DNA of 64,000 bases from contig JARLGZ010000104.1 of NCBI GenBank assembly GCA_031292515.1, forward strand, positions 62,001 to 126,000, written 5' to 3'. The DNA comes from Puia sp. GTDB taxonomy: Bacteria > Bacteroidota > Bacteroidia > Chitinophagales > Chitinophagaceae. The position numbers and the translations under genes were made by a program. Every line of letters begins with the position of its first letter. The first letter of the stretch is position 1. Positions 1-64,000 of the stretch are shown piece after piece. Below the pieces are notes generated by a model. It had not been told where the DNA came from. It did not search any database and saw nothing but the letters and a program-made list of their open reading frames with translations.

Positions 1-1
1 T

Positions 2-3000
2 CATAGCGCGACCAGTATGACTGTGATCTACCTCTCCGATCCTTTCGCCTTTATCCCACTCAGGATGACGACAGGGCCCCTTTCGCCCGAAGCCCTGAAC
101 GGTTCTGTGATCCATATACAAGGTCTGTTGCTGGCCAACCGGATCTTATGGACGGCTATCGGTGCACTCATCCTGCTGGGAACCTATCTGCGATTCAGCT
201 TCGAGCGCTTTTTCAGCGGATCGGCCGGACAAAAAAAAGAACCCGTCCAAAACGACCGGCTCCCCGGAAAGATGCAAAATGGCTTACAATCGGCACTGCA
301 GATCCGGTTCACGGGAGACTATATCCGTAAGATCCTCTATAACCTGACCCGGATCGAGATTATCAATATTGTTCGTGACAACTACTTCTGGATCATCCTG
401 ACCGGAGGACTGGGTTTTCTCGGTTTCCTGTTCTGGGTCTCTTTTACGCCCTACGGGGTGCCCGATTTTCCCCGGGCAGCCTTCTTCATGGACGTCTATA
501 GAGACAATTTCGGGTTCTTTCTTTTTTTCATCATCACCTTCTATACCGGTGAGACCGTCCACCGGGAACGAATCACGCGTTATGCTTTTATCAACGATTC
601 GCTGCCGCCGCCCAACTGGGTGCTGGGAAGCGCAAAAGTCCTCAGCCTGCTTGCCCTCGCCTTATTCCTGGCAATCGTGCCCGTTTTGCTGGGCGTCATC
701 GTACAGATCCTCAAAGGATATCACTCATTCAATTTCCCCGTTTACTTTACCAGCCTTTTTGTGGTGAATATACCCACCCTGATCGAAATGGTCCTGTTCT
801 CTTATGTTATCCAGATGATCGTCAGCAATAAGTTCGCGGGCTATGGCATCGGGATCGGGATCTATGTGCTGATGGCCATGGTCAACAACCTGGGCTACTT
901 CACCTACCTTTTATTGTTGTACGGGAATACCCCCAGTGTCCTCATATTCGACATGGACCGGGCCGGTCATATGCTGAAACCTTTGCTATGGTTTCATGGT
1001 TATTGGCTGCTGGCGGGTTGCTGTCTGTTGGTTATTGCAGCCTTATTCTTCAACCGGGGAACGAACAACAGCTTTAAAGAGCGCCTGCGCCTGGTTAAGG
1101 AGAGGTGGCGGGGTGGCTTGCGGGTGGCCTCCTTGTTCCTGCTGGCTGGATTTCTGGTTGCCGGAGGCTATATCTATTACAATGTCAGCGTGCTCAACGT
1201 CTATCTCACAAGAAACGAGCATCGCCTCCGGGGAGCCATGGCTGAAAAGCAATTGAAACAGTACGAAAGACTGCCCTTTCCAACTGTCACGCGTCTCCGC
1301 CTCCGGGCCGACCTGTTCCCCGGGGAGCAAAAGGAGCTGGGGCAGGCCTGGATCACAATCAGGAACAATACGACAATTCCCATCGATACGCTGCTGATGG
1401 ACGGAGACAACCTGACGGACTATTCGCTGACTTACCAGGGCCAACACCTCTCTTACAGTTGCCCCCTGTTCTTTCCCCGCGGAAAATTCAATTTTCTGAG
1501 GCCGGCTGTCGACCCTTCCGAATACCGTTTATATATCCTGCCTGCCGCGTTGCTACCGGGCGACACCGCGCAGCTCGAAATCCGGTCCCTGGTCGAACAC
1601 CGGGGTTTTCAGAATAACTTTTACGCCGGCAACCTGTTACACAACGGCCTTGTCTACACCGGCGGTCTGCCCGGACTGGGCTATGATGACGATGAAGAGA
1701 TCGGCAATAACGATATCCGGAAGGAATATGGCCTGGCGCCAAAAGGCGAGCCACCGCTCATTGCCCATGATGACCCCCGCGAGAGCCGTCGCCTGGACGC
1801 CAGCCCCACCAGCGGCCTGACACAGCTCGACATCACCGTCAGCACCTCGGGAGATCAGTGGGCGATCGGCCCCGGCAAACTGGATAAGGAGTGGCAGGAA
1901 GGAGACCGCCATTATTTTCATTATGCGCAACAGGGACCCGGTATGTATCCCCCGTTTGCCATTCTCTCGGCCAGGTACGCACGAAAAAAAATCCTGGTAC
2001 CCATCGAAGGATCCGATCCTGTCCGCCTCAGTCTCTATTATCATCCGGCCCATACCGCCAACCTGGACCGGTTCCTGGCAGTCAATAAAGACGGTCTGCA
2101 ATATATGAGCGCTCACTATGGCCCCTATACCGCAGGCGATTTCAGCCTGGTCGAGAGTTCGGTCTATGGTCCCCGCACCGGTCACTTTGCCGGCATCACC
2201 ACCTTTTCCGAAACCTATGGCTGGAATGCCGATTTCTCCGACACCTCCCGGTTCGATTATCTCTATCTCGAAGGCGCCGAGATGCTGGCAGGTCAATGGT
2301 GGGGTCAGCAGGTAGCACCCAATCATACTGCCGGCGCCGTCGTCATCGCAACCGGAATTCCAAAATATCTTGGCATTGTCCTCATGGAAAGAAAATACGG
2401 CCTGCAAAAATTGTGGGATTTCCGCCGCCAGGAAATGCAGGGATATCTTTGGGGCCGGCGCCGCTCCGACCAGGAACACACCCTTTTATATGCTGTCGAC
2501 TGGAACGATTATAACCAAAAAGCAAGCATCGTGCTCTATGGTTTGCGGGATCTGATCGGAGAAGACAGCGTGAATGCAGGCCTCCGCGAATTTCACGACC
2601 GGTTCGCCTTCCGGACGGGGACTCAGTCTTATGCCGGGAGTGAGGATCTTTATAAGGCTTTGCAAAACCATACCCCCGACTCCTGCCTGTATTACCTGAC
2701 CGATACCTGGGAAAAAATTTGCCTCTACGACAACAAAGTCCTGGATGCCAAAGCCGTTCCCGCGGGCAGCGAAGGCCGACCCGGTGATTACAAGGTGACC
2801 CTGAAAGTCTTCGTTCAAAAGGTCTATATAGACAGCACAAAAAAAGAGCGTCCGGCGACGGGAGTGAATGATCTTATCAGCATCGGCGTATATGCGACGG
2901 ACCAAAAAGAACTATACCTGCAAAAACACCGGTTTACAGCAGGCGAACATACGATCGAACTGATCGTGCATGGGAAACCCGCCTCTGCAGGCATCGATCC

Positions 3001-3052
3001 GAAGGGCGTATTGATCGACCGGAACCTGGAGGATAACCGGAAAACATTATAG
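2..3052 (+). CDS. ABC-2 permease fused to M1-aminopeptidase-like domain (5' end outside window)
   Basis: The frame is open from the window edge, so the N-terminus is missing; residue numbers count from the ATG at 17. About eight hydrophobic segments lie at 42-58, 122-143, 164-178, 205-232, 241-271, 274-301, 323-345 and 370-388. From about residue 400 onward the protein resembles the soluble M1 metallopeptidase half of the Bacteroidota permease/M1 fusion proteins. The site that normally reads HExxHQWWG is here EMLAGQWWG (755-763). The stretch that should supply the third zinc ligand reads VIATGIP (776-782). All three ligands and the catalytic Glu are therefore absent while the flanking QWWG is kept. 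An ABC ATPase partner would be expected upstream but is not visible. Family assignment is firm; I infer that the M1 part is a non-catalytic, perhaps substrate-binding, domain. Confidence 0.85.
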   Translation, partial: HSATSMTVIYLSDPFAFIPLRMTTGPLSPEALNGSVIHIQGLLLANRILWTAIGALILLGTYLRFSFERFFSGSAGQKKEPVQNDRLPGKMQNGLQSALQIRFTGDYIRKILYNLTRIEIINIVRDNYFWIILTGGLGFLGFLFWVSFTPYGVPDFPRAAFFMDVYRDNFGFFLFFIITFYTGETVHRERITRYAFINDSLPPPNWVLGSAKVLSLLALALFLAIVPVLLGVIVQILKGYHSFNFPVYFTSLFVVNIPTLIEMVLFSYVIQMIVSNKFAGYGIGIGIYVLMAMVNNLGYFTYLLLLYGNTPSVLIFDMDRAGHMLKPLLWFHGYWLLAGCCLLVIAALFFNRGTNNSFKERLRLVKERWRGGLRVASLFLLAGFLVAGGYIYYNVSVLNVYLTRNEHRLRGAMAEKQLKQYERLPFPTVTRLRLRADLFPGEQKELGQAWITIRNNTTIPIDTLLMDGDNLTDYSLTYQGQHLSYSCPLFFPRGKFNFLRPAVDPSEYRLYILPAALLPGDTAQLEIRSLVEHRGFQNNFYAGNLLHNGLVYTGGLPGLGYDDDEEIGNNDIRKEYGLAPKGEPPLIAHDDPRESRRLDASPTSGLTQLDITVSTSGDQWAIGPGKLDKEWQEGDRHYFHYAQQGPGMYPPFAILSARYARKKILVPIEGSDPVRLSLYYHPAHTANLDRFLAVNKDGLQYMSAHYGPYTAGDFSLVESSVYGPRTGHFAGITTFSETYGWNADFSDTSRFDYLYLEGAEMLAGQWWGQQVAPNHTAGAVVIATGIPKYLGIVLMERKYGLQKLWDFRRQEMQGYLWGRRRSDQEHTLLYAVDWNDYNQKASIVLYGLRDLIGEDSVNAGLREFHDRFAFRTGTQSYAGSEDLYKALQNHTPDSCLYYLTDTWEKICLYDNKVLDAKAVPAGSEGRPGDYKVTLKVFVQKVYIDSTKKERPATGVNDLISIGVYATDQKELYLQKHRFTAGEHTIELIVHGKPASAGIDPKGVLIDRNLEDNRKTL

Positions 3053-3086
3053 CAAGGATCATCGGTCTGAGGTGCCTGCGCCTCTC

Positions 3087-3896
3087 CTACAACCGGATGA
3101 CCGGGCACCTCAGGATATCGGACGAGATAAACTTGTAGACCAGGCCGACCGACAGCGTATAATAGCGGTCATTCTTGTTCGGGTTTGCCACCTGGCTGAA
3201 GCCGTCGAGGTAATCGGTGAAAGTAAACCGGTAGGCAGCCTCGGCTGTAACCGAAAGGGCCGGCGTAATACCATATCGTATGCCGGCCCCTATCGGTATC
3301 ACAGGAATGGCTCCCGGCAGGGCATGTCTTTCATCCGCTGCCAACCCATTTATAACCGTCGAATCCCCCTCGAAGGCGTGGGCGTTGAATTTACTCGCGT
3401 CCCTTTTTATATGCAGGAAAGTGTAGCCGACGCCTCCGAACAAATAAGGCGATAAACGTGGTCTCGCGGGGTCATAGTTGTCCCCCATGATGTTCCAGAC
3501 CACCATCTCGGATATCTCAAACACAGGTGTACTAAACGACAGGCCCCGCTGCAGCCTCCAGGAGGGTACCGGATATTTTGTATCATCGCCGCTCAGGCGT
3601 CCGAACGCAAGGTTGGTCCGCAGCGCCAGGGCCCTGGTAAGGAACCGGTCCCCGTAGATGCCCAGCCCGTATCCCGGTGTCCTCGTCGAACCCGCCGCGG
3701 ACGGCGCCAGATCTCCCTGGTAAATGAACTGGCTTGCCTGAATTCCCAGCTCCCAACGCGACAAAAGCACGGGGGACTGTGCCCGGGACCGGGTATCCCA
3801 AAAAAATAATATAATCAGAAAAAGAGAAGCTGAGCGCCCATAAACGCTTGTACGTACCCGGGGTAAGGCTGTTGTCCCCAGCTGTGTTTTTCCCAT
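3087..3896 (-). CDS. Outer-membrane beta-barrel protein, DUF6089-like
   Basis: The product is 269 residues. An N-terminal hydrophobic stretch (about 24-33, SLFLIILFFW) followed by RAQS fits a signal peptide cut near residue 40. The mature part has alternating hydrophobic and aromatic strands with recurring Gly-rich turns (YGLGIYGDR, PYLFGGVGYTF, PIGAGIRYGI, LSVGLVYKF). It ends in a strand typical of a small outer-membrane barrel. The RGLSFSTPVFEISEMVVWN segment resembles the DUF6089 family of Bacteroidota, which are usually 220-280 residues. It converges on the upstream ABC fusion gene with a 34-bp gap. Role unknown, probably structural or adhesive in the outer membrane. Confidence 0.7.
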   Translation of the reverse strand: MGKTQLGTTALPRVRTSVYGRSASLFLIILFFWDTRSRAQSPVLLSRWELGIQASQFIYQGDLAPSAAGSTRTPGYGLGIYGDRFLTRALALRTNLAFGRLSGDDTKYPVPSWRLQRGLSFSTPVFEISEMVVWNIMGDNYDPARPRLSPYLFGGVGYTFLHIKRDASKFNAHAFEGDSTVINGLAADERHALPGAIPVIPIGAGIRYGITPALSVTAEAAYRFTFTDYLDGFSQVANPNKNDRYYTLSVGLVYKFISSDILRCPVIRL

Positions 3897-4267
3897 GAAG
3901 AAAGCTTTTGAAATGATGAAATAGGAACCCGGTAAAAGAGCAGGGCCCTTTGCCCGTCCTTAAGTGTTCCTGAAACTGTCGTGTAGAGTTCTATTTCATC
4001 GGTTTCGACGCCTGGGATTAGGGTGATTAGCTGTACTTCCCCATCTAATAGCATGCCATATATTGTGATCAGCCGCATCGTTTGCAGGGGGTTCTTTCTA
4101 CTATACGGATGGAATGGTCTTATCGACCGGGCGAACCGGCTGTTCAAAATAAGCTTTAAGAAATCCTTAACACGTCTGGCTAAGATGTCTCCTCCCGCGG
4201 CCTCCCCTCCCGCAATCGATAACAAAAGAAATATTTGGTAAACTAATTTTAAAAGTCGTAGCTTTGC
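3897..4267. other. Intergenic region between divergent genes, no supported gene
   Basis: This 371-bp stretch separates the barrel protein gene from the TetR repressor gene. Small open frames occur on both strands, but none has family resemblance or a convincing start. The repressor's operator-like palindrome begins immediately to the right at 4268. I see no terminator or RNA gene here. Confidence 0.5.
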
Positions 4268-4296
4268 TAACGGTGTTACAAAATATAACATCGGTA
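4268..4296. promoter_or_regulatory. Operator-like imperfect palindrome upstream of tetR
   Basis: This is a 29-bp imperfect inverted repeat whose left arm is TAACGGTGTTA and right arm is TAACATCGGTA, ending 22 bp before the TetR start codon. A 29-bp site at 4965-4993, in front of the nitroreductase gene, matches it at 24 of 29 positions. Position and symmetry fit autoregulation by the TetR protein encoded just downstream. Confidence 0.65.
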
Positions 4297-4318
4297 TAAA
4301 AGAAGGACAAAAATCAAA

Positions 4319-4936
4319 ATGAGCATCACAGACAGAAGACAAAGGCAAAAAGAGGAAGTCCGGACATTGATCCTGGACGCCGCCTGGGAGATGGTCGTCA
4401 CCGAAGGGTGGCCGTCCTTTTCCATCCGCAAGATTGCCGATGCGATCGAATACAGTGTGCCCGTTATCTATAGCCATTTCGAAAACAAAGACGCTATCTT
4501 ACTGGAATTCAATAGAAAAGGATTCAGACTATTGGCTGAGCGCATGGAAAAAGCTAAAAGCGGCAAAGAGTATCCGGCTGCACAGATCGACGCCATGGCC
4601 CATGCTTACTGGGACTTTGCCTTTACGAACTATCAATATTACCAGCTTATGTTTGGCCTGGGTATCCCGACCTGCGAGACGGCCCGGAAGATCCCCGAAA
4701 TGAATGGCTTTAAGGACGCCGTTTGTGCCAGTATCGAGGCTTTAACCCCGGCAGGCAGAAAAGCCTCCGTGGATCCCTTCCTGAAATACCAGTCCTTCTG
4801 GTCTATGCTGCATGGACTGGTCTCGATCAATATGGTGGGGAATATCGTGGAAAAACAAGCCTCGGAACATGGGGGTCTGGCCGAAATGGTCCTGAATGAT
4901 GTAATAGGAAGCTTTATCAAGGGAATCGTCAGCTAG
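4319..4936 (+). CDS. TetR/AcrR family transcriptional repressor (WHG-type C-terminus)
   Basis: The product is 205 residues, the usual TetR size. Residues about 12-58 form the TetR N-terminal helix-turn-helix domain, with FSIRKIADAIEYSVPVIYSHFENKDAIL as the recognition-helix region. The C-terminal ligand-binding part contains FWSMLHGLVSINM, the signature of the WHG subgroup. It precedes a nitroreductase and two yceI genes in the same direction. A palindrome just before its own start recurs before the nitroreductase gene, so it probably represses itself and that operon. The effector is unknown; quinones or other electrophiles would fit the target genes, but this is inference. Confidence 0.88.
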   Translation: MSITDRRQRQKEEVRTLILDAAWEMVVTEGWPSFSIRKIADAIEYSVPVIYSHFENKDAILLEFNRKGFRLLAERMEKAKSGKEYPAAQIDAMAHAYWDFAFTNYQYYQLMFGLGIPTCETARKIPEMNGFKDAVCASIEALTPAGRKASVDPFLKYQSFWSMLHGLVSINMVGNIVEKQASEHGGLAEMVLNDVIGSFIKGIVS

Positions 4937-4950
4937 GGAAAATCCTTTTT

Positions 4951-4993
4951 TTTGCCCAAAATACTAACAGTGTTATAATATATAATAACGGTA
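4951..4993 (+). promoter_or_regulatory. Promoter with overlapping TetR operator, upstream of the nitroreductase gene
   Basis: The 29-bp operator-like site is 4965-4993, starting TAACAGTGTTA and ending ATAACGGTA. It is 24/29 identical to the site at 4268-4296. A TTTG box lies at 4951-4954, and 19 bp later the AT-rich TATAATAT (4974-4981) sits where a -7 element would fall, inside the operator. Repressor binding would therefore occlude the promoter. The operator similarity is directly visible; the promoter assignment is weaker. Confidence 0.55.
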
Positions 4994-5046
4994 GAAATAA
5001 TAAGGGTAGTATTATTTAAATATTAATAAAACGAAAATATACAAAT

Positions 5047-5679
5047 ATGAGCTTTTTAGACTCTCTGCACTGGCGCTACGCCACCAAAAGAATGAACGGG
5101 AAGCAGGTCCCATCCGAAAAAGTAGAAACGATCCTCGAAGCCGCGAGACTGGCGCCGACATCCAGCGGATTACAGCCTTTTAAAATTCTCGTGATCACCG
5201 ACAAGGAACTGCTCGCGAAAATTCAACCCATCGCATTCAACCAACCCCAGATAACAGAAGCATCCCATCTCCTGGTGTTTGCCGCCGCCGATGATATCAC
5301 GAGCGAGAGCATCGACGAAGTATTCGACCAGGTGACCCGGGAACGCGGTATTCCGTCCGATAGCCTCAAGGATTATACCGACCGGATCAAGGGAGTTTTC
5401 GCGTCCCGTACGCGTGAGGAGCGCTTCCAGATGGCCGCACGCCAGGCATATATCGCCTTCGGAATCGCCATCGCGGCCGCCGCTACCGAAAAAGTAGACG
5501 CCACACCCATGGAAGGATTTAACAACGCCGAACTCGACAAACTCCTCGGATTAAAAGAGAAGGGGCTTCGCAGCGTCACGCTCCTTCCGCTGGGCTACCG
5601 GGATACCGAGAACGACTGGCTGGCCAACCTCAAAAAAGTGCGTAAGCCGAAAGAAGACCTGGTCATAGAATTCAACTGA
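5047..5679 (+). CDS. NAD(P)H-dependent oxidoreductase, nitroreductase family (NfsB-like)
   Basis: The product is 210 residues with the nitroreductase fold. It has the N-terminal FMN-binding RYATKRM (10-16) and APTSSGLQPF, and further FMN contacts near the C-terminus in the LRSVTLLPLGYRD region. Members are homodimeric cytoplasmic flavoproteins that reduce nitro compounds, quinones or dihydropteridines with NAD(P)H. It is the first gene of a likely operon with two yceI genes and a membrane protein, under the operator at 4965-4993. The last codons and stop are duplicated in tandem just downstream. The substrate cannot be read from the sequence. Confidence 0.87.
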   Translation: MSFLDSLHWRYATKRMNGKQVPSEKVETILEAARLAPTSSGLQPFKILVITDKELLAKIQPIAFNQPQITEASHLLVFAAADDITSESIDEVFDQVTRERGIPSDSLKDYTDRIKGVFASRTREERFQMAARQAYIAFGIAIAAAATEKVDATPMEGFNNAELDKLLGLKEKGLRSVTLLPLGYRDTENDWLANLKKVRKPKEDLVIEFN

Positions 5680-5695
5680 CATAGAATTCAACTGA
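5664..5695 (+). repeat. 16-bp perfect tandem duplication spanning the nitroreductase stop codon
   Basis: The unit CATAGAATTCAACTGA occupies 5664-5679 and is repeated exactly at 5680-5695. The first copy ends with the TGA stop codon of the nitroreductase gene, so the second copy is wholly untranslated. It fits a slipped-strand duplication of the gene's 3' end. Confidence 0.95.
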
Positions 5696-5785
5696 CAGGC
5701 GGACGCACAATAACGCGGCAAAATAAAATAATAAGCACACACATCACAGCAAATAATCACAAACAATCAATCGAAAAAAACACAA

Positions 5786-6358
5786 ATGAAAAAGATCAGC
5801 ATTCTCGCAGCAGCCCTGGTTCTCTCCCTGAGTTCCGTATTCGCACAGACCTGGAACTGGGACAAAGCCCATTCACAATTGAATTTCGGCATCACCCATC
5901 TCTCGATATCGGAAATCGACGGAACCTTTAGCACGGTCACGGCTACGCTGACTTCCTCCAGGGAGGACCTCTCCGACGCCGTCATCGAATTGACAGCGGA
6001 TGTAAACAGTCTGAATACAGGCAACGAACAGCGTAACGCACACCTGAAAAGCCCGGACTTTTTTGACGCCGCCAAATATGGTTCTCTGGTTTTCAAGAGC
6101 ACGTCTTTCAAAAAAATAAGCGGTAAAAACTACCAGCTGACCGGTGACCTGACCTTTCATGGCGTGACGAAATCTGTCGTGCTGGATGTCGTCTTTAACG
6201 GCACGGTCGTCAACCCCCAGAGCAAGAAGACCGTAGGCGGTTTCAAAGTGACCGGCACCATCAAACGTTCGGATTTCGGTCTGGGCGGACAGTTCCCTGC
6301 CGCCATGTTGAGCGACGAAGTAAAACTGAACGCGAACGCAGAATTTGTAAAAGACTAA
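5786..6358 (+). CDS. YceI family periplasmic protein (first of two)
   Basis: The product is 190 residues with a clear signal peptide (MKKISILAAALVLSLSSVFAQ). The mature part is a YceI lipocalin-like barrel: WNWDKAHSQLNFGITHL near the start, then the ELTADVNSLNTGNEQRNAHLKSPDFFDAAKYGSLVFKST core, then GDLTFHGVTKSV. YceI proteins bind polyisoprenoid or other long-chain lipids in the periplasm. It lies 106 bp after the nitroreductase stop and 10 bp before a second yceI, in one likely operon controlled by the TetR protein. Pairing with a nitroreductase suggests a role with quinone or isoprenoid compounds, which is inference. Confidence 0.88.
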   Translation: MKKISILAAALVLSLSSVFAQTWNWDKAHSQLNFGITHLSISEIDGTFSTVTATLTSSREDLSDAVIELTADVNSLNTGNEQRNAHLKSPDFFDAAKYGSLVFKSTSFKKISGKNYQLTGDLTFHGVTKSVVLDVVFNGTVVNPQSKKTVGGFKVTGTIKRSDFGLGGQFPAAMLSDEVKLNANAEFVKD

Positions 6359-6368
6359 TAACCATTTT

Positions 6369-6908
6369 ATGAGATCGAAGATTACAGCGCCTCTTGTGGC
6401 TGCCCTCATCCTGCTGGCAGGGTCGGCTTTCACTTTTATCGCTGCGCAGAACTGGAATATCGCAGACGGTTATTCGGTGGGTTTTACCAGCGACGATGCC
6501 TCCGGAATATTCAAAGGCCTCAAGGGAACCGTCGCATTCGACGAACAGAATCCCGGCGCCTCGAAATTTGATGTCACGGTGGACGTAGCCTCCATCAACA
6601 CCGGAAACGGACTTCAGAACAAACATGCCAGGAGCGACGAATGGTTCGATGCGGCGAAATATCCGGTCATCCACTTTTCCTCCCGGCAGGTTGTCAAGGC
6701 GGGAAACGCATACGAGGTGACCGGCGACCTCGATATACACGGAGTCAAAAAACAGGTGGTCATCCCCTTTAACTTCCAGAAGGCAGCGGCCGGCGGCGTA
6801 TTCACCGGGAAATTCACCGTCAATCGCAATGATTATAATTTAGGCAAGCCCGGCGGAGATGTCGGAGAAGTCATCAAGATCGACCTGTCGGTGCCGGTGA
6901 GCAAATAA
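6369..6908 (+). CDS. YceI family periplasmic protein (second of two)
   Basis: The product is 179 residues with a signal peptide ending near residue 27 (ILLAGSAFTFIAAQ). The YceI core is present: YSVGFTSDDASGIFKGLKGTV, DVASINTGNGLQNKHARSDEWFD, and GDLDIHGVKKQVVIPFNF. It is a divergent paralogue of the yceI 10 bp upstream, sharing the xxNTGNxxxNxHxxxxxxFDAAKY pattern and the later D(I/F)HGV(K/T)K segment. The tight spacing implies co-translation or at least co-transcription. Probably a second periplasmic lipid carrier with a different ligand or partner. Confidence 0.86.
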   Translation: MRSKITAPLVAALILLAGSAFTFIAAQNWNIADGYSVGFTSDDASGIFKGLKGTVAFDEQNPGASKFDVTVDVASINTGNGLQNKHARSDEWFDAAKYPVIHFSSRQVVKAGNAYEVTGDLDIHGVKKQVVIPFNFQKAAAGGVFTGKFTVNRNDYNLGKPGGDVGEVIKIDLSVPVSK

Positions 6909-6935
6909 ACCCGCGGCAGATAACAAACAAAAGGA

Positions 6936-7343
6936 ATGACCATGTTAAAAAAATCACTGGCCCTCGGCATCGTTGCCGGGATACTCGCAGGCATCGCCTC
7001 GCTGATCTATTCGAAAGTATACCACTCCTCCAATGGCGCGGATTTTTCAAAAGTGGCCAGGACGACGGGGATCCTTGCGGGGAGCCTCTTTGGGACCCTG
7101 CTGGCAGGCCTCGGTTACTACGCCATCATCAGGGCGCTGAAAGGCAAGGGTGAGATCGTCTTTAACCTCCTTTTCGCCATCCTGAGTTTCGCAAGCATCG
7201 TAGGACCGATCGGCTTCAAATTGCCACTGGACATGGAAGCCCCGGAATTATTTCCGGGCCTGACGATACCGATGCACTTTTTCCCGCTCGTCGCCTGGCA
7301 TACCCTCAAACCGCTCTTTTTTAAAAAGACGGCAAAAGCATAG
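6936..7343 (+). CDS. Small four-helix membrane protein of unknown function
   Basis: The product is 135 residues and I do not recognise a characterised family. Four hydrophobic segments are visible at about residues 7-25, 42-65, 77-96 and 107-123. It starts 27 bp after the second yceI and is the last gene before a very strong terminator, so it belongs to the same transcription unit. An alternative start at 6942 (MLKKS) would drop two residues. The context suggests an inner-membrane component acting with the YceI proteins, but nothing in the sequence proves it. Confidence 0.7.
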   Translation: MTMLKKSLALGIVAGILAGIASLIYSKVYHSSNGADFSKVARTTGILAGSLFGTLLAGLGYYAIIRALKGKGEIVFNLLFAILSFASIVGPIGFKLPLDMEAPELFPGLTIPMHFFPLVAWHTLKPLFFKKTAKA

Positions 7344-7375
7344 ACCGTGACTGGTCGAACCATCCTGCCGGGTTG

Positions 7376-7413
7376 CCGGCCGTCAAAAGAGCTCTTTTGA
7401 CGGCCGGTTTTTT
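7376..7413 (+). terminator. Strong intrinsic terminator: 32-bp perfect palindrome plus T-run
   Basis: Positions 7376-7407 are a perfect 32-bp palindrome (arm CCGGCCGTCAAAAGAG) followed at once by TTTTTT. It sits 33 bp after the stop of the membrane-protein gene and closes the nitroreductase-yceI operon. Confidence 0.9.
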
Positions 7414-7647
7414 ATTTGTAAACTACCCCGGATCGCAGCCGCACGATATGGCACGGATTTTTCACCTTATCCCATGGTCAGAATCCGAAAAGGGAATCCG
7501 GCCTTCCTTTTTCTTTCCGGGGATCTTTTTTCAGAGACAACGGGGAAAACAAATCCGAAACCGGGTAAAATTTTCCTCCGGGGAATGCTATGGATTCAAT
7601 AAAGGATAAATACACCAAAATAATAATACCGGTCAAACGGATGCACG

Positions 7648-8034
7648 ATGAAGAAACGCGTTTTGATATTTGACGACGATTTTGACATTCTCCAGATATG
7701 CGCGATCGTATTAAAAAAAAGAGGATATGAGGTCTCGACCCAGAACAGCTCGGTGTCGGCCATCGAACAGATACGCTCCTTCCAGCCTGACGTCATACTA
7801 ATGGACAACTGGATTCCGGGTCCCGGTGGAATTGAGACTACGCGCCGGATCAAATCGGAAACGGATATTCAACATATCCCCGTGATCTTTTTCAGCGCCA
7901 ACAGCAATGTCAACCAACTGGCGGGCGAAGCCAGGGCTGACTATTTCCTTCAAAAACCTTTTGACATCATCGAACTCGAGCAGATCGTCAACAATGCCAT
8001 CACGCATGCCGTGGCGGCCAGAGGGAACGGATAA
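7648..8034 (+). CDS. Single-domain response regulator (CheY-like receiver)
   Basis: The product is 128 residues, a receiver domain only. The acidic pocket is D9-D10-D11, the phosphoacceptor is D53 in VILMDNWIPG, and the switch Ser and conserved Lys are in IFFSANSN and LQKPFD. With no output domain it probably acts by protein contact or as a phosphate sink. It converges on the cheB-like gene and the two coding regions overlap by 35 bp at their 3' ends. The neighbouring CheB, CheR and two kinases on the other strand are its likely partners. Confidence 0.88.
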   Translation: MKKRVLIFDDDFDILQICAIVLKKRGYEVSTQNSSVSAIEQIRSFQPDVILMDNWIPGPGGIETTRRIKSETDIQHIPVIFFSANSNVNQLAGEARADYFLQKPFDIIELEQIVNNAITHAVAARGNG

Positions 8035-8578
8035 ATTCTCCCATGCGGGCTCCTGTGAGAATATGACAGGGCTGTGTGATCTGTAAGGCAAACCGGGGCA
8101 TAAAGGGCGATTCCGCATCGACAGGATCCTGGACGACGGTGATGCCCCCTCGTGCTTTCACATAGGCCAGCCCCTCGGCTCCATCGGCATTACCGCCGGA
8201 GAGCAGCATACAGACCAGCCGATCGCCGTAGAAATCGGCAGCTGTCTTAAAGCTCACGTCAATACTGGGTCTGCTGAAATGGACCGGTTCGGAATTGTCC
8301 AGCGAAAAACTGCCGTCATGCTCAATCAGCACATGATAGTCCGCCGGCGCCAGGTATACATTTCCTGGCTGAGGAACCTCTTTCTCTTCCACTTCGCTGA
8401 CGAGGAGCGAAGTACGGGAAGCGAGGATGTCTTCCAACGCCGATTCAAACTGGCTGTTCCGGTGTAGGACCAGGAGCAGGGGAACCGGGAAACCCGCCGG
8501 GATCCAGGGAAACAGGGACAAGAGCACCTGCAGACTCCCGGCCGATCCCCCGATCACGATCAATTCAATGGATCTCAT
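8000..8578 (-). CDS. cheB: CheB-type protein-glutamate methylesterase domain protein
   Basis: The product is 192 residues, only the catalytic CheB domain without a receiver. The triad is visible as S12 (GGSAGS), H39 (VLHRN) and D132 (LLSGGNADGAEGL). It begins inside the 3' end of the cheR-like gene (14-bp overlap), which indicates translational coupling. No chemoreceptor or flagellar gene is nearby. With the adjacent hybrid kinases it looks like a kinase-regulating methylation module rather than classical chemotaxis, but the target is unknown. Confidence 0.85.
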   Translation of the reverse strand: MRSIELIVIGGSAGSLQVLLSLFPWIPAGFPVPLLLVLHRNSQFESALEDILASRTSLLVSEVEEKEVPQPGNVYLAPADYHVLIEHDGSFSLDNSEPVHFSRPSIDVSFKTAADFYGDRLVCMLLSGGNADGAEGLAYVKARGGITVVQDPVDAESPFMPRFALQITQPCHILTGARMGEFIRSLWPPRHA

Positions 8579-9368
8579 TGACTTTCCTCCATATTTTTTC
8601 CTTGCCGTCGAATTGACGGTACCGGTCGGCGATCAACGAAAACCGCAGGGATTCCTTGTTGCCCAGGGCGAGGAAACCAAAATTCTCGAGACTGCTGTCG
8701 AGCAGGTTCAACACCTTTGTCTGAAGTCCCCGCTCAAAATAGATCAGCACATTCCTGCAAAGGATAAGCTGAAATTCATTGAACGAGAAATCCGATGCCA
8801 GGTTGTGCGTCGAGAAAATCATCTTTTCCGCCAAAGCGGTATCGAATTTCGCCAGGTCATAATTGGCTGTATAATAAGACGAAAAATCCATATGCCCCCC
8901 GGATTGTAAATAATTGGATGAATATTTCTGCATCTGACTGACAGGGAAGATCCCGCTTCTCGCCCTTTCGATGACCTGCGGATTGATATCCGTCCCATAA
9001 AGCAATGACTTATGCAAGAGACCCGCCTCACGGAGCAGGATCGCCATCGAATAGACCTCTTCCCCGGTAGAACAACCCGCATGCCAGATCCTGATAAAAG
9101 GGTAGGTAGCCAATACCGGTAATATTTTCGCCCGAAGCGTCTTGTAAAAACCAGGATCCCGCAGCATTTCGGTGACGTTGACGGTGATCTCTTCGACAAA
9201 CCGCCTGAAATAATGCGGGTCATTTTTCAGCCGGTAACGGAATTCCGCGAAACTGGGAAACTTATCCAGCGTAAATAGCCGCTGCACCCTCCGCTGGAGA
9301 GAGGTCTTGGAATACTCGGTAAAATCATATCCGTAATGCAGGAAGAGGTCCTGCAAGAGAATTTCCAA
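8565..9368 (-). CDS. cheR: CheR-type protein-glutamate methyltransferase
   Basis: The product is about 267 residues. An N-terminal helical CheR domain (RRVQRLFTLDKFPSFAEF) is followed by a SAM-binding Rossmann domain with IWHAGCSTGEEVYSMAILL, GTDINPQVIERA and FQLILCRNVLIYF. The start is uncertain. The TTG at 9368 is given, but homology-like sequence (LTSIRYEELEILLQD) continues upstream without any ATG, GTG or TTG before the stop at 9420-9422. A CTG at 9407 or ATA at 9416 is therefore possible. It overlaps the cheB-like gene and follows the hybrid kinase gene in one operon. Confidence 0.87.
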   Translation of the reverse strand: MEILLQDLFLHYGYDFTEYSKTSLQRRVQRLFTLDKFPSFAEFRYRLKNDPHYFRRFVEEITVNVTEMLRDPGFYKTLRAKILPVLATYPFIRIWHAGCSTGEEVYSMAILLREAGLLHKSLLYGTDINPQVIERARSGIFPVSQMQKYSSNYLQSGGHMDFSSYYTANYDLAKFDTALAEKMIFSTHNLASDFSFNEFQLILCRNVLIYFERGLQTKVLNLLDSSLENFGFLALGNKESLRFSLIADRYRQFDGKEKIWRKVNEIH

Positions 9369-9429
9369 CTCTTCATATCGTATGCTCGTCAGTTCCAGAC
9401 CTGCCAGGGATTTTATACTTTACATATAT

Positions 9430-12400
9430 TCATTTCTCATACAACCAGATCCTCAGCAGCGAGATGAGTTGGTCGATATCCACCGGTTTTGAAATATAAT
9501 CCGAAGCACCCGCCTGTATGCATTTCTCCCGGTCCCCCGTCATCGCCTTGGCCGTTACGGCGATGATGGGCACGGCCTTCAGCCGCGGGTCGCGCCGGAT
9601 CCTGGCAATGGCTTCATACCCGTCCATCTCGGGCATCATCATGTCCATCAGGATGATGTCGATCATATCGGCTTTTTCCGCCAGGGCCAGCGCCTCCTTC
9701 CCATCCATCGCCGAGAGGATCTTCATCTTATGCTGTTCGAGCGCCTTTGTCAGGGAGAAGATATTCCTTACATCGTCATCCGCGATAAGAACCGTTTTGT
9801 TCTGAAGCACGGCTTCGAGGGCGCCGAGCTTGCTCAGCGCGCTGGCCGGCGGCAGGGTGTTCCTTTTCTCGTCTACCAGGTGCAGGAAGAGCGAGACCTC
9901 GTCGAGGATCCGCTGATAAGAATGCGCCGTCTTTACGACGATCGAGTCGGCATATTGCTTGATCTTGAACTCCTCCACACGTGAGATACTCTTGCCCGTA
10001 AACACGATGATGGGAATATTCTCCAGTTCCTTGTTCTGTTTGATGGTTTCAAGCGTCTCATAAGCCCTGCTGCCAGGGATGCCCATATCCAGGATCACAC
10101 AGTCCACTTCTCTCTTTTGTAAAGCCGCAATACCCTGATCGACGGAATTGGCGATCTCCGGATGGACCTCATAATTCGCCAGGAAGTATGCCAGGGCCCT
10201 GGCATGCTTCGTGTTGTCTTCGACGATGAGCACCTTCTTGGATTTACGGTTCAGCACATATTCGATCTTCCGGAAAACGCTATCCAGCGTTTCGAATGCC
10301 AGCGGCTTGTTTACAAAATCCACCGCTCCTTTCAGCAGGCTTTCATTCTTCACTTCGAAGGATGACATAATATGAACCGGGATATGACGGGTCTGGGGAT
10401 CTTTTTTCAATTCATCCATCACTTCCCATCCGTTTTTCACGGGCAATTGGATATCCAAAAGAATGCCGGCCGGCTTGTATCTTTTAGCAAGCGGCATAGC
10501 GGCATCCCCCCGCACGGCAACGACACCCTTATACCCTTTTGTCCGGGCAAACTCAAGGAGTGATTTTGCAAACATCGTATCGTCTTCCACAATAAGCAGG
10601 ACCTTATCCCCGGCAGCAAGACCATTCCTGTCGTCGGGAATCTCATCGGGGATACTGGAAAGCGTCAGCAGTTTTTCGGAGCGGACATCCGGCTGGGACA
10701 GGGCGGTGGCAGGCGGAGGGACCGCTCCGGGATCGCCGGTCGTCACGAACCCTTCCGGAGCCGCAACAGGCTGTTCCGAGAGGGAGTAGTCCACCGGGAA
10801 CTGAGGGATATATACGATGAATTCCGAGCCTTTTCCCGATTCGCTGTTGACGCTGATGCCGCCACCGAGCAACTTGCTCAACTGGAGACTGATGGACAAG
10901 CCCAACCCGGTACCCCCATATTTTCTGCGGGTGGAACCATCGGCCTGCTGGAAGGCTTCGAAAATCAGCTGGTGTTTTTCCGGAGGAATGCCGATCCCTG
11001 TATCCCGTACCGTAAAGTCGACAAAATTCTTATTGATAGGAGATTGGCTGATTTTCAGGCTTATCGACCCGGCGCCCGTAAATTTAAAAGCATTGGAGAG
11101 CAGGTTTTTCAGGATCTGCTCCAGCCGCATCCTGTCGGTCCCGATCTGTGCGGGCGCCCCCGGCTCCGTGATGAACTGCAGGTCGAGGTTCTTCTCTTTT
11201 GCCAGGGGGCTGAACAACATCCTCAGGTCCCCGACGACTTCTTCCAGGGAGACGACCGAATACTCCAGCTTCATTTTGCCCGATTCGATCCTCGACAGAT
11301 CCAGGATCTCATCGATGAGCTGCAACAAGCCATAGCCCGAGTTCTGGATGATACGCGCATATTCTTCCTGCTCGCCTGTCAGCGTGTGTTCATTGTTTTC
11401 AGCCAGCAGGCGCGACAGCAGGAGAATGGAATTGAGCGGCGTCCTCAACTCATGAGACATATTGGCCAGGAACTCGGACTTATATTTTGTACTCAGCGCC
11501 AGCTCTTCGGCTTTTTTCTGAATATCGAGATTGCGCTGGACGACGAGATCGTTTTTCTCTTCCAACAGCCTGGACCGTTCCTCAAGCTCGTGATTCGTTT
11601 GGAGAAGTTCTTCCTGCTGCACCTTCAGCTCTTCCTCCGAGACCTGCAGTTTTTCTGCCTGGACTTCCAGTTCCATATTCAGGTTCTCCAATTCGCTATG
11701 CTGGGACTGCAATTCCTCGGACTGCGCCTGCGTTTCCTCGAGCAGCTCCTGCACCTTCATACGGTTCTGCATGGTGTTGACGGCAATCCCGATATTGTCC
11801 ATGACGATTTTCAACAGTTCGAGATCCGGACCTGTGAATTTTTTTGTCTTGCCCAGCTCGACGACGCCCTTCAATCTCTTGTCGAAAAAGAAAGGAATCG
11901 CCAGCACCTGTTTGGGCAGGATCTCCCCGGCGGCGAAACTGATCGGCATTTCCGCTTCGTCGACATCGTTCAACAGGATCTCTTCGCCATTTGCCGCGGC
12001 TTGCCCCACGATCCCTTCCCCGATCCGGATCCGGTTGCGCCGGGTATCCGGCGACAGCGCATAGCCGCCGGTTAATACCAGGATCCGATCTTCCATCCTG
12101 CCATTTCCGCTCCCGTTACCATTTCCACCGCCATTGGCCGCCAGGTAGAAGGCGCCGACCTGGCATCCGGTATACTTCGCCAGGAAGCCGAGGATCCGGG
12201 ACGCAAGAGACTTCATATCGTTGTCCCCTACCATCTCCGTGTTCAACCCGGCGATCCCCGTCTGCAACCATTCCTTGTGAGACAGGACCCCGAATGAATA
12301 TTCAAGGGAGATCGCCATTTTATTAAGAGAACCGGACAGGACCCCCAGATTGTCTTTTTCCTCGTCCGCGACGCGGGTACCATAATTGCCCCCGGAAATC

Positions 12401-13116
12401 TTGTCTGCGATCCCGCTGATGATATCGATACGCCGGGAAATGTCTTCGTCCTTCTGCTTTAGCTCGGCATAGAGGGCCGTTCGTTGTTGAAAATCGCCAT
12501 AGACACGCCAATAAAAAATCAGGGTGATCAGGAGGGAAAGAGACGCGGCGATCACAATCAGCAAAGGCGTATAACCGGAATACTTCCGCACTTTTTCGAT
12601 CCGGTCGACCATCAGCCGGCGTTCTTCCGTCTGCATCCGTGTGATCACCTGGCGCGTCTGTCGCATAGAGTCCCTCTCTTTCTGCACATCTTCGAGACTG
12701 TAGATATTATTGGCCTTTTTCTGATCGATGACCCGGCCCAGCATTTCTAAAGGCTGAGCCACCATTTCGCGCAACTGCTTCACATTCGACTGTTGAACCG
12801 GATTGTCCGATACCATGACTTCTATGCTGTCGATGATGAGGTGCACCCGGTCACCGGCCATATTATAGGCCCCCAGGAAAGAAGTATCTTCCGTGATCAG
12901 GAAGCCCCGTTGCCCGGATTCCGCATCCTTAAGGACGGAAAGCACATTGTCCAGCTTGATGATAACGGAGTCGGTGTGATCCACCCATTGGGCGCCGTTC
13001 AGCAGGTTTCGGATGCTGCTGTAAGAAGCAACGGAAGTGACGATCAGGATGAGCAAAGATAAACCAAACCCGATCTGAAGATTGCGTAATAACCCGGGTC
13101 GAGGGACAATGTTCAT
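9430..13116 (-). CDS. Hybrid histidine kinase: CHASE3-HAMP-GAF-HisKA-HATPase with three receivers
   Basis: This membrane sensor has about 1,228 residues from the ATG at 13116. Order: TM1 (about 10-30), a periplasmic CHASE3-like helical region with DAESGQRGFLIT, TM2 (about 185-205), HAMP, GAF with a GGGNGNGSGNGR linker, a long coiled coil, HisKA with H555 (FLANMSHELRTPLNS), and HATPase (NLLSNAFKF, DTGIGI, GGTGLGLSIS). Three receivers follow: LLDIQLPVKNG, VILDMGIPGSR and ILMDMMMPEMDG. The middle receiver lacks the usual Lys context (VVKTAHS). An upstream in-frame ATG at 13173 would overlap the preceding gene by 44 bp, so 13116 is preferred. It probably acts with the CheB/CheR pair downstream. 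Confidence 0.9.
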   Translation of the reverse strand: MNIVPRPGLLRNLQIGFGLSLLILIVTSVASYSSIRNLLNGAQWVDHTDSVIIKLDNVLSVLKDAESGQRGFLITEDTSFLGAYNMAGDRVHLIIDSIEVMVSDNPVQQSNVKQLREMVAQPLEMLGRVIDQKKANNIYSLEDVQKERDSMRQTRQVITRMQTEERRLMVDRIEKVRKYSGYTPLLIVIAASLSLLITLIFYWRVYGDFQQRTALYAELKQKDEDISRRIDIISGIADKISGGNYGTRVADEEKDNLGVLSGSLNKMAISLEYSFGVLSHKEWLQTGIAGLNTEMVGDNDMKSLASRILGFLAKYTGCQVGAFYLAANGGGNGNGSGNGRMEDRILVLTGGYALSPDTRRNRIRIGEGIVGQAAANGEEILLNDVDEAEMPISFAAGEILPKQVLAIPFFFDKRLKGVVELGKTKKFTGPDLELLKIVMDNIGIAVNTMQNRMKVQELLEETQAQSEELQSQHSELENLNMELEVQAEKLQVSEEELKVQQEELLQTNHELEERSRLLEEKNDLVVQRNLDIQKKAEELALSTKYKSEFLANMSHELRTPLNSILLLSRLLAENNEHTLTGEQEEYARIIQNSGYGLLQLIDEILDLSRIESGKMKLEYSVVSLEEVVGDLRMLFSPLAKEKNLDLQFITEPGAPAQIGTDRMRLEQILKNLLSNAFKFTGAGSISLKISQSPINKNFVDFTVRDTGIGIPPEKHQLIFEAFQQADGSTRRKYGGTGLGLSISLQLSKLLGGGISVNSESGKGSEFIVYIPQFPVDYSLSEQPVAAPEGFVTTGDPGAVPPPATALSQPDVRSEKLLTLSSIPDEIPDDRNGLAAGDKVLLIVEDDTMFAKSLLEFARTKGYKGVVAVRGDAAMPLAKRYKPAGILLDIQLPVKNGWEVMDELKKDPQTRHIPVHIMSSFEVKNESLLKGAVDFVNKPLAFETLDSVFRKIEYVLNRKSKKVLIVEDNTKHARALAYFLANYEVHPEIANSVDQGIAALQKREVDCVILDMGIPGSRAYETLETIKQNKELENIPIIVFTGKSISRVEEFKIKQYADSIVVKTAHSYQRILDEVSLFLHLVDEKRNTLPPASALSKLGALEAVLQNKTVLIADDDVRNIFSLTKALEQHKMKILSAMDGKEALALAEKADMIDIILMDMMMPEMDGYEAIARIRRDPRLKAVPIIAVTAKAMTGDREKCIQAGASDYISKPVDIDQLISLLRIWLYEK

Positions 13117-13129
13117 GTTGAAATAGGTT

Positions 13130-14644
13130 TTAACTATTTGTAAGAGGGGCTTCGGCGGCGCCGGTTGGCTCATTGCCGCCAGCGGATCTCTTCAACGGGA
13201 TCGAAAAATAGAACAGGGACCCATGACCCGGCTCGCTCTCCACGCCGTATTTCCCCTGGTGCCGTCTGATAATCTCCGCACAGATATACAGACCGATACC
13301 CAGACCCTGGAAACGGTTGGCGGTATCCTCAACCCGGTAAAATTTGCTGAAAATATGGGCCTGGTTCTCCTTGCCGATGCCGATCCCGAAATCCTTCACG
13401 GCGACATATAAATGATTGTCTTTCGTGACAGACGTCTCTATCTCTATTTCCTTGATATCGGGAGAATACTTAACGGCATTGGAAAGGTAGTTCAGGATCA
13501 CCTGCTCGATTCGTATCTCGTCGCCGTACAGATCGACTTCCGCATCCCCCTTCCGCACGATGGTATAGTCGGCATAAGTCTGCCCGATCATCTCGATGGC
13601 ATTGGAGAGGATGGGCGCGAATCGAAAAGAGTGTTTATTGAATTTCAACTTGCCGCTCTCGATCTTTGAAATATCCAGCAGATCCGCTATCAGGTTATCG
13701 AGTTTCCGGACCTGGATCAAGGTCCTTTCGACATAGGTCTTCACAGGATTCGTCTCTTCCATGTCCCGCTCCAGCAACTGCACATAAGCCTTTATGGTGG
13801 TCAGGGGCGTCTTCAGCTCGTGGCTGGCTATGCTGATAAATTCATCCTTCTTCCGAACCGCTTCCTTCTGGTCCTCTATATCGGTAAAAGTCCCCACCCA
13901 CTTGACGATCTTCTGCCCTTCCTTGACGGGCATGGCCCTGAGCAGGTAAAACCGATACTGCTCCTGGTCCTTCCGTCTCATCCTCAATTCGAGCTCGAGC
14001 GGCTCTCCGGATGCCACCGCCCGCCCCCACTGCAACGCCAGATCCTCCTCATCCGGGTGGATGGAAGGGAAAGCATGCCCGGAAGAGGAATAGCGAAGCC
14101 ATTCCCGGTTGACATATTCGATATTGCCATCAGCACGCGTCGTAAAAGCGATCTGGGGAATCGACTCCAGGATAGAATGCAGCTCGTTGGCACGTTCCAG
14201 GATCTCCGCCTGGACCTTCTTGCGAAATTCTATTTCCGAACGGAGACTGGCCTGTATTTCATTTAGCTCACGGTTTTGCTCATAGAGACGGTAGAATGTT
14301 TTTACCTTAAGCAGGAGGATATCCGTATCGATGGGTTTCGTGATATAGTCGGTTCCCCCGGAAGTATAGCCTCTGGTGATGAATTTCTTATCGGTGCTCA
14401 CGGCGGAAAGAAATATGATCGGCACGTCCCTGGCCTTACTATAACCGCTGATCGCCTCCGCTACCTCGAAGCCATCCATGTGCGGCATCTGCACGTCCAA
14501 TATGATCAGCGCATAAGAATTACGCAGGATCTTTTTCAAAGCCTCCTCACCGCTGGAGGCGGTATCAGTTGGAAATGAATGTAACTCCAGGATAGTCTTG
14601 AGGGAAAAGATATTCTCCGGCTTGTCGTCCACAATAAGTATCAT
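13130..14644 (-). CDS. Receiver-PAS-HisKA-HATPase sensor kinase
   Basis: The product is 504 residues from the ATG at 14644, where the receiver begins immediately (MILIVDDKPENIF). The frame stays open upstream for 71 more codons, but that part has no domain character. The receiver acceptor is D50 (ALIILDVQMPHMDG). A short coiled linker leads to a PAS domain (ELHSILESIPQIAFTT), then HisKA with H275 (ISIASHELKTPLTT) and HATPase (NYLSNAVKYS, DFGIGI, GLGIGLYI). There is no membrane segment, so it is cytoplasmic. It ends 13 bp before the hybrid kinase start, giving a four-gene operon with cheR and cheB. Confidence 0.88.
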   Translation of the reverse strand: MILIVDDKPENIFSLKTILELHSFPTDTASSGEEALKKILRNSYALIILDVQMPHMDGFEVAEAISGYSKARDVPIIFLSAVSTDKKFITRGYTSGGTDYITKPIDTDILLLKVKTFYRLYEQNRELNEIQASLRSEIEFRKKVQAEILERANELHSILESIPQIAFTTRADGNIEYVNREWLRYSSSGHAFPSIHPDEEDLALQWGRAVASGEPLELELRMRRKDQEQYRFYLLRAMPVKEGQKIVKWVGTFTDIEDQKEAVRKKDEFISIASHELKTPLTTIKAYVQLLERDMEETNPVKTYVERTLIQVRKLDNLIADLLDISKIESGKLKFNKHSFRFAPILSNAIEMIGQTYADYTIVRKGDAEVDLYGDEIRIEQVILNYLSNAVKYSPDIKEIEIETSVTKDNHLYVAVKDFGIGIGKENQAHIFSKFYRVEDTANRFQGLGIGLYICAEIIRRHQGKYGVESEPGHGSLFYFSIPLKRSAGGNEPTGAAEAPLTNS

Positions 14645-14707
14645 ATCCAAATATATTGTATCGCGATCTTCATCATGCTCCTTCTGTTCAACCCAAACAG
14701 GCCTTCG

Positions 14708-14715
14708 CAAATGTA
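14708..14715 (-). promoter_or_regulatory. Possible -7 element for the kinase-cheR-cheB operon
   Basis: On the minus strand this reads TACATTTG, a perfect match to the Bacteroidota TANNTTTG -7 motif, about 60 bp before the ATG at 14644. No convincing TTTG -33 box is seen, so this is tentative. A second match, TATATTTG at 14648-14655, is too close to the start codon. Confidence 0.3.
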
Positions 14716-14935
14716 AGCGATATAGGCCATCCGAATCCCTGAAAATCATTAAAAAAAATGGGGAAGTATTTCTACAGTTTCCCGTGATCCCACTGCTCGT
14801 TTTTTTGTACGGAAGGACGGGAGAATCCTCATAAGCCGCCACTGTCGCATATTCCACGGATAAGCCGCCATCCCGTCGTATGGAAGCGCGTTTTGGATTA
14901 ATAGTTGCTTTCCCTAAGACAAAAGAATATTACCC

Positions 14936-15172
14936 ATGATTCACAATATCGCACATACCCTGTCGCCGATCCGCCCGGCAGATCTCTTCCGGGAAGATAA
15001 AAACCAGTTTTACAGGAACAAACTCAGGAGAGCGGACCGGCAGGGGCAGGAATTTATACGATACCTGGCGCCTCCTCCTCCCGACGAGCAAACGATCAGG
15101 CGTTTGAATTCGCTGGCTTGCCAGGCGCCTTTTTGCATTTATAATAAGTATCGGAAAAACAACCTTCTCTGA
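14936..15172 (+). CDS. Doubtful small ORF just upstream of the mlaE-like gene
   Basis: The frame encodes 78 residues, basic and without membrane segments, ending 3 bp before the mlaE-like start. I recognise no family, and a proline run (APPPPDEQ) is its only feature. The spacing could mean translational coupling, but a chance ORF in the 531-bp gap between divergent operons (14645-15175) is just as likely. Nothing else in that gap looks like a gene. Confidence 0.22.
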   Translation: MIHNIAHTLSPIRPADLFREDKNQFYRNKLRRADRQGQEFIRYLAPPPPDEQTIRRLNSLACQAPFCIYNKYRKNNLL

Positions 15173-15175
15173 TCC

Positions 15176-15946
15176 ATGCTGACACCCACCCCCTACCTGA
15201 AAAAGACATTTTATCAGACAGGCGACCAGATCGCCTTCGCAGCGCGCTTCTTTCGCGAAGTATTCAGGCCGCCCTATCAATGGAGGGAGATCATCTTTCA
15301 ATGCTACCTCGTTGGGTATAAATCGCTGTTGCTGATAGGCATCACCGGTTTTATCATGGGATTGGTGCTCACGATCCAGACCCGGCCCTCCATGGCCGCC
15401 TTCGGAGCCGAATCCCTGATACCAGGAATGGTGTCCGTATCCGTTATACGTGAAATAGGTCCGGTGATCACGGCCCTGATCTGTTCCGGGAATATCGGCA
15501 GCCGGATGGGCGCGGAATTGGGATCCATGCGGGTTACCGAGCAGATCGACGCCATGGAGGTCTCAGCCGTCAACCCCTATCACTTCCTCGTGGTAAAGCG
15601 CGTACTGGCTACGACGCTGATGATTCCCCTGCTGGTCGTCTTCGCCGATTCCGTGGGTCTCTTTGGATCCTATGTCGCCATGAACATCCATAGCAGGTCG
15701 ACCCTTTACCACTTCTTTTCGCAGGCGATGGGAAAAATCGATTTCGGAGATATCTTCCCCGCGTTTGTCAAAACTTTCTTCTTTGGCTTTGCGATCGGCA
15801 TCATCGGCTGTTTCAAAGGATATCATGTCAGCGGTGGCACCGAAAGCGTCGGAAAGGCCGCCAACTCAGCCGTCGTATCCGCCTCGCTGGCGGTATTCGT
15901 GATAGACATGCTGGCGGTGCAGATAACCGACCTGTTTAACAGATAA
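15176..15946 (+). CDS. mlaE: MlaE-type ABC transporter permease (lipid transport)
   Basis: The product is 256 residues, the usual MlaE length. The family features are visible: an N-terminal amphipathic part, GYKSLLLIGITGFIMGLVLTIQ, then the conserved SVIREIGPVITALICSGNIGSRMGAELGSMRVTEQIDAM and the C-terminal VGKAANSAVVSASLAVFVIDM. It is the inner-membrane permease of a lipid-asymmetry transporter. The ATPase and the MCE substrate-binding protein follow in the same direction. The last codons lie in a 20-bp tandem duplication that shifts frame at the junction and supplies the present stop. Confidence 0.92.
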   Translation: MLTPTPYLKKTFYQTGDQIAFAARFFREVFRPPYQWREIIFQCYLVGYKSLLLIGITGFIMGLVLTIQTRPSMAAFGAESLIPGMVSVSVIREIGPVITALICSGNIGSRMGAELGSMRVTEQIDAMEVSAVNPYHFLVVKRVLATTLMIPLLVVFADSVGLFGSYVAMNIHSRSTLYHFFSQAMGKIDFGDIFPAFVKTFFFGFAIGIIGCFKGYHVSGGTESVGKAANSAVVSASLAVFVIDMLAVQITDLFNR

Positions 15947-15959
15947 CCGACCTGTTTAA
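15920..15959 (+). repeat. 20-bp perfect tandem duplication across the mlaE-like stop
   Basis: The 20-bp unit starting CAGATAACCGACC occupies 15920-15939 and recurs exactly at 15940-15959. Because 20 is not a multiple of 3, the second copy is read in another frame and provides the stop (AAC AGA TAA). The duplication therefore rewrote the C-terminus of MlaE. Confidence 0.95.
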
Positions 15960-15992
15960 TAAGCAGGCTCAACCCATAAAAATAAAGAGACC

Positions 15993-16018
15993 GGACACAG
16001 ATACGGGACACAGATACG
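15993..16018 (+). repeat. 13-bp perfect tandem duplication in the mlaE-mlaF spacer
   Basis: GGACACAGATACG occurs at 15993-16005 and again at 16006-16018. It lies in the 133-bp spacer between the permease and ATPase genes, 34 bp after the 20-bp duplication. No coding role. Confidence 0.93.
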
Positions 16019-16079
16019 CGACCGGGAAAAACAGATCCTCTCAAATACAAATCATGACAAAATAAACGAAGTCAAATAA

Positions 16080-16880
16080 ATGATGCCCGAAACAGAAAAC
16101 GATATCGCTCCCGCCCCGACAGACGGCGAAGTGTTGTCTCCGGCCGGACAGGAAGAACCGGTCGTCGAAATCACCGGCGTGAGTAAATCCTTTGGCGAGC
16201 ACCCTGTCCTGAAAAATATAGCCCTGCAGGTCAGAAAGGGTGAAAACCTGGTCGTGCTTGGCAAGTCCGGCTCGGGCAAATCCGTACTGATCAAATGCAT
16301 GGTGGGCCTGGAGACCCCCGACGAAGGAGAGATCCGGGTTTTCGGAAAGAACATAGTAGACCTCAGCTATCGCGAGCTCAATGAGGTAAGGGTCCGGGTG
16401 GGCTTCCTCTTCCAGAGCGGCGCCCTCTACGACTCGATGACCGTCCGGGAGAACCTGTCCTTCCCCTTGAAAATGCATCACAAAAGCATGCCCTATGAAG
16501 AAAGAGACCGGCGGATCCATGAAATGCTCGACAACGTCGGACTGCACGACGCCGTAGACCAGATGCCATCGGAACTCTCCGGCGGCCAGCAGAAGCGAAT
16601 TGGCCTGGCAAGAACCCTGATCCTCCGCCCCGAACTCATGCTATACGATGAACCTACCACGGGTCTCGACACAGGTACTTCGCACGAGATCAGTGAGCTG
16701 ATCCTCAAGATGCAGCGCAAATACAAGATCTCTTCCATCCTCATTACGCATGATATGGCCTGTGCAAAAATGACGGCCGACCGGATCGTCATGCTGAAAC
16801 AAGGGGAGATCGTCGCCGAAGGTTCGTATGAAGAGTTGGAAAAGTCAAAGGACGAATGGATCCATTCATTTTTCATTTAA
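16080..16880 (+). CDS. mlaF: MlaF-type ABC transporter ATPase
   Basis: The product is 266 residues. Nucleotide-binding motifs are clear: Walker A GKSGSGKS, Q-loop FLFQSGALYDSMTV, signature LSGGQQKR, Walker B LMLYDEPTTGLD and the switch His in ILITHD. The GALYDSMTVRENL stretch is typical of MlaF. An acidic, proline-containing extension of about 25 residues precedes the ATPase fold. ATG codons at 16080 and 16083 are both possible starts. It powers lipid movement with the MlaE permease upstream and the MCE protein 12 bp downstream. Confidence 0.92.
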   Translation: MMPETENDIAPAPTDGEVLSPAGQEEPVVEITGVSKSFGEHPVLKNIALQVRKGENLVVLGKSGSGKSVLIKCMVGLETPDEGEIRVFGKNIVDLSYRELNEVRVRVGFLFQSGALYDSMTVRENLSFPLKMHHKSMPYEERDRRIHEMLDNVGLHDAVDQMPSELSGGQQKRIGLARTLILRPELMLYDEPTTGLDTGTSHEISELILKMQRKYKISSILITHDMACAKMTADRIVMLKQGEIVAEGSYEELEKSKDEWIHSFFI

Positions 16881-16892
16881 AAAAAAGAAAAG

Positions 16893-17654
16893 ATGCCAAA
16901 AGAACCGGGTTATAGATGGAAATTAGGGTTGTTCGCGACGATCACCCTGGTCTTGCTGGTCATCGCCATCTTCGTGATCGGCCGGCAAAAAAACCTTTTT
17001 GGTTCCGTCTTTAACATCAGCACCGTCTTTCGGTCCGTCAGCGGGTTAAAAGTCGGTAACAATGTACGCTTCGGCGGGATCGACGTCGGAACCATCGACG
17101 ACATCGAACTGATGACCGATACGACCGTTCGCGTGGACATGGTGATCCAAAGCAGCGTGAAAAAATTCATCCATCGTAATTCGGTGGCCAGCATCAGTTC
17201 CGACGGGCTGATGGGCGACAAAGTCATCGTGATTGCGCCAGGGCAGGATACGACCGGCGCGCAACGGGCGCCCGTCAACGGGAATGAGATCCTGGAGTCC
17301 CGCGCTCCTATCGAAACAGACCAGATCATGGTGAGCCTGAAGACATCCGCGGACAACGCGGCCATCATCACCACACAGCTCGCGGAACTTACATCGCGTA
17401 TCAACAGCGGCAAAGGAGCCCTGGGGAAATTGCTGAAGGACACGACGCTCTCAAGCAATATCTCTTCCACCATGAAGAACCTGAAAAAGAGTTCCGAAGG
17501 GCTCAACGAAAATATGGAAGCCGCCAAACACAATTTCCTGCTGAGAGGCTATTTCAAAAAGAAAGAGAAGGAGAAAAAGAAAAAGGAAGAAGAGGAACAG
17601 AAGAAGGAAGAAGAAAGCAGCGGAAAAACCCCCAAAGACCAGAAGAAGCAATAG
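16893..17654 (+). CDS. mlaD: MCE-domain protein, MlaD-like, with Lys/Glu-rich tail
   Basis: The product is 253 residues. One N-terminal membrane anchor (about 8-27) is followed by an MCE domain (about 38-118) with SGLKVGNNVRFGGIDVGTI. Next is a helical region (SADNAAIITTQLAELTSRINSGKGALGKLL) and a strongly charged tail from about 215 (KKEKEKKKKEEEEQKKEE). MCE proteins form periplasmic hexamers that pass phospholipids between membranes. The charged tail is unusual in E. coli MlaD but common in Bacteroidota. MlaB and MlaC partners are not present here. Confidence 0.9.
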   Translation: MPKEPGYRWKLGLFATITLVLLVIAIFVIGRQKNLFGSVFNISTVFRSVSGLKVGNNVRFGGIDVGTIDDIELMTDTTVRVDMVIQSSVKKFIHRNSVASISSDGLMGDKVIVIAPGQDTTGAQRAPVNGNEILESRAPIETDQIMVSLKTSADNAAIITTQLAELTSRINSGKGALGKLLKDTTLSSNISSTMKNLKKSSEGLNENMEAAKHNFLLRGYFKKKEKEKKKKEEEEQKKEEESSGKTPKDQKKQ

Positions 17655-17742
17655 AATGGCCTGTCAGAACGGTTAACCGGGATCGATCATCCTGCAATAG
17701 CCGCCGGTCGTGTAAGAATGCAGGAGGCGGACGGCGATTTTA

Positions 17743-17750
17743 TACCTTTG
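17743..17750 (+). promoter_or_regulatory. Possible -7 element upstream of the LytS-type kinase gene
   Basis: TACCTTTG matches TANNTTTG. Transcription from it would begin about 10 bp before the TTG start at 17768. No good -33 box is seen. Confidence 0.33.
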
Positions 17751-17767
17751 TCCAAAGGTTTCCTATT

Positions 17768-18799
17768 TTGCCACAAAAAACGGTCCTGAAAAAACGAAAA
17801 GTTCTGTATCATGTCATGGCCTGGCTGGCCGTTTGGCTGTCATGGGTGCTGGTATTCCGGAACTATTCGTTCTCCCTGACAAAAAGCATGACCATAGAGT
17901 TCTGTTACCTGTTATTCATCACGGGGGATTTCTATATCATTCTCTATGGATTTGTTCCCCGGCTCCTGAAGAAGAGACGGCATGTCCTCTTCTTCCTCTC
18001 TTCGGTTCTCCTCATCGGCTTTTCGGCATGGCTCCGGGCGCTCTTGTCGCGGGAAATGAATATCCATATTTTTGACAGCCGCCCCCTCCCCTCCTTTGGA
18101 AGACTCTTTGTGGATTCCTTCCTCAACATATTCATCTGGACAAATATCATCCTGACGGTGAAAATGCTGCTTGACCGGGCATACAACCAGCAGCAGTTCG
18201 CCCTCCTGGAACAGGAAAGGGTCAAACATGAACTGGACTTCCTGAAAGCACAGATCAACCCGCACGCACTCTTCAATTCACTCAATTCCATATATGGCCA
18301 TATCGACAAAAACAACCAGACCGCCCGGGACATCCTGCTGAAATTTTCCGGGCTCCTGCGCTACCAGTTATACGATTGCACGGTTGACAGGATCAGCCTC
18401 GCAAAAGAGATCGAATACCTCCGGAACTATATCTCCCTCCAGCAGGTCCGCAAGGAAGAGAACCTGATCGTCGACCTGGGAATCCAGGACGGAAACGCGG
18501 AATATGTCATCGCCCCCCTGTTGCTGGTGATCCTCGTAGAAAATGCCTTCAAATTTGTAAGTAACTTTACATCCAGACCCAATAAGATCGTTATCCGGGC
18601 AGGTCTCAGGGAGAACCTGTTCAGCTTCTATGTTTTTAACACCACCGAATGCGAACCACCCGCTTCCACCCGGTCTTCAGGCGGAATCGGACTGGTCAAT
18701 CTGCGGCGAAGGCTGGAACTGCTGTACCCGGGCAAATATGAGATGGCCGGCCAACAGCAGGAGGGTTTCTACGAAACCAGCCTGGAGATCGAGCTCTGA
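17768..18799 (+). CDS. LytS/YehU-type membrane sensor histidine kinase
   Basis: The product is 343 residues from a TTG start; the next in-frame ATG would cut into the first membrane helix. Four hydrophobic segments (about 15-30, 38-60, 68-90, 112-130) are followed by a His_kinase domain with H166 in LKAQINPHALFNSLNSIYGHI, where the usual F after NPH is A. The ATPase part has VENAFKFV and SGGIGLVNLRRRLELLYP. Such kinases phosphorylate LytTR response regulators, and one is encoded 107 bp downstream. The signal is unknown. Confidence 0.87.
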   Translation: MPQKTVLKKRKVLYHVMAWLAVWLSWVLVFRNYSFSLTKSMTIEFCYLLFITGDFYIILYGFVPRLLKKRRHVLFFLSSVLLIGFSAWLRALLSREMNIHIFDSRPLPSFGRLFVDSFLNIFIWTNIILTVKMLLDRAYNQQQFALLEQERVKHELDFLKAQINPHALFNSLNSIYGHIDKNNQTARDILLKFSGLLRYQLYDCTVDRISLAKEIEYLRNYISLQQVRKEENLIVDLGIQDGNAEYVIAPLLLVILVENAFKFVSNFTSRPNKIVIRAGLRENLFSFYVFNTTECEPPASTRSSGGIGLVNLRRRLELLYPGKYEMAGQQQEGFYETSLEIEL

Positions 18800-18906
18800 C
18801 CCCGGAAGAGATCGCATGGAAAACAACGGCCCGGGGCGCCAAAACGAGGGAGGAAGGGAGGGAAGGGCGGTAATCATTGAACCACAAACCGACAAATGAC
18901 CAGGCC

Positions 18907-19605
18907 ATGATAAAATTGAAATGTATCATTATCGACGACGAGCCCGTTGCGCGAAAGCTGCTTGCGGAGTTTATCGAAGACATCCCCTTCCTGGAATTGA
19001 CGGGTCAGGCGGAAAACCCGTCGAAAGCCGTCGCGTTGCTCAACGGGCAACCCGTCGATATCATCTTCCTGGATATCAATATGCCCCGGGTAAATGGCAT
19101 CGACTTCCTGAAGAACCTGAAAAACCCGGCCGCCATTATTATGACGACGGCCTATTCGGAATATGCCGTCGAGGCCTTCTCATTGGATGTCCTGGACTAC
19201 CTCGTAAAACCCATCCCCTTCGAACGGTTTTTGAAGGCCTGCAATAAGGCCAGGGAGAGGTATGAGACGCGGGAGACCCACGACTACTTCTTTATCAAAT
19301 GCGATAACCAGATCGAAAAAGTGCTTTTCCCGGATCTGCTGTATGCCGAATCGAGGTCGAACTATGTGATGCTCCATACGGCGCAGCGCAAGATGATCGT
19401 ATATATCACGCTCAAAAGTCTCGGGGAGCAGTTGCCTTCCGCACATTTCATAAAAGTCCACAAATCCTTTCTCGTCAACCGCCACAAGATAAAAAGCATC
19501 GAAGGCAACCTCCTGAATATCGGAACCGAAAAGATCGCAATCAGCCAGACCTTGCGGGAGAAGGTACTGCAGGAGATCCTGAAAGACAAAATGATCAAAC
19601 GGTAA
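18907..19605 (+). CDS. LytTR family response regulator
   Basis: The product is 232 residues from the ATG at 18907, where the receiver starts (MIKLKCIIIDDEP). The frame is open ten codons further up from a TTG, which adds nothing recognisable. The receiver carries D10, D11 and phosphoacceptor D56 (IIFLDINMPRVNG), with K in DYLVKPIPF. The C-terminal LytTR DNA-binding domain covers about 130-228 (ESRSNYVMLHT, FIKVHKSFLVNRHKIKSI). It is the cognate regulator of the adjacent LytS-type kinase and probably binds direct repeats at target promoters. Confidence 0.9.
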   Translation: MIKLKCIIIDDEPVARKLLAEFIEDIPFLELTGQAENPSKAVALLNGQPVDIIFLDINMPRVNGIDFLKNLKNPAAIIMTTAYSEYAVEAFSLDVLDYLVKPIPFERFLKACNKARERYETRETHDYFFIKCDNQIEKVLFPDLLYAESRSNYVMLHTAQRKMIVYITLKSLGEQLPSAHFIKVHKSFLVNRHKIKSIEGNLLNIGTEKIAISQTLREKVLQEILKDKMIKR

Positions 19606-19636
19606 CCCGACGACTGAAGGATAGCCAACTGACACG

Positions 19637-20086
19637 TCACCGTCTGTCGGGAAAGACCGTCCCCCGGTGGCAGGTATTGCAGGTGATGCCCAGGGAAGGA
19701 TCTCCGAGGAGGGGGCGTCTGATGGAAAAGAATTTCTTGTTGACGGCAAGCGTCATACGCATCATGGCGCGGGCGATCTCTTTCTCCGGTTTCGCATCGC
19801 TGGCGAAGTCGAGATGGACCGAATCCTTTTCCGGAGCATGACAGAAATTACAGGCTACGCCCAACCCGTCTTCAAAATCGTCGATCATAATCTTCTGCAG
19901 GTCTTTGGAGCTGATATCCGCCGGCAATACCCTGAGATTGGAATACGGTCCCGGTTCAGCGTTTCCGCCGGATCCGCCGCTCCCCTTGCCCGGGCTTCGG
20001 CCGGTAGCCGCGGTAGTGGCTGCCGAGCAGATCCAGACCATGACTATCAAAAGGCCCGCAACCGCTATTTTTCGTTTGAATCGCAT
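19637..20086 (-). CDS. Secreted di-heme c-type cytochrome, reaction-centre cytochrome-like
   Basis: The product is 149 residues. It has a signal sequence (hydrophobic 8-25), then a Gly/Ser-rich linker and two CxxCH heme sites, CNFCH and CNTCH. The segment NLRVLPADISSKDLQKIMIDDFEDGLGVACNFCH is characteristic of proteins annotated as the photosynthetic reaction-centre cytochrome c subunit family, which also occur in non-photosynthetic Bacteroidota. A periplasmic electron carrier is the likely role. It follows the metallophosphoesterase gene by 33 bp on the same strand, so they are probably co-transcribed. Confidence 0.82.
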   Translation of the reverse strand: MRFKRKIAVAGLLIVMVWICSAATTAATGRSPGKGSGGSGGNAEPGPYSNLRVLPADISSKDLQKIMIDDFEDGLGVACNFCHAPEKDSVHLDFASDAKPEKEIARAMMRMTLAVNKKFFSIRRPLLGDPSLGITCNTCHRGTVFPDRR

Positions 20087-20119
20087 AGCTTACACTTTTT
20101 TACAACGGATGGAAGCTGC

Positions 20120-21100
20120 CTAAGGCTTGATGGCCGGGTCCAGGGGCGTATCGGTAACGGCGAGCGTATGCGCGTGTTCCACATACTGAACGCTCGTCAA
20201 CCCGAGCAGGTTACGAAGTCTTTCAGCGGGCACTTTCATCGGACCGGGAGAAGGCGCGGATCCCGGGGCCGGCTGGGGGAAGGCCGTAGACATCGCGGTA
20301 TGAAAGGTGATATTGCCTTCCACTTTTTGCACGGTCTGGTGGATATGGCCGTTCAACACGGAGACAGACCCGAAACGCTTCAGCAGGGACAAGGCGCGGG
20401 CCCCGTCGCTGGTTCCCCATCCCCATTGAGGATAAAGCGCCCAGAGCGGGATATGCGCAAAGACCACGAGAGGAGTGCTGGCCGAACGCTCCCTGAGATC
20501 ATCCTCCAGCCAGGCCATTTGATCCTCACCCAGGACGCCCAGACCGCCATCCACCTGTGTCATCACATTGACCAGCCCGACAAAATGCACACCCTGCATG
20601 TCGAAGCTATACCAGCCCTTGCCTTTCGTCCCCTTTCCGTATCGTTCCAGATATAGCTTCCCGTTATCGGTGACATCGTGTTCGCCGGGTACATAGAATA
20701 CTTTTTCAGCTTTCGCCGTCTTCAGGACCTGTTCCAGCGTATCGAATTCATCGGCCTGCGCCAGGTGGGAAAGATCGCCGGTATGCAGGATAAAAGACGG
20801 CGCAGGCATGGCGTTGATGCGGTCGATCGCCGCCCGAAGGGTCCCGGTCACGTCCGGATTGGCAGCCTTATTGAAACCGATATGGCTGTCACTGATCTGT
20901 ACGAAGCTGAAATCGGAAGGAGGAATCACAAGCCCCTTTTTCAGGTTTCCGCTTGCCGGATCGACCAGCTGGTTCATACCGTATGATTTCAGGATGCCTC
21001 CAGACATCATCCACAACACGCCGGTGCCGGCCCAGGCCATACATTTCAGAAATCCGGCCCGGTCGATTCCATCGGCGTCTTCGTATTTTTCTTTTTCCAT
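20120..21100 (-). CDS. Secreted metallophosphoesterase (calcineurin-like)
   Basis: The product is 326 residues from the ATG at 21100, chosen because it precedes an export signal (DRAGFLKCMAWAGTGVLW). The frame stays open upstream without domain content. Metal ligands are visible in order: D-x-H in ISDSHIGF, D in HTGDLSH, GEHD, H in FAHIP and GHIH in LNGHIH. The signal resembles a Tat leader, but the twin arginine reads R-A instead of R-R, so the export route is unclear. A two-gene unit with the di-heme cytochrome suggests a shared periplasmic job. Substrate unknown. Confidence 0.85.
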   Translation of the reverse strand: MEKEKYEDADGIDRAGFLKCMAWAGTGVLWMMSGGILKSYGMNQLVDPASGNLKKGLVIPPSDFSFVQISDSHIGFNKAANPDVTGTLRAAIDRINAMPAPSFILHTGDLSHLAQADEFDTLEQVLKTAKAEKVFYVPGEHDVTDNGKLYLERYGKGTKGKGWYSFDMQGVHFVGLVNVMTQVDGGLGVLGEDQMAWLEDDLRERSASTPLVVFAHIPLWALYPQWGWGTSDGARALSLLKRFGSVSVLNGHIHQTVQKVEGNITFHTAMSTAFPQPAPGSAPSPGPMKVPAERLRNLLGLTSVQYVEHAHTLAVTDTPLDPAIKP

Positions 21101-21235
21101 TTTTTTACTTTTTGGTGGGAATAAGTGTTTGACCACACGAAGAAAGGAGGAAACCGGGCAGCCGGTAAATCTTTTACAGCTAACCCTGAAATTCCTTGAT
21201 GACTGATGAGATAGGAAGGATCGCGGGTTTCTGTT

Positions 21236-21243
21236 TATCTTTG
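21236..21243 (+). promoter_or_regulatory. -7 promoter element for the phosphosulfolactate synthase homologue
   Basis: TATCTTTG, a perfect TANNTTTG match, ends 23 bp before the ATG at 21267, giving a leader of about 17 nt. No strong -33 TTTG is seen at the right distance. Confidence 0.42.
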
Positions 21244-21266
21244 CAGCCAGTACAAAAGCTGCAACT

Positions 21267-22037
21267 ATGAATTTCAAGCTTACCCAGATACCCGAAAGAA
21301 CGGACAAGCCGCGCGGACATGGCCTCACGATGATCACCGACAAAGGACTTAGCATCGCTGAAACCCGTAATCTCGTCTCGATAGCGGGCCCGCATATCGA
21401 TATTGCAAAACTCGCTTTCGGCACCCCCTATATCACGCCGGACCTCAGGGAGAAGATAAAAGTATACCAGGACGCCTCCATACCCGTCTATTTCGGAGGC
21501 CTGCTGTTCGAAGCCTTCCTGGTCCGCAACCAATTTGCGGACTATCTGGGTGTCCTGCAGGACTTTGGCATCGGCTACATAGAAATATCCGACGGGTCCG
21601 TGAACATTCCCCATGCTGAAAAATGCGGTTATATCGAAAAACTGTCCCGCCACGGCGTGGTCCTGAGCGAAGTGGGCTCCAAGGACCGGGACAGGGAACA
21701 TATTACCCCTCCCTATCAATGGATCCGGCTGATGAAGGCGGAGTTGGAAGCAGGAGCCAGCTATATCGTGGCCGAAGCGCGTGAGACAGGGACCGTCGGT
21801 CTCTACCGCGACTCCGGCGAAGTACGGGAAGGCCTTGTCCAGGAGATCCTGACAAAGATCGCGGCCGAAAAGATCATCTGGGAAGCGCCGGCTAAAGATC
21901 AGCAGCTCTACTTCCTGGAACTGCTGGGCGCCAATGCCAATCTTGGCAATATTGCACCTGCCGAGGTCATAGCCCTGGAGGCGATGCGCGTGGGTCTGCG
22001 CGGTGACACCTTCCATTTATACCTGGAAAAACACTGA
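21267..22037 (+). CDS. Phosphosulfolactate synthase (ComA family)
   Basis: The product is 256 residues, the usual ComA length, with the TIM-barrel signature segments GHGLTMITDKGLS, IDIAKLAFGTPYI, PVYFGGLLFEAF, IEISDGSVNIP, VLSEVGSKD, YIVAEARETG and LGANANLGNIAP. The family adds sulfite to phosphoenolpyruvate to give phosphosulfolactate, the first step of coenzyme M synthesis in methanogens. Bacteroidota lack coenzyme M. A role in supplying sulfonates, for instance toward cysteate for sulfonolipids, is my inference. No other gene of such a pathway is adjacent. Confidence 0.85.
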   Translation: MNFKLTQIPERTDKPRGHGLTMITDKGLSIAETRNLVSIAGPHIDIAKLAFGTPYITPDLREKIKVYQDASIPVYFGGLLFEAFLVRNQFADYLGVLQDFGIGYIEISDGSVNIPHAEKCGYIEKLSRHGVVLSEVGSKDRDREHITPPYQWIRLMKAELEAGASYIVAEARETGTVGLYRDSGEVREGLVQEILTKIAAEKIIWEAPAKDQQLYFLELLGANANLGNIAPAEVIALEAMRVGLRGDTFHLYLEKH

Positions 22038-22049
22038 TTACTCTCTTAT

Positions 22050-22150
22050 CATTTCTCACTCATTCACCATTCACCATTCAATACTCACTACTGGCTATTC
22101 ACCAATCATTAATGGCTATTGACCACTCACTACTGACTACTGGCGACTAT
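22050..22150. repeat. Degenerate dispersed repeat of CTCACTACTGACTACT type
   Basis: This low-complexity stretch is built from variants of CATTCACC, TACTCACTACTGGCTATT and GACCACTCACTACTGACT. Similar words recur at 36728-36760 and, in reverse complement, inside tilS at 29938-29999. It lies between convergent genes. Confidence 0.65.
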
Positions 22151-22178
22151 CCCGGACCATAATTTCTCTTCATTTGCC

Positions 22179-22205
22179 CCGACGAACCTCCTTCGTCGGT
22201 TTCAT
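22179..22205 (+). terminator. Probable intrinsic terminator after the ComA-family gene
   Basis: An 8-bp stem CCGACGAA / TTCGTCGG with a CCTCC loop (22179-22199) is followed by TTTCAT, a weak T-run. It is placed correctly between the convergent ComA-family and aldo/keto reductase genes. Confidence 0.5.
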
Positions 22206-22207
22206 CA

Positions 22208-23158
22208 CTAATATTTGCTGGCTTCTTCCAGTATGTCGATAGCCTTCTCGCCGAGACTCAGCGAGGCGGCTTTTAAAAGGGCATCCAACTGACCCGGAGA
22301 CGTTGCACTGGCTATGGGCGCTGCTACGGCGGGACGGGTCAACAGCCACGCAATGGCGACACTGGCGGGGGTGGTATGATATTGTGCGGAGACTTCATCC
22401 AGGGCAGCCAGGATCCGGAAACCTCTTTCGGTAAGATATTTTTTATTACCTTCTCCGCGGGCGCTCTTCGACAGATCTTTCTCTGAACGATATTTCCCCG
22501 TCAGGAATCCGCTGGCCAGCGAAAAATAACTGATTACGCCGATATGCTGTTGCACGCACAGGGCCTGTGCACCCTTTTCGAAACCTTCGCGGTCGTAAAG
22601 ATTATAAAGGGGCTGAAAGGTCTGGTAACGGGGATAGCCCTCTCTGTCGCTGGCATCCAGGGACACCTTTAGCCTTTCCGCGGACATGTTGGAAGCTCCT
22701 ATCCACCTGACCTTTCCTTCTTTTACCAGTTGCGCGTAGGCTTCGAGCGTCTCTTCGACCGGGGTATCGGTCACATCCCAATGGGTCTGATAGAGATCGA
22801 TCACATCGGTCTGCAGCCTCTGCAGCGAGTCTTCTACTGCTTTCAGGATATATTTCTTACTGGTATCCCTCTTTCCGCTCCCCATATCGCCGCCGACTTT
22901 TGTAGCCACTACGACCTTGTCGCGGTTTCCACGCAGCTTCATCCAGCGGCCAATAATCGTTTCTGATTCTCCCCCCTGGTTGCCCTCCGCCCAACGCGAA
23001 TAGACATCTGCGGTGTCGACGAGGCTGAATCCCGCTTCCAGGAATTTGTCCAATAGCTCAAAAGAAGCCTTCTCATCGATCGTCCATCCAAAAACATTTC
23101 CCCCGAATGCGAGCGGGGCTACCCGCAGATCGGATTTGCCCAATAGTCTTTTTTGCAT
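22208..23158 (-). CDS. Aldo/keto reductase
   Basis: The product is 316 residues with an (alpha/beta)8 barrel. The catalytic tetrad is present: D48, Y53 (VDTADVYSRW), K87 (VVVATKVGG) and H126 (DLYQTHWD). The start (MQKRLLGKSDLRVAPLAFGGNVFGW) is typical of the YghZ/Tas-like branch. It reduces carbonyls with NADPH, but the physiological substrate cannot be read from the sequence. The gene runs alone on the minus strand, 100 bp from the next gene on that strand. Confidence 0.9.
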   Translation of the reverse strand: MQKRLLGKSDLRVAPLAFGGNVFGWTIDEKASFELLDKFLEAGFSLVDTADVYSRWAEGNQGGESETIIGRWMKLRGNRDKVVVATKVGGDMGSGKRDTSKKYILKAVEDSLQRLQTDVIDLYQTHWDVTDTPVEETLEAYAQLVKEGKVRWIGASNMSAERLKVSLDASDREGYPRYQTFQPLYNLYDREGFEKGAQALCVQQHIGVISYFSLASGFLTGKYRSEKDLSKSARGEGNKKYLTERGFRILAALDEVSAQYHTTPASVAIAWLLTRPAVAAPIASATSPGQLDALLKAASLSLGEKAIDILEEASKY

Positions 23159-23258
23159 CTTTTATTTTTTGTTTCCGGCACTAAACAGCCGGCAGTTTTT
23201 ATTGTTCGCGCCGGCATCGCTTCAATCCGCAAATATTTGCCTCTTACCGCGCCACCGT

Positions 23259-24053
23259 TCATTGCTCTGACTCCGCCTCCCCTGCACCGACGATATGCAT
23301 GTCCACATCCTGTTGCAAAAAATAGATCACCTTGCAATCCTTTTCCGTCAGCCCCTGAGGGATTTTCAAATCGACAATGCCCGAACCCGCCTTATCCGCC
23401 GTCATGGTCTTAAAATCCCTCACCACGTTCACATGATCCAGGGTCCGCCCGCTGTTCTCTCCGGCCAGGACATGACTGGCTGCCCGGAGCTGCACCAACG
23501 CAACCTGCAGTCGCAAACCAGCGGGATTTTCCAATTTACAGAACACCCTGATCGTATGACTGTCCACGCCACGAACCCGGACTATCGCCGTCCGTCCGGC
23601 GGTATTTTTCAACTCATCATTTATTACCGATCGTATACGGCCTCCATCCGAGCCGACAAATTCCTTCTTCCCATTGACAATCACCTGTGGAGTATAGACG
23701 CTCTGCAGCCGCAGCACCTGCGCATATTGGCTTTGTCTGCGGGTATAATCCGGGTTGCTGAAAGCGTCCGCCCAACCCAACCGGTTCCAATAGTCGACAT
23801 GGAATCCCAGCACGTATACTTGTTCATTGCTGTAATCCTTTCTGATCACCGAAAGCAATGCATCCGCCGGCGGACAACTGGAACAGCCTTCGGACGTGAA
23901 TAATTCCACCACCGCGAAACCCGTGGCAAACGGGGAACCAAACCCTTTCTCCGGGGATCGTTCAGGTGGAGTTCCTCCCTTCAGAATCCGGGATGCCCCA
24001 TACCACCCCATCACCGCCACCAGCGGCACAACTAATAATTTTATACCTGCCAT
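23259..24053 (-). CDS. DUF1223 protein, exported thioredoxin-like fold
   Basis: The product is 264 residues. A hydrophobic N-terminus (5-20) gives an anchor or signal. The DUF1223 hallmark VVELFTSEGCSSCPPAD follows, with C57 and C60 in a thioredoxin-like CxxC. Then come VLGFHVDYWNRLGW and SVYTPQVIVNG, the conserved middle of the family. The C-terminal half is beta-rich and family-typical. Predicted to sit in the periplasm as a disulfide or redox protein; biochemical function is not established. It lies 48 bp after the ClC gene on the same strand and may be co-transcribed. Confidence 0.85.
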   Translation of the reverse strand: MAGIKLLVVPLVAVMGWYGASRILKGGTPPERSPEKGFGSPFATGFAVVELFTSEGCSSCPPADALLSVIRKDYSNEQVYVLGFHVDYWNRLGWADAFSNPDYTRRQSQYAQVLRLQSVYTPQVIVNGKKEFVGSDGGRIRSVINDELKNTAGRTAIVRVRGVDSHTIRVFCKLENPAGLRLQVALVQLRAASHVLAGENSGRTLDHVNVVRDFKTMTADKAGSGIVDLKIPQGLTEKDCKVIYFLQQDVDMHIVGAGEAESEQ

Positions 24054-24101
24054 AAAAAAAATTGTGGATATAAAACTATCGAAACCTCCTGCAGCGGACT
24101 G

Positions 24102-25496
24102 TCAGACCGGTGACAGTCCCGTATTTTGCTCTTTTACCGGTTCGGGCACAGGATCTTCTTTGAGCAGATCGTGCATGTACTGGTACTTGAGACGTTCATA
24201 AAAAGAATGTCTGTCGACCACCAGCGCCACCAGGCTCGCCACCATCCCCGCCAGCATCAGGTGAAAGATCACATTGTGACGATCTGTCATCTCCAGAACC
24301 AGGATGGCCGAGGTGAAAGGGGTCCGCGTAACGCCGGTGAGGAACCCTACCATACCCGAAAGTACGAGAAGGTTGGTATTCGCGTCGGATAACCGAAACC
24401 AGCCGGCCATCGTAGAACCAATGCTGGCGCCCGCACTCAGGGCGGGGGCAAAAACCCCGCCGGCGCCACCGCTGGTAAAGGACAGGACCGGGCCCGCCAC
24501 CCTCATCAGCGGCACGTACCAGGGCGAGTATTTATCGTGGGTGAATAATACCGTGGTCATCAGCTCTTTGCCCGACCCCATCATATTCTCATTTACAAAA
24601 TAGGCCACGCCAATCACGATCCAGGAACAGATCGCCAGGTAAAGGAGATGTTGGTAGTTGAAACGGAATTTGCCTTTCCAGGCGAACAGATACAGCATCA
24701 GCCTGGACATCATCGCTCCCAGCAGACCCGTCATAACCGCCACCAACGCCACGCCCAGAAAGATAGTGCCGGAAAGCCGGCCGATATCCGGGTAGCCCAG
24801 ATACAGGTAGGGACCCAGCAGGCCCTGTGCCGTCAGCCCCGCAATGATCACCGCGGAGAACAGAGCCGTCTTGAAATAGCTGATATGCGTCTTGGTGAGC
24901 TCCTCCACGGCAAAGACAATTCCCCCGAGCGGGGTATTGAAAGCCGCGGCGAGACCGGCCGCCGCACCCGTCATGATCATATTCCGCCTGGAAATCTTCG
25001 GCCAGGACTTCGGGAGCCATTGATTGATCTTCCTGAATACCGAGCCTGCGATCTGGATCGTAGGCCCCTCCCGTCCAATGACCCCTCCTCCAAATGCCAT
25101 GACCAGGCTGGACACGATCTTCACAACCAGGATCCTGAGACTTAACAGTTTGCCCACTTTGTCCTTATAACGCGGCGTGCTCAGCTCGATGGCTGCAATG
25201 ACCTGGGGGATACCACTTCCCCTCGCATAGGGGGCGAAGCGCTTGACCAGCCACCAGGAGAGGATGAAACAGAGCGGCGATATGACGAACAATAAGGGGC
25301 CGCAATGATGAAAAACAAAGGTGGTTCCGTGCTCGGCAAACGCAAACAATTTGGTATACAAGACGGCAATCAACCCCGTCGCCAGAGAAGCGACCCAGAA
25401 CGGAACGGCTTGCAGCAGGTTCTGTTTCAGCTTCTCATTACGGATGCTGTCAAAGGAGCTCTTCAACCGGGCGCGGAGTCTATGTATCAGTGCCAT
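24102..25496 (-). CDS. ClC-type chloride/proton antiporter
   Basis: The product is 464 residues from the ATG at 25496. A start at 25529 is disfavoured because a -7 promoter element lies between the two. The selectivity motifs are GSGIP (93-97), GREGP with gating glutamate E143, and GGVFAPAL. The internal VEEL (helix F/G region) retains the glutamate that in E. coli ClC-ec1 passes protons, so an antiporter rather than a channel is likely. No CBS domains follow. About ten membrane helices. It probably supports acid tolerance or anion balance. Confidence 0.9.
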   Translation of the reverse strand: MALIHRLRARLKSSFDSIRNEKLKQNLLQAVPFWVASLATGLIAVLYTKLFAFAEHGTTFVFHHCGPLLFVISPLCFILSWWLVKRFAPYARGSGIPQVIAAIELSTPRYKDKVGKLLSLRILVVKIVSSLVMAFGGGVIGREGPTIQIAGSVFRKINQWLPKSWPKISRRNMIMTGAAAGLAAAFNTPLGGIVFAVEELTKTHISYFKTALFSAVIIAGLTAQGLLGPYLYLGYPDIGRLSGTIFLGVALVAVMTGLLGAMMSRLMLYLFAWKGKFRFNYQHLLYLAICSWIVIGVAYFVNENMMGSGKELMTTVLFTHDKYSPWYVPLMRVAGPVLSFTSGGAGGVFAPALSAGASIGSTMAGWFRLSDANTNLLVLSGMVGFLTGVTRTPFTSAILVLEMTDRHNVIFHLMLAGMVASLVALVVDRHSFYERLKYQYMHDLLKEDPVPEPVKEQNTGLSPV

Positions 25497-25513
25497 AGCG
25501 ATAAATGATAAAA

Positions 25514-25521
25514 CAAAGATA
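25514..25521 (-). promoter_or_regulatory. -7 promoter element of the ClC gene
   Basis: On the minus strand this reads TATCTTTG, a perfect TANNTTTG, 17 bp before the ATG at 25496. It would place the transcript start between the two candidate start codons and so decides for the inner one. Confidence 0.45.
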
Positions 25522-25658
25522 ACCCTCATCGAACGATTAAGGTATCCTCTATTTTCAAATAAATTTTAATTTGACCCTGGCAGATGCTTGAGTTTCTGGA
25601 TTAAAACGCTTACTTTAGGAACCGGCCCCATTACTTAACCCAAATTAGTTCAGTCCTA

Positions 25659-27296
25659 ATGAAACCCCTTCAGCAAAAACTGATGAATTTCCAGGCGGAG
25701 ATAGGGTCGCTTGCACCGGTGGAAATATCAACTCCCTTTCAATCCCCCGGGAGTGAGGCAGGCACGGTAAACACCTCAAACGAAAAAAATACCACGAACA
25801 CAGGTGACAACGAACACAGATCCGCGAAAGATAACGGGTACACCAGAAAAAATGGCCGCCTTAATATTCCCGCCAAAATAGAAGCCCTGGGGAAACGCTA
25901 TGTTCAATTTGAAGAGAAGGTAAGATCTTTCGGATATACGGAAGCACTCGATGATTATGAGAAGCGGAAACTGCGTGTCTTCAACCAGCTGAACTTCCTG
26001 CAATTGATCACAGGGATCATCGTCCCCATTGCGGGCCTTTTCCACAACGACAAGCTGCCGGCCATGGCCTGGGTGGTGGCCTGCATGCCCGCCATCGTCA
26101 GCTTCCTGGTCCTGTGGATGAACGCACACCATTACCATGAGCTGGCCATCTATTCCTATTTTGCCTTATACCCGTTCGCCACCAGTGTCGTATACATGAG
26201 CGGGATGAACCTGGGAGTGGAGTTATTCTTTATCCTCTACGGGATCCTTTCCGTATTCTTTTTGCAGCAGATCACCCAGATGATCTATTCGGTGAGCCTC
26301 TCCATGATCAGTTATTTCATACTCGCCGTGGTATGCAAGCATTATACCTACCAGTTGGCTACAGCCAACCCCTTCGGATATTTTTTCAACGAGTTGCTGG
26401 CGATTGCCTTTATTTTTTACGGACTTTTCCTGATCAAGAAGGAGAATACCGGTTACCACCTGAGTATGCTTGCTCAATACAAGACCCTGGAAGCAAAGAA
26501 CCTCGAGATCCAGCAGCAGAAAATAGAGATCGCCGAAAATGAAACGTTACTGAAAGGGCAAACCAGCGAGCTGACCGAGCTCAATGCACTCAAGAATAAA
26601 CTCTTCTCGGTAATAGCCCATGACCTTCGGTCACCGATGTACGCCTTGCAGAACCTGTTCAGCAATATACAGCAATATGACCTTCCGGCGGAAGAGATCA
26701 AATCGATGGTGCCCGGCATAGTAAACGACCTCACCTATACGACCAGCCTGATGGAAAATCTCCTGCAATGGGCCCGGAGCCAGATGCAGGCTGACGCCGT
26801 GAGACCCGATATGACGGATATTTCCAAAATGATCAGCACGGTAATCGCCTCCCTGCGCCTGCAGGCGGAAGCCAAGCACCTGAAAGTGGTTTGCAGTGCC
26901 GACGCACATATCTATGCTTTCGCAGATAAGGATATGATCAGTCTGGTGCTGCGTAATCTCCTTTCCAATGCCATCAAATTCACCCCGCCTCATGGCCTTA
27001 TTACCATAGGGGCTCACAGCATGGAAGCCTGCATCGAAGTATTCCTGGAAGATACAGGGGTCGGTATTCATCCGGAGGCCATCGCAAAGATCAACCGGAA
27101 TGATTATTATACGACCAAGGGCACCGCCGATGAGTCCGGCACCGGTCTGGGCCTGATGTTATGCAAGGAATTCCTGGCCCGCAACGAAGGCGCGCTCCAC
27201 ATAGAAAGCGAACCGGGGAAAGGCAGCGTTTTCTCGTTCACGCTGCCGGCAAAGCCATCCCCGGTACCCCCCCCGCCCGCGAAGCCGTCAAGGTAA
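25659..27296 (+). CDS. Membrane sensor histidine kinase
   Basis: The product is 545 residues. A hydrophilic, Asn/Thr-rich N-terminus of about 70 residues precedes six hydrophobic segments between about 110 and 255. A coiled coil (270-310) follows, then HisKA with H321 (LFSVIAHDLRSPMYAL) and HATPase (VLRNLLSNAIKF, EDTGVGI, GTGLGLMLC). The tail is proline-rich (SPVPPPPAKPSR). No response regulator is adjacent, so it is an orphan kinase. The six-helix membrane part resembles other Bacteroidota kinases with an intramembrane sensor. Signal unknown. Confidence 0.87.
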   Translation: MKPLQQKLMNFQAEIGSLAPVEISTPFQSPGSEAGTVNTSNEKNTTNTGDNEHRSAKDNGYTRKNGRLNIPAKIEALGKRYVQFEEKVRSFGYTEALDDYEKRKLRVFNQLNFLQLITGIIVPIAGLFHNDKLPAMAWVVACMPAIVSFLVLWMNAHHYHELAIYSYFALYPFATSVVYMSGMNLGVELFFILYGILSVFFLQQITQMIYSVSLSMISYFILAVVCKHYTYQLATANPFGYFFNELLAIAFIFYGLFLIKKENTGYHLSMLAQYKTLEAKNLEIQQQKIEIAENETLLKGQTSELTELNALKNKLFSVIAHDLRSPMYALQNLFSNIQQYDLPAEEIKSMVPGIVNDLTYTTSLMENLLQWARSQMQADAVRPDMTDISKMISTVIASLRLQAEAKHLKVVCSADAHIYAFADKDMISLVLRNLLSNAIKFTPPHGLITIGAHSMEACIEVFLEDTGVGIHPEAIAKINRNDYYTTKGTADESGTGLGLMLCKEFLARNEGALHIESEPGKGSVFSFTLPAKPSPVPPPPAKPSR

Positions 27297-27325
27297 GCTC
27301 CGATCCGGCTTTTATCCCTCTTCCT

Positions 27326-27333
27326 TATTTTTG
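27326..27333 (+). promoter_or_regulatory. Possible -7 element for the monooxygenase-fold gene
   Basis: TATTTTTG matches TANNTTTG and ends 16 bp before the ATG at 27350. No clear -33 box. Confidence 0.35.
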
Positions 27334-27349
27334 CAGAAACAGGAACGCC

Positions 27350-27679
27350 ATGTATACAATCGCCCAAACTCCTCTCCCTCCGTACTTCGCAGTTATTTTT
27401 ACCTCCCTGCGAACCGAAGGTGACCACGGATATTCCGCCATGGCCGATGAAATGGAAGCATTGGCGGCCCTGCAACCCGGTTATCTGGGATTTGAAAGCG
27501 CCCGGGATGGACTGGGCATCTCCATATCGTATTGGGATAGCCCGGAAGCGATCCGGAACTGGAAGAGAAACCTCGATCACCGGGATGCTCAGCAAAAAGG
27601 CAGGGATCACTGGTACAGCGCCTACAAGATCAGGGTCTGCAAAATAGAAAGAGATTATGAGTTCTCGCGGGATGCATAA
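27350..27679 (+). CDS. Antibiotic biosynthesis monooxygenase (ABM) domain protein
   Basis: The product is 109 residues from the ATG at 27350; the longer open frame from 27161 would overlap the kinase gene. The dimeric alpha/beta-barrel pattern of ABM-fold proteins is visible: YFAVIFTSLRTEGDHGYSAMADEMEALAALQPGYLGFESAR, then ISISYWDSPEAIRNWKRNLDHRDAQQKGRDHWYSAYKIRVCKIER. The STYW-like core and the W-x(3)-x-H-x(4)-G-R spacing fit. Such proteins often act on quinones or reactive small molecules. No specific substrate is indicated. It lies 18 bp before rlmH. Confidence 0.82.
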   Translation: MYTIAQTPLPPYFAVIFTSLRTEGDHGYSAMADEMEALAALQPGYLGFESARDGLGISISYWDSPEAIRNWKRNLDHRDAQQKGRDHWYSAYKIRVCKIERDYEFSRDA

Positions 27680-27697
27680 AGGCCTTATTTTTACCGG

Positions 27698-28171
27698 ATG
27701 AAGATACAACTATGGTCGGTCGGAAAAAATCATGAAGGCTACGTGAAAGCCGGAATAGAGGATTTTACCGGTCGCATCGGGAGGTATTATCCCGTGGAAT
27801 GGACGATCCTGCCCGTCCCGAAAAATGCGGGCATGCTCTCCGAAATGGATCTGAAGAAAAAAGAATCGGCCACGATCCTGGACTGGTTGCAGAAAGACGA
27901 CTACCTGGTAGCCCTGGATGGCAGGGGCAAGGAAATGAGCTCAGAAACGCTGGCCGCCTTTGTCCGGTCGCGGGGCAACGAAAGTCTTAAAAACCTCGTA
28001 TTCCTGATCGGCGGGGCCTTCGGCCTGGACGAGGCCGTCCTGTCAAGGGCCAACTATCAATGGTCTTTGTCGAAACTGACTTTTCCGCATCAACTGGTTC
28101 GGCTGATCCTCACAGAACAGCTCTACCGTGCGTGCACGATCCTGCGGAACGAAAAATATCATCACTCATAA
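27698..28171 (+). CDS. rlmH: 23S rRNA pseudouridine-1915 N3-methyltransferase RlmH
   Basis: The product is 157 residues, the standard SPOUT-class size. The knot motif FLIGGAFGLDEAVLSRANYQWSLSKLTFPHQLVRLILTEQLYRACTILRNEKYHH is intact, with YLVALDGRGKEMSSE before it. The enzyme methylates the pseudouridine in helix 69 of 23S rRNA on assembled 70S ribosomes. The stop codon lies at the end of the first copy of a 19-bp tandem duplication. Confidence 0.95.
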   Translation: MKIQLWSVGKNHEGYVKAGIEDFTGRIGRYYPVEWTILPVPKNAGMLSEMDLKKKESATILDWLQKDDYLVALDGRGKEMSSETLAAFVRSRGNESLKNLVFLIGGAFGLDEAVLSRANYQWSLSKLTFPHQLVRLILTEQLYRACTILRNEKYHHS

Positions 28172-28189
28172 AAAATATCATCACTCATA
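28152..28189 (+). repeat. 19-bp perfect tandem duplication spanning the rlmH stop
   Basis: AAAAATATCATCACTCATA at 28152-28170 recurs exactly at 28171-28189. The rlmH TAA (28169-28171) straddles the junction, so the second copy is untranslated and carries its own TAA. Confidence 0.95.
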
Positions 28190-28203
28190 ATAATCACCTA
28201 CCC

Positions 28204-28851
28204 ATGTCTATCACTATTACGCTTGCCCTCATCATCATCACCTGCCTCGTTTCTTTCGGCGCTTTTAACAACGCAAAAGTATTCGACGAACTGATATTTT
28301 ATCCGCCCGCCGTTGCCAATGACCGGCAATACTATCGTTTCTTTACCTGCGGATTCATCCATGCCAATTACATGCACCTGGGCTTCAACATGTATTCTTT
28401 TTGGATATTCGGCCAATACGTGGAAAAAGAGTTCTTCTGGTATTTTGGGGAGAAGGGCAAATGGCTATACCTGCTGATGTACCTGTCATCGCTTTTCTTC
28501 TGCCTGCTGCCAACCTATTTTAAAAACAGGGAGAACTACAACTATCGAAGCCTCGGGGCGTCCGGTGCGGTGTCGGCCGTCATATTTGCCTTTATCTTTC
28601 TCAACCCCTTACAGGGCTTGGGGATCATTATCATCCCGAACATCTATATCCCGGGGTTTATTTTTGGAATCCTCTATCTCGTACTATCCACGGTGCTCGA
28701 CAGGCGCGGGGGCGGGCAGGTCAATCACTCGGCGCATATCTGGGGCGCGCTGTACGGTATCGCTTTTCTCCTCGTCGCAGGCCTCTTATTTTCGGACCAC
28801 AACATCCTGATGGAGTTTGTAAGCAAAATTAGATCGCATTTTAATAGCTAA
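28204..28851 (+). CDS. Rhomboid family intramembrane serine protease
   Basis: The product is 215 residues from the ATG at 28204. About six membrane helices are seen. Rhomboid signatures are present: the helix-2 H/N motif in FIHANYMHLGFNMYSF, the catalytic serine in YRSLGASGAVSAVIFA (GASG) and the catalytic histidine in NHSAHIWGALYG. It cleaves transmembrane substrates within the inner membrane; substrate unknown. It follows rlmH by 32 bp, so the two are probably co-transcribed. Confidence 0.88.
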   Translation: MSITITLALIIITCLVSFGAFNNAKVFDELIFYPPAVANDRQYYRFFTCGFIHANYMHLGFNMYSFWIFGQYVEKEFFWYFGEKGKWLYLLMYLSSLFFCLLPTYFKNRENYNYRSLGASGAVSAVIFAFIFLNPLQGLGIIIIPNIYIPGFIFGILYLVLSTVLDRRGGGQVNHSAHIWGALYGIAFLLVAGLLFSDHNILMEFVSKIRSHFNS

Positions 28852-28866
28852 AAACCGTCGCAAAGA

Positions 28867-30447
28867 CTATTTCATGTCGGCTTCCCGGCTACGGGATATC
28901 TTCCAGATGTCTTTGGAGGAAGGAGCGACTTTGAACCGGTCGTCGATCCTGAGCCCAACGACCCATATAATTTTTTTGTCCATTTCGAGGACCCATGTTT
29001 TCTCCTTATCGGCGCCGGATAATTTGCTGTCGATAAAGAAGCGGGCGAGCTTCTTCTTTTTGCGCATCCCCAGGGGATAGAAATAGTCGCCAGGTTTCCA
29101 TTTCCGCAGGAGCAACGGGAATCGGAGCATCGCCGCATCCAGGCAGGCAATATCCTTTGAAACCGGGAATGAACGCTCCGGCGGCACAGCCGAATCGCCG
29201 GCCCCTCCCCCGGAAAGAACACCCGGCCCCTGCAGCCGCTCAAAATGCAACACGCCGTCTCCGTAGTGAACGGCTTTGTCCGTCGATTCGATGAGGATAT
29301 ATGCGGCACTCGCGGAAGGATGAACAGACAGGATCAGCCAATTGCGATTCTTCAGAATGCGATGCGTAGCCGATTCTATATACCGGCCCGTCCCGCTGTC
29401 CAGCAAACGGATCAGTTCGTCGGACTGCTGTGGCAGGAACCCGAAATCCCGGATGATCTCATACACGAGAGAGCGCAGCGCCTCCGGGGGCGCATGCATG
29501 GGAGGAGCCTGGCTCCCGTTCAATAGTTTTTTTAGTTTCAACACCGGGATATACACCTCCTGGCCCCTGGTCTCCAGTAATTTGCTTTTGTACCGGGCGA
29601 TCGCCTCCCGGTAAAACCATTCTACGCCGCGGAAACGGTCCAGGTTGTCCGCGAGGTTGTGCAAGGCGCCCGGATAGACACGCTCCACCAGCGGGATCAC
29701 CTGGTGCCGGAAATAATTACGGGTATATTTATCGGATTCATTGGAGCTGTCCTCCACCCATTCCAACCCCCGATCCGTCGCAAATTGCCGCAATTCCTCC
29801 TTGCCGGCAAACAGGAGCGGTCGTACGAGGTTTCCCTGTGCCGGGAGAATGCCCCTTAAGCCGGCAATGCCCGTTCCCTTAAAGAAATTCATCAGCAGGG
29901 TCTCAATATTGTCGTCCAGGTGATGGGCCGTGACGATCTTAGTGAGGGGTGAGGAATGAGGAGCGAGTAGTGAGTAGTCGGTAGCGAGTGGCGAGACCGT
30001 CGACAGACGGTCCATCGAGGCCGATAAAGAGACCTTGAGATCGGGATAAACCGGCGAAGGATCTGCAGCAACCGTTGTGCCTCCGGGCCGGCGATCCGCT
30101 GACGCCTGTATCAGCTGCCGGAACCATTCATAGCGGAGCTCGCGGGCAGCGACCTGGACTGAGACTTTTTTTTGGGCTGCATAGGCCAGGGTGTCGAACG
30201 CCCCCACCATCAAGGGCTTGTCATACTTTTCCGAAAGCCGCCGGACAAACTCCTCGTCGCGCTCGCTTTCGGCACCCCGTAACCGGAAATTGCAGTGGGC
30301 GATCACGAAATCCATTCCGGACAGCGCGCATAGCTCGCACAGGACGACGGAATCCAATCCCCCGCTGACGGCCAGCAGCAACCGGTCCCGGGAAGAAAAT
30401 AAACGCTGCTTCCCTGCAAAATCACCAAAAGCCTTTAAAAAATCCAT
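28867..30447 (-). CDS. tilS: tRNA(Ile)-lysidine synthetase TilS with an internal insertion
   Basis: The product is 526 residues, longer than the usual 430-460. The PP-loop SGGLDS (28-33) and the IVTAHHLDDNIETLLMNFFKGTG segment mark the N-terminal ATP-pyrophosphatase domain. A TilS-type substrate-binding domain and the C-terminal WKPGDYFYPLGM and KKLARFFID follow. The enzyme converts C34 of tRNA-Ile(CAU) to lysidine. Residues about 115-170 form a low-complexity Ser/Pro/Asp-rich insertion inside the catalytic domain, partly derived from a dispersed DNA repeat. This is an essential enzyme in most bacteria, so it should be functional. Confidence 0.92.
   Translation of the reverse strand: MDFLKAFGDFAGKQRLFSSRDRLLLAVSGGLDSVVLCELCALSGMDFVIAHCNFRLRGAESERDEEFVRRLSEKYDKPLMVGAFDTLAYAAQKKVSVQVAARELRYEWFRQLIQASADRRPGGTTVAADPSPVYPDLKVSLSASMDRLSTVSPLATDYSLLAPHSSPLTKIVTAHHLDDNIETLLMNFFKGTGIAGLRGILPAQGNLVRPLLFAGKEELRQFATDRGLEWVEDSSNESDKYTRNYFRHQVIPLVERVYPGALHNLADNLDRFRGVEWFYREAIARYKSKLLETRGQEVYIPVLKLKKLLNGSQAPPMHAPPEALRSLVYEIIRDFGFLPQQSDELIRLLDSGTGRYIESATHRILKNRNWLILSVHPSASAAYILIESTDKAVHYGDGVLHFERLQGPGVLSGGGAGDSAVPPERSFPVSKDIACLDAAMLRFPLLLRKWKPGDYFYPLGMRKKKKLARFFIDSKLSGADKEKTWVLEMDKKIIWVVGLRIDDRFKVAPSSKDIWKISRSREADMK
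29938..30105 (-). repeat. Repeat-derived in-frame insertion inside tilS
   Basis: This segment encodes TilS residues about 115-170. Read on the minus strand, its last 60 bp are variants of ACTACTCACTACTCGCTCCTC, matching the word family at 22050-22150 and 36728-36760. It keeps the reading frame. The rest is compositionally biased without a family match. Confidence 0.6.
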
Positions 30448-30526
30448 ACTGATCGATTTAACTCATGCCTGTATCCGAAAAACCTGTATCTTATCGGGTA
30501 TCTTATTCCATATCTCGCTTCCACAT

Positions 30527-30610
30527 CCTATTTCGCCTCCTATGCTGAATCCTATTCCACATCCTATTCCGCATCCTACGCTGAATCATATTCCGCATCT
30601 TATCCGCGAA
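30527..30610. repeat. 12-bp minisatellite, seven units in exact phase
   Basis: Units in order: CCTATTTCGCCT, CCTATGCTGAAT, CCTATTCCACAT, CCTATTCCGCAT, CCTACGCTGAAT, CATATTCCGCAT, CTTATCCGCGAA. It lies between the TPR gene's 3' end (30631) and tilS's 5' end (30447), thus in the tilS leader region. Decayed units may continue to the left. Confidence 0.85.
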
Positions 30611-30630
30611 CTGCTAATATCCGGCTGCCA

Positions 30631-30945
30631 TCATCCCTCCGAGAGATCCTCATACGCCGCCTCCAGTTCGCTAAACGCATGCCGGTTCCCCACGGCTTTC
30701 GCAGCCGCCATGCCCTTCTCATACCAGCCAAGCGCCAGTGCCGTTTCGTGCATCCGTTCCAGTAATTTCCCCAGATGATAATAACTCCCTACATAGGACG
30801 GGTCCTTTGCCAGCAATTCCTCGAATAAACGCCGGGCGGGCCACTCCTCCCCTGTCTTTATATATTCCAGCGCGAGCGCATGCTGCAAAAAGGAATCATC
30901 GGGGCTGTCCCGCAGTAATTCCTTCAACTTCTCCACACGATCCAT
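30631..30945 (-). CDS. Small TPR-repeat protein
   Basis: The product is 104 residues. Two to three tetratricopeptide-like helical pairs are visible: DDSFLQHALALEYIKTGEEWPARRLFEELLAKDP and SYVGSYYHLGKLLERMHETALALGWYEKGMAAA. There is no signal peptide, so it is a cytoplasmic scaffold protein of unknown partner. It is divergent from etfB, with a start-to-start distance of 104 bp containing the etfB promoter. It may be co-transcribed with tilS through the minisatellite. Confidence 0.8.
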   Translation of the reverse strand: MDRVEKLKELLRDSPDDSFLQHALALEYIKTGEEWPARRLFEELLAKDPSYVGSYYHLGKLLERMHETALALGWYEKGMAAAKAVGNRHAFSELEAAYEDLSEG

Positions 30946-30968
30946 CCGTTACTGTTTTTTTAATTTTT

Positions 30969-31002
30969 TTTGCTCAATTTAGCACCACAACGCTTATCTT
31001 TG
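30969..31002 (+). promoter_or_regulatory. Bacteroidota-type promoter of the etfBA operon
   Basis: A TTTG box at 30969-30972 and TATCTTTG at 30995-31002 (22-bp gap) match the TTTG / TANNTTTG consensus. The start codon at 31050 leaves a leader of about 40 nt. Confidence 0.6.
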
Positions 31003-31049
31003 TTTTAGTTGCATAAACAACTTTATTTCTCATTCAAAACCTCGGAGTA

Positions 31050-31793
31050 ATGAAGATTTTGGTTTGTATCAGCAAAACGCCGGATACCACGGCAAAAATA
31101 GCCTTCACTGATAACAATACGAAATTCGCCGGTGACGGCGTGCAGTGGATCATCAATCCCTACGATGAATGGTATGCGCTGGTGCGCGCCATCGAATTGA
31201 AGGAAAAAGACCCTGCCACGGTCATCCACCTGGTCACTGTCGGCCTGGCAGATACGGAACCCATCATCCGCAAGGCACTTGCCCTTGGCGGCGATGAGGC
31301 CATCCGGGTCAACGGCGAAAACGCCGACCCTTTCTATATCGCTTCCCAACTCGCCGAAGTAGCCCGGCAGGGAGGCTATGACCTGGTATTTACCGGTAAG
31401 GAAACCATCGATTATAACGGATCGGCCATCGGCGGCATGCTGGCGGAATTGCTGGATATGCCCTATATATCCCTGGCGGCTAAATTTGATCTGAACGGGT
31501 CTGTCGCCACCATCGTCCGCGAAATAGAAGGCGGCGAAGAGACCGATGAGGTGAACCTCCCGGTCGTCGTCAGCTGCCAGAAGGGAATGGCCGAACAACG
31601 TATACCAAATATGAAAGGGATCATGGGCGCCCGCTCAAAACCGTTGAAAGTGCTGGAGCCGGTGGCCATCGCCCCCCTGACATCGATCGCTTCCTTCGAA
31701 TTGCCGCCCGCCAAAGCCGGAGTCAAACTGGTTTCGGCGGACAACCCGGCCGAACTGATCCGTCTCCTGCACGAGGAAGCAAAAGTGTTTTAA
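31050..31793 (+). CDS. etfB: Electron transfer flavoprotein beta subunit
   Basis: The product is 247 residues, standard for EtfB. The family opening MKILVCISKTPDT, the NPYDEWYALVRAIELKE region, the AMP-binding DLVFTGKETIDYNGSAIGGMLAELL and the recognition-loop part VVSCQKGMAEQRIPNMKGIMGARSKPLKV are all present. It pairs with EtfA, 39 bp downstream, to carry electrons from acyl-CoA and other dehydrogenases to the quinone pool. A good promoter lies directly upstream. Confidence 0.95.
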   Translation: MKILVCISKTPDTTAKIAFTDNNTKFAGDGVQWIINPYDEWYALVRAIELKEKDPATVIHLVTVGLADTEPIIRKALALGGDEAIRVNGENADPFYIASQLAEVARQGGYDLVFTGKETIDYNGSAIGGMLAELLDMPYISLAAKFDLNGSVATIVREIEGGEETDEVNLPVVVSCQKGMAEQRIPNMKGIMGARSKPLKVLEPVAIAPLTSIASFELPPAKAGVKLVSADNPAELIRLLHEEAKVF

Positions 31794-31832
31794 ATCAACC
31801 CATTTAAATCATCACAAAAAATTGGATACCTT

Positions 31833-32798
31833 ATGTCAGTTCTGATATATATAGATCATTCCGAAGCACAAATAAAGAAATCCTCCCTGGAGGCGATCTG
31901 CTACGGGGCGGCCCTGGCCCGGCAGCTGGGAACGGGCGCTGAAGCCATCCTGCTGGGGACGGTGAACGAAGACCTGGCAGCCCTGGGTAAATACGGGGTG
32001 ACCAGGATCTACCAGGTCGCCGGCGAAGCCTTGCAACACCTGGACAGCGGGCTGTTTACAAAAGTACTGGCAGAGGCCGTCCCGGCAACCGGCGCCAAAG
32101 TCGTCGTATTTTCGAACAATATGAACGGAAAAGCACTGGCTCCCAGGCTGGCAGCCCGGTTAAAAGCGGGATTTGTCTCCGGGGCGGTGGCGCTCCCCGA
32201 TACGGCCAGCGGCTTTTCAGTAAAGAAAAGCGTATTCTCAGGCAAGGCCTTCGCTCATATCTCTCTCAAAACGGATATTAAGATCATTTCCCTGAACCCG
32301 AATTCCTTCCCCCTCACCACCGGCGAGGGGAAAGCCGAAATAGCTCCCCTGAATATTGCCGTGGGAGCCCCGAAAGTGAAAGTCGTCTCCGCCACCCAAT
32401 CTACCGGCCAGGTACCCCTGACGGAAGCAGAACTGGTCGTAAGCGGCGGACGTGGACTAAAAGGCCCGGAAAACTGGGGTATGGTCGAAGAACTGGCAAA
32501 ATTACTGGGCGCCGCCACCGCCTGCAGCCGGCCGGTGGCCGATGCCCACTGGCGCCCGCACAACGAGCATGTCGGGCAAACGGGCATAGCAATTGCTCCC
32601 AACCTCTACATTGCCATTGGTATTTCAGGCGCTATCCAGCATCTCGCGGGTGTAAACCGCAGTAAGACGATCGTCGTGATCAACAAAGACCCGGAAGCGC
32701 CTTTTTTCAAAGCCGCCGACTATGGGATCGTGGGAGATGCGTTTGAAGTAGTCCCCAAAATGATTGAAGCCGTCAAAAAATTGAAAGGAATAGTATAA
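31833..32798 (+). CDS. etfA: Electron transfer flavoprotein alpha subunit
   Basis: The product is 321 residues. The C-terminal FAD domain has the full signature: VVSGGRGLKGPENWGMVEELAKLLGAATACSRPVAD, then VGQTGIAIAPNLYIAIGISGAIQHLAGVNRSKTIVVINKDPEAPFFKAADYGIVGD. It binds the redox-active FAD, and the N-terminal half contacts EtfB. The gene pair etfB-etfA forms a two-gene operon. Confidence 0.95.
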   Translation: MSVLIYIDHSEAQIKKSSLEAICYGAALARQLGTGAEAILLGTVNEDLAALGKYGVTRIYQVAGEALQHLDSGLFTKVLAEAVPATGAKVVVFSNNMNGKALAPRLAARLKAGFVSGAVALPDTASGFSVKKSVFSGKAFAHISLKTDIKIISLNPNSFPLTTGEGKAEIAPLNIAVGAPKVKVVSATQSTGQVPLTEAELVVSGGRGLKGPENWGMVEELAKLLGAATACSRPVADAHWRPHNEHVGQTGIAIAPNLYIAIGISGAIQHLAGVNRSKTIVVINKDPEAPFFKAADYGIVGDAFEVVPKMIEAVKKLKGIV

Positions 32799-32884
32799 TC
32801 TCAAAGAGGTAGCCAAAACTTAAAAGGGCGACGAAGCCACACACATTTTTTTTGGATAAAATCCCTTAGTTTCGTGGATCAATT

Positions 32885-33487
32885 ATGAAGAAGATCGAAC
32901 TGGAAATAGTGGCATTGTCGCATAGCATTACGCAAACCCATTCCTATGCAGTAGTCTTGGGGGAAGTCAATGGCCTGCGCCGGCTTCCAATCGTGATCGG
33001 CGGTTTTGAGGCCCAGGCGATTGCCGTTGCACTGGAAAAAATGCATCCAAGCCGTCCGCTTACGCATGATCTGATGAAAAACTTCATGAGCGCCTTTAAC
33101 ATAGACCTCCAGGAAATCATCATCTGCGATCTCCAGGAGGGTATCTTCTACTCGAAACTCGTCTGCGTCAGCGAACATGATACCGTGGAGATCGATTCGA
33201 GAACATCCGATGCCCTGGCGCTGGCGGTTCGTTTTGGATGCCCGATCTATACCTATGAACACATACTGGACAGCGCCGGTATCCTGATGGAAGACAGCTC
33301 CTCTAAAAAGAAAAAACCGGTGACGGGCGTCACGGCCACTGCCACGGAAACCGCCACCCGGGAAGACCTGAAAGCATTGTCCCTGGAAGAATTGAATACC
33401 TTGCTCAACGAGGTCCTGGAAATGGAGGATTATATAAGAGCGATCGCCATACGCGATGAGATCAATAGCCGCCGCAAGGGAAGGTAG
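32885..33487 (+). CDS. Bifunctional nuclease (DUF151) with C-terminal UVR domain
   Basis: The product is 200 residues. Residues 1-135 are the BFN/DUF151 domain (SYAVVLGEVNGLRRLPIVIGGFEAQAIAVALE, RTSDALALAVRFGCPIYT). A Lys-rich and Thr-rich linker follows, then a UvrB/UvrC motif (LSLEELNTLLNEVLEMEDYIRAIAIRDEINSR, about 160-196). BFN homologues have DNase and RNase activity in plants; the bacterial role is unclear. The DUF151-UVR fusion is common in Bacteroidota. It lies 32 bp before ispE. Confidence 0.87.
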   Translation: MKKIELEIVALSHSITQTHSYAVVLGEVNGLRRLPIVIGGFEAQAIAVALEKMHPSRPLTHDLMKNFMSAFNIDLQEIIICDLQEGIFYSKLVCVSEHDTVEIDSRTSDALALAVRFGCPIYTYEHILDSAGILMEDSSSKKKKPVTGVTATATETATREDLKALSLEELNTLLNEVLEMEDYIRAIAIRDEINSRRKGR

Positions 33488-33519
33488 CTTCGCTTCAAAT
33501 CAAAACTAACAAAGGCGCA

Positions 33520-34329
33520 ATGGTCCTCTTCCCTAACTGTAAGATCAACCTGGGATTGCATATCACTGCGAAACGCAAGGACGGTTATCATGAACTGGAG
33601 ACCGTTTTTTTCCCGGTTCCCCTGAAGGATGTTATTGAACTCATCCGGTCGGATGAGTTGCACTTCCAGGCTTATGGCCTGGCGATACCCGGAGACATAG
33701 ATACCAACCTGTGTGTGAAGGCATACCGGCTGCTGAAACAGGATTTTTCGGACCTTCCTCCCGTAGACATGCGCCTTTACAAAAAGATCCCGATGGGCGC
33801 CGGCCTCGGGGGAGGATCTTCGGACGGAGCCTTTATGCTGAAGGCGTTGAATGACAAATTCCAGTTGCAGCTGGATGACCGGCAACTGCGGGAGTATGCC
33901 GGCCGCCTGGGAAGCGATTGCCCCTTTTTCCTGGTCAACCAACCTTGTTATGCCACCGGACGCGGGGAATTGCTGGAACCTGTTGCCCTCGACCTGTCGG
34001 GGCATTCCATCGTATTTATCCATCCGGGTGTCCATGTGAAGACGGCCTGGGCCTTTGCCCAATTAAAGCCCGCCCGCCCCGAAAGATCGATAAAAGAGAT
34101 TATCGGGGGACCGCTCTCGGATTGGAAGACCTTCCTGACGAACGACTTTGAAAAACCTGTAATAAAGGAATACCCCCAACTGGCCTCCCTGAAAGACAAA
34201 CTATATTCCGCCGGCGCCGTCTATGCCTCCATGACGGGGAGCGGGTCCAGTTTTTTTGGGATCTTTCCCAAAGAGATCGACCCTGTTTTCCCGGCAGAAG
34301 AGGATTTTCAGGTGGTCAGGCTAACCTAA
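33520..34329 (+). CDS. ispE: 4-diphosphocytidyl-2-C-methyl-D-erythritol kinase
   Basis: The product is 269 residues, a GHMP kinase. The first motif FPNCKINLGLHITAKRKDGYHELETVFFPVPLKD is typical of IspE, the ATP loop PMGAGLGGGSSDGAFML is intact, and the third motif SMTGSGSSFFGIF is present. It phosphorylates CDP-methylerythritol in the non-mevalonate isoprenoid pathway. It sits between the nuclease gene and a glycosyltransferase gene 14 bp downstream, suggesting one transcription unit. Confidence 0.95.
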   Translation: MVLFPNCKINLGLHITAKRKDGYHELETVFFPVPLKDVIELIRSDELHFQAYGLAIPGDIDTNLCVKAYRLLKQDFSDLPPVDMRLYKKIPMGAGLGGGSSDGAFMLKALNDKFQLQLDDRQLREYAGRLGSDCPFFLVNQPCYATGRGELLEPVALDLSGHSIVFIHPGVHVKTAWAFAQLKPARPERSIKEIIGGPLSDWKTFLTNDFEKPVIKEYPQLASLKDKLYSAGAVYASMTGSGSSFFGIFPKEIDPVFPAEEDFQVVRLT

Positions 34330-34343
34330 ACGATCATTATTTT

Positions 34344-35225
34344 ATGCGTGTAGCAGGCTTTTTATTCATCCGCAACGCGATCAAATACGATTATCCCGTA
34401 TTACAGGCGATCCAATCCATCCTGCCGCTCTGCGACGACATGTACGTGAGCGTCGGCAACTCGGAAGACGACACCGCCGGGCTGATAAGCTCTCTCCAGT
34501 CCCCCAAAATGCATATCAGCCATTCCGTTTGGGATGATAGCCTCAAAGAGGGAGGAAGGGTGCTGGCAGTCGAAACCGACAAAGTCTTCGACCAAATCCC
34601 CGACGGGGTGGACTGGTGCATCTATATACAGGCCGATGAGATGATCCATGAAAACGATTATGCACTGATACGGGCTGAAATGGAGAAATATAAAGCTGAC
34701 CAGCGGGTGGAGGGATTCCTTTTCAAATACCGGCATTTTTACGGCAGCTATGACTATGTCGGCGACTCCCGGCGCTGGTACAGCCATGAGATACGGATCA
34801 TCCGGAACGATAAACAGATACGATCCTACCGGGATGCGCAAGGTTTTCGCAAAAACGGCAGGAAACTGCGGGTAAAAGCCCTCGAGGCAACCATCTACCA
34901 CTACGGCTGGGTGCGTCACCCAAACAGCCAGTTGAACAAACACCTGGATTTCGAAAAACTCTACGGAGGGGATAAATGGGCAAGAACCGTTCAACTGACA
35001 AAAAAAAGCGATTTCGACTATTCCGAAATAGACTCCCTTCAGAAGTTCACCGGGACCCATCCCCAGGTCATGCAGGACCTGATCAGCCGCAAAGACTGGC
35101 ATTTCTCGATCGACCTCAGCAGGAAAAACTTCAACCTGAAGGGATGGCTGCTATACTGGGTGGAGAAATATACCGGCAAAAGACTCTTCGATTACCGGAA
35201 CTACGAGATCATCCGGGGAATTTGA
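34344..35225 (+). CDS. Glycosyltransferase-like protein (GT2 fold)
   Basis: The product is 293 residues. The N-terminal half has a nucleotide-sugar transferase layout: FLFIRNAIKYDYPVLQAIQSILPLCDDMYVSVGNSEDDTAG, then the metal-site-like CIYIQADEMIHE in the DxD position. The C-terminal half is basic and aromatic, with HYGWVRHPNSQLNKHLDFEKLYGG, seen in family-2-like transferases acting on surface glycans. It has no membrane helix. Donor and acceptor cannot be told. It is 14 bp after ispE. Confidence 0.8.
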   Translation: MRVAGFLFIRNAIKYDYPVLQAIQSILPLCDDMYVSVGNSEDDTAGLISSLQSPKMHISHSVWDDSLKEGGRVLAVETDKVFDQIPDGVDWCIYIQADEMIHENDYALIRAEMEKYKADQRVEGFLFKYRHFYGSYDYVGDSRRWYSHEIRIIRNDKQIRSYRDAQGFRKNGRKLRVKALEATIYHYGWVRHPNSQLNKHLDFEKLYGGDKWARTVQLTKKSDFDYSEIDSLQKFTGTHPQVMQDLISRKDWHFSIDLSRKNFNLKGWLLYWVEKYTGKRLFDYRNYEIIRGI

Positions 35226-35362
35226 AACAGGAGAGGACCATTTCGGCAAAAAAGAGTAATTTTGGTGAAAATAATCGTATTAAACAAAGTCGTCACATAC
35301 CTTTTCTGAATCTGCATCTCGACTTCCTCGATCACATAGGTTGACGATATGGCCCTATCCTG

Positions 35363-35383
35363 CCGGGAGAGATTACTCTCCGG
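35363..35383. other. Small hairpin in the leader of the ornithine aminotransferase gene
   Basis: CCGGGAGAG and CTCTCCGG pair around ATTA with one bulged base. The T-run is poor (CCTATTTATCTTTT lies 8 bp later), so terminator or leader structure cannot be decided. Confidence 0.3.
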
Positions 35384-35422
35384 TCCGTCACCTATTTATC
35401 TTTTCATCTTCATTTTTTTATC

Positions 35423-36670
35423 ATGGATACGATTTCCGCTCAATCGGCCCTTACCGATACATCCCGTCATTATCTCGAACTCGAAGAGAAATATGGCGCG
35501 CATAACTATCATCCCCTGCCCGTCGTGCTGAACAGGGGCGCCGGGGTGTACGTATGGGACGTCGACGGCAAACGATATTATGACTACCTGAGCGGCTATT
35601 CGGCCGTCAACCAGGGACACTGCCATCCTGCAATCATCGACAGCCTGATCGAACAGGCGCAGCGGCTGACCCTCACCTCACGCGCATTTCACAGCGACCT
35701 CCTGGGCGAATACGCCCGGTTTATCACGGATTACTTCCGATACGACAAAGTGCTGCCCATGAATACCGGCGTCGAAGCCGTGGAAACAGCCATCAAACTT
35801 TGCCGTCGCTGGGGATACCAGGTGAAGGGGATTCCCGAAAACAAGGCGAAGATCATCGTATGCGCGGATAATTTCCACGGGAGGACCAGCACCGTCATCT
35901 CCTTCAGCACCGACCCCAGCTCCAACAGCCGTTTCGGACCCTATATGGGCGGCTTCGAAATCATCCCCTATAATGATGCCGAAGCCCTGGGGCGGGCATT
36001 GCAGGACAAAAATACGGCCGGATTCCTGGTCGAACCCATACAGGGTGAAGCGGGAGTAGTCGTACCGGATGAAGGCTATCTCCGCAAGGCCAAAGAATAT
36101 TGCGAACAGGCAGGTGTCCTGTTCATCGGTGACGAGATCCAGACCGGCCTCTGCCGGACAGGTCTGATGCTGGCCTGCGATCACGAACAGGTACGTCCCG
36201 ATATCCTGATCCTGGGAAAGGCCCTGAGCGGAGGCGTCCTGCCCGTGTCGGCGGTGCTGGCAGATGACGACATCATGCTGACCATCCGGCCGGGTGAGCA
36301 TGGATCCACCTACGGAGGCAATCCCCTGGCCTGTAAAGTGGCGATGACCGCCCTAAGCGTGCTGAAAGAAGAAAAGATGGCGGAAAATGCCGCCGTGATG
36401 GGAGCCCTCCTCCGGAAAGAACTCAACGCCTTGCAATCGCCTTGCATAGAGACGGTGCGCGGCAAAGGACTGCTCAACGCCATCGTCATCCGGCACTCCA
36501 ACCCCGCCGCGGCCTGGGAACTCTGTATGGCGCTCCGGGAAAACGGACTGTTGGCAAAGCCTACTCATGGCGACAAGATCAGGCTGGCCCCTCCGCTGAT
36601 CATCACCCGCGAACAATTGCTCGATTCCGTCGGGATCATCCGCGAGAGCCTGAAGCTGCTGGAGAAGTGA
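35423..36670 (+). CDS. rocD: Ornithine aminotransferase
   Basis: The product is 415 residues, class-III PLP aminotransferase. Landmarks: [46 protein letters not shown] near the N-terminus, [15 protein letters not shown], the [16 protein letters not shown] strand, [12 protein letters not shown] and the PLP-binding K266 in [16 protein letters not shown]. The YSAVNQGH and NTGVEA features are those of ornithine-oxo-acid transaminase, which gives glutamate semialdehyde. It stands alone between the glycosyltransferase and VIT1-like genes. Confidence 0.93.
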
Positions 36671-36727
36671 GGAGCTGAGGCTGACGGAGCTTAAAATGGC
36701 CTATATTTGATAGTAGTTCATCAATAC

Positions 36728-36760
36728 ATTCACCACTGACTACTGACCACTCACTATGAA
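36728..36760. repeat. Short copy of the dispersed CACTGACTACTGACC repeat
   Basis: CATTCACCACTGACTACTG and CCACTCACTATG run straight into the ATG of the next gene (36756), so that start codon lies within the repeat. The same words occur at 22050-22150 and inside tilS. Confidence 0.6.
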
Positions 36761-37568
36761 CAGCGAACAACAACCCGAAAGCGAGACCCGCAAACACCCG
36801 GTCGCCTCCGGCCAAAATTCCGGAGCCCTGCAGCAACGGACGGACGACGCCCATGACCACTCCGGCCATGGTCACAGCCATGCAGAAGAGCACATGCAGA
36901 GTTCGGAAATACTGACCGACATCGTAATCGGCATGTCGGACGGTCTCACAGTACCTTTTGCGCTTGCCGCAGGGCTGAGCGGGGCTGTCGGCGCCGATCA
37001 TATCAACCTCATCTGGATTGCGGGACTGGCGGAAATCGCAGCGGGATCCATCGCCATGGGGCTGGGCGGTTACCTGGCCGGAAGAACCGAAACCGATCAC
37101 TATCAGTCCGAGTTGAAGAGAGAATACGAAGAAGTGGAGAAATTACCTCAGCAGGAAAAAGAGGAGGTGCGGGAATTTTTTGCAAAACTGGGATTGAGCG
37201 AAGAAGTCCAGGAACAAGCCGTCAACGAGATGACCCGGGACAAGGACAAATGGGTAGACTTCATGATGAAATATGAACTGGGCCTGGACCGGCCGGATCC
37301 CCGCAGGGCTGGTAAAAGCGCCTTTAACATCGGGTTCTCCTATATCGTAGGCGGTCTTATCCCCCTCAGCCCGTATTTCTTTGTGACCGAGGGCCTGACG
37401 GGTCTCAAGATCTCCGCGGGGATCACGCTGGTCTGCCTCTTCGTCTTTGGCTTCTTCAAGAGCAAGATGACGGGCGTCCATCCGCTGTCGGGAGCCCTCC
37501 GCGTGATGGTGATCGGCGCTCTTGCAGCAGGATGCGCGTTCGCGGTTGCCCGGCTGATCGCACGATAA
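36756..37568 (+). CDS. VIT1/CCC1 family metal transporter
   Basis: The product is 270 residues. A hydrophilic N-terminus ends in a His-rich HDHSGHGHSHAEEHMQ patch that could bind metal. The first membrane part (DIVIGMSDGLTVPFALAAGLSGAVG, then IAGLAEIAAGSIAMGLGGYLAGR) is the VIT1 signature. A cytosolic Glu-rich helical domain (about 110-175, QQEKEEVREFFAKLGLSEEVQEQAVNEM) is followed by three more helices. It probably moves Fe(II) or Mn(II) out of the cytoplasm. It converges on the next gene with 30 bp between. Confidence 0.88.
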   Translation: MNSEQQPESETRKHPVASGQNSGALQQRTDDAHDHSGHGHSHAEEHMQSSEILTDIVIGMSDGLTVPFALAAGLSGAVGADHINLIWIAGLAEIAAGSIAMGLGGYLAGRTETDHYQSELKREYEEVEKLPQQEKEEVREFFAKLGLSEEVQEQAVNEMTRDKDKWVDFMMKYELGLDRPDPRRAGKSAFNIGFSYIVGGLIPLSPYFFVTEGLTGLKISAGITLVCLFVFGFFKSKMTGVHPLSGALRVMVIGALAAGCAFAVARLIAR

Positions 37569-37598
37569 AGAAAGGACGGGACGCGATGGGCGGGATCC

Positions 37599-37991
37599 TC
37601 AACTCTTTTTCTTCAGTTCCAGGTCGGGGAGGACCGATGCCGCAATCATGATGGCAGGCAGGATGACGATGAGGAAAACACCCAGCTTTTTATCGGGGCA
37701 GGTGCCGCGATAGCAGGACGTAAAAAGGATATACGACTTTACCCCGAAAGCGATAGCCAGGGCACATACCATCATATTTAAACGCTTGGCCCATACCCGG
37801 GGAAGCGCAAAAAGCACGACGGACAGCGATCCAAAGAAGACAAGTACCTTCCCCGGTTTGCCATAGGCATTCCCCTGGGAGAAGAAGCCCGTAAAATCTT
37901 TCTGCAGGTCGGGATAATAGGTCCAGGGAAGAAAACAAGCCACCATCAGCAGTAAGGCTGCCGCGATGCCTATCCATTGGGAATATTTCAT
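37599..37991 (-). CDS. Small membrane protein of unknown function
   Basis: The product is 130 residues from the ATG at 37991, where a hydrophobic helix begins (MKYSQWIGIAAALLLMVACFLPW). Three further hydrophobic segments lie at about 48-65, 68-85 and 103-120. A CYRGTCPDKK loop with two Cys precedes the last helix. The frame is open further upstream without membrane or domain character. It is the last gene on this strand after the two DUF2961 genes, 115 bp away, and may or may not belong to the polysaccharide locus. Family not recognised. Confidence 0.7.
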   Translation of the reverse strand: MKYSQWIGIAAALLLMVACFLPWTYYPDLQKDFTGFFSQGNAYGKPGKVLVFFGSLSVVLFALPRVWAKRLNMMVCALAIAFGVKSYILFTSCYRGTCPDKKLGVFLIVILPAIMIAASVLPDLELKKKS

Positions 37992-38106
37992 GCGCCAAAG
38001 ATAGACATTCCGGGCGGTCTTTTTCCGGTCCCGGTTCGGAACAGGTATGCCTGGCTTCAGTCCGCGGCAAGCAGACAGCACTCAGCGGGCAGCGGACAGA
38101 CATCCT

Positions 38107-40086
38107 TCAGTCGGTCACAGACCGGTAAGAATAGATCCAATAATAATATTCATTGGTGAGGCCGGCTTCCCGGGGGTCAACGGCCAACGACCCTATCGTC
38201 TGTATCCGGATCGAAAGCGTCGTCTTCCCGCGTGTAAGCCGGGCCGGTATCTCGAATTCCGTATCGCGGAACCGCGCATGCAGGTTGCCTTTCCCCCAGT
38301 CCGGCAATGTATCGCTATAGTATAACCGCTTATTCAGGTGATAATTGGCCCCCTGCTCGAACCACTCCCCTGCGGGCTCTCCGTCTACATAGACTCTTAA
38401 CGCCTGGTGATAGGCCGTCTGGTCAATCCTTTTCCGGATCCTCACCCCGTCGTTATGCGGATCGACGATAACGGTAAACCGGCTCTCGCCATTGGTCCAC
38501 CTGCCGGCATCGACGAGCGGGTCGCTGTAAGCACCCTCGTAAAATGCCGTGTCCGTCGCCAACCGGGTAACAGATCCCTTGCAATGATAGCCATGCGCAG
38601 TCTCCGATCCGGAATCGCCCACATCGAGACGATCGGTCAACGACAGACAAGGGTTGGGATTCATATAATAGAATACAGCGCTGTTGAAAATGCCATCCCT
38701 GTCATGTGCCTGGTATTCGGCATGATCCTGGGTAAAGAGCAGGGAATTGGAAAAAGGGATATAGTCGATGATATGGAAACGATACCCGATGTCCTTGGCC
38801 AGACCACCCGAAAAAGGACGGGTAAAGCCGGGATGGATGCCGTAAGAATGGTTGAAATAGTCTTCCCCACCGGTGCTCTCGATAGCAGGTGTGTGAGAGC
38901 CGTCGACGAAGATGCTGAAATTTGCCTCGATGGCGCCGGTCAGTTTTGAAACAGCCCCCACCATGACACCCGACCCTTTTACAGACAGGTTTGTAAAATC
39001 GGGCTGGCCCGCCGCCACCGGTGTCGGCGGATTATATTGCACGGTAAACACACCCGTGGTCGCACGGGGATAGGGATTTTGATCCGACCAGTCGACGCGG
39101 TAGCGAATATCGATTGGGTTGCGGACCCCACCGCTGTTTCTGTTCTCCAACTCTATGGAAAAAGATGCCTGGAAAGGCATCGGGAAGAAATTATAAAAAT
39201 ACCGGCCATCGAATCCGGCCGGGAGTCCCCGGGCATTGTTTCGATCCGTTCCCGCATAACCTCCAAAAAAGAAAGGCAATGGGAGACAAGCAGTCAGCTT
39301 GCCATCCGTCGTGATGCGTATATACAGGCTATCGAATGCGGCGCTGTCTTTTAATGCGGGCAGTTCCAGTCTGAACTGCCGGATCACGCCCGGCTGACCG
39401 ACAGAAAATATCTTCTTAGGGCCATCGGTAGCCAACAGGATTTCTCCCCTATCCTGCCGGTTGCCCGGGACGGCTCCCGGGAAGGTTCCCGGAGGCTGCT
39501 GCATTTTGCGAAGGATCTCTTCCAGGTCGGTCTTTGTAAGCTGCTCGGAAAAACGGTCTTCGCGATACAAATGCAGCGTAAGCTGGTACCACTCGGGCGG
39601 CGCACCCGAAGTCGCTTTGAATTGCCCTCTAAAAGGCATGCCCGGGAAGCCCCACCAGATCTTATCACGTGTCTCCCAGAGAAGATGCGGATAATGGCCT
39701 GTATTGAAATAACCGGCGAAAGCTCCGCTGTACCTGGCCGCTACCGCAGACCCGTCGTATAGTTTCAGCGTTCCGGGGTCATCCTTATCCAGGAAGGCGA
39801 ACCAGTCATGGATCAGCATGCCGGACCTTCCCTTGAAATTCGCCATTTCAAAATCCTTTCCGTCCCGGGCGGTATAGTTCAGGAAGTCCTGTACGGTCCT
39901 GTTGAAAGGGTTTTTGGAAGTATGGGACCAGATCTGGACACCCGGCCGTAATCTAGGCAGATCTTCCCAGACGAGGGCGGGATTTTTTAAACTACTTTCT
40001 TTGTCTGGATTCTGCGCAGCCACTTCGCCTGCATGGGCCAGTATATAAACCGATAGCGCAACGGAAAGCCAGTTGATTTTTCGCAT
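38107..40086 (-). CDS. DUF2961 (GH172-like) secreted glycosidase, long form
   Basis: The product is 659 residues from the ATG at 40086, which gives a signal peptide (MRKINWLSVALSVYILAHA). A GTG at 40131 overlapping the previous stop is possible but would bury the signal. The DUF2961 core carries VDGSHTPAIESTGGEDYFNHSYG. E387 (GAIEANF) and E408 (GGEDYF) are 21 residues apart, the same spacing as in the shorter paralogue upstream. GH172 members cleave or transfer fructofuranosyl or arabinofuranosyl units. A C-terminal beta-rich extension (about 520-659) is extra. Role: glycan cleavage in the locus. Confidence 0.85.
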   Translation of the reverse strand: MRKINWLSVALSVYILAHAGEVAAQNPDKESSLKNPALVWEDLPRLRPGVQIWSHTSKNPFNRTVQDFLNYTARDGKDFEMANFKGRSGMLIHDWFAFLDKDDPGTLKLYDGSAVAARYSGAFAGYFNTGHYPHLLWETRDKIWWGFPGMPFRGQFKATSGAPPEWYQLTLHLYREDRFSEQLTKTDLEEILRKMQQPPGTFPGAVPGNRQDRGEILLATDGPKKIFSVGQPGVIRQFRLELPALKDSAAFDSLYIRITTDGKLTACLPLPFFFGGYAGTDRNNARGLPAGFDGRYFYNFFPMPFQASFSIELENRNSGGVRNPIDIRYRVDWSDQNPYPRATTGVFTVQYNPPTPVAAGQPDFTNLSVKGSGVMVGAVSKLTGAIEANFSIFVDGSHTPAIESTGGEDYFNHSYGIHPGFTRPFSGGLAKDIGYRFHIIDYIPFSNSLLFTQDHAEYQAHDRDGIFNSAVFYYMNPNPCLSLTDRLDVGDSGSETAHGYHCKGSVTRLATDTAFYEGAYSDPLVDAGRWTNGESRFTVIVDPHNDGVRIRKRIDQTAYHQALRVYVDGEPAGEWFEQGANYHLNKRLYYSDTLPDWGKGNLHARFRDTEFEIPARLTRGKTTLSIRIQTIGSLAVDPREAGLTNEYYYWIYSYRSVTD

Positions 40087-40127
40087 GTGAAGATCACTTA
40101 TTTTTTGCAATATGCCTGCGATGCTCC

Positions 40128-41834
40128 TCACCGGCTGGCGCTGGCTGCTCCTTCGGTTGCAGGGAGTTCATACCAGAAACAAATCCAGTCAAAATTGACG
40201 GGACCGCCATGCCAGTTCCAGGACTCCATGTCAAAATGGAAATCATGATGAAAGGGAATCGCGTCCAATCCCCTGAGACGGGAATCGACCGTGGTCCCTC
40301 CCCGATCGCTCAGGTTCGCATTTCCCAGCGGCTGGGCGTTGAAGATATGGGTAAAAGTCTCCGGGTGTCCCCAGGCATAGCCATAATAATCCTCAGAGCC
40401 GGTCCCGAAATCGTCCGGGAAATGACTGCCGTCGATATAGATCTTTTCATCACCCTCTCCCCACCAACCGCCTACCGGCTTGTACACCTGCAAACGATCA
40501 CCAACATACGTGCCGGCCTTACCATGTAAATCGAGATAGGTGAAGTCCTGGCCGGTGTATTTCTGTGTCATGAAATGATCCATCCGCCGGAAACCGGCGT
40601 GAAAATATTGAGAGCGGCTATTCCAAACCCAAACGCCGGCAGAGACGTGCAGAGAGCCTGTGATCTTCTCGCTCCCTTTGTTAACGAGCCGGACGGAGGC
40701 GGAATGCCGGTAGGGCATCACCCAATAGGCAGCCATATTGCCGAGTGTGTCGGATTTGCTATACCAGTCCTTCGCTGTCAGCAGTTGGTCGCCGGAACCG
40801 AAAAAGAAACCGACAGGCGCATCGACACAATTTATGCCGTCGAAATCGATCTGCAGCCATAAATCCCGGGCGGCATCGTCGAGGGCGCCTTTCACATTAG
40901 AGCCCTCCAGGGAGAGCAGGATCTTCCGGATAGCGCCTGCCTGTTCAAACGGGACCGTCTTTTCAGCACCGGGCTCCAGGGAGAAAGACAGGTTTGTCAT
41001 CGTTTTCTCACCGGGCACGACGGCTGCCAACAGAGGTTTGTCCATGAACGCCTGCAATACCCGATTCGTTTTCAGGAATTCGGCAGCATAGCGGGTTGTC
41101 GAACGTGCTGAAAAACTCTCGACGGATGTACCGGGCTGATAGATCCGGTAGTCTATATTATACCAGAACCCTGCATCGGCGCCGCCGGGCGCCTTTTCAT
41201 ACGTGATCTTTATATGATGCGCAAAAGGAATGGGCGCGTACAGGTTATGCCCCGGTTGGGCGCCTTCATTGATGTGCAGACTGTCCTGTTCAACGGAACG
41301 CTGAGACAGCGGCGTGCCAATGCTGGTATTGTGGCCGATCAGGGCGCCGGTATGGTCCGCATCCCAGAATGGCCGCTCCTGGCCGTCCATATAAAAGCGT
41401 AAATGCGCCTTTTGGTTGGGATGACCAGCCGCCCAGAAGCGCGTAATGACGCCCGGACCATCGGTGTCGAGCAACACATATTCTTCCCGGCCATTATGGG
41501 CCTCCTTGCGGAGATAGTTATCCCAGTCGTTGTTGGCAAACCAGCCTTCCTGGTCTTTTGCCACGGAATGCCTGTCATAGCTGCTGACATGATGGAGGGA
41601 CCATCTATCGCCGGCGTATTCCGCAAGCCGCGCGCGGTCGGTCAACTCTTCCAGCAGACTTTTAACGGTCACCGGCATCTTCGCAGAAGCCTGTTGTTTT
41701 TTTGCCGGAGCTTGTTGCGCTTTTACAGGAGCTTGTTGCGTTTTTACAGGAGCTGGTTGTGCATTCACAGCAGTGACTGATCCGAGCAGGCAAATCAGCA
41801 GAACATATCTAACCGATCCGATCTTTTTATCCAT
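40128..41834 (-). CDS. DUF2961 (GH172-like) secreted glycosidase, short form
   Basis: The product is 568 residues. A signal peptide (about 1-25, ending VNAQ) leads to a low-complexity Ala/Pro/Lys/Gln stretch of seven-residue repeats (about 26-52). The DUF2961 fold follows: RARLAEYAGDRWSLHHVSSYDR, DTDGPGVITRFWAAG, and the catalytic-region GWWGEGDEKIYIDGSHFPDD then FGTGSEDYYGYAWG. E460 and E481 are the likely catalytic pair. The founding GH172 enzyme, as I recall, uses two glutamates the same distance apart. The 3' end overlaps a possible GTG start of the next gene (GTGA). Confidence 0.88.
   Translation of the reverse strand: MDKKIGSVRYVLLICLLGSVTAVNAQPAPVKTQQAPVKAQQAPAKKQQASAKMPVTVKSLLEELTDRARLAEYAGDRWSLHHVSSYDRHSVAKDQEGWFANNDWDNYLRKEAHNGREEYVLLDTDGPGVITRFWAAGHPNQKAHLRFYMDGQERPFWDADHTGALIGHNTSIGTPLSQRSVEQDSLHINEGAQPGHNLYAPIPFAHHIKITYEKAPGGADAGFWYNIDYRIYQPGTSVESFSARSTTRYAAEFLKTNRVLQAFMDKPLLAAVVPGEKTMTNLSFSLEPGAEKTVPFEQAGAIRKILLSLEGSNVKGALDDAARDLWLQIDFDGINCVDAPVGFFFGSGDQLLTAKDWYSKSDTLGNMAAYWVMPYRHSASVRLVNKGSEKITGSLHVSAGVWVWNSRSQYFHAGFRRMDHFMTQKYTGQDFTYLDLHGKAGTYVGDRLQVYKPVGGWWGEGDEKIYIDGSHFPDDFGTGSEDYYGYAWGHPETFTHIFNAQPLGNANLSDRGGTTVDSRLRGLDAIPFHHDFHFDMESWNWHGGPVNFDWICFWYELPATEGAASASR
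41679..41759 (-). repeat. 21-bp coding tandem repeat in the DUF2961 N-terminus
   Basis: About 3.5 units of 21 bp (41739-41759, 41718-41738, 41697-41717 and a decayed fourth) encode AP(V/A)K(T/A/K)QQ repeats. The period is a multiple of 3, so the frame is kept. It forms a flexible linker after the signal peptide. Confidence 0.85.
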
Positions 41835-41952
41835 ACTTTATAATTTGTGCGATCTCTACAATTAGGGTTCATTGGTGATATTCGACTTCAATCATCATGG
41901 GGGCAGGATCAAATCTGCCGGTCTTTTGCATATTCTATTCATTAAGGATGGA

Positions 41953-43035
41953 CTAAGACACCGACAGCGCATATTTTGTCACACTGTGAAAGATCTCCCC
42001 GGGCCGGAGGATCGTATCCGGAAAAGAAGGCTGGTTGGGCGAATCCGGGAAATGCTGTGTCTCCAGGCAGACCGCCGCATATTTTTTGAGCGGGATTCCG
42101 TCGTCGGTGGTAAGACTTCCGTCCAGGTTGTTACCGGTGTACAACTGCATGCCCGGCTCCGTGGTATAGACTTCCAGCCGTCTTCCACTCGTCTCTTCCG
42201 AAAGGACCGCAACCCTTTCGAGCGCGCCCGCGGCTTTCTGAAAAACATAACAATGATCATAAGCCCCGCCGGCCGCTTCAAGATCCCTCCCTATCTTTTT
42301 GGGTTTGTTGAAGTCGAAGGGAGTACCTTCCACCGTCCTGATCTCGCCGGTGGGGATCGTTTGTTCATCGACCGGCAAATAAGCGGCTGCCTTGATTTCA
42401 AGGGTATGGTCCAGCACCGTCGTATCGAAGCTCCCGCTAAGATTAAAAAAAGAATGGTTGGTAAAATTGACGGGAGTCGACTTGTCCGTCACCGCCCGGT
42501 AGTCGATGACTAATTCACCTGCGCCGGTGAGCGTATACCGGACAGACAGGTCCAGGTTACCCGGGTATCCTTCTTCGCCATCCTTGCTGATATAGTTCAA
42601 AAGCAGCGTATTCCCATCGACGATATCCGCCTTCCAGACCACTTTGTCAAACCCTTTGATGCCTCCGTGCAAATGATTCTCTCCTTTGTTCTGCGGTAAA
42701 TGATAGGACTGCCCGTCGATCGAAAACATCCCCTTTGCGATCCGGTTGGCATACCTGCCGACCAACGCGCCGAAGAAAGGCGGTTTTGCGAGATAAGGCC
42801 CGAATTCATCGTAACCGATCACGACGGAGGATCGTTTTCCCTGCTTGTCGGCCGTGGTCCAGTGCGTGATGATGCCGCCGAAATTGATGATCTTCACCTC
42901 ATCGCCTTGTTCGTTGGTCAGGGTGAACAGAAAGACGTCCTGCTCATCGGTGCGTCCAAACGGCTGTTTCGTAATGGCTGTCTTCCCGGCATCCGTTGTT
43001 GCATTTCCCACGACATTCGCTGTTGCATTTCCCAT
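41953..43035 (-). CDS. galM: Aldose 1-epimerase
   Basis: The product is 360 residues. GalM motifs: VKIINFGGIITHW, PFFGALVGRYANRIAKGMF, GENHLHGGIKGFDKVVW (catalytic His), VNFTNHSFFNLSG (second His), and the catalytic Glu region near CLETQHFPDSPNQPSFPDTILRPGE. It interconverts alpha and beta anomers of free sugars. There is no signal peptide, so cytoplasmic. The first 16 residues (MGNATANVVGNATTDA) come from a short tandem duplication and look non-essential. Its place in the glycan locus suggests it acts on the released aldose. Confidence 0.92.
   Translation of the reverse strand: MGNATANVVGNATTDAGKTAITKQPFGRTDEQDVFLFTLTNEQGDEVKIINFGGIITHWTTADKQGKRSSVVIGYDEFGPYLAKPPFFGALVGRYANRIAKGMFSIDGQSYHLPQNKGENHLHGGIKGFDKVVWKADIVDGNTLLLNYISKDGEEGYPGNLDLSVRYTLTGAGELVIDYRAVTDKSTPVNFTNHSFFNLSGSFDTTVLDHTLEIKAAAYLPVDEQTIPTGEIRTVEGTPFDFNKPKKIGRDLEAAGGAYDHCYVFQKAAGALERVAVLSEETSGRRLEVYTTEPGMQLYTGNNLDGSLTTDDGIPLKKYAAVCLETQHFPDSPNQPSFPDTILRPGEIFHSVTKYALSVS
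42997..43034 (-). repeat. 24-bp partial tandem duplication at the galM start
   Basis: TGTTGCATTTCCCA occurs at 42997-43010 and 43021-43034 (period 24). On the minus strand both copies encode GNAT, giving GNATANVVGNATTD right after the start Met. Confidence 0.85.
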
Positions 43036-43073
43036 TGTGTCAGAATTTATTTTCTATTTCTTTAAAACAATCG

Positions 43074-43114
43074 TTATAAGACAATCGCAGAAACCGGTTA
43101 TTATAAGGCAATCG
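43074..43114 (-). repeat. Near-tandem repeat copying the GNAT gene's stop
   Basis: TTATAAGGCAATCG (43101-43114) holds the GNAT stop. TTATAAGACAATCG (43074-43087) is a 13/14 copy 27 bp further along, again giving Ile-Val-Leu-stop in one frame. A third, decayed copy (CGATTGTTTTAAA on the minus strand) follows. Confidence 0.7.
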
Positions 43115-43763
43115 ATCTTCCGATGATGTCAAAGGCCCTTAGAGACATCCCGGCGATAGCCGTCTTTTCGTATTCTTCCCGGAACAGCGTCCAGATCATC
43201 TTGTCCCTGCGCCGGTCATCGGCGTCTATAAACCGGTTTTTTAGCGTCGCCTCATGGATAAAACCCAGTCGCTCGGGAATCCTGCGGCTTTTGTCATTCT
43301 CCGGATCGCAATGTATTTCTATGCGGTCCAGTCTTTCTACGGCGAAGCCGATCCTGACAAGCGCACGTACCGCCTCGGTAGCATATCCTTTCTTCAGGTG
43401 CCGGGCGTCTATCCAATAGCCGATCTCCCGCGCGTTTCCCCCGATCCGGGTATGCAGACCGGTCGACCCCAGCCAGTTTTCACCGGACCGGTCGAAAATC
43501 GCAAAAATGTAGTCCAGCCCCAGGTCAAATTGCCCGCGAAAAAGCCTTACCTTTTCGATTTTGGCATCCAGGTCTTCGGGCTCACGCTTTGCCCAGGGCA
43601 TCCAGGGCAACAGATGCCCCACGCTCGCCCGGATCGACTCAAGAAGCTTTGACGCATCCGCAGGCTCATAACACCGGATCAGCAGCCTGTCCGTTTCGAT
43701 CCGGTAGGCCCTCGCGATTGCCGGTGCCGCCACCCTGTTCAAAGGACCGTTCGGGTTCTGCAT
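43101..43763 (-). CDS. GNAT family N-acetyltransferase (RimJ/RimL-like)
   Basis: The product is 220 residues. The GNAT core runs from IETDRLLIRCYEPADASKLLESI through GSTGLHTR and REIGYWIDARHLKKGYATEAVRALVRIGF (acetyl-CoA loop) to EIHCDPENDKSRRIPERLGF. It is the RimJ/RimL-type layout used for N-terminal or small-molecule acetylation. It sits in the polysaccharide locus between a large secreted protein and galM. Acetylation of a sugar product is conceivable but unsupported, and it could be an unrelated passenger. Confidence 0.85.
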   Translation of the reverse strand: MQNPNGPLNRVAAPAIARAYRIETDRLLIRCYEPADASKLLESIRASVGHLLPWMPWAKREPEDLDAKIEKVRLFRGQFDLGLDYIFAIFDRSGENWLGSTGLHTRIGGNAREIGYWIDARHLKKGYATEAVRALVRIGFAVERLDRIEIHCDPENDKSRRIPERLGFIHEATLKNRFIDADDRRRDKMIWTLFREEYEKTAIAGMSLRAFDIIGRSIAL

Positions 43764-43872
43764 TTTTTTACTTTTGGGGAGAATTCATCGGCATTAGCGT
43801 TCCGAAGATATTATTTTTTTAGATAGCGGAATGCCCGGATTGGTTCCTTCATGCGGACCGGGATACGGTTCC

Positions 43873-46380
43873 TTATTTTGTCGTCCCCAATTCCCCGGGG
43901 AGACCTCGCACCCTGAAACTGATTTTCAAGGTTGTCTTTGCACCGCCCGATGCTGCGCCGTTCACACGAACATCGTTCCTGCCCGGTAACAATTCCCAAT
44001 GCAGGTCCTGCGCCGTCCCGGCGATCTCCTTCCGGTTCTCATCGGCCATATAGACCCGTTTTCCACGACCGATGACAAATTGCCCCGGCAGTAAAGACCT
44101 CCCAAACACGATGGGTTTTCCCCCGTTGATTTGCAAAGTCAGACCATCGACCGCTGCCCCGCCGGCAGCGGGCGCCTCTATGAAGAACTCCGCAGCCTGG
44201 GCTGGATAAGGGTTTTGTATCCATAGCATTCCGGAATTCCCCGTATCGATGGTCGTGTCGATCTGTCGCACCGGGTATAACTTCCAACGTTTTTCCCCCA
44301 CCCTTTCCAGGTGGAACCGGTTTTCCAGGTTCCTGAAGGCCTCTTTGTATCTTGCCGTGAATACACCCGCCGCCCGCGCGTCTTCCCAGGTCCTTATGGC
44401 ATGAAAAATGGCCTGCTTCTCCCCGCATTTTTCGACATCTTCCTGCCCCAGCCCGAGCATATACTGCCCATCCCAGCCGATGGCCCGGGTCTCCAGGTTT
44501 TCGGCGGCGGCTGCATCCCAGCGGGGCGAGAAATTGACCAACCCGAAGGAGAAATGCAGGAGATTGCTATAATAGATATGCTTGAAATCCTTGCCCTGTA
44601 TTTTGAAGCGGTTGGCGGCCGGATCGAAGAGATCGCCACCCACATCCAGGCTGCTCATATAATGCCAGTTGCCCTCAAAAATACACGAGCCGGTATTTCG
44701 TATATAGTGATGGAGATGGGCAAACAAGGTATCGTAAAACCGTTTGATGGAATACTGCCCATGCCCCTGATACCAGCAGCTCTCCAGTCCGTCAAAATCG
44801 ATATAGTCCATGCCGCCCTTGTTCAAAATATCCGCATAAGCCCTGGCGTATTGGTCCTGGAGATAGATATCAGGCGCGAACCCGCGATAAGCATTGGGCA
44901 TGAGCTTGTGAACGGAATCCGCTGCCGCATGAATGCCGGCCTGCGTATGGTCCCAGCCGCGCTGGGGATGAACCAGCGTATACGGAGCCCTGTCAGATAT
45001 CCCATCGTAGGAGATCAATTCATGCCCGATCTTTAAGACATTGGTATAGATATCTTCCCATCCGCCGCTTTCGCGCAGGAAAAAGGGATCGGCGACTTCG
45101 ATGACGGTGTCTTCCGGGCCGATGCTTTTGGTCAGTGTCGTGCTGCCAACCCGGCAAAGGTGGTCATTCGGCACGGGTGTCAGCTCCCGGCTGTCTGTCT
45201 GTATGAACTCACAAAGGGTGTGGAGGCCGAAAGCGATGCCGGCCTTGTTCGTTAGAGCCGTATAGGCGGGAATGCTCATCGAGCCCGTTGAAAAGCCGAC
45301 CCGCTTCTTATTCCAGGGATCGCCGGGATGATAGTAGTATTCCCCAAGTCCTTCATCCTGGATCGCTTCGAATCCCAGTTGCCGGGCATAGCTGATGGCG
45401 CTGTCGTGCACACCGTTCCAGGCCAGGAAGGGCTTGGCGGCCCCCGGATCCTTGACCCACTTTCCGTCGATCATAGGATGCGGCAAGCCCTCGTTCACCT
45501 CGATTTCGGAGATGACCGGCAGGGTCGACGGCTCGGGACAGCCGAAAAAAGCAACGGAAGAACCCGCGAAATCCACATCGATGGGCGCCACATATTGGTG
45601 ACGGTCGGGCGAGACGATCGAAGGCTTGAAATTGATGAGCTGCGGGATCCGGCGGTCCCTCGCATGTAACACGATATCGGATCCATAAGAAGTCAGGTAC
45701 GCGCCGTTGCCGAGGATATAGCGGAAATACTCTTCGGGTTGAGAGAAAAACGCGACATCGCTGCTGCCGAGGGAATCCCCCCCGATATGAAAGATCTGTC
45801 CTTCGTGAAGATTGGCCGGCAGCGTTACGCCCGGGGGCGCATGCACCAGGTAATAGCTCTGGTAGAGATCGCCTTCCGAAGGAGGCCCGCCCGTGGTGGA
45901 CCCATCCAGGGCCTGCAGGCCGATCGAGAACTGATCGTCCCTGACAACGGAGACGATCTCCCCGATCGTCCGGGAGATGCAAGTCTTATAGGGTCCCCAG
46001 ACGATATTGTCCACTCCGTCCCGCGGGCTGAGAGACAACAACTGCATCCGCCAATAAGAATGCTTGTTCCGGATCGCCACGCGGGCCACCGATCCATTGG
46101 GGTAGACGAGGGCCATCGTCTGACGGGCGGGATCGAAGGAAGCGGATACGGGCCGAAGGGTCACCTTACCTTTGGTGAGGCTTAACAACGCAGATGAATC
46201 CCCTGCCGCCGCATACTCCTTCCCCGTGATCCGGTCCCTGATGCTTGTAATATAACCGCCTGCGCTGACCCGGATGGTCGCATATCGCGTGGAAAACGAT
46301 CGCGGTTGTCCGATGCTGGCAAAAGACAGGAGCAACAGGGCTGTAAATAAAACAGGCACGATTAAAATCCTTCTTGACAT
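43873..46380 (-). CDS. Large secreted protein B, candidate uncharacterised glycosidase
   Basis: The product is 835 residues with a signal peptide (IVPVLFTALLLLSFASIGQ). I recognise no named family. It is a clear paralogue of the 872-residue-frame protein upstream. Shared blocks in order: VWGPY, then (F)(S/A)(I/V)G(L/M)QALD, YVAPIDVDF, FFGCPEP, LPHPM(I/L)DG, GIAFGLHTL, the PDIYLQDQYA strand and YIDFDGLE (D528, D530). A beta-sandwich N-terminus, a barrel-like middle and a beta-rich C-terminus is the usual layout of retaining or inverting glycosidases. The locus context suggests surface or periplasmic glycan attack. Confidence 0.7.
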   Translation of the reverse strand: MSRRILIVPVLFTALLLLSFASIGQPRSFSTRYATIRVSAGGYITSIRDRITGKEYAAAGDSSALLSLTKGKVTLRPVSASFDPARQTMALVYPNGSVARVAIRNKHSYWRMQLLSLSPRDGVDNIVWGPYKTCISRTIGEIVSVVRDDQFSIGLQALDGSTTGGPPSEGDLYQSYYLVHAPPGVTLPANLHEGQIFHIGGDSLGSSDVAFFSQPEEYFRYILGNGAYLTSYGSDIVLHARDRRIPQLINFKPSIVSPDRHQYVAPIDVDFAGSSVAFFGCPEPSTLPVISEIEVNEGLPHPMIDGKWVKDPGAAKPFLAWNGVHDSAISYARQLGFEAIQDEGLGEYYYHPGDPWNKKRVGFSTGSMSIPAYTALTNKAGIAFGLHTLCEFIQTDSRELTPVPNDHLCRVGSTTLTKSIGPEDTVIEVADPFFLRESGGWEDIYTNVLKIGHELISYDGISDRAPYTLVHPQRGWDHTQAGIHAAADSVHKLMPNAYRGFAPDIYLQDQYARAYADILNKGGMDYIDFDGLESCWYQGHGQYSIKRFYDTLFAHLHHYIRNTGSCIFEGNWHYMSSLDVGGDLFDPAANRFKIQGKDFKHIYYSNLLHFSFGLVNFSPRWDAAAAENLETRAIGWDGQYMLGLGQEDVEKCGEKQAIFHAIRTWEDARAAGVFTARYKEAFRNLENRFHLERVGEKRWKLYPVRQIDTTIDTGNSGMLWIQNPYPAQAAEFFIEAPAAGGAAVDGLTLQINGGKPIVFGRSLLPGQFVIGRGKRVYMADENRKEIAGTAQDLHWELLPGRNDVRVNGAASGGAKTTLKISFRVRGLPGELGTTK

Positions 46381-46399
46381 AGTTCTCTTCGTTGATCAT

Positions 46400-48961
46400 T
46401 TATGGTTTTCCGGCCACCTGCTCCGGCTTGCCGACAGATTCAAAGTCAAATGTAAGCATTGGGGACTGTTCCCCGGAGAAATCGCTGGTGACGACGATCT
46501 CATTTGTTCCCTCTGCCCAATTGGGGATGGCGTTCACCCTGATCTCCTTCAGCTTCTTCCAGTATGCATCGCAGAAATACAGTGTCTTGCCATCGAGGAT
46601 CAGTTTGTCTCCCGCCCGGATGGGATCGCCGATTTCCAGGTCCTGGTAATTGTTGATGGAGATCCGCAGGTTCGAAAGGGTTTCGGTTGAATTGCCGTCC
46701 GTCGCTTTCGCAGTTATATAGAATCTTACCGGTTGGACCCCATACGGATTAGTGATCGAAAACCGGTTGGTGACAGGTTCTCCGGTCTGGGTCTTCCTGA
46801 ATTTATGCCCATACCCCGTTTGCAAACTGACAGGGTATAATTGCCATTGGTTCGGGCCGGTCCTCTGCAGATGGAACTCGCTTTTGGGGTCTTTGAACTT
46901 CTCGATCTGGTCGACGCTGAACGCACCCGCATTCCGTGCCTTCTGCCATTCCGTGACAGCGGTAAAGATCTCATCCTTAAACCCGTTCTTCTCGATGCTC
47001 TCATCCACCCGCAATAGGTAGCCGGCATTGAAGGCCGCGCTACGCGCCTGTATCCACTCGATCTCTTCCGGCCGGTAGTCGACACCCAGGCTGAACCAGC
47101 CCAACATATGCGGCATATAATTCCGGTCAAAATAGCGTTGATTTTCGATCCGGTAATTCACCTGGCTTTGCCGCAGGGCGTTGTACCAGGGCTCTCCCCA
47201 GTTCATAAAGGAGTAAATATGCCAGTAATAGTGGAAAGTGCCGGCCCCGCAGGTAAGCACATACCTGTCCAGGCTTCTGTACCAGAGGTCCACAAATTTC
47301 GCGGCGCCATACGTCCCCTCGCCCGTAGGAGATTCTCCGCCAAAGCCGTCAAAATCCATCAAGCCCAACCCCGTCTCATTGCACACCGCTGCCAGTCTTT
47401 TCGAATACGCATCCTGCAAATGGATATCAGGATAAAACCCCTGGTAATCGTTATTGATCAGTTTCGCGACCCTGCTCCCCGCGGGATGAACGGCCTTCAA
47501 GGTCCTAAACTGGCCCCTTCGGCAATCCAGCAGATGCCAGGGAGCTTCCGGGGAAATGCCCCGGTAGCCGATCAGCTCCTTGCCAATTTTTACCGTGTGG
47601 GTTCCCGTCAGATTTCGAAAATAGACAGGGTCTTTAATATAAACGAGGACATCGTTCTCTCCCAGTTCCTTCGACAATACCGTCGTGCCGGCCTCTGCCA
47701 GGCTATCACTTGGAATGGGCGCTATATAGGGATCGTCGGTACCGGTGAACATCGTCAGCGTGTGCACACCCAGTGCGATGCCGCTCTGTCCGGCAAGCGT
47801 CGTGACTTTTCTTATATCGCGGGCCCCGCCGGGATAACGGCTCGTCTCAAGACCGAAATGCCCCCAGCTATGAAAGAGATCTCCCGCGTGGATGAGTTTG
47901 AAGCCGCAGCGATCCGCATATTCGATACCTTTCCGTATATCCTTGCCTTCGAACATCAGGTATGCCTGCCCGGGAATCTTCGATCGCTTGATCCATTCTC
48001 CGTCCAACATGGGATGCGGCAGTTTTTCGGCGACCTCTACAGCACCGATGATATCCAATACCTTAGGCTCGGGGCAGCCGAAGAAGGCGATGGCCGAGCC
48101 GGTAAAATCCACGTCGATAGGCGCTACATATTGAAGGTTCGTTCCCTTTGAAGAAGCGTTTCCGTTTTCTACGACCCTGGCTAACCGACGGTCGCGGGAA
48201 AAAAGCCGCAGCTCGCTGCCATAGGTTTTTTTGACGGCCGCACTCCCGCGATACATGCGGACATATTCGGGCATATCACCGGTGACATTCACATTTACCG
48301 GCACTTCAAGCCCTACCGACCCTTTCAGCGAATCCGGCAGCTTTTGTCCGGGCAAGGGATCGATAAAGGACCCGCCGCCCGCATTGTCATTTCCTTCCGG
48401 AAGACCTTCGATCGTGTTGATGTCCAGCGCCTGCATGCCTACTGCAAACTTCTCATCGTGTACCACGCAGATAGTTTCGCCGATGGATTGCCTGATACGG
48501 GTTCCATATGGGCCCCATACAACCGCCTGGACACCCTGCCGTGGTTCTACAGATAACAGTTCGAACCGGAGGTATCCGCCTTTGGCACCCACCGAAACGA
48601 TAGCTACCGACCCGTTCTCATATGCCAGCCGGAGCTTTTTATGGCCCGCAAGATAGCTGACCGAGCGTGGCTTGCTGTAAACGGAATCCTTGTACAGCGA
48701 TAGCAGCGGAGAAACATGGCCGTCGGGCATATAGTCTGCCCCACCCGCTTTATCAAACAGGTGGATCATATTCCCGGATCCATCCAGTTCAATACGCATA
48801 TAGTCCGTCTGCAATACGATGTTGCCGCTTTTTCCGGGGACCTTGCTTTTTCCAGGCGGCAGTTCCGCCCCACCGGCAGCCACGGAAACCCCGGGTGACA
48901 GGAGGACATACGCGGGTAACAGGAAGACATACAAAAATTTGTTTGAAAACCTCGTTGCCAT
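46400..48961 (-). CDS. Large secreted protein A, candidate uncharacterised glycosidase
   Basis: The product is 853 residues from the ATG at 48961, which starts a signal peptide (FLYVFLLPAYVLLSPGVSVA). ATGs at 48991 and 49018 are alternatives. It shares with the paralogue downstream VWGPYGTRIRQSIGE, FAVGMQALD, YVAPIDVDF, AFFGCPEP, LPHPMLDGEW, GIALGVHTL, YPDIHLQD and MDFDGFGGE (D536, D538). The PDIxLQD and DFDG segments, both at predicted strand ends, are the best catalytic-residue candidates. First enzyme gene after susD, 175 bp from it with a long hairpin between. No family name is claimed. Confidence 0.7.
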   Translation of the reverse strand: MATRFSNKFLYVFLLPAYVLLSPGVSVAAGGAELPPGKSKVPGKSGNIVLQTDYMRIELDGSGNMIHLFDKAGGADYMPDGHVSPLLSLYKDSVYSKPRSVSYLAGHKKLRLAYENGSVAIVSVGAKGGYLRFELLSVEPRQGVQAVVWGPYGTRIRQSIGETICVVHDEKFAVGMQALDINTIEGLPEGNDNAGGGSFIDPLPGQKLPDSLKGSVGLEVPVNVNVTGDMPEYVRMYRGSAAVKKTYGSELRLFSRDRRLARVVENGNASSKGTNLQYVAPIDVDFTGSAIAFFGCPEPKVLDIIGAVEVAEKLPHPMLDGEWIKRSKIPGQAYLMFEGKDIRKGIEYADRCGFKLIHAGDLFHSWGHFGLETSRYPGGARDIRKVTTLAGQSGIALGVHTLTMFTGTDDPYIAPIPSDSLAEAGTTVLSKELGENDVLVYIKDPVYFRNLTGTHTVKIGKELIGYRGISPEAPWHLLDCRRGQFRTLKAVHPAGSRVAKLINNDYQGFYPDIHLQDAYSKRLAAVCNETGLGLMDFDGFGGESPTGEGTYGAAKFVDLWYRSLDRYVLTCGAGTFHYYWHIYSFMNWGEPWYNALRQSQVNYRIENQRYFDRNYMPHMLGWFSLGVDYRPEEIEWIQARSAAFNAGYLLRVDESIEKNGFKDEIFTAVTEWQKARNAGAFSVDQIEKFKDPKSEFHLQRTGPNQWQLYPVSLQTGYGHKFRKTQTGEPVTNRFSITNPYGVQPVRFYITAKATDGNSTETLSNLRISINNYQDLEIGDPIRAGDKLILDGKTLYFCDAYWKKLKEIRVNAIPNWAEGTNEIVVTSDFSGEQSPMLTFDFESVGKPEQVAGKP

Positions 48962-49026
48962 AATCAAATAATTTTTACGCTTTCTATTCATTGCAATTAT
49001 ACTTTCTTTTCCTGCCATTTATCTCA

Positions 49027-49097
49027 AAAAGCCTGCATGCTGTCTTTGCGCCGGCAAAACGCTTTGACGCGGGGTGACGGAAACGACAGCATGCAGG
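49027..49097 (-). promoter_or_regulatory. Long hairpin between susD and the enzyme genes (attenuator or partial terminator)
   Basis: A perfect 13-bp stem (CCTGCATGCTGTC at 49032-49044, GACAGCATGCAGG at 49085-49097) encloses a 40-nt loop. On the minus strand the descending arm is followed by CTTTTTGAG. It lies between the susD stop (49136) and the enzyme start (48961), where it could lower expression of the downstream genes or protect the susCD mRNA 3' end. Confidence 0.6.
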
Positions 49098-49135
49098 GGG
49101 AGGTATAAGGCCATGGAAAATGGTAAGCCGGCGGG

Positions 49136-50998
49136 TTATTGGATCACCGGGTTAAACGTCCCGTTGTCCCAACCAATATTCTGTTCGAGGTTTGTATTCT
49201 GCAGAATGTACTTCGGATCGATCGGCCCAAAATAATAGGTACCGGGAATATTGATCTGGTTGCTGGAACTCACATCGATCGGCTCATAGACAAAATTTGT
49301 GATGTTCTTCAGGAAAGCGTCCTCATCAAAACCCGTCGGTGGATTGACGACCAGGTCCGAGAGCTGGCTGGCGATGACGCTGTTACTCTGCGTGACATCC
49401 ACTCCATACTGCGTGGAAGCGGCCGTCTTGTTCAGGTAAGGGCCATAGGCATGCAAGGTTCCGTAATTGTTCAGGACTCCGAACATCCGCCTGCGACGCA
49501 GGTCCCAGAAACGCTTGCCTTCATAGGCGAATTCAATTTCCCGCTCCTTCATGACAGCATCCAGGGTCGCCTGGTAGTCTGATCCTACGCCTGAAGCCAG
49601 GCCGTAGTTACCAGATCCGGCGGCGATCTTCGAGCGCTGCCGGATCTGGATGATATAATTCTTCGCGTCGGCGGAATGTCCCGTCTCGTTGCCGGCCTCC
49701 GCCAGGTTGAGCAGCACTTCCGCATACCTGATAATAGGCCAATCGAAGGCCTGGTGGTTCCACACGGTCGACCCCAGCGTCGTATCTATTTCCTTCCGGC
49801 AGTAAAACCCGGTGATATTATAGTTAGGGCTCACCTTGTAGCCGTCATTGCCGCCAATTCCGTTAAAAATCCACTCGACCCGCGGATTCACGTCCGCAAA
49901 GTCATAACGTGCGCCATTGTAGACAATGGCGCAATAAAAACGCGGATCCCGATTCTTCCAGAATTCGGTCGAATCGTAACCGGAAGCAGGATCGTTGATG
50001 TCCATACCATTGCTCATGGGATATTCTTTCACCATTTCCCAGGTAGGATCGCAGCCGCCCGCCGCTCCTGAGGTCTCGGTTAACGGCCTCTGGGATTGTT
50101 GGAAACCGTTCGTCTTCTGGGGATAATTGAACCGCAGGTACAAGACCATCTCTTTTGCCGCGCCGGCTTTGTCATACCACATGTTTTCTGTCGTCTTCAG
50201 GGTGTTGTCCGTATACAACCCGTATCCATCTGCATCGAGTTCGGTCTTGGCTGCCAGCAGGGCATTATAGGCGTCCGTCCAGTACTGTGGATTCGGGGTA
50301 GTGCAGAACAGGGGGCTGGCCTTAAGGAGCAAGGCTTCGCCTTTCACCGCCATAGCTGCCCCTTTGGTGATCCGCCCGATATCGCCGGAACCCCAGGTTG
50401 TGGGTAACAGCATGATTGCGGAATCCAGTTGGCCGGAAATGAAGTCGAAACATTCCAGCGAAGTATTCCTTTTTACAAGCAGGCTGTTCGGGTCGGCGGT
50501 AGGATCCTGGACGGTCGTGATGATGGGCACGCCACCCAGGACCTTGACCATCCGGTAATAGAGATAAGCCCGGAAAAAATAGGCCTGCCCTTTTACATAT
50601 TGGTAATCGGAAGATGACAAGACGGACTGGCTGGCGTCGATATTGGCAAAGAAAGTATTAATCGAACGGACATTGACCCAGTCCCATACCAGGTCGGGAT
50701 AGCCGCTGGCACTGTTATATTTGCCGGTGAGGAAGATATTGAGGGCGTTTCCTCCGTTACCTCCCGAAAAGGCTTCTCCCGAAACTTCCTCATTCCGGTT
50801 AAAAGACGGCAGGATGGTATAAAAATTATTGACATAGTCTTTTATATAGTCAGGGCTGCTCCATAACGCCGAACCCGTGAGCACCCCGCCCGGATGATCC
50901 ACATCAAAGACTTTTTTGCAGGAACCTGTACCGATGGCAAGGCCCAGTAAAACGACTACAATACCGGAAAAGGATATATTATTGATCGAGTATTTCAT
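49136..50998 (-). CDS. susD: SusD/RagB family surface glycan-binding lipoprotein
   Basis: The product is 620 residues. A lipoprotein signal ends at GTGSC (Cys27), followed by KKVFDVDHPGG. The SusD core is visible: GQAYFFRAYLYYRMVKVLGGVPIIT, the TPR-like helices with KGEALLLKASPLFC, YAEVLLNLAEAGNETGHSADAKNYIIQIRQRS, and the closing MKEREIEFAYEGKRFWDLRRRRMF. SusD caps the SusC transporter and binds oligosaccharide at the cell surface. It starts 20 bp after susC. The specificity is not readable from sequence. Confidence 0.95.
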   Translation of the reverse strand: MKYSINNISFSGIVVVLLGLAIGTGSCKKVFDVDHPGGVLTGSALWSSPDYIKDYVNNFYTILPSFNRNEEVSGEAFSGGNGGNALNIFLTGKYNSASGYPDLVWDWVNVRSINTFFANIDASQSVLSSSDYQYVKGQAYFFRAYLYYRMVKVLGGVPIITTVQDPTADPNSLLVKRNTSLECFDFISGQLDSAIMLLPTTWGSGDIGRITKGAAMAVKGEALLLKASPLFCTTPNPQYWTDAYNALLAAKTELDADGYGLYTDNTLKTTENMWYDKAGAAKEMVLYLRFNYPQKTNGFQQSQRPLTETSGAAGGCDPTWEMVKEYPMSNGMDINDPASGYDSTEFWKNRDPRFYCAIVYNGARYDFADVNPRVEWIFNGIGGNDGYKVSPNYNITGFYCRKEIDTTLGSTVWNHQAFDWPIIRYAEVLLNLAEAGNETGHSADAKNYIIQIRQRSKIAAGSGNYGLASGVGSDYQATLDAVMKEREIEFAYEGKRFWDLRRRRMFGVLNNYGTLHAYGPYLNKTAASTQYGVDVTQSNSVIASQLSDLVVNPPTGFDEDAFLKNITNFVYEPIDVSSSNQINIPGTYYFGPIDPKYILQNTNLEQNIGWDNGTFNPVIQ

Positions 50999-51017
50999 AC
51001 TAATAAATTTGAGGAGG

Positions 51018-54000
51018 TTAGAAACTGGCGTTTAATCCGAAAGTGAACCCTTTTAATACGGGATAGGTCCTGAAATCGCCACCCATTTCGGGATCCCAGT
51101 CCTTTGTATGGTTCCATTCGTATAGATTATCCCCGTTAAAATAAATCCTCACGGCCTTGACTTGTGAATTTCTGAACAGCCTCGCCGGAAGATTGTAGTT
51201 CAGGGTCAACGATTTCAGCCTGAGCAGGTCTCCGTTCTTCAGCCAGAAGGTCGAGTTCTGCTCCGTGTTGGAAATACCCTGCCAGTCGTTCATGATCGCG
51301 CTGGGCATCGTCGCCGTCGCAGCGGTGGCAGGCGTCCAGGCATTTTTCCAGATCGTCAGATTATCATTGCCTGGCAGCGGACGGGTGTAGTACACGTTCG
51401 TAGGCATGACCTGGTAGCGGGCCAGACCGGAGAAGATGGCCGATAACTCAAGGCCCTTGTATCCTACCGCAAAATTGAACCCGTAGTTGATCCGGGGCAC
51501 GCCGTTGAAACTGATCGGGCCATAATCGTTGTTATCGACCAGGCCATCGGGCTTATCGGTACCCAGTGGCCCCCGGAGATCCTGATACATAATCATGCCG
51601 GGTTGCGGTTTGTTGCCCAGTAAGGTAAAATTGGGACCGTTGGCCGCGAGTATCTTGTTGACGTCGTCCTGGCTGCGGATAATGCCTTCCGCGCGATAGC
51701 CCTGGATTATTCCGTTGATAGGATGGCCGATCAGGTTCGCATAGTCACGGACCGACGCAGCCTGATCTACTCTTACATACTTGTTGCTGGAAACCGACCA
51801 GTTCGCTGCAACACGATAATAGACCTGCCCGACCGTGTTCTCATGACTTACCGTCACTTCAAAACCCTGTGCCGACGCGATGCCATAGTTGACGGCGGGC
51901 AGGGTGGCCCCTACCGTACTGGGTACGGAGGCGATACGTGATCCCAGGATATCGGTAGTGCGTTTATTCCACCAGTCGAGAGTGGCGCCAAACAGGCGTT
52001 TCGGCATGCTCAGATCCAATCCTATATCGTAATTATGATTTCTTTCCCAGGTGATATCAGGGTTGACAGTAGAACCCAGGGTGGTGGAAGGAGGAAGTCC
52101 GGATCCCAGATAGACGCCGGAACTGGCATTGAAGTTATAGGTCTGCTGCCATTGCCAGGGAGCGGTATTATCCGTACCGGTCACGCCATAAGAAAATCGC
52201 AACTTGGCCACATCCAGGTATTTGGTCAGACCCTGAAAAAAATCTTCTTTCGCTGCGTTCCAGGCCGCCGAAACGGAAGGGAAATAACCCCAACGTTTGT
52301 TAGACGGGAAAATATACGAGCCATCGGCACGAAAAGTCACACCCAGCATGTATTTGGAGTTGTAGTTGTAGTCGACTCTTCCAAGCCAGGATGAAAATCC
52401 GGTCGGTTGGTATTCGTCGCCCTGTATATTCCAGTCCGTGCTGCTGGAAGAACCCCCGTTGATCTGCTGGTAGCCGGTATTGCTGTAGTTATTATCGCTG
52501 ATGGAAGACCAATGCCCCTGGTAAGCCGACTGCTCATAGCCGCCGAAGGCTGAGATATTATGCAGACCGAACGAGTGTTCATAGTTGAGCATCAGGTCCA
52601 GCTGATAGTTTGAGGATTGGACATAGTTCTCTGTCAGTTGCGTCGGAGCGCCTATGCCTGCCGTCTGGGCCTGGTCCAGGATCTTGTATCCGCCGGCAAG
52701 CGAGGAATCCAGCTGATCTGTCACGATATGGTTATTGGTGCCTGTCGTTTTAAAGTAATAGATATAAGGCGCGTTGTGCCAACCCTTGGTATAGCTGTTG
52801 TAGGTATTGTAGGCCAGCGTTCCTTTCGCGGACAGACCGGTGATGCCAGGAATATCGTATTTTAACTGGAAGGTAGGCGTGATATAGTTATTCGAGGGAC
52901 GGATATAACCGCCGGCTCCTTTGGCAAGGTTCGCCGTATTCGAGTTGTCGAAGTTTCCAACCGGCAGATTATTGATAAACGATGGCCTTCCCGGTGTGTT
53001 CATCAGCAGACGGTTGTAAATATTTGACAGGTTGAAATCACCATAGTCATATGCCCAGAAAGGACGGCTGCCATTGTCCCATTCCCCGGAAAAATTCAGG
53101 CTATAACTCAGCCGCTTGCTGATCTGCCCGTCGAGCTTGGCGAGAATATTATACTTAAAAAAGGAGTTGCTGGTCGCACCCTGTTGCCGGAGAATCCCCC
53201 CGGAGACATAGTAACGGGTTCCCTTGGAGCCCCCGCTCATCGAAAGGTTATGCGAAGTATGCCAGGGGTTTTGCCAGGTATCCTTAAGCCAGTCGTAGGA
53301 ATGAGTCTTGAAATAGGCCAGCTCGTCCGCCGAATAGTAGCTCGGGTCCGTCGAGGGGATGCCTTTTTGATCGTAAGCCTGGTCGGCAAACGTATAGGCG
53401 TCAAATGCGTTCATCCTTCTCGGCGTGATTTCGCGCGTATTCAGGGTATAAGATCCATTGTAAGAGATAGTGGTCTTGTCCGCCACCCCATGTTTAGTGG
53501 TTACCAGCAGCACACCGTTCCCGCCTTTGATACCGTAGATGGCGGCCGAAGCGGCGTCTTTGAGCAAACTGATGCTCTCGATATCGGTGGGGTTGATCGT
53601 GGCGAATACCGAAGAGTCACGGACAAATCCATCGATCACGAATAAGGGAGAGCTCCCCCCCATCCAGGTGGATGTCTCCCGGATCTTGATATTGGCGCCG
53701 GCGCCGGGGTAACTTCCCTGCATCGAAACCGTCAGACCGGCCGCCAGTCCTTGTAACAGATTGGCCGGAGAGGCAGTTGGCCGGTCGGCCAACACCTCAG
53801 ACTTGATGACACCTACGGCGCCTGTCAGGTTTTCTTTTTTCTGCGTACCGTAACCTACCACCACGACATCATTCATGTCCGACAAAGCAAGGTGGAGGAT
53901 GATCGAAACAGGCTTCCCGGCAACCGCTTTAAAGCTGTATGTCTTGTAACCAACCAGGGACACATCGATCCAGGCCCCCTCTTCCGCGTCGATCTTAAAG

Positions 54001-54524
54001 CCACCCTTTTCGTCCGTCACGGCCCCCCTGTTGGTACCGCGGATCGTAACCGAAGCCCCGGCGAGCGGCTGCCCCTTCTCATCGGTGACCACGCCGGGAA
54101 CCGGCGGGAGAGCGGCCGGAACAGCGGAAACACCCGGAACGACTGGCTTTTCCGCAGGACCAGGGCTCTGTGTAATGACAATAGAGCCCTCATCGATCTC
54201 GAAATCCAGGGACTCATCTCTCAGACAAGCCTTCATCACCTCTTCGATCGCCGCGTTCCGCACACTGATCGAAACAGGTTTCGCGTTTTTCAACAGCCTG
54301 TAATTGTAGAAAATGGAATAACCGGTTTGTTTTTTGATTTCGGCAAAAGCCTTTTCAAGAGGGACGTTTCTTAGCTCCAGGGTCACCTTTTGGCCGAAGG
54401 TGCGGGCTTGAACATTGAGGCAAACAACCAATAAAAAAAAGGACGTTAGCTTCATTACTAACAGAGTTTTGGTTACGAAACCCGGCCGCTGACGACGGGG
54501 TTTGAAAAGCGCAGTTAATTGCAT
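51018..54524 (-). CDS. susC: SusC/RagA family TonB-dependent transporter with STN domain
   Basis: The product is 1,168 residues. A long N-terminus precedes the signal (MKLTSFFLLVVCLNVQA, with a possible inner start at 54455). Then come an STN domain (about 45-115, VPLEKAFAEIKKQTGYSIFYNYRLLKN), a carboxypeptidase-like regulatory domain (GVVTDEKGQPLAGASVTIRGTNRG), the plug (VVVGYGTQKKENLTGAVGVI) and the 22-strand barrel. The STN domain marks transporters that signal to a FecR anti-sigma factor, encoded just upstream. It imports oligosaccharide with SusD. Its leader is covered by a predicted antisense RNA. Confidence 0.95.
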   Translation of the reverse strand: MQLTALFKPRRQRPGFVTKTLLVMKLTSFFLLVVCLNVQARTFGQKVTLELRNVPLEKAFAEIKKQTGYSIFYNYRLLKNAKPVSISVRNAAIEEVMKACLRDESLDFEIDEGSIVITQSPGPAEKPVVPGVSAVPAALPPVPGVVTDEKGQPLAGASVTIRGTNRGAVTDEKGGFKIDAEEGAWIDVSLVGYKTYSFKAVAGKPVSIILHLALSDMNDVVVVGYGTQKKENLTGAVGVIKSEVLADRPTASPANLLQGLAAGLTVSMQGSYPGAGANIKIRETSTWMGGSSPLFVIDGFVRDSSVFATINPTDIESISLLKDAASAAIYGIKGGNGVLLVTTKHGVADKTTISYNGSYTLNTREITPRRMNAFDAYTFADQAYDQKGIPSTDPSYYSADELAYFKTHSYDWLKDTWQNPWHTSHNLSMSGGSKGTRYYVSGGILRQQGATSNSFFKYNILAKLDGQISKRLSYSLNFSGEWDNGSRPFWAYDYGDFNLSNIYNRLLMNTPGRPSFINNLPVGNFDNSNTANLAKGAGGYIRPSNNYITPTFQLKYDIPGITGLSAKGTLAYNTYNSYTKGWHNAPYIYYFKTTGTNNHIVTDQLDSSLAGGYKILDQAQTAGIGAPTQLTENYVQSSNYQLDLMLNYEHSFGLHNISAFGGYEQSAYQGHWSSISDNNYSNTGYQQINGGSSSSTDWNIQGDEYQPTGFSSWLGRVDYNYNSKYMLGVTFRADGSYIFPSNKRWGYFPSVSAAWNAAKEDFFQGLTKYLDVAKLRFSYGVTGTDNTAPWQWQQTYNFNASSGVYLGSGLPPSTTLGSTVNPDITWERNHNYDIGLDLSMPKRLFGATLDWWNKRTTDILGSRIASVPSTVGATLPAVNYGIASAQGFEVTVSHENTVGQVYYRVAANWSVSSNKYVRVDQAASVRDYANLIGHPINGIIQGYRAEGIIRSQDDVNKILAANGPNFTLLGNKPQPGMIMYQDLRGPLGTDKPDGLVDNNDYGPISFNGVPRINYGFNFAVGYKGLELSAIFSGLARYQVMPTNVYYTRPLPGNDNLTIWKNAWTPATAATATMPSAIMNDWQGISNTEQNSTFWLKNGDLLRLKSLTLNYNLPARLFRNSQVKAVRIYFNGDNLYEWNHTKDWDPEMGGDFRTYPVLKGFTFGLNASF

Positions 54525-54531
54525 ACTTTTG
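54501..54531 (+). promoter_or_regulatory. Promoter antisense to susC
   Basis: TTTG at 54501-54504 and TACTTTTG at 54524-54531 are separated by exactly 19 bp, a full match to the Bacteroidota promoter consensus, on the strand opposite susC. The -7 element starts at the susC start codon. Confidence 0.6.
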
Positions 54532-54537
54532 TAAAGT

Positions 54538-54627
54538 TTGGGTTAAACAATAAGCAGTTCCAACAATTGTATTACTGGGCCAACCTGAACGCCTGCCGCT
54601 TCGGTCGCACCCGAAGCGGTTTTGTTT
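54538..54627 (+). ncRNA. Predicted cis-antisense small RNA against the susC leader
   Basis: About 90 nt would be made between the antisense promoter (54501-54531) and the intrinsic terminator (54596-54627). No ORF lies within it. It is complementary to the susC 5' leader, ending upstream of the coding region. Cis-antisense RNAs in the same position (DonS type) repress polysaccharide loci in Bacteroides. Existence is inferred from promoter plus terminator; the 5' end is approximate. Confidence 0.5.
54596..54627 (+). terminator. Plus-strand intrinsic terminator between fecR and susC
   Basis: A 9-bp perfect stem CCGCTTCGG / CCGAAGCGG (54596-54619) with a 6-nt loop is followed by TTTGTTTT. All neighbouring genes run on the minus strand, where no T-run follows the stem, so it can only end a plus-strand transcript. 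Confidence 0.72.
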
Positions 54628-54748
54628 TCAGTAAGCCACTATCCTGAAGCCGGGGCTTTCTATTTAATTTTTCATCTTCGCTGGTTTTTAGTTAGATAAT
54701 TTCATCTTTGACATCCGCCATCTTCAAAACTTCTATCTGCCCGCTTAT

Positions 54749-56017
54749 CTAAGGCATGACAATGATCTTATTCCCCTCGATGCTGAAATGTACCTGGCTC
54801 TTTTCCAGGAAATGAAACACCTTTGTCAGGGGCAGGGACCGCCTGATGTCTCCTCCAAACAGATCGCCCGTCACTTGCCCCCTGTATTCCACTTCCATAT
54901 CATACCACCGGCACAATTGTCTCATCACCGATTGAATGCTGGAATGATCGAACAGGAATACACCGTTTTTCCAGGCTACGGTTGCATCGGTGTTCACATC
55001 CCTGACAATTGAGATTTCCCCGTCCTTTCCCACCTGGGCCTGCTGTCCGGGCTCCAGTCGTCTATCTCTTCCGCCTTGAACGACCCTGACGCTTCCTTCC
55101 AATAACGTCGTATTGACGGTAGCCTCGTCAGCGTAGGCATTTACGTTGAAATGTGTCCCCAGCACTTCAATTTTTTGCGTTTTATTGACGACGACGATAA
55201 AGGGCATGGTCTTATCGGGTCGCACTTCGAAATAAACCTCCCCGGTGACATCGACCTGTCTTTGGCCACCTGCAAATGCTGTCGGATAACGAATGGAAGA
55301 AGCTGCATTCAGCCAAACGGCCGTCCCATCCGGCAGGATCAGTTTGTATTGGCCGCCCCGCGGTGTGCTCATCGTATTATAGAGGATTTCGGTTTCCCCG
55401 CCGTTCTTTGCCCGATAGGCCAACTGCCCGTTATCGAGCTTAACGATCCTGGTATTGCCCTGCCGCGCGAGTTCCCCATTGTCCGCACTGTCCAGGACGA
55501 TGGACGAGCCATTCGACAGGGTCAGGATAGCCCGGTTCCCGCCGGGAGGCACTTCTCTTCTCTCCGGTTTCGGGGGACTCGCCCGGAGGGTCACTTCCTG
55601 CCGGCGGGAATGGAGGGACAAATAATAGGCCCCATATCCCAGCAGCAGCACCACACAAGCCGCCACCGCATAACGTCTTCGGACAGAACCGCTGCGCCCG
55701 CCGACGGAAGGCATTTTACCCGCCTCCGGATACCCTTCTCCGGACGGTATCCCCGCTGGTCCCTCTCTCCCTCCATCCGTTCGCATGAATCCTTCCCGCG
55801 AAGCCTCTTTGTCAAACGCGATCATCTGTTTCAGATCCGACAGAATGTCCTTCCGGAGACCTTCCAGGTCCTGCGGTGTCTTACTCAGGACGACCTCAAT
55901 ATCGCCTGCATTGACGACATCATACCACTCGTGAAGCTGGCGTTGCTCATCTTCACTGGCGACGCCCTCCAGGTATTTTTTTGCGAGATCATTTATCTGT
56001 TGCGGGGTAAGGTTCAT
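54749..56017 (-). CDS. FecR-type anti-sigma factor
   Basis: The product is 422 residues from the ATG at 56017; nine extra codons upstream are possible. An N-terminal cytoplasmic part (MNLTPQQINDLAKKYLEGVASEDEQRQLHEWYD) binds the sigma factor. One membrane helix lies near 120-140 (YAVAACVVLLLGYGAYYLSL). The periplasmic FecR domain (YNTMSTPRGGQYKLILPDGTAVWLNAASSIRYPTAF) and a DUF4974-type C-terminus with FLFDHSSIQSVMRQLCRWYDMEVEY follow. It holds the ECF sigma until the STN domain of SusC reports substrate. Gene order sigma, fecR, susC is typical. Confidence 0.94.
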   Translation of the reverse strand: MNLTPQQINDLAKKYLEGVASEDEQRQLHEWYDVVNAGDIEVVLSKTPQDLEGLRKDILSDLKQMIAFDKEASREGFMRTDGGREGPAGIPSGEGYPEAGKMPSVGGRSGSVRRRYAVAACVVLLLGYGAYYLSLHSRRQEVTLRASPPKPERREVPPGGNRAILTLSNGSSIVLDSADNGELARQGNTRIVKLDNGQLAYRAKNGGETEILYNTMSTPRGGQYKLILPDGTAVWLNAASSIRYPTAFAGGQRQVDVTGEVYFEVRPDKTMPFIVVVNKTQKIEVLGTHFNVNAYADEATVNTTLLEGSVRVVQGGRDRRLEPGQQAQVGKDGEISIVRDVNTDATVAWKNGVFLFDHSSIQSVMRQLCRWYDMEVEYRGQVTGDLFGGDIRRSLPLTKVFHFLEKSQVHFSIEGNKIIVMP

Positions 56018-56087
56018 GGAGTATCCTTTCCTATATAGATACATGAACCGGGAATCCTTACGTAGAAAAACAAATTTTTTTTAGCAA

Positions 56088-56651
56088 CTACAGAAGCAGG
56101 AGGGGAAATACCAGTTTTTGACGATGGTTGCGCATGATATGCATCACCTTCGCCACATAGGCTTCAGCCGTACGCGGAGAGACGCCCAATTGCCGGGCTA
56201 CTTCCTCCAAAGGTTTGTCAAGCAGTTTATTATGGATGAAGACGATCCTGTACTTATCGGGGAGATGTTCGGTGAACCGGGTGAGGACGTCCAGTAACTG
56301 CTTATTTTCGAGATCGAATGTATCCGCTACCCTGCCCCCCTGCAATTGTCTAAAATTCCGCAGAACATTCGTCCTTCTCTTTTCATTTGCAAGAAAACGG
56401 TAAATGGCAAATCTTGCCATGCCTGCCAGATACAAAGGAAGGGACTGTATTTCCAACCTCGCTCGTTTGTCCCAGAGATTGAAAAAGACATTTTGAAGCA
56501 CTTCCCTGGCGTCTTCGATGGAGACCAGCCGCTTATGTGCCATGAAGAATAAAGGTTCCCAGTAACGGTTGTAAATTTCCGTGAAGGCATTCTCATCGCC
56601 GTTCTGTAACTGCAGCAGCAGTTCCTGGTCGCTATGTGAGTTAGTTTGCAG
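56088..56651 (-). CDS. ECF-type RNA polymerase sigma factor (FecI-like)
   Basis: About 187 residues if translation starts at CTG 56651. The first ATG (56543) falls inside region 2 and would lose DQELLLQLQNGDENAFTEIYNRYWEPLFF, which is normal sigma-2 sequence, so the true start must lie upstream. Only CTG and other non-standard codons are available before the in-frame stop. Region 2 (EVLQNVFFNLWDKRARL) and region 4 (LPDKYRIVFIHNKLLDKPLEEVARQLGVSPRTAEAYVAKVMHIMR) are intact. It is regulated by the FecR protein downstream and drives the glycan locus. Confidence 0.85.
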   Translation of the reverse strand: MQTNSHSDQELLLQLQNGDENAFTEIYNRYWEPLFFMAHKRLVSIEDAREVLQNVFFNLWDKRARLEIQSLPLYLAGMARFAIYRFLANEKRRTNVLRNFRQLQGGRVADTFDLENKQLLDVLTRFTEHLPDKYRIVFIHNKLLDKPLEEVARQLGVSPRTAEAYVAKVMHIMRNHRQKLVFPLLLL

Positions 56652-56669
56652 CCGGGCTTATTAAGACCT

Positions 56670-56677
56670 TAAAGATA
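56670..56677 (-). promoter_or_regulatory. Possible -7 element of the sigma factor gene
   Basis: On the minus strand TATCTTTA matches TANNTTTG except at the last base. It would start the RNA about 12 nt before the CTG at 56651. Confidence 0.3.
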
Positions 56678-56751
56678 ATAAAAAAGTAATGTAAGGAACT
56701 AAAAAATGGCGGACCGTGCGATACCTTGCCGTTTCCGCAAAACGAAAACGC

Positions 56752-57309
56752 ATGAAATCTCCCAGGCTGTTCCATATCAGCGAGGAACCGGGTATCCCCA
56801 GCTTTAAACCGAGGCCGTCGCCTTCCTTCTTTTCCGCGATACAAGGAGACACAGTCTTCGCCATTACAGAGAAACTCCTGCACAATTACCTCCTGCCCCG
56901 GGACTGCCCAAGGGTCACTTTTTACGCCAATGCGAAGACGACGGCGGCGGATGTCCATACCTTTATGGGGCATAGCTCCGCGGCGTTTGTCGTAGCCGTG
57001 GAAGCGGGTTGGTATCCCCTTATCGCCCGGACCCGGCTCTATTGCTATGAATTTCCAACCGGCTCCTTCTCGGTGCTGGATGAGATCGCGGGTTACTATA
57101 TCTCTTATGAGGAAGTCGCACCCGTATCCGTCCGGGAGATCGCCGACATCCCGGCGGAACTATTTAAAAGAAATATAGAGCTGCGTATCATGCCGACGCT
57201 ATGGATACTCTCGGACGCCATCGCCCGTTCTTCCCTGTCGTATTCTATCATCCGGATGCGCAACGCCATTCCCAGGCAAACGGAACCCGGACAAACCAAA
57301 ACCGGCTAA
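56752..57309 (+). CDS. DUF6886-like protein
   Basis: The product is 185 residues from the ATG at 56752; a GTG at 56716 is also in frame. The start MKSPRLFHISEEPGIPSFKPRPSPS, the CPRVTFYAN strand, and AFVVAVEAGWYPLIARTRLYCYEFP are recognisable as the family annotated DUF6886. There is no signal peptide or membrane segment. The repeated Trp/Tyr/His positions suggest a small-molecule or nucleotide fold, but the function is unknown. It is divergent from the ECF sigma gene and faces a convergent ABC permease gene. Confidence 0.75.
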   Translation: MKSPRLFHISEEPGIPSFKPRPSPSFFSAIQGDTVFAITEKLLHNYLLPRDCPRVTFYANAKTTAADVHTFMGHSSAAFVVAVEAGWYPLIARTRLYCYEFPTGSFSVLDEIAGYYISYEEVAPVSVREIADIPAELFKRNIELRIMPTLWILSDAIARSSLSYSIIRMRNAIPRQTEPGQTKTG

Positions 57310-57347
57310 CAGACCCGGGCCGCTCCCACAGATTCTTCTGACCGCCG

Positions 57348-59783
57348 CTATTCGGACCTGAGACTATTAACCGGATTCGATAGAGCGGTCTTGATCGCCT
57401 GGATGCCAACCGTCAACAGCGCGATTCCGGCGATACAAATACCCGTTATGGCGAACACCCACCATTCCAGCCCGATCCGGTAAGCGTAGCCCGACAACCA
57501 TCGGTTCATCAACCAACCGGCAAACGGGGCAGCGATGAGGAAGGCGATCACGACGAGCCGTAGAAAATCCCGGGAGAGTAAGGTGACAAGATCCGTAACC
57601 GAAGCCCCCAGGACCTTTCTGATTCCAACCTCCTTCGTACGGTTGATCGCCGCAAGCGAGGCGAGACCGAACAGACCCATACAGGCCAGGGAAACAGAGA
57701 TACCGCCGGCCCAGCCGACGATATTGCCGAGACGCGTCTCCGATTTATAAAAGGTATCCAGGTCCTCGTTCAAAAAATTATACTGCAGCGGATAGTCCGG
57801 TGCTATATTCTTCCATGCTTTTTGAATGGCTGCCAAAGCCATCGAAGGATCTCCGGGCCGTATGCGGACAAAAAAGCGATAGGGAATGTTCGGGGAAAAT
57901 TGACTGAACAACTGCGGCTCGATTTTATCCTGCATGCCGAGGTAGTTGAAATCCTTCACTACGCCGATAACGACCGGATCACTCGCGGGATCGGACCCGA
58001 AAAAGCCTGTTAAGCGCCGCCCGGTGGCATCGTCTATAGTCCAACCGAGTTCTTTCATCATCGTCTCGTTGATGATGACGGAACTGACCGTATCGACCGA
58101 CATCCCGTCGGAGAAATTTCTTCCGGCCAATAGTCTCATATCCATCAGCGGCAGATACCCGGAGCTGACTGAGTACTGCGTATTGCTGATAGATTTTCCA
58201 TTGTAGCGGAATGAATTCATATTCATTCCCTCGAGTTCCCCCAGTCCGCAGTCGGCACTGGCGGTGGCTACGATCTCCGGACGGGTACTCAACTCCTGCT
58301 TGAATAGTGGGTATAGTTTCTTCGTGTCCGGCACGCCCAGCGCCTCGACCACTACTACATTCTCTTTATTAAACCCCGGGTCCTTCGTCTGCATATAATG
58401 AAGCTGCTGCATGATGACCAGGGTGCCGATGATGAGACCCGCGGAAAGAATGAATTGCAGGGTGACCAGCGTCTTTGTAAAGAGATTCCCGCCTCCCAAC
58501 TTGATCTTTGCCTTCAGCACCTCCACGACCCTAAACCGGGAAAGCAGGAGGGCCGGGTAACTTCCGGCGAGGATCCCCGTGAGGATAACCCCGAAAGCCA
58601 TCAGGCCGTATAGTTGAGGAAATTGACGAAACGAAAAAGACAACTCTCTCCCGGATAGTCGCCTGAAAAAAGGCAGCAACCCGTTTGCCAGCAGAAATCC
58701 CAACAAACCCGCTATCATGGCCAGCAAAACCGACTCCGTCAAAAACTGGAAGACCAGCGACTTCCGGCTTCCCCCCATGACCTTGCGCACACCGACTTCC
58801 TTCGCCCGGTCCGCGGAACGGCCAATCGCCAGGGTAGTAAAATTAATAGAGGCGATCAGGAGCACGCCGGCCGAAATAATCAACAGGATCCATATCGATT
58901 GAGGGTCGACGGCTGGGGAACGATAATTCATATAGTTTGGGTCGGTATGGATGGCCGTCAAAGGCTGCAGGCCAAAACGAGGTTGGGGCCCTGAACTTTC
59001 CGGGGCTTCGGGCCTGGAGCCGCCGGTTCTATCGGTCTTCAGCGGAAAATATCTCCGGAAGATGTCTTCCAACAGCTTTTTATCCTGCGGTAAACGACTC
59101 CCCGGCTTCAGCTGCAGATAAGTGACATAGGAATTTACATTCCAGTTATTGACACCTCGTCTGCCTTCCGGGGTGGTGGCAAAATAATCGAAATTGCCCA
59201 GCATCCGGAATTGAAAAGAAGTGTTGGAAGGCGGATTCTCGGCAATCCCGGTGATGGTGAACGGGTCAAATACCTCTCCGATCTTTATCCTGATCGTCTT
59301 GCCGACGACATCCGTCGTTCCAAACAGGTTCCTCGCCGTCTCTTCGGTCAGGACCAGGCTTTGCAAGCCTTGCAGCGCCGTAGCAGGATCTCCCGATTTC
59401 AATTTAAACGAAAATGCGGAAAAGAACGAAGGGTCGGCGAGAGACAGAACCCCACGCGATTCTTTCTCGCCGGTTTTCAGGAATGCCGTATAGTACCCTA
59501 TATACCGGATATAGTTTTCCACGCCGGGCAGATCCCTTTTCAGAGCCGGTCCCGCCGGCATCGGCAGGAAGATACTGCCGCCTTCTTCCCCTGTCCTTAT
59601 ATTGACCCGGTAAATATCCCTGGCGTTCCTGTGAAAGCTGTCGAAGCTGAATTCATTGACCGAATAAAGCAGGCAGAGGCTGAAACAGGCGATACCCAAC
59701 GACAACCCGAACACGCTGATAAAAGAAAGAATCTTCTGTTTGCCGAGATTCCGCCAGGCTATTTTGAGGTAGTTTTTGAACAT
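57348..59783 (-). CDS. MacB/FtsX-type ABC transporter permease
   Basis: The product is 811 residues, the duplicated Bacteroidota form. It starts MFKNYLKIAWRNLGKQKILSFISVFGLSLGIACF (helix 1 plus MacB core domain), then periplasmic MacB_PCD (about 60-280), FtsX helices near 290-320, 345-365 and 390-410. A second core domain lies at about 430-640, and three C-terminal helices include EVGIRKVLGASVTDLVTLLSRDFL. The EVGVRKVMGGSRKSLV and EVGIRKVLGASVTDLV coupling helices contact an ATPase that is not encoded nearby. Probably exports peptides or lipoproteins, or transmits mechanical force. Confidence 0.9.
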   Translation of the reverse strand: MFKNYLKIAWRNLGKQKILSFISVFGLSLGIACFSLCLLYSVNEFSFDSFHRNARDIYRVNIRTGEEGGSIFLPMPAGPALKRDLPGVENYIRYIGYYTAFLKTGEKESRGVLSLADPSFFSAFSFKLKSGDPATALQGLQSLVLTEETARNLFGTTDVVGKTIRIKIGEVFDPFTITGIAENPPSNTSFQFRMLGNFDYFATTPEGRRGVNNWNVNSYVTYLQLKPGSRLPQDKKLLEDIFRRYFPLKTDRTGGSRPEAPESSGPQPRFGLQPLTAIHTDPNYMNYRSPAVDPQSIWILLIISAGVLLIASINFTTLAIGRSADRAKEVGVRKVMGGSRKSLVFQFLTESVLLAMIAGLLGFLLANGLLPFFRRLSGRELSFSFRQFPQLYGLMAFGVILTGILAGSYPALLLSRFRVVEVLKAKIKLGGGNLFTKTLVTLQFILSAGLIIGTLVIMQQLHYMQTKDPGFNKENVVVVEALGVPDTKKLYPLFKQELSTRPEIVATASADCGLGELEGMNMNSFRYNGKSISNTQYSVSSGYLPLMDMRLLAGRNFSDGMSVDTVSSVIINETMMKELGWTIDDATGRRLTGFFGSDPASDPVVIGVVKDFNYLGMQDKIEPQLFSQFSPNIPYRFFVRIRPGDPSMALAAIQKAWKNIAPDYPLQYNFLNEDLDTFYKSETRLGNIVGWAGGISVSLACMGLFGLASLAAINRTKEVGIRKVLGASVTDLVTLLSRDFLRLVVIAFLIAAPFAGWLMNRWLSGYAYRIGLEWWVFAITGICIAGIALLTVGIQAIKTALSNPVNSLRSE

Positions 59784-60105
59784 ATGCGCTGTTTGGAGAT
59801 TGCAGAATTAAAATAGGATTTCCGTAAAAACCGTATGAAGACGCATCCAAAAAAATGCCGAAGTCACAAAATGTTCATAATCTGTCATTTGAACTGAACC
59901 CAGAGACCCGATCGTCCGGAAATGATACAACCGCTGTTCATTTGTATTCATGGCTCAACGGACAGGCATCCGTAATTCGACTCTTCTTAGAGACAGTCGC
60001 TACTTTCTCACCCCGGATGGTCCGCATGGCGAATGACGGAAGCAGGGAGGACTAAAAGGGCTTTTTTGCAAGGGTGCAGGGCAGCGTGGCCGGCCTCGCA
60101 CCCTT
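59784..60105. other. Intergenic region without a supported gene
   Basis: This 322-bp gap lies between two minus-strand genes. A 66-codon plus-strand frame (59855-60055) has no family resemblance or plausible start region. An 8-bp stem AAGGGTGC / GCACCCTT (60070-60105) abuts the S41 gene's stop but lacks a T-run on either strand after it. Confidence 0.5.
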
Positions 60106-61560
60106 CTATCGTCTATCCAGGATTTTCAATGCCTCCGCAACCCAATCCGTTTCGGGATTCAAGGGAACCATCGGAGGTATGCCCACTCCTTCGAGCTTTC
60201 TTCGTTTCCGGTACCGTATCGTCGTACAGCCTAAAGTCATATTCGAATGGGGTACCGCCACGGCAAACACATTTCCATAACCCAGATAACCGCCCGAGTT
60301 CTCTCCGGCTGTTATCACTTTCCTGCTTTGCATCGCATCCAGGATAAAGGATTCGGCGCTGCTGGCGGTATTCCTGTTGTAGAGCACCACAATTTTCCGG
60401 GGATTTGCAAAAACGGTGTCCCGGGTGTTGTAGCTGACACGATCGTTGTCCATGGCTGCAAATGTATAAAGTTTAGCCCTCTGCATTTTTTTAATATAGG
60501 AACGCATATCATCAGCCGCCCCTTCCCCATAAGCAACGGAATCAGCCAGTATCTTGTCCAATTCATGCTGATAAACCTGAAGGTTGTCGGGGGTTACATA
60601 TATTTCACCGATGTCATTTGCAATGGGATGGGTATAGGCAAAATCGATCAGCCCCTGGTAACACTTATCCGCCCCGCCGCCGTTGTCCCTGATATCGATG
60701 ACCAGATAAGGGGATTCCGTGATCTGGCGGGCATGGACTTTATAGCAGGAGTCAAGGAGATTGAACAAAGGCCCGTTGAAAGAACCGACTTTCAGGTAGT
60801 GGGTATTCTCATTCAACCTGCGAAACTCAAAGGGGATCGCAGATTTGATCGCGTTTTGGCGGTTTTTGGACAGGAACAGCTCAGTCAGCGTACCGGTATT
60901 AAAATGTACCGTCTTTTGCTGCAGGGAGTGATCCCGCAGGTAGAGACGGACCGAAAAGACCGGATCTTTGCCGGGTGACAATATCGGAGACAATATGAAT
61001 TTCACCTGGCCCCTCTCCCATAATTTTGTGGAAGATTCAATGATGACGCCTTTGTAACAGCCGCTGCTTTTTATAACGGCAATCGTATAGTTGTCAGAGG
61101 GAAAGGAATAGTAGACCCCCTCGATTTCATCGCCCTTCCTGTGTTTCAGTCTTTCCATCGCCTGAGAGTCTAAAACCATGCGCTCCGTATGCATAAATGC
61201 GTATGATTGCCGGAACAGGTTGACGGCGGCCGTATCCTGGTCATCGATGGAAGGAAAGGTCTCTTCGATGTAAATATGACGATCTTTGAAGTATTTTAAA
61301 TATCGATCGATAAAATAACTGCAGTGGGTCTTGCAATGGTCCTTTAAAATAACGGCGCTGATATCCGCACAGAATTTTGCATAGGCTGCCCTCCTGTCGC
61401 CAGGTACGTTGTCTCTAAATGCGGCATGATTTCTTTCCATATAAGACTTCACAAAGTCAAAATGGGTCCCGCAGTCGCAGCTATTGTCTTGCGCCCGGCA
61501 GGCGATGCTTGCTATGACCAGGAGAGCGGCTATGGCCTGTCTCAATGTCGGGTATCTCAT
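60106..61560 (-). CDS. S41 family peptidase (C-terminal processing protease-like), exported
   Basis: The product is 484 residues. The signal is MRYPTLRQAIAALLVIASIAC, with a Cys21 that could be lipidated. A Cys-rich start (NSCDCG, DHCKTHC) is followed by an unassigned domain and then the S41 fold: YLVIDIRDNGGGADKC, then NRNTASSAESFILDAM with the nucleophile Ser at 400 or 401, then GENSGGYLGYGNVFAVAVP. No PDZ domain is obvious. Likely a periplasmic or surface protease; substrate unknown. It starts 18 bp after the DUF4932 gene's stop. Confidence 0.85.
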   Translation of the reverse strand: MRYPTLRQAIAALLVIASIACRAQDNSCDCGTHFDFVKSYMERNHAAFRDNVPGDRRAAYAKFCADISAVILKDHCKTHCSYFIDRYLKYFKDRHIYIEETFPSIDDQDTAAVNLFRQSYAFMHTERMVLDSQAMERLKHRKGDEIEGVYYSFPSDNYTIAVIKSSGCYKGVIIESSTKLWERGQVKFILSPILSPGKDPVFSVRLYLRDHSLQQKTVHFNTGTLTELFLSKNRQNAIKSAIPFEFRRLNENTHYLKVGSFNGPLFNLLDSCYKVHARQITESPYLVIDIRDNGGGADKCYQGLIDFAYTHPIANDIGEIYVTPDNLQVYQHELDKILADSVAYGEGAADDMRSYIKKMQRAKLYTFAAMDNDRVSYNTRDTVFANPRKIVVLYNRNTASSAESFILDAMQSRKVITAGENSGGYLGYGNVFAVAVPHSNMTLGCTTIRYRKRRKLEGVGIPPMVPLNPETDWVAEALKILDRR

Positions 61561-61578
61561 ATTTTCGTTGCCTCCTGG

Positions 61579-62772
61579 TTAGGATTTATTGGCTTCTTTC
61601 AGGTCTTCCAGGACCGTCTTTATAAAATCGTCGTAATTTTTTCCGGGATCCGTACCGGCATCATAGCGCTCAAGCTCCTTTACGATAAACGGCACATAAA
61701 TAAATCTGGCCCGGACGCAGTCCTGCAACATCTTATCAGCCTCCGCGGGATGCCCGAGCTTGCGGGCGACAATCACTTCGCCTGCTTTCACAAAATGCTC
61801 GTACAAACACATCGTCCAGTTTGTGTAAGCGCTCTTGCTCATATCTTCTTTGATCGGCTGATACAGGTATTCCGTAGAACTCTTTAACTCATCCGGCAGT
61901 TTGTCAATGGCGGGGTTTACAAAAGAATGCCCGAACTCATGTACGGAAAGACGGGCAATTTTTTCCGGATAGTCGAATCCGAGCTCGGGATGCCGCTTAT
62001 CAAACGTCTGAAAACTAAAAGGACCAAAAGTGTTGTAAATGGTACGGCTTGTCTTGTTCATCTTGCCAAATCCCTGGGAGGTTGGAATATTAAGGCTTGG
62101 AATCAGGTAATAGGCGTTGAAGCTTTTGCCGTAGAACCCTTCCATCACCGGTATAAAAAAGCTATCCGGCAGATTCCTCCTGACATCCGATTGAATAAGC
62201 TCATAGAAGCGGTTATTTTCTTCCAGGTAAGACCCAAAATGCAACAAGGCATAGAATTTATTAAACTCCTGCAAAAATGCGGTGGCGTTTTTGGTCGCTT
62301 CCCCGTAGTCGCCCGTCGGCGAAAAGGCAAGGAGGGTCTCTTTGTCGGTGCCGGCATTAATTTTTGCGAAAGGAACTTCGTCCACCTGCAGCAGAAATCC
62401 GATAAAGAAATCGTTGTAATATTTCTTACCGACAAGCTCCCGGTATCGTTGCATCATCGCACAACTGTCAAATTTTTTATATCTCAGATAGTTTTTATAG
62501 GTCATTGCATACCATTCCCGCCAGGTCGATTTCCTGTTTTCAATGGTGACCGAATCCTTACTGGTTGCCAGGTCCGGTCCCATATCGAGTTGCATCATCA
62601 GACCGAATAATTCAATATTCCTGTTGGTTTTTACCCGTATTTTTTTTGCCAGAATACAGGGACTGCTTCCCCGACTAACGGAGGCCGTCCTTTCCTGATG
62701 ATAAACGCAGGGCGCCGGGGGAAAGGGGAACATGGCGATGATCGAAAAAAGAGAGGTAAAAAGCAGTTTCAT
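61579..62772 (-). CDS. DUF4932 protein with HEFGH zinc motif, exported
   Basis: The product is 397 residues from the ATG at 62772, which gives a signal peptide (MKLLFTSLFSIIAMFPFP); further codons upstream have no signal character. The region KTNRNIELFGLMMQLD is typical of DUF4932. H278-E-F-G-H282 (LSVHEFGHSFVNP) is a gluzincin-type zinc site, so a metallopeptidase is plausible. The mature part is largely helical. It is paired with the S41 peptidase gene 18 bp downstream, giving a two-protease operon on the minus strand. Confidence 0.82.
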   Translation of the reverse strand: MKLLFTSLFSIIAMFPFPPAPCVYHQERTASVSRGSSPCILAKKIRVKTNRNIELFGLMMQLDMGPDLATSKDSVTIENRKSTWREWYAMTYKNYLRYKKFDSCAMMQRYRELVGKKYYNDFFIGFLLQVDEVPFAKINAGTDKETLLAFSPTGDYGEATKNATAFLQEFNKFYALLHFGSYLEENNRFYELIQSDVRRNLPDSFFIPVMEGFYGKSFNAYYLIPSLNIPTSQGFGKMNKTSRTIYNTFGPFSFQTFDKRHPELGFDYPEKIARLSVHEFGHSFVNPAIDKLPDELKSSTEYLYQPIKEDMSKSAYTNWTMCLYEHFVKAGEVIVARKLGHPAEADKMLQDCVRARFIYVPFIVKELERYDAGTDPGKNYDDFIKTVLEDLKEANKS

Positions 62773-62890
62773 GCCGCTGGTTTTGATTAAAAAATTGTAA
62801 CCCGTTATATGAGGATGCAATAATAGCCAATCGACAACCCGGGGACTTGTATAAAATTGCTTTTTTTACCGGCGGTATCGGGTGCTCAAA

Positions 62891-63652
62891 TCAGGAGTTG
62901 ATATAACCGGAAGGTGAAATACCGAAGTACTTCCTGAACCTGTTTGTAAAATGACTGGGATCGCTAAACCCGTTTAAATAGGCGATATCGCGTATGGGCG
63001 CATTTTCCAGCAGCATTTTTTTCGCTTTTGCCAGGCGATAAAGCATGATGTAGGTTTGGGGAGTAACGCCCCGGGCCTTCTTAAATTCACGGATAAAATG
63101 GAATTTGCTCATACAGAATTTCCGGGACAGCCAATCCGTGTCAATGGGTTCATTCGGATATTCCTCGATCAGTTCATCTATCAGGTAGAAAGTAGTTGCC
63201 CACAGGTCTTTGCGACCAGGGTTTACCGCGTGCCCGGACAAAAGCCTGAAAGCGTTCTCCCACAGGTGGACGCCCGCCGTTTGGCTGTCAAATAAATCCA
63301 GGAATTGTTGAAAGAGGGGTTGATCATAGATCACTCTTTCAAGCATTTCTATTTTCCGGCCCCTATTGAAACGTTCCAGTACATCCGGGTTCAGATATAC
63401 TGTCTTGTAACTATATCCGCTGCTGCTCAGGGAATGATTTCTATGGACTTCATTGGCTTGCGTGATACTGATGACGCCGGACGGCGCGATAAACTCCTGC
63501 TCCGTATTTTTTAGAATTTCGGTGCCGTTGGTGATGAGGGATACGCAAAAATAATCATGAAAATGAAAGGGGAAATAGTCATTCTCGTTCTCGGAGGAAA
63601 ACATTTCCATATTGTCGAAGTGCTCTATTCTTCTGAATCCGAAAGAAGGCAT
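62891..63652 (-). CDS. AraC family transcriptional regulator
   Basis: The product is 253 residues from the ATG at 63652 (MPSFGFRRIEHF). The frame is open for 97 more codons upstream but runs through the terminator and tRNA-Cys, so it cannot be genuine. A cupin-like sensing half (YFPFHFHDYFCVSLITNGTEIL, APSGVISITQANEVHRN) is followed by two helix-turn-helix motifs (DTDWLSRKFCMSKFHFIREFKKARGVTPQTY and APIRDIAYLNGFSDPSHFTNRFRKYFGISPSGY). Small ligand unknown. It lies 118 bp from the DUF4932 gene on the same strand. Confidence 0.9.
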   Translation of the reverse strand: MPSFGFRRIEHFDNMEMFSSENENDYFPFHFHDYFCVSLITNGTEILKNTEQEFIAPSGVISITQANEVHRNHSLSSSGYSYKTVYLNPDVLERFNRGRKIEMLERVIYDQPLFQQFLDLFDSQTAGVHLWENAFRLLSGHAVNPGRKDLWATTFYLIDELIEEYPNEPIDTDWLSRKFCMSKFHFIREFKKARGVTPQTYIMLYRLAKAKKMLLENAPIRDIAYLNGFSDPSHFTNRFRKYFGISPSGYINS

Positions 63653-63735
63653 CGAAACGATTTTTAAAGTGTCCGGGATCGCGGAGCTGGTTTGCTTTGA
63701 AAATACAAAATATAGCGGGGGTTCAGACTTACAGG

Positions 63736-63769
63736 GACAAAAAAACCGCCAAAAGGCGGTTTTTTTGTC
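63736..63769 (-). terminator. Intrinsic terminator after tRNA-Cys
   Basis: Minus-strand stem ACCGCC / GGCGGT with a TTTT loop, followed by seven Ts. The A and T runs make it almost perfectly symmetric, so it could act in both directions. It begins 7 bp after the tRNA 3' end. Confidence 0.85.
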
Positions 63770-63775
63770 TTCCTG

Positions 63776-63846
63776 AGGTTCGGAGCGGATTTGAACCGCT
63801 GTAGGAGCTTTTGCAGAGCTCTGCCTAGCCGCTCGGCCACCGAACC
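63776..63846 (-). tRNA. tRNA-Cys (GCA)
   Basis: A 71-nt gene on the minus strand. The acceptor stem is GGTTCGG / CCGAACC, the discriminator is U as usual for Cys, and the anticodon stem GAGCT / AGCTC encloses CTGCAAA, giving anticodon GCA. The T-arm (GCGG TTCAAAT CCGC) is intact. CCA is not encoded (the sequence continues CAGG). Confidence 0.97.
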
Positions 63847-63903
63847 CTTTGCTGATAAACGCCCTCCGTGCAGGAAAGGCGTCAACCATTTTTTGGGCAG
63901 GCG

Positions 63904-63911
63904 CAAAAATA
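63904..63911 (-). promoter_or_regulatory. Likely -7 element of tRNA-Cys
   Basis: On the minus strand TATTTTTG matches TANNTTTG, 57 bp before the tRNA 5' end. No clear -33 box was found. Confidence 0.4.
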
Positions 63912-64000
63912 GGATAATTTTGAAGAAGATGGAAAAAATTCATGTTCTTTTATGCAAACAATCGCTGAAAGTGAGTTGATTATCAACAGACGAGGGGCTA

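Follow-up and report, generated by a model that had tools for sequence, protein, structure and literature searches.

The window, a stretch of 64,000 nucleotides from the 7.3-Mb genome of a Puia sp., encodes on its minus strand a sigma factor gene (56088..56543, a 151-aa open frame with a Pfam Sigma70_r4_2 match and Sigma70_r2 under the cut-off) that forms a sigma/FecR pair with a fecR-type anti-sigma gene (54749..56044, Pfam FecR and FecR_C), followed by an STN-type susC (51018..54524, Pfam STN, CarbopepD_reg_2 and Plug, with a TonB barrel match slightly under the cut-off) and by susD (49136..50998, Pfam SusD_RagB). Two long minus-strand frames 3' of susD, at 46400-49018 (872 aa) and 43873-46380 (835 aa), gave no Pfam match at E 0.001. 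The strand opposite susC appears to carry the gene of a short RNA whose fold is conserved, a predicted antisense RNA of 93 nt at 54536..54628 that lies, as had been claimed for it, on the plus strand and thus opposite to all four genes.

Judged by its letters, the predicted promoter of this RNA is of housekeeping type. The -7 box TACTTTTG (54524..54531, plus strand) reads TAnnTTTG, the form taken by the Bacteroidota housekeeping sigma promoter, and overlaps the susC start codon at 54524, and a TTTG, the -33 box of the original prediction, lies 19 bp upstream at 54501..54504 on the same strand; letters, coordinates and the overlap are all as first described. As stated in the accessible part of PMC9723704, a -7 box occupies positions -12 to -5 relative to the transcription start, so that the RNA would begin at 54536, near the 54538 given earlier, and +1 would fall on the first base of a helix, P1. 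The conserved block GTTTGGGTTAAACAATAAGCAGT (54536..54558, plus strand) begins at this predicted start. At the other end a terminator hairpin (54595..54620, plus strand), found by a terminator scan and matched by antisense terminators at related loci, consists of the perfect 9-bp stem CCGCTTCGG/CCGAAGCGG plus one G-U pair with a loop of 6, followed by the T-run TTTGTTTT (54621..54628, plus strand), recognised from its letters and from conservation ending near there; stem and T-run at 54595-54628 agree with the original reading. The terminator stands first in the list of 17 terminator-like sites in 48000-60000, where 13.2 are expected. A possible third copy of the GGTTAACC motif past the T-run is weak, with six of eight letters in 0.20 of the sequences versus 0.07 of shuffled ones.

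The strict pattern TTTG-(19-21)-TAnnTTTG occurs four times in the window with 0.53 occurrences expected. The claim that fewer than one such match would arise by chance is therefore correct as an expectation, but the match at the locus is one of four, which makes the promoter pattern alone weak evidence and leaves the decision to the comparison with relatives. Among 71 related rows with CATA and without N, reduced to 67 by removal of near-duplicates, TTTG was found at a gap of 19 from the -7 box in six and at gaps of 19-21 in eight, and even the shorter TTG occurred upstream in eight at the spacing of the window and in 11 at gaps 19-21. A -33 box as a conserved element is thus unsupported, the TTTG of the window is facultative or incidental, and the "full promoter" claimed at the outset loses its -33 half; of the promoter and terminator pair expected to be conserved in relatives, the -7 box and the terminator are kept. 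Variation inside the -7 box among the 67 relatives is greatest at its two n positions, TA being fixed by the row filter. In the window (54453-54524) and in relatives, SusC carries an N-terminal extension beginning MKLT that precedes the signal peptide. Since the conserved first codons of this extension overlie the antisense promoter, the constraint on them may act on DNA rather than on protein. In one relative (L106:6088-6219), an insertion of about 20 nt with an inverted repeat separates the conserved block from the -7 box, which stays at the start codon, so the predicted RNA start would shift into the insert.

Used as a DNA query, 54300-54800 found matches in 23 of 58 genomes including its own, many of them over the block just 5' of susC starts. 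A scan for GTTTGGGTTAAACAATAAGCAGT with two positions degenerate returned 27 contig stretches assigned to Chitinophagaceae genera or broader Bacteroidetes groups, and three exact copies, with 23 identical bases, are present in the Puia genome itself. Near-copies and multiple loci of a single genome are among these 30 loci, and in every one of them an antisense terminator stands at a distance of 70-98 nt from the start codon, with hairpin scores of 25-32 on the antisense strand versus 4-23 for the best hairpin on the sense strand. At E up to 1, the covariance model R1 located 12 sites in the genome of 7.3 Mb, with 150 of 1944 first-look candidates scored and three of the 12 being training rows. 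Every one of the 12 coincides with the start of an STN-type susC gene that is preceded, at about 0.3-1.5 kb, by a FecR match. Up to E 10, the window contains a single hit, 54522-54627 (92.3 bits), and this window copy is one of the 29 training rows of the model.

As a control that makes no use of the model, TonB receptor genes of the same genome were chosen by protein domain only (60 of 81 Plug matches), each start being placed at the first in-frame ATG, with L040 excepted, and were called STN-like when at least 190 residues separated the chosen ATG from the plug; one of the 24 genes so classed, L088, is not a SusC. Strong antisense terminators face 17 of the 24 STN-like leaders and two of the 36 others (Fisher p 1e-7, related loci being treated as independent), versus strong sense terminators at one leader of each class; among letter-shuffled sequences, 3/120 attained the terminator cut-off for the STN-like leaders and 0/180 for the others. 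Seven STN-like leaders, one of them that of the gene which is not a SusC, have no strong antisense terminator, and one receptor outside the STN-like class, L043 (G000:C238:49500-55500), breaks the rule with a strong antisense hairpin followed by a T-run. The exact CATAnnTTTG stands at the start codon of 9/24 STN-like and 0/36 other TonB receptor leaders (p 9e-5, computed for 9/24 with related loci as independent; 8/24 without L040, whose start was hand-set to a second ATG bearing the -7 box), leaving 15 of the 24 without it at the chosen start. The idea that the -7 box is a mere complement of an A-rich translation start is disfavoured by its absence from the 36 other starts.

Beyond promoter and terminator, the alignments yielded a further element of which the original prediction had no trace. 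P1 consists of nine pairs between the first nine bases of the RNA (GUUUGGGUU, 54536..54544, plus strand) and a segment just 5' of the terminator (AACCUGAAC, 54582..54590, plus strand), and was obtained from the alignment fold, the model and the single-sequence fold alike. The fold was derived from a 29-row antisense alignment (A1) built without structure, from which L094 was left out as it contains N, and 14 of its 261 P1 cells are broken or gapped. For the 53 model hits, divergent copies included, of a second alignment (A2), which is fitted to the model, favours antisense pairs and includes a weak second hit in L160, 94.5% of the cells are paired and 18 of the 19 pairs of the two helices changed on both sides, and shifting the P1 partner by one column lowers the pairing to 52-53%. 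Column conservation drops to background no more than two bases past the end of the model hits. From the predicted ends, 42 of the 53 RNAs would measure 87-99 nt, within a range of 84-143 and with two above 128.

Conservation of one strand is conservation of both, so all of the above has to be weighed against a sense-strand element, in which the susC mRNA leader folds and controls translation, with the antisense -7 box and terminator as by-products. The sense hairpin folds too, and A-rich sequence 5' of a start codon looks like TTTG read from the opposite strand. The A-run lies 5' of the sense hairpin, which is thus not a sense terminator, and a count of 7-letter words 5' of the A-run returned mostly AT-rich words. 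The strands are told apart by their wobble pairs. When the hairpins of the 30 block loci, near-copies and loci from one genome included, were relocated with G-U and A-C scored equally and without requiring a T-run, their 303 pairs comprised 32 that are G-U in the antisense RNA, four that are G-U in the sense RNA and two other mismatches (binomial p 2e-6, related loci treated as independent), and the T-run too lies on the antisense side. The wobbles of P1 cannot separate the strands, because its 5' strand was fixed in A1 by the search pattern. The folding energies likewise speak against the sense element. Taken alone, the RNA of the window folds into P1 and the terminator hairpin at -31.3 kcal/mol (z -2.87), versus -26.7 kcal/mol (z -1.34) for the sense strand. 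Among the leaders gathered by protein domain, the antisense strand gives the more stable fold in 20 of 23 STN leaders (23 of the 24 STN-like, without L088; p 0.0004) versus 18 of 32 others (32 of 36; p 0.25), both p values treating related loci as independent; it has the lower energy in 50 of the 53 rows of A2, which favours antisense pairs by construction. Together with the 0/36 exact -7 boxes at other TonB receptor starts and the variation concentrated in the two n positions of the box, TA being held fixed there, this makes the sense element an unlikely explanation.

The distribution of the family, likewise absent from the original prediction, was followed beyond the Puia genome. With quick filters, which passed 39 candidates per genome to scoring in the family search and 12 in the phylum search, R1 hits at E 0.01 were obtained in 43 of 98 genomes of the family, own genome included and some of the hits being training loci, and in 55 none, with the highest copy numbers in G034 (34 hits) and G083 (28 hits). 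Across a phylum sample, 11 of 296 genomes were hit at E 0.001, six in the own family, including the own genome, and five in family f22. At 48 of 52 examined hit loci, an open frame begins in the expected position or directly beside it and continues for about 500 aa until the examined sequence ends; at the remaining four we found frames of 102 aa (L145) and 49 aa (L171), an unrelated frame of 67 aa (L172) and none (L158), so that frames above 40 aa occur at 51 of the 52. All 40 copies examined in the two multi-copy genomes (20 of 34 and 20 of 28, mostly the better-scoring ones) sit where an open frame has its start codon. The exact CATAnnTTTG is present in 41 of the 52 and 32 of the 40 hits, the model itself containing the -7 box.

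STN genes of other Bacteroidia families were surveyed at 40 selected loci, two of them from the own family. Strong antisense terminators were detected at 9/20 loci in f30, 5/6 in f24, 2/6 in f22 and 0/6 in f28, f110 and f70 together, versus strong sense terminators at one locus in f30, two in f24, where the sample is small and not one-sided, and none in f22 or in f28, f110 and f70. In f30 and f24 (among L205-L230), several STN-type starts face terminators with quite different stems, e.g. GCCGGATAATG and AGCCGGATAATA, and these look like further antisense RNA families. Given these antisense terminators at STN genes of other families, the general arrangement is wider than the R1 sequence family.

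A terminator at this place might just block stray antisense transcription into fecR and the sigma gene, with no dedicated RNA being made. Eight of the 17 STN-like leaders with a strong antisense terminator have no exact -7 box, as such an insulator would allow. However, it accounts neither for the conservation of the -7 box nor for a block that sets in at the predicted start nor for P1, and we regard it as very unlikely. A role mainly in trans seems just as improbable to us. The RNA would then act through its common 5' block on other susC leaders, in the way in which FopS RNAs repress SusC translation in trans according to the accessible text of PMC11697453, and the three own-genome copies with their 23 identical bases fit this idea. 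In the two multi-copy genomes, however, a comparison of 20 of the 34 and 20 of the 28 copies found at least 14 identical bases in only 15/190 and 5/190 pairs, similarity among the copies is largely confined to the P1 core and parts of the terminator, and each of the 40 faces a gene start of its own. The idea of a trans network thus lost support.

We therefore return to a cis-antisense RNA of about 93 nt with P1 and a terminator, whose -7 box lies on the start of susC and which most likely lowers SusC, as the explanation in which we place good confidence. The recurrence of the -7 box, the fold, the terminator and their strand, as well as their link to STN-type, FecR-linked susC genes, is established by the comparison of sequences, which supports the antisense RNA as originally proposed. 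Transcription, the exact ends of the RNA, the repression of susC and the manner of that repression we infer as follows. The housekeeping-type promoter would start transcription about 12 nt 5' of susC, heading away from the gene; P1 would bring bases 1-9 of the RNA against the segment just 5' of the terminator, and the terminator hairpin would follow. The complement of the RNA in the susC leader would extend from about -12 to -104, and because of this complementarity the RNA most likely lowers SusC production, either by pairing with the leader just 5' of the start codon, by interference of antisense transcription with the sigma-driven sense transcription, or by both. SusC would thereby be kept low without glycan, i.e. 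when sigma/FecR induction is weak. The post-transcriptional brake on susC suggested from the start would follow by analogy with DonS. Seven RRM_1 matches in the Puia genome make an RbpB-like RNA-binding helper protein for the antisense RNA possible.

On balance we favour the wider view that a structured family outside Rfam supplies many sigma/FecR susC genes of Chitinophagaceae each with its own antisense RNA bearing a 5'-end helix, amounting to up to 34 cis brakes per genome. As antisense terminators of other sequence occur at STN genes elsewhere in Bacteroidia, antisense RNA may even be standard in transport loci under sigma/FecR control throughout the class. Searched against Rfam 15, the RNA gave no match at gathering score and the whole window one tRNA only; two matches in 54400-54800 were both far under their gathering scores, and the loci of five of the 27 relatives had no match at the cut-offs. 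A search of titles and abstract beginnings, covering subscription papers to a small extent, returned no publication describing such an RNA from Chitinophagaceae. The family offers conserved parts for mutation, namely the 5' helix, the loop and the -7 box, and a covariance model with which more members can be found. It also yields the clear prediction that the transporters bearing the RNA are those that combine an STN domain with a FecR gene.

Antisense RNAs of polysaccharide utilization loci (PULs) have been described in gut Bacteroides. The accessible portion of PMC10994844 counts 32 annotated ones in B. thetaiotaomicron, with both negative and positive correlations with their PUL, and calls for further functional work. 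DonS-type RNAs are given in the part of PMC7366714 at hand as 78-128 nt long, divergent to susC homologues and lowering their expression; DonS represses its PUL by a mechanism that PMC11697453, as far as accessible, calls unknown. The RNA predicted here resembles the DonS type of B. fragilis as a short RNA that faces, and diverges from, the 5' end of a susC homologue, a layout claimed at the outset and found at all 12 own-genome sites, and its predicted 93 nt fall within the DonS range, with 84-143 nt across the hits. Unlike the DonS type, to which it is likened by layout and length, it belongs to a sequence family defined by a 5'-end helix and a start-phased block. Like the FopS/GibS sRNAs of Bacteroides, which in the text seen of PMC11697453 are expressed from canonical promoters and repress SusC translation near the start codon, it forms a multi-copy family; FopS RNAs, however, are described there as trans-acting with a shared seed and 9 of 14 as intergenic, whereas all 12 own-genome sites here face a susC start. 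With antisense RNAs of the DonS kind already known from Bacteroides PULs, we regard the present RNA as a lineage-specific structured variant of that kind, and its relatives as a sequence-defined, structured and multi-copy family outside the gut Bacteroides.
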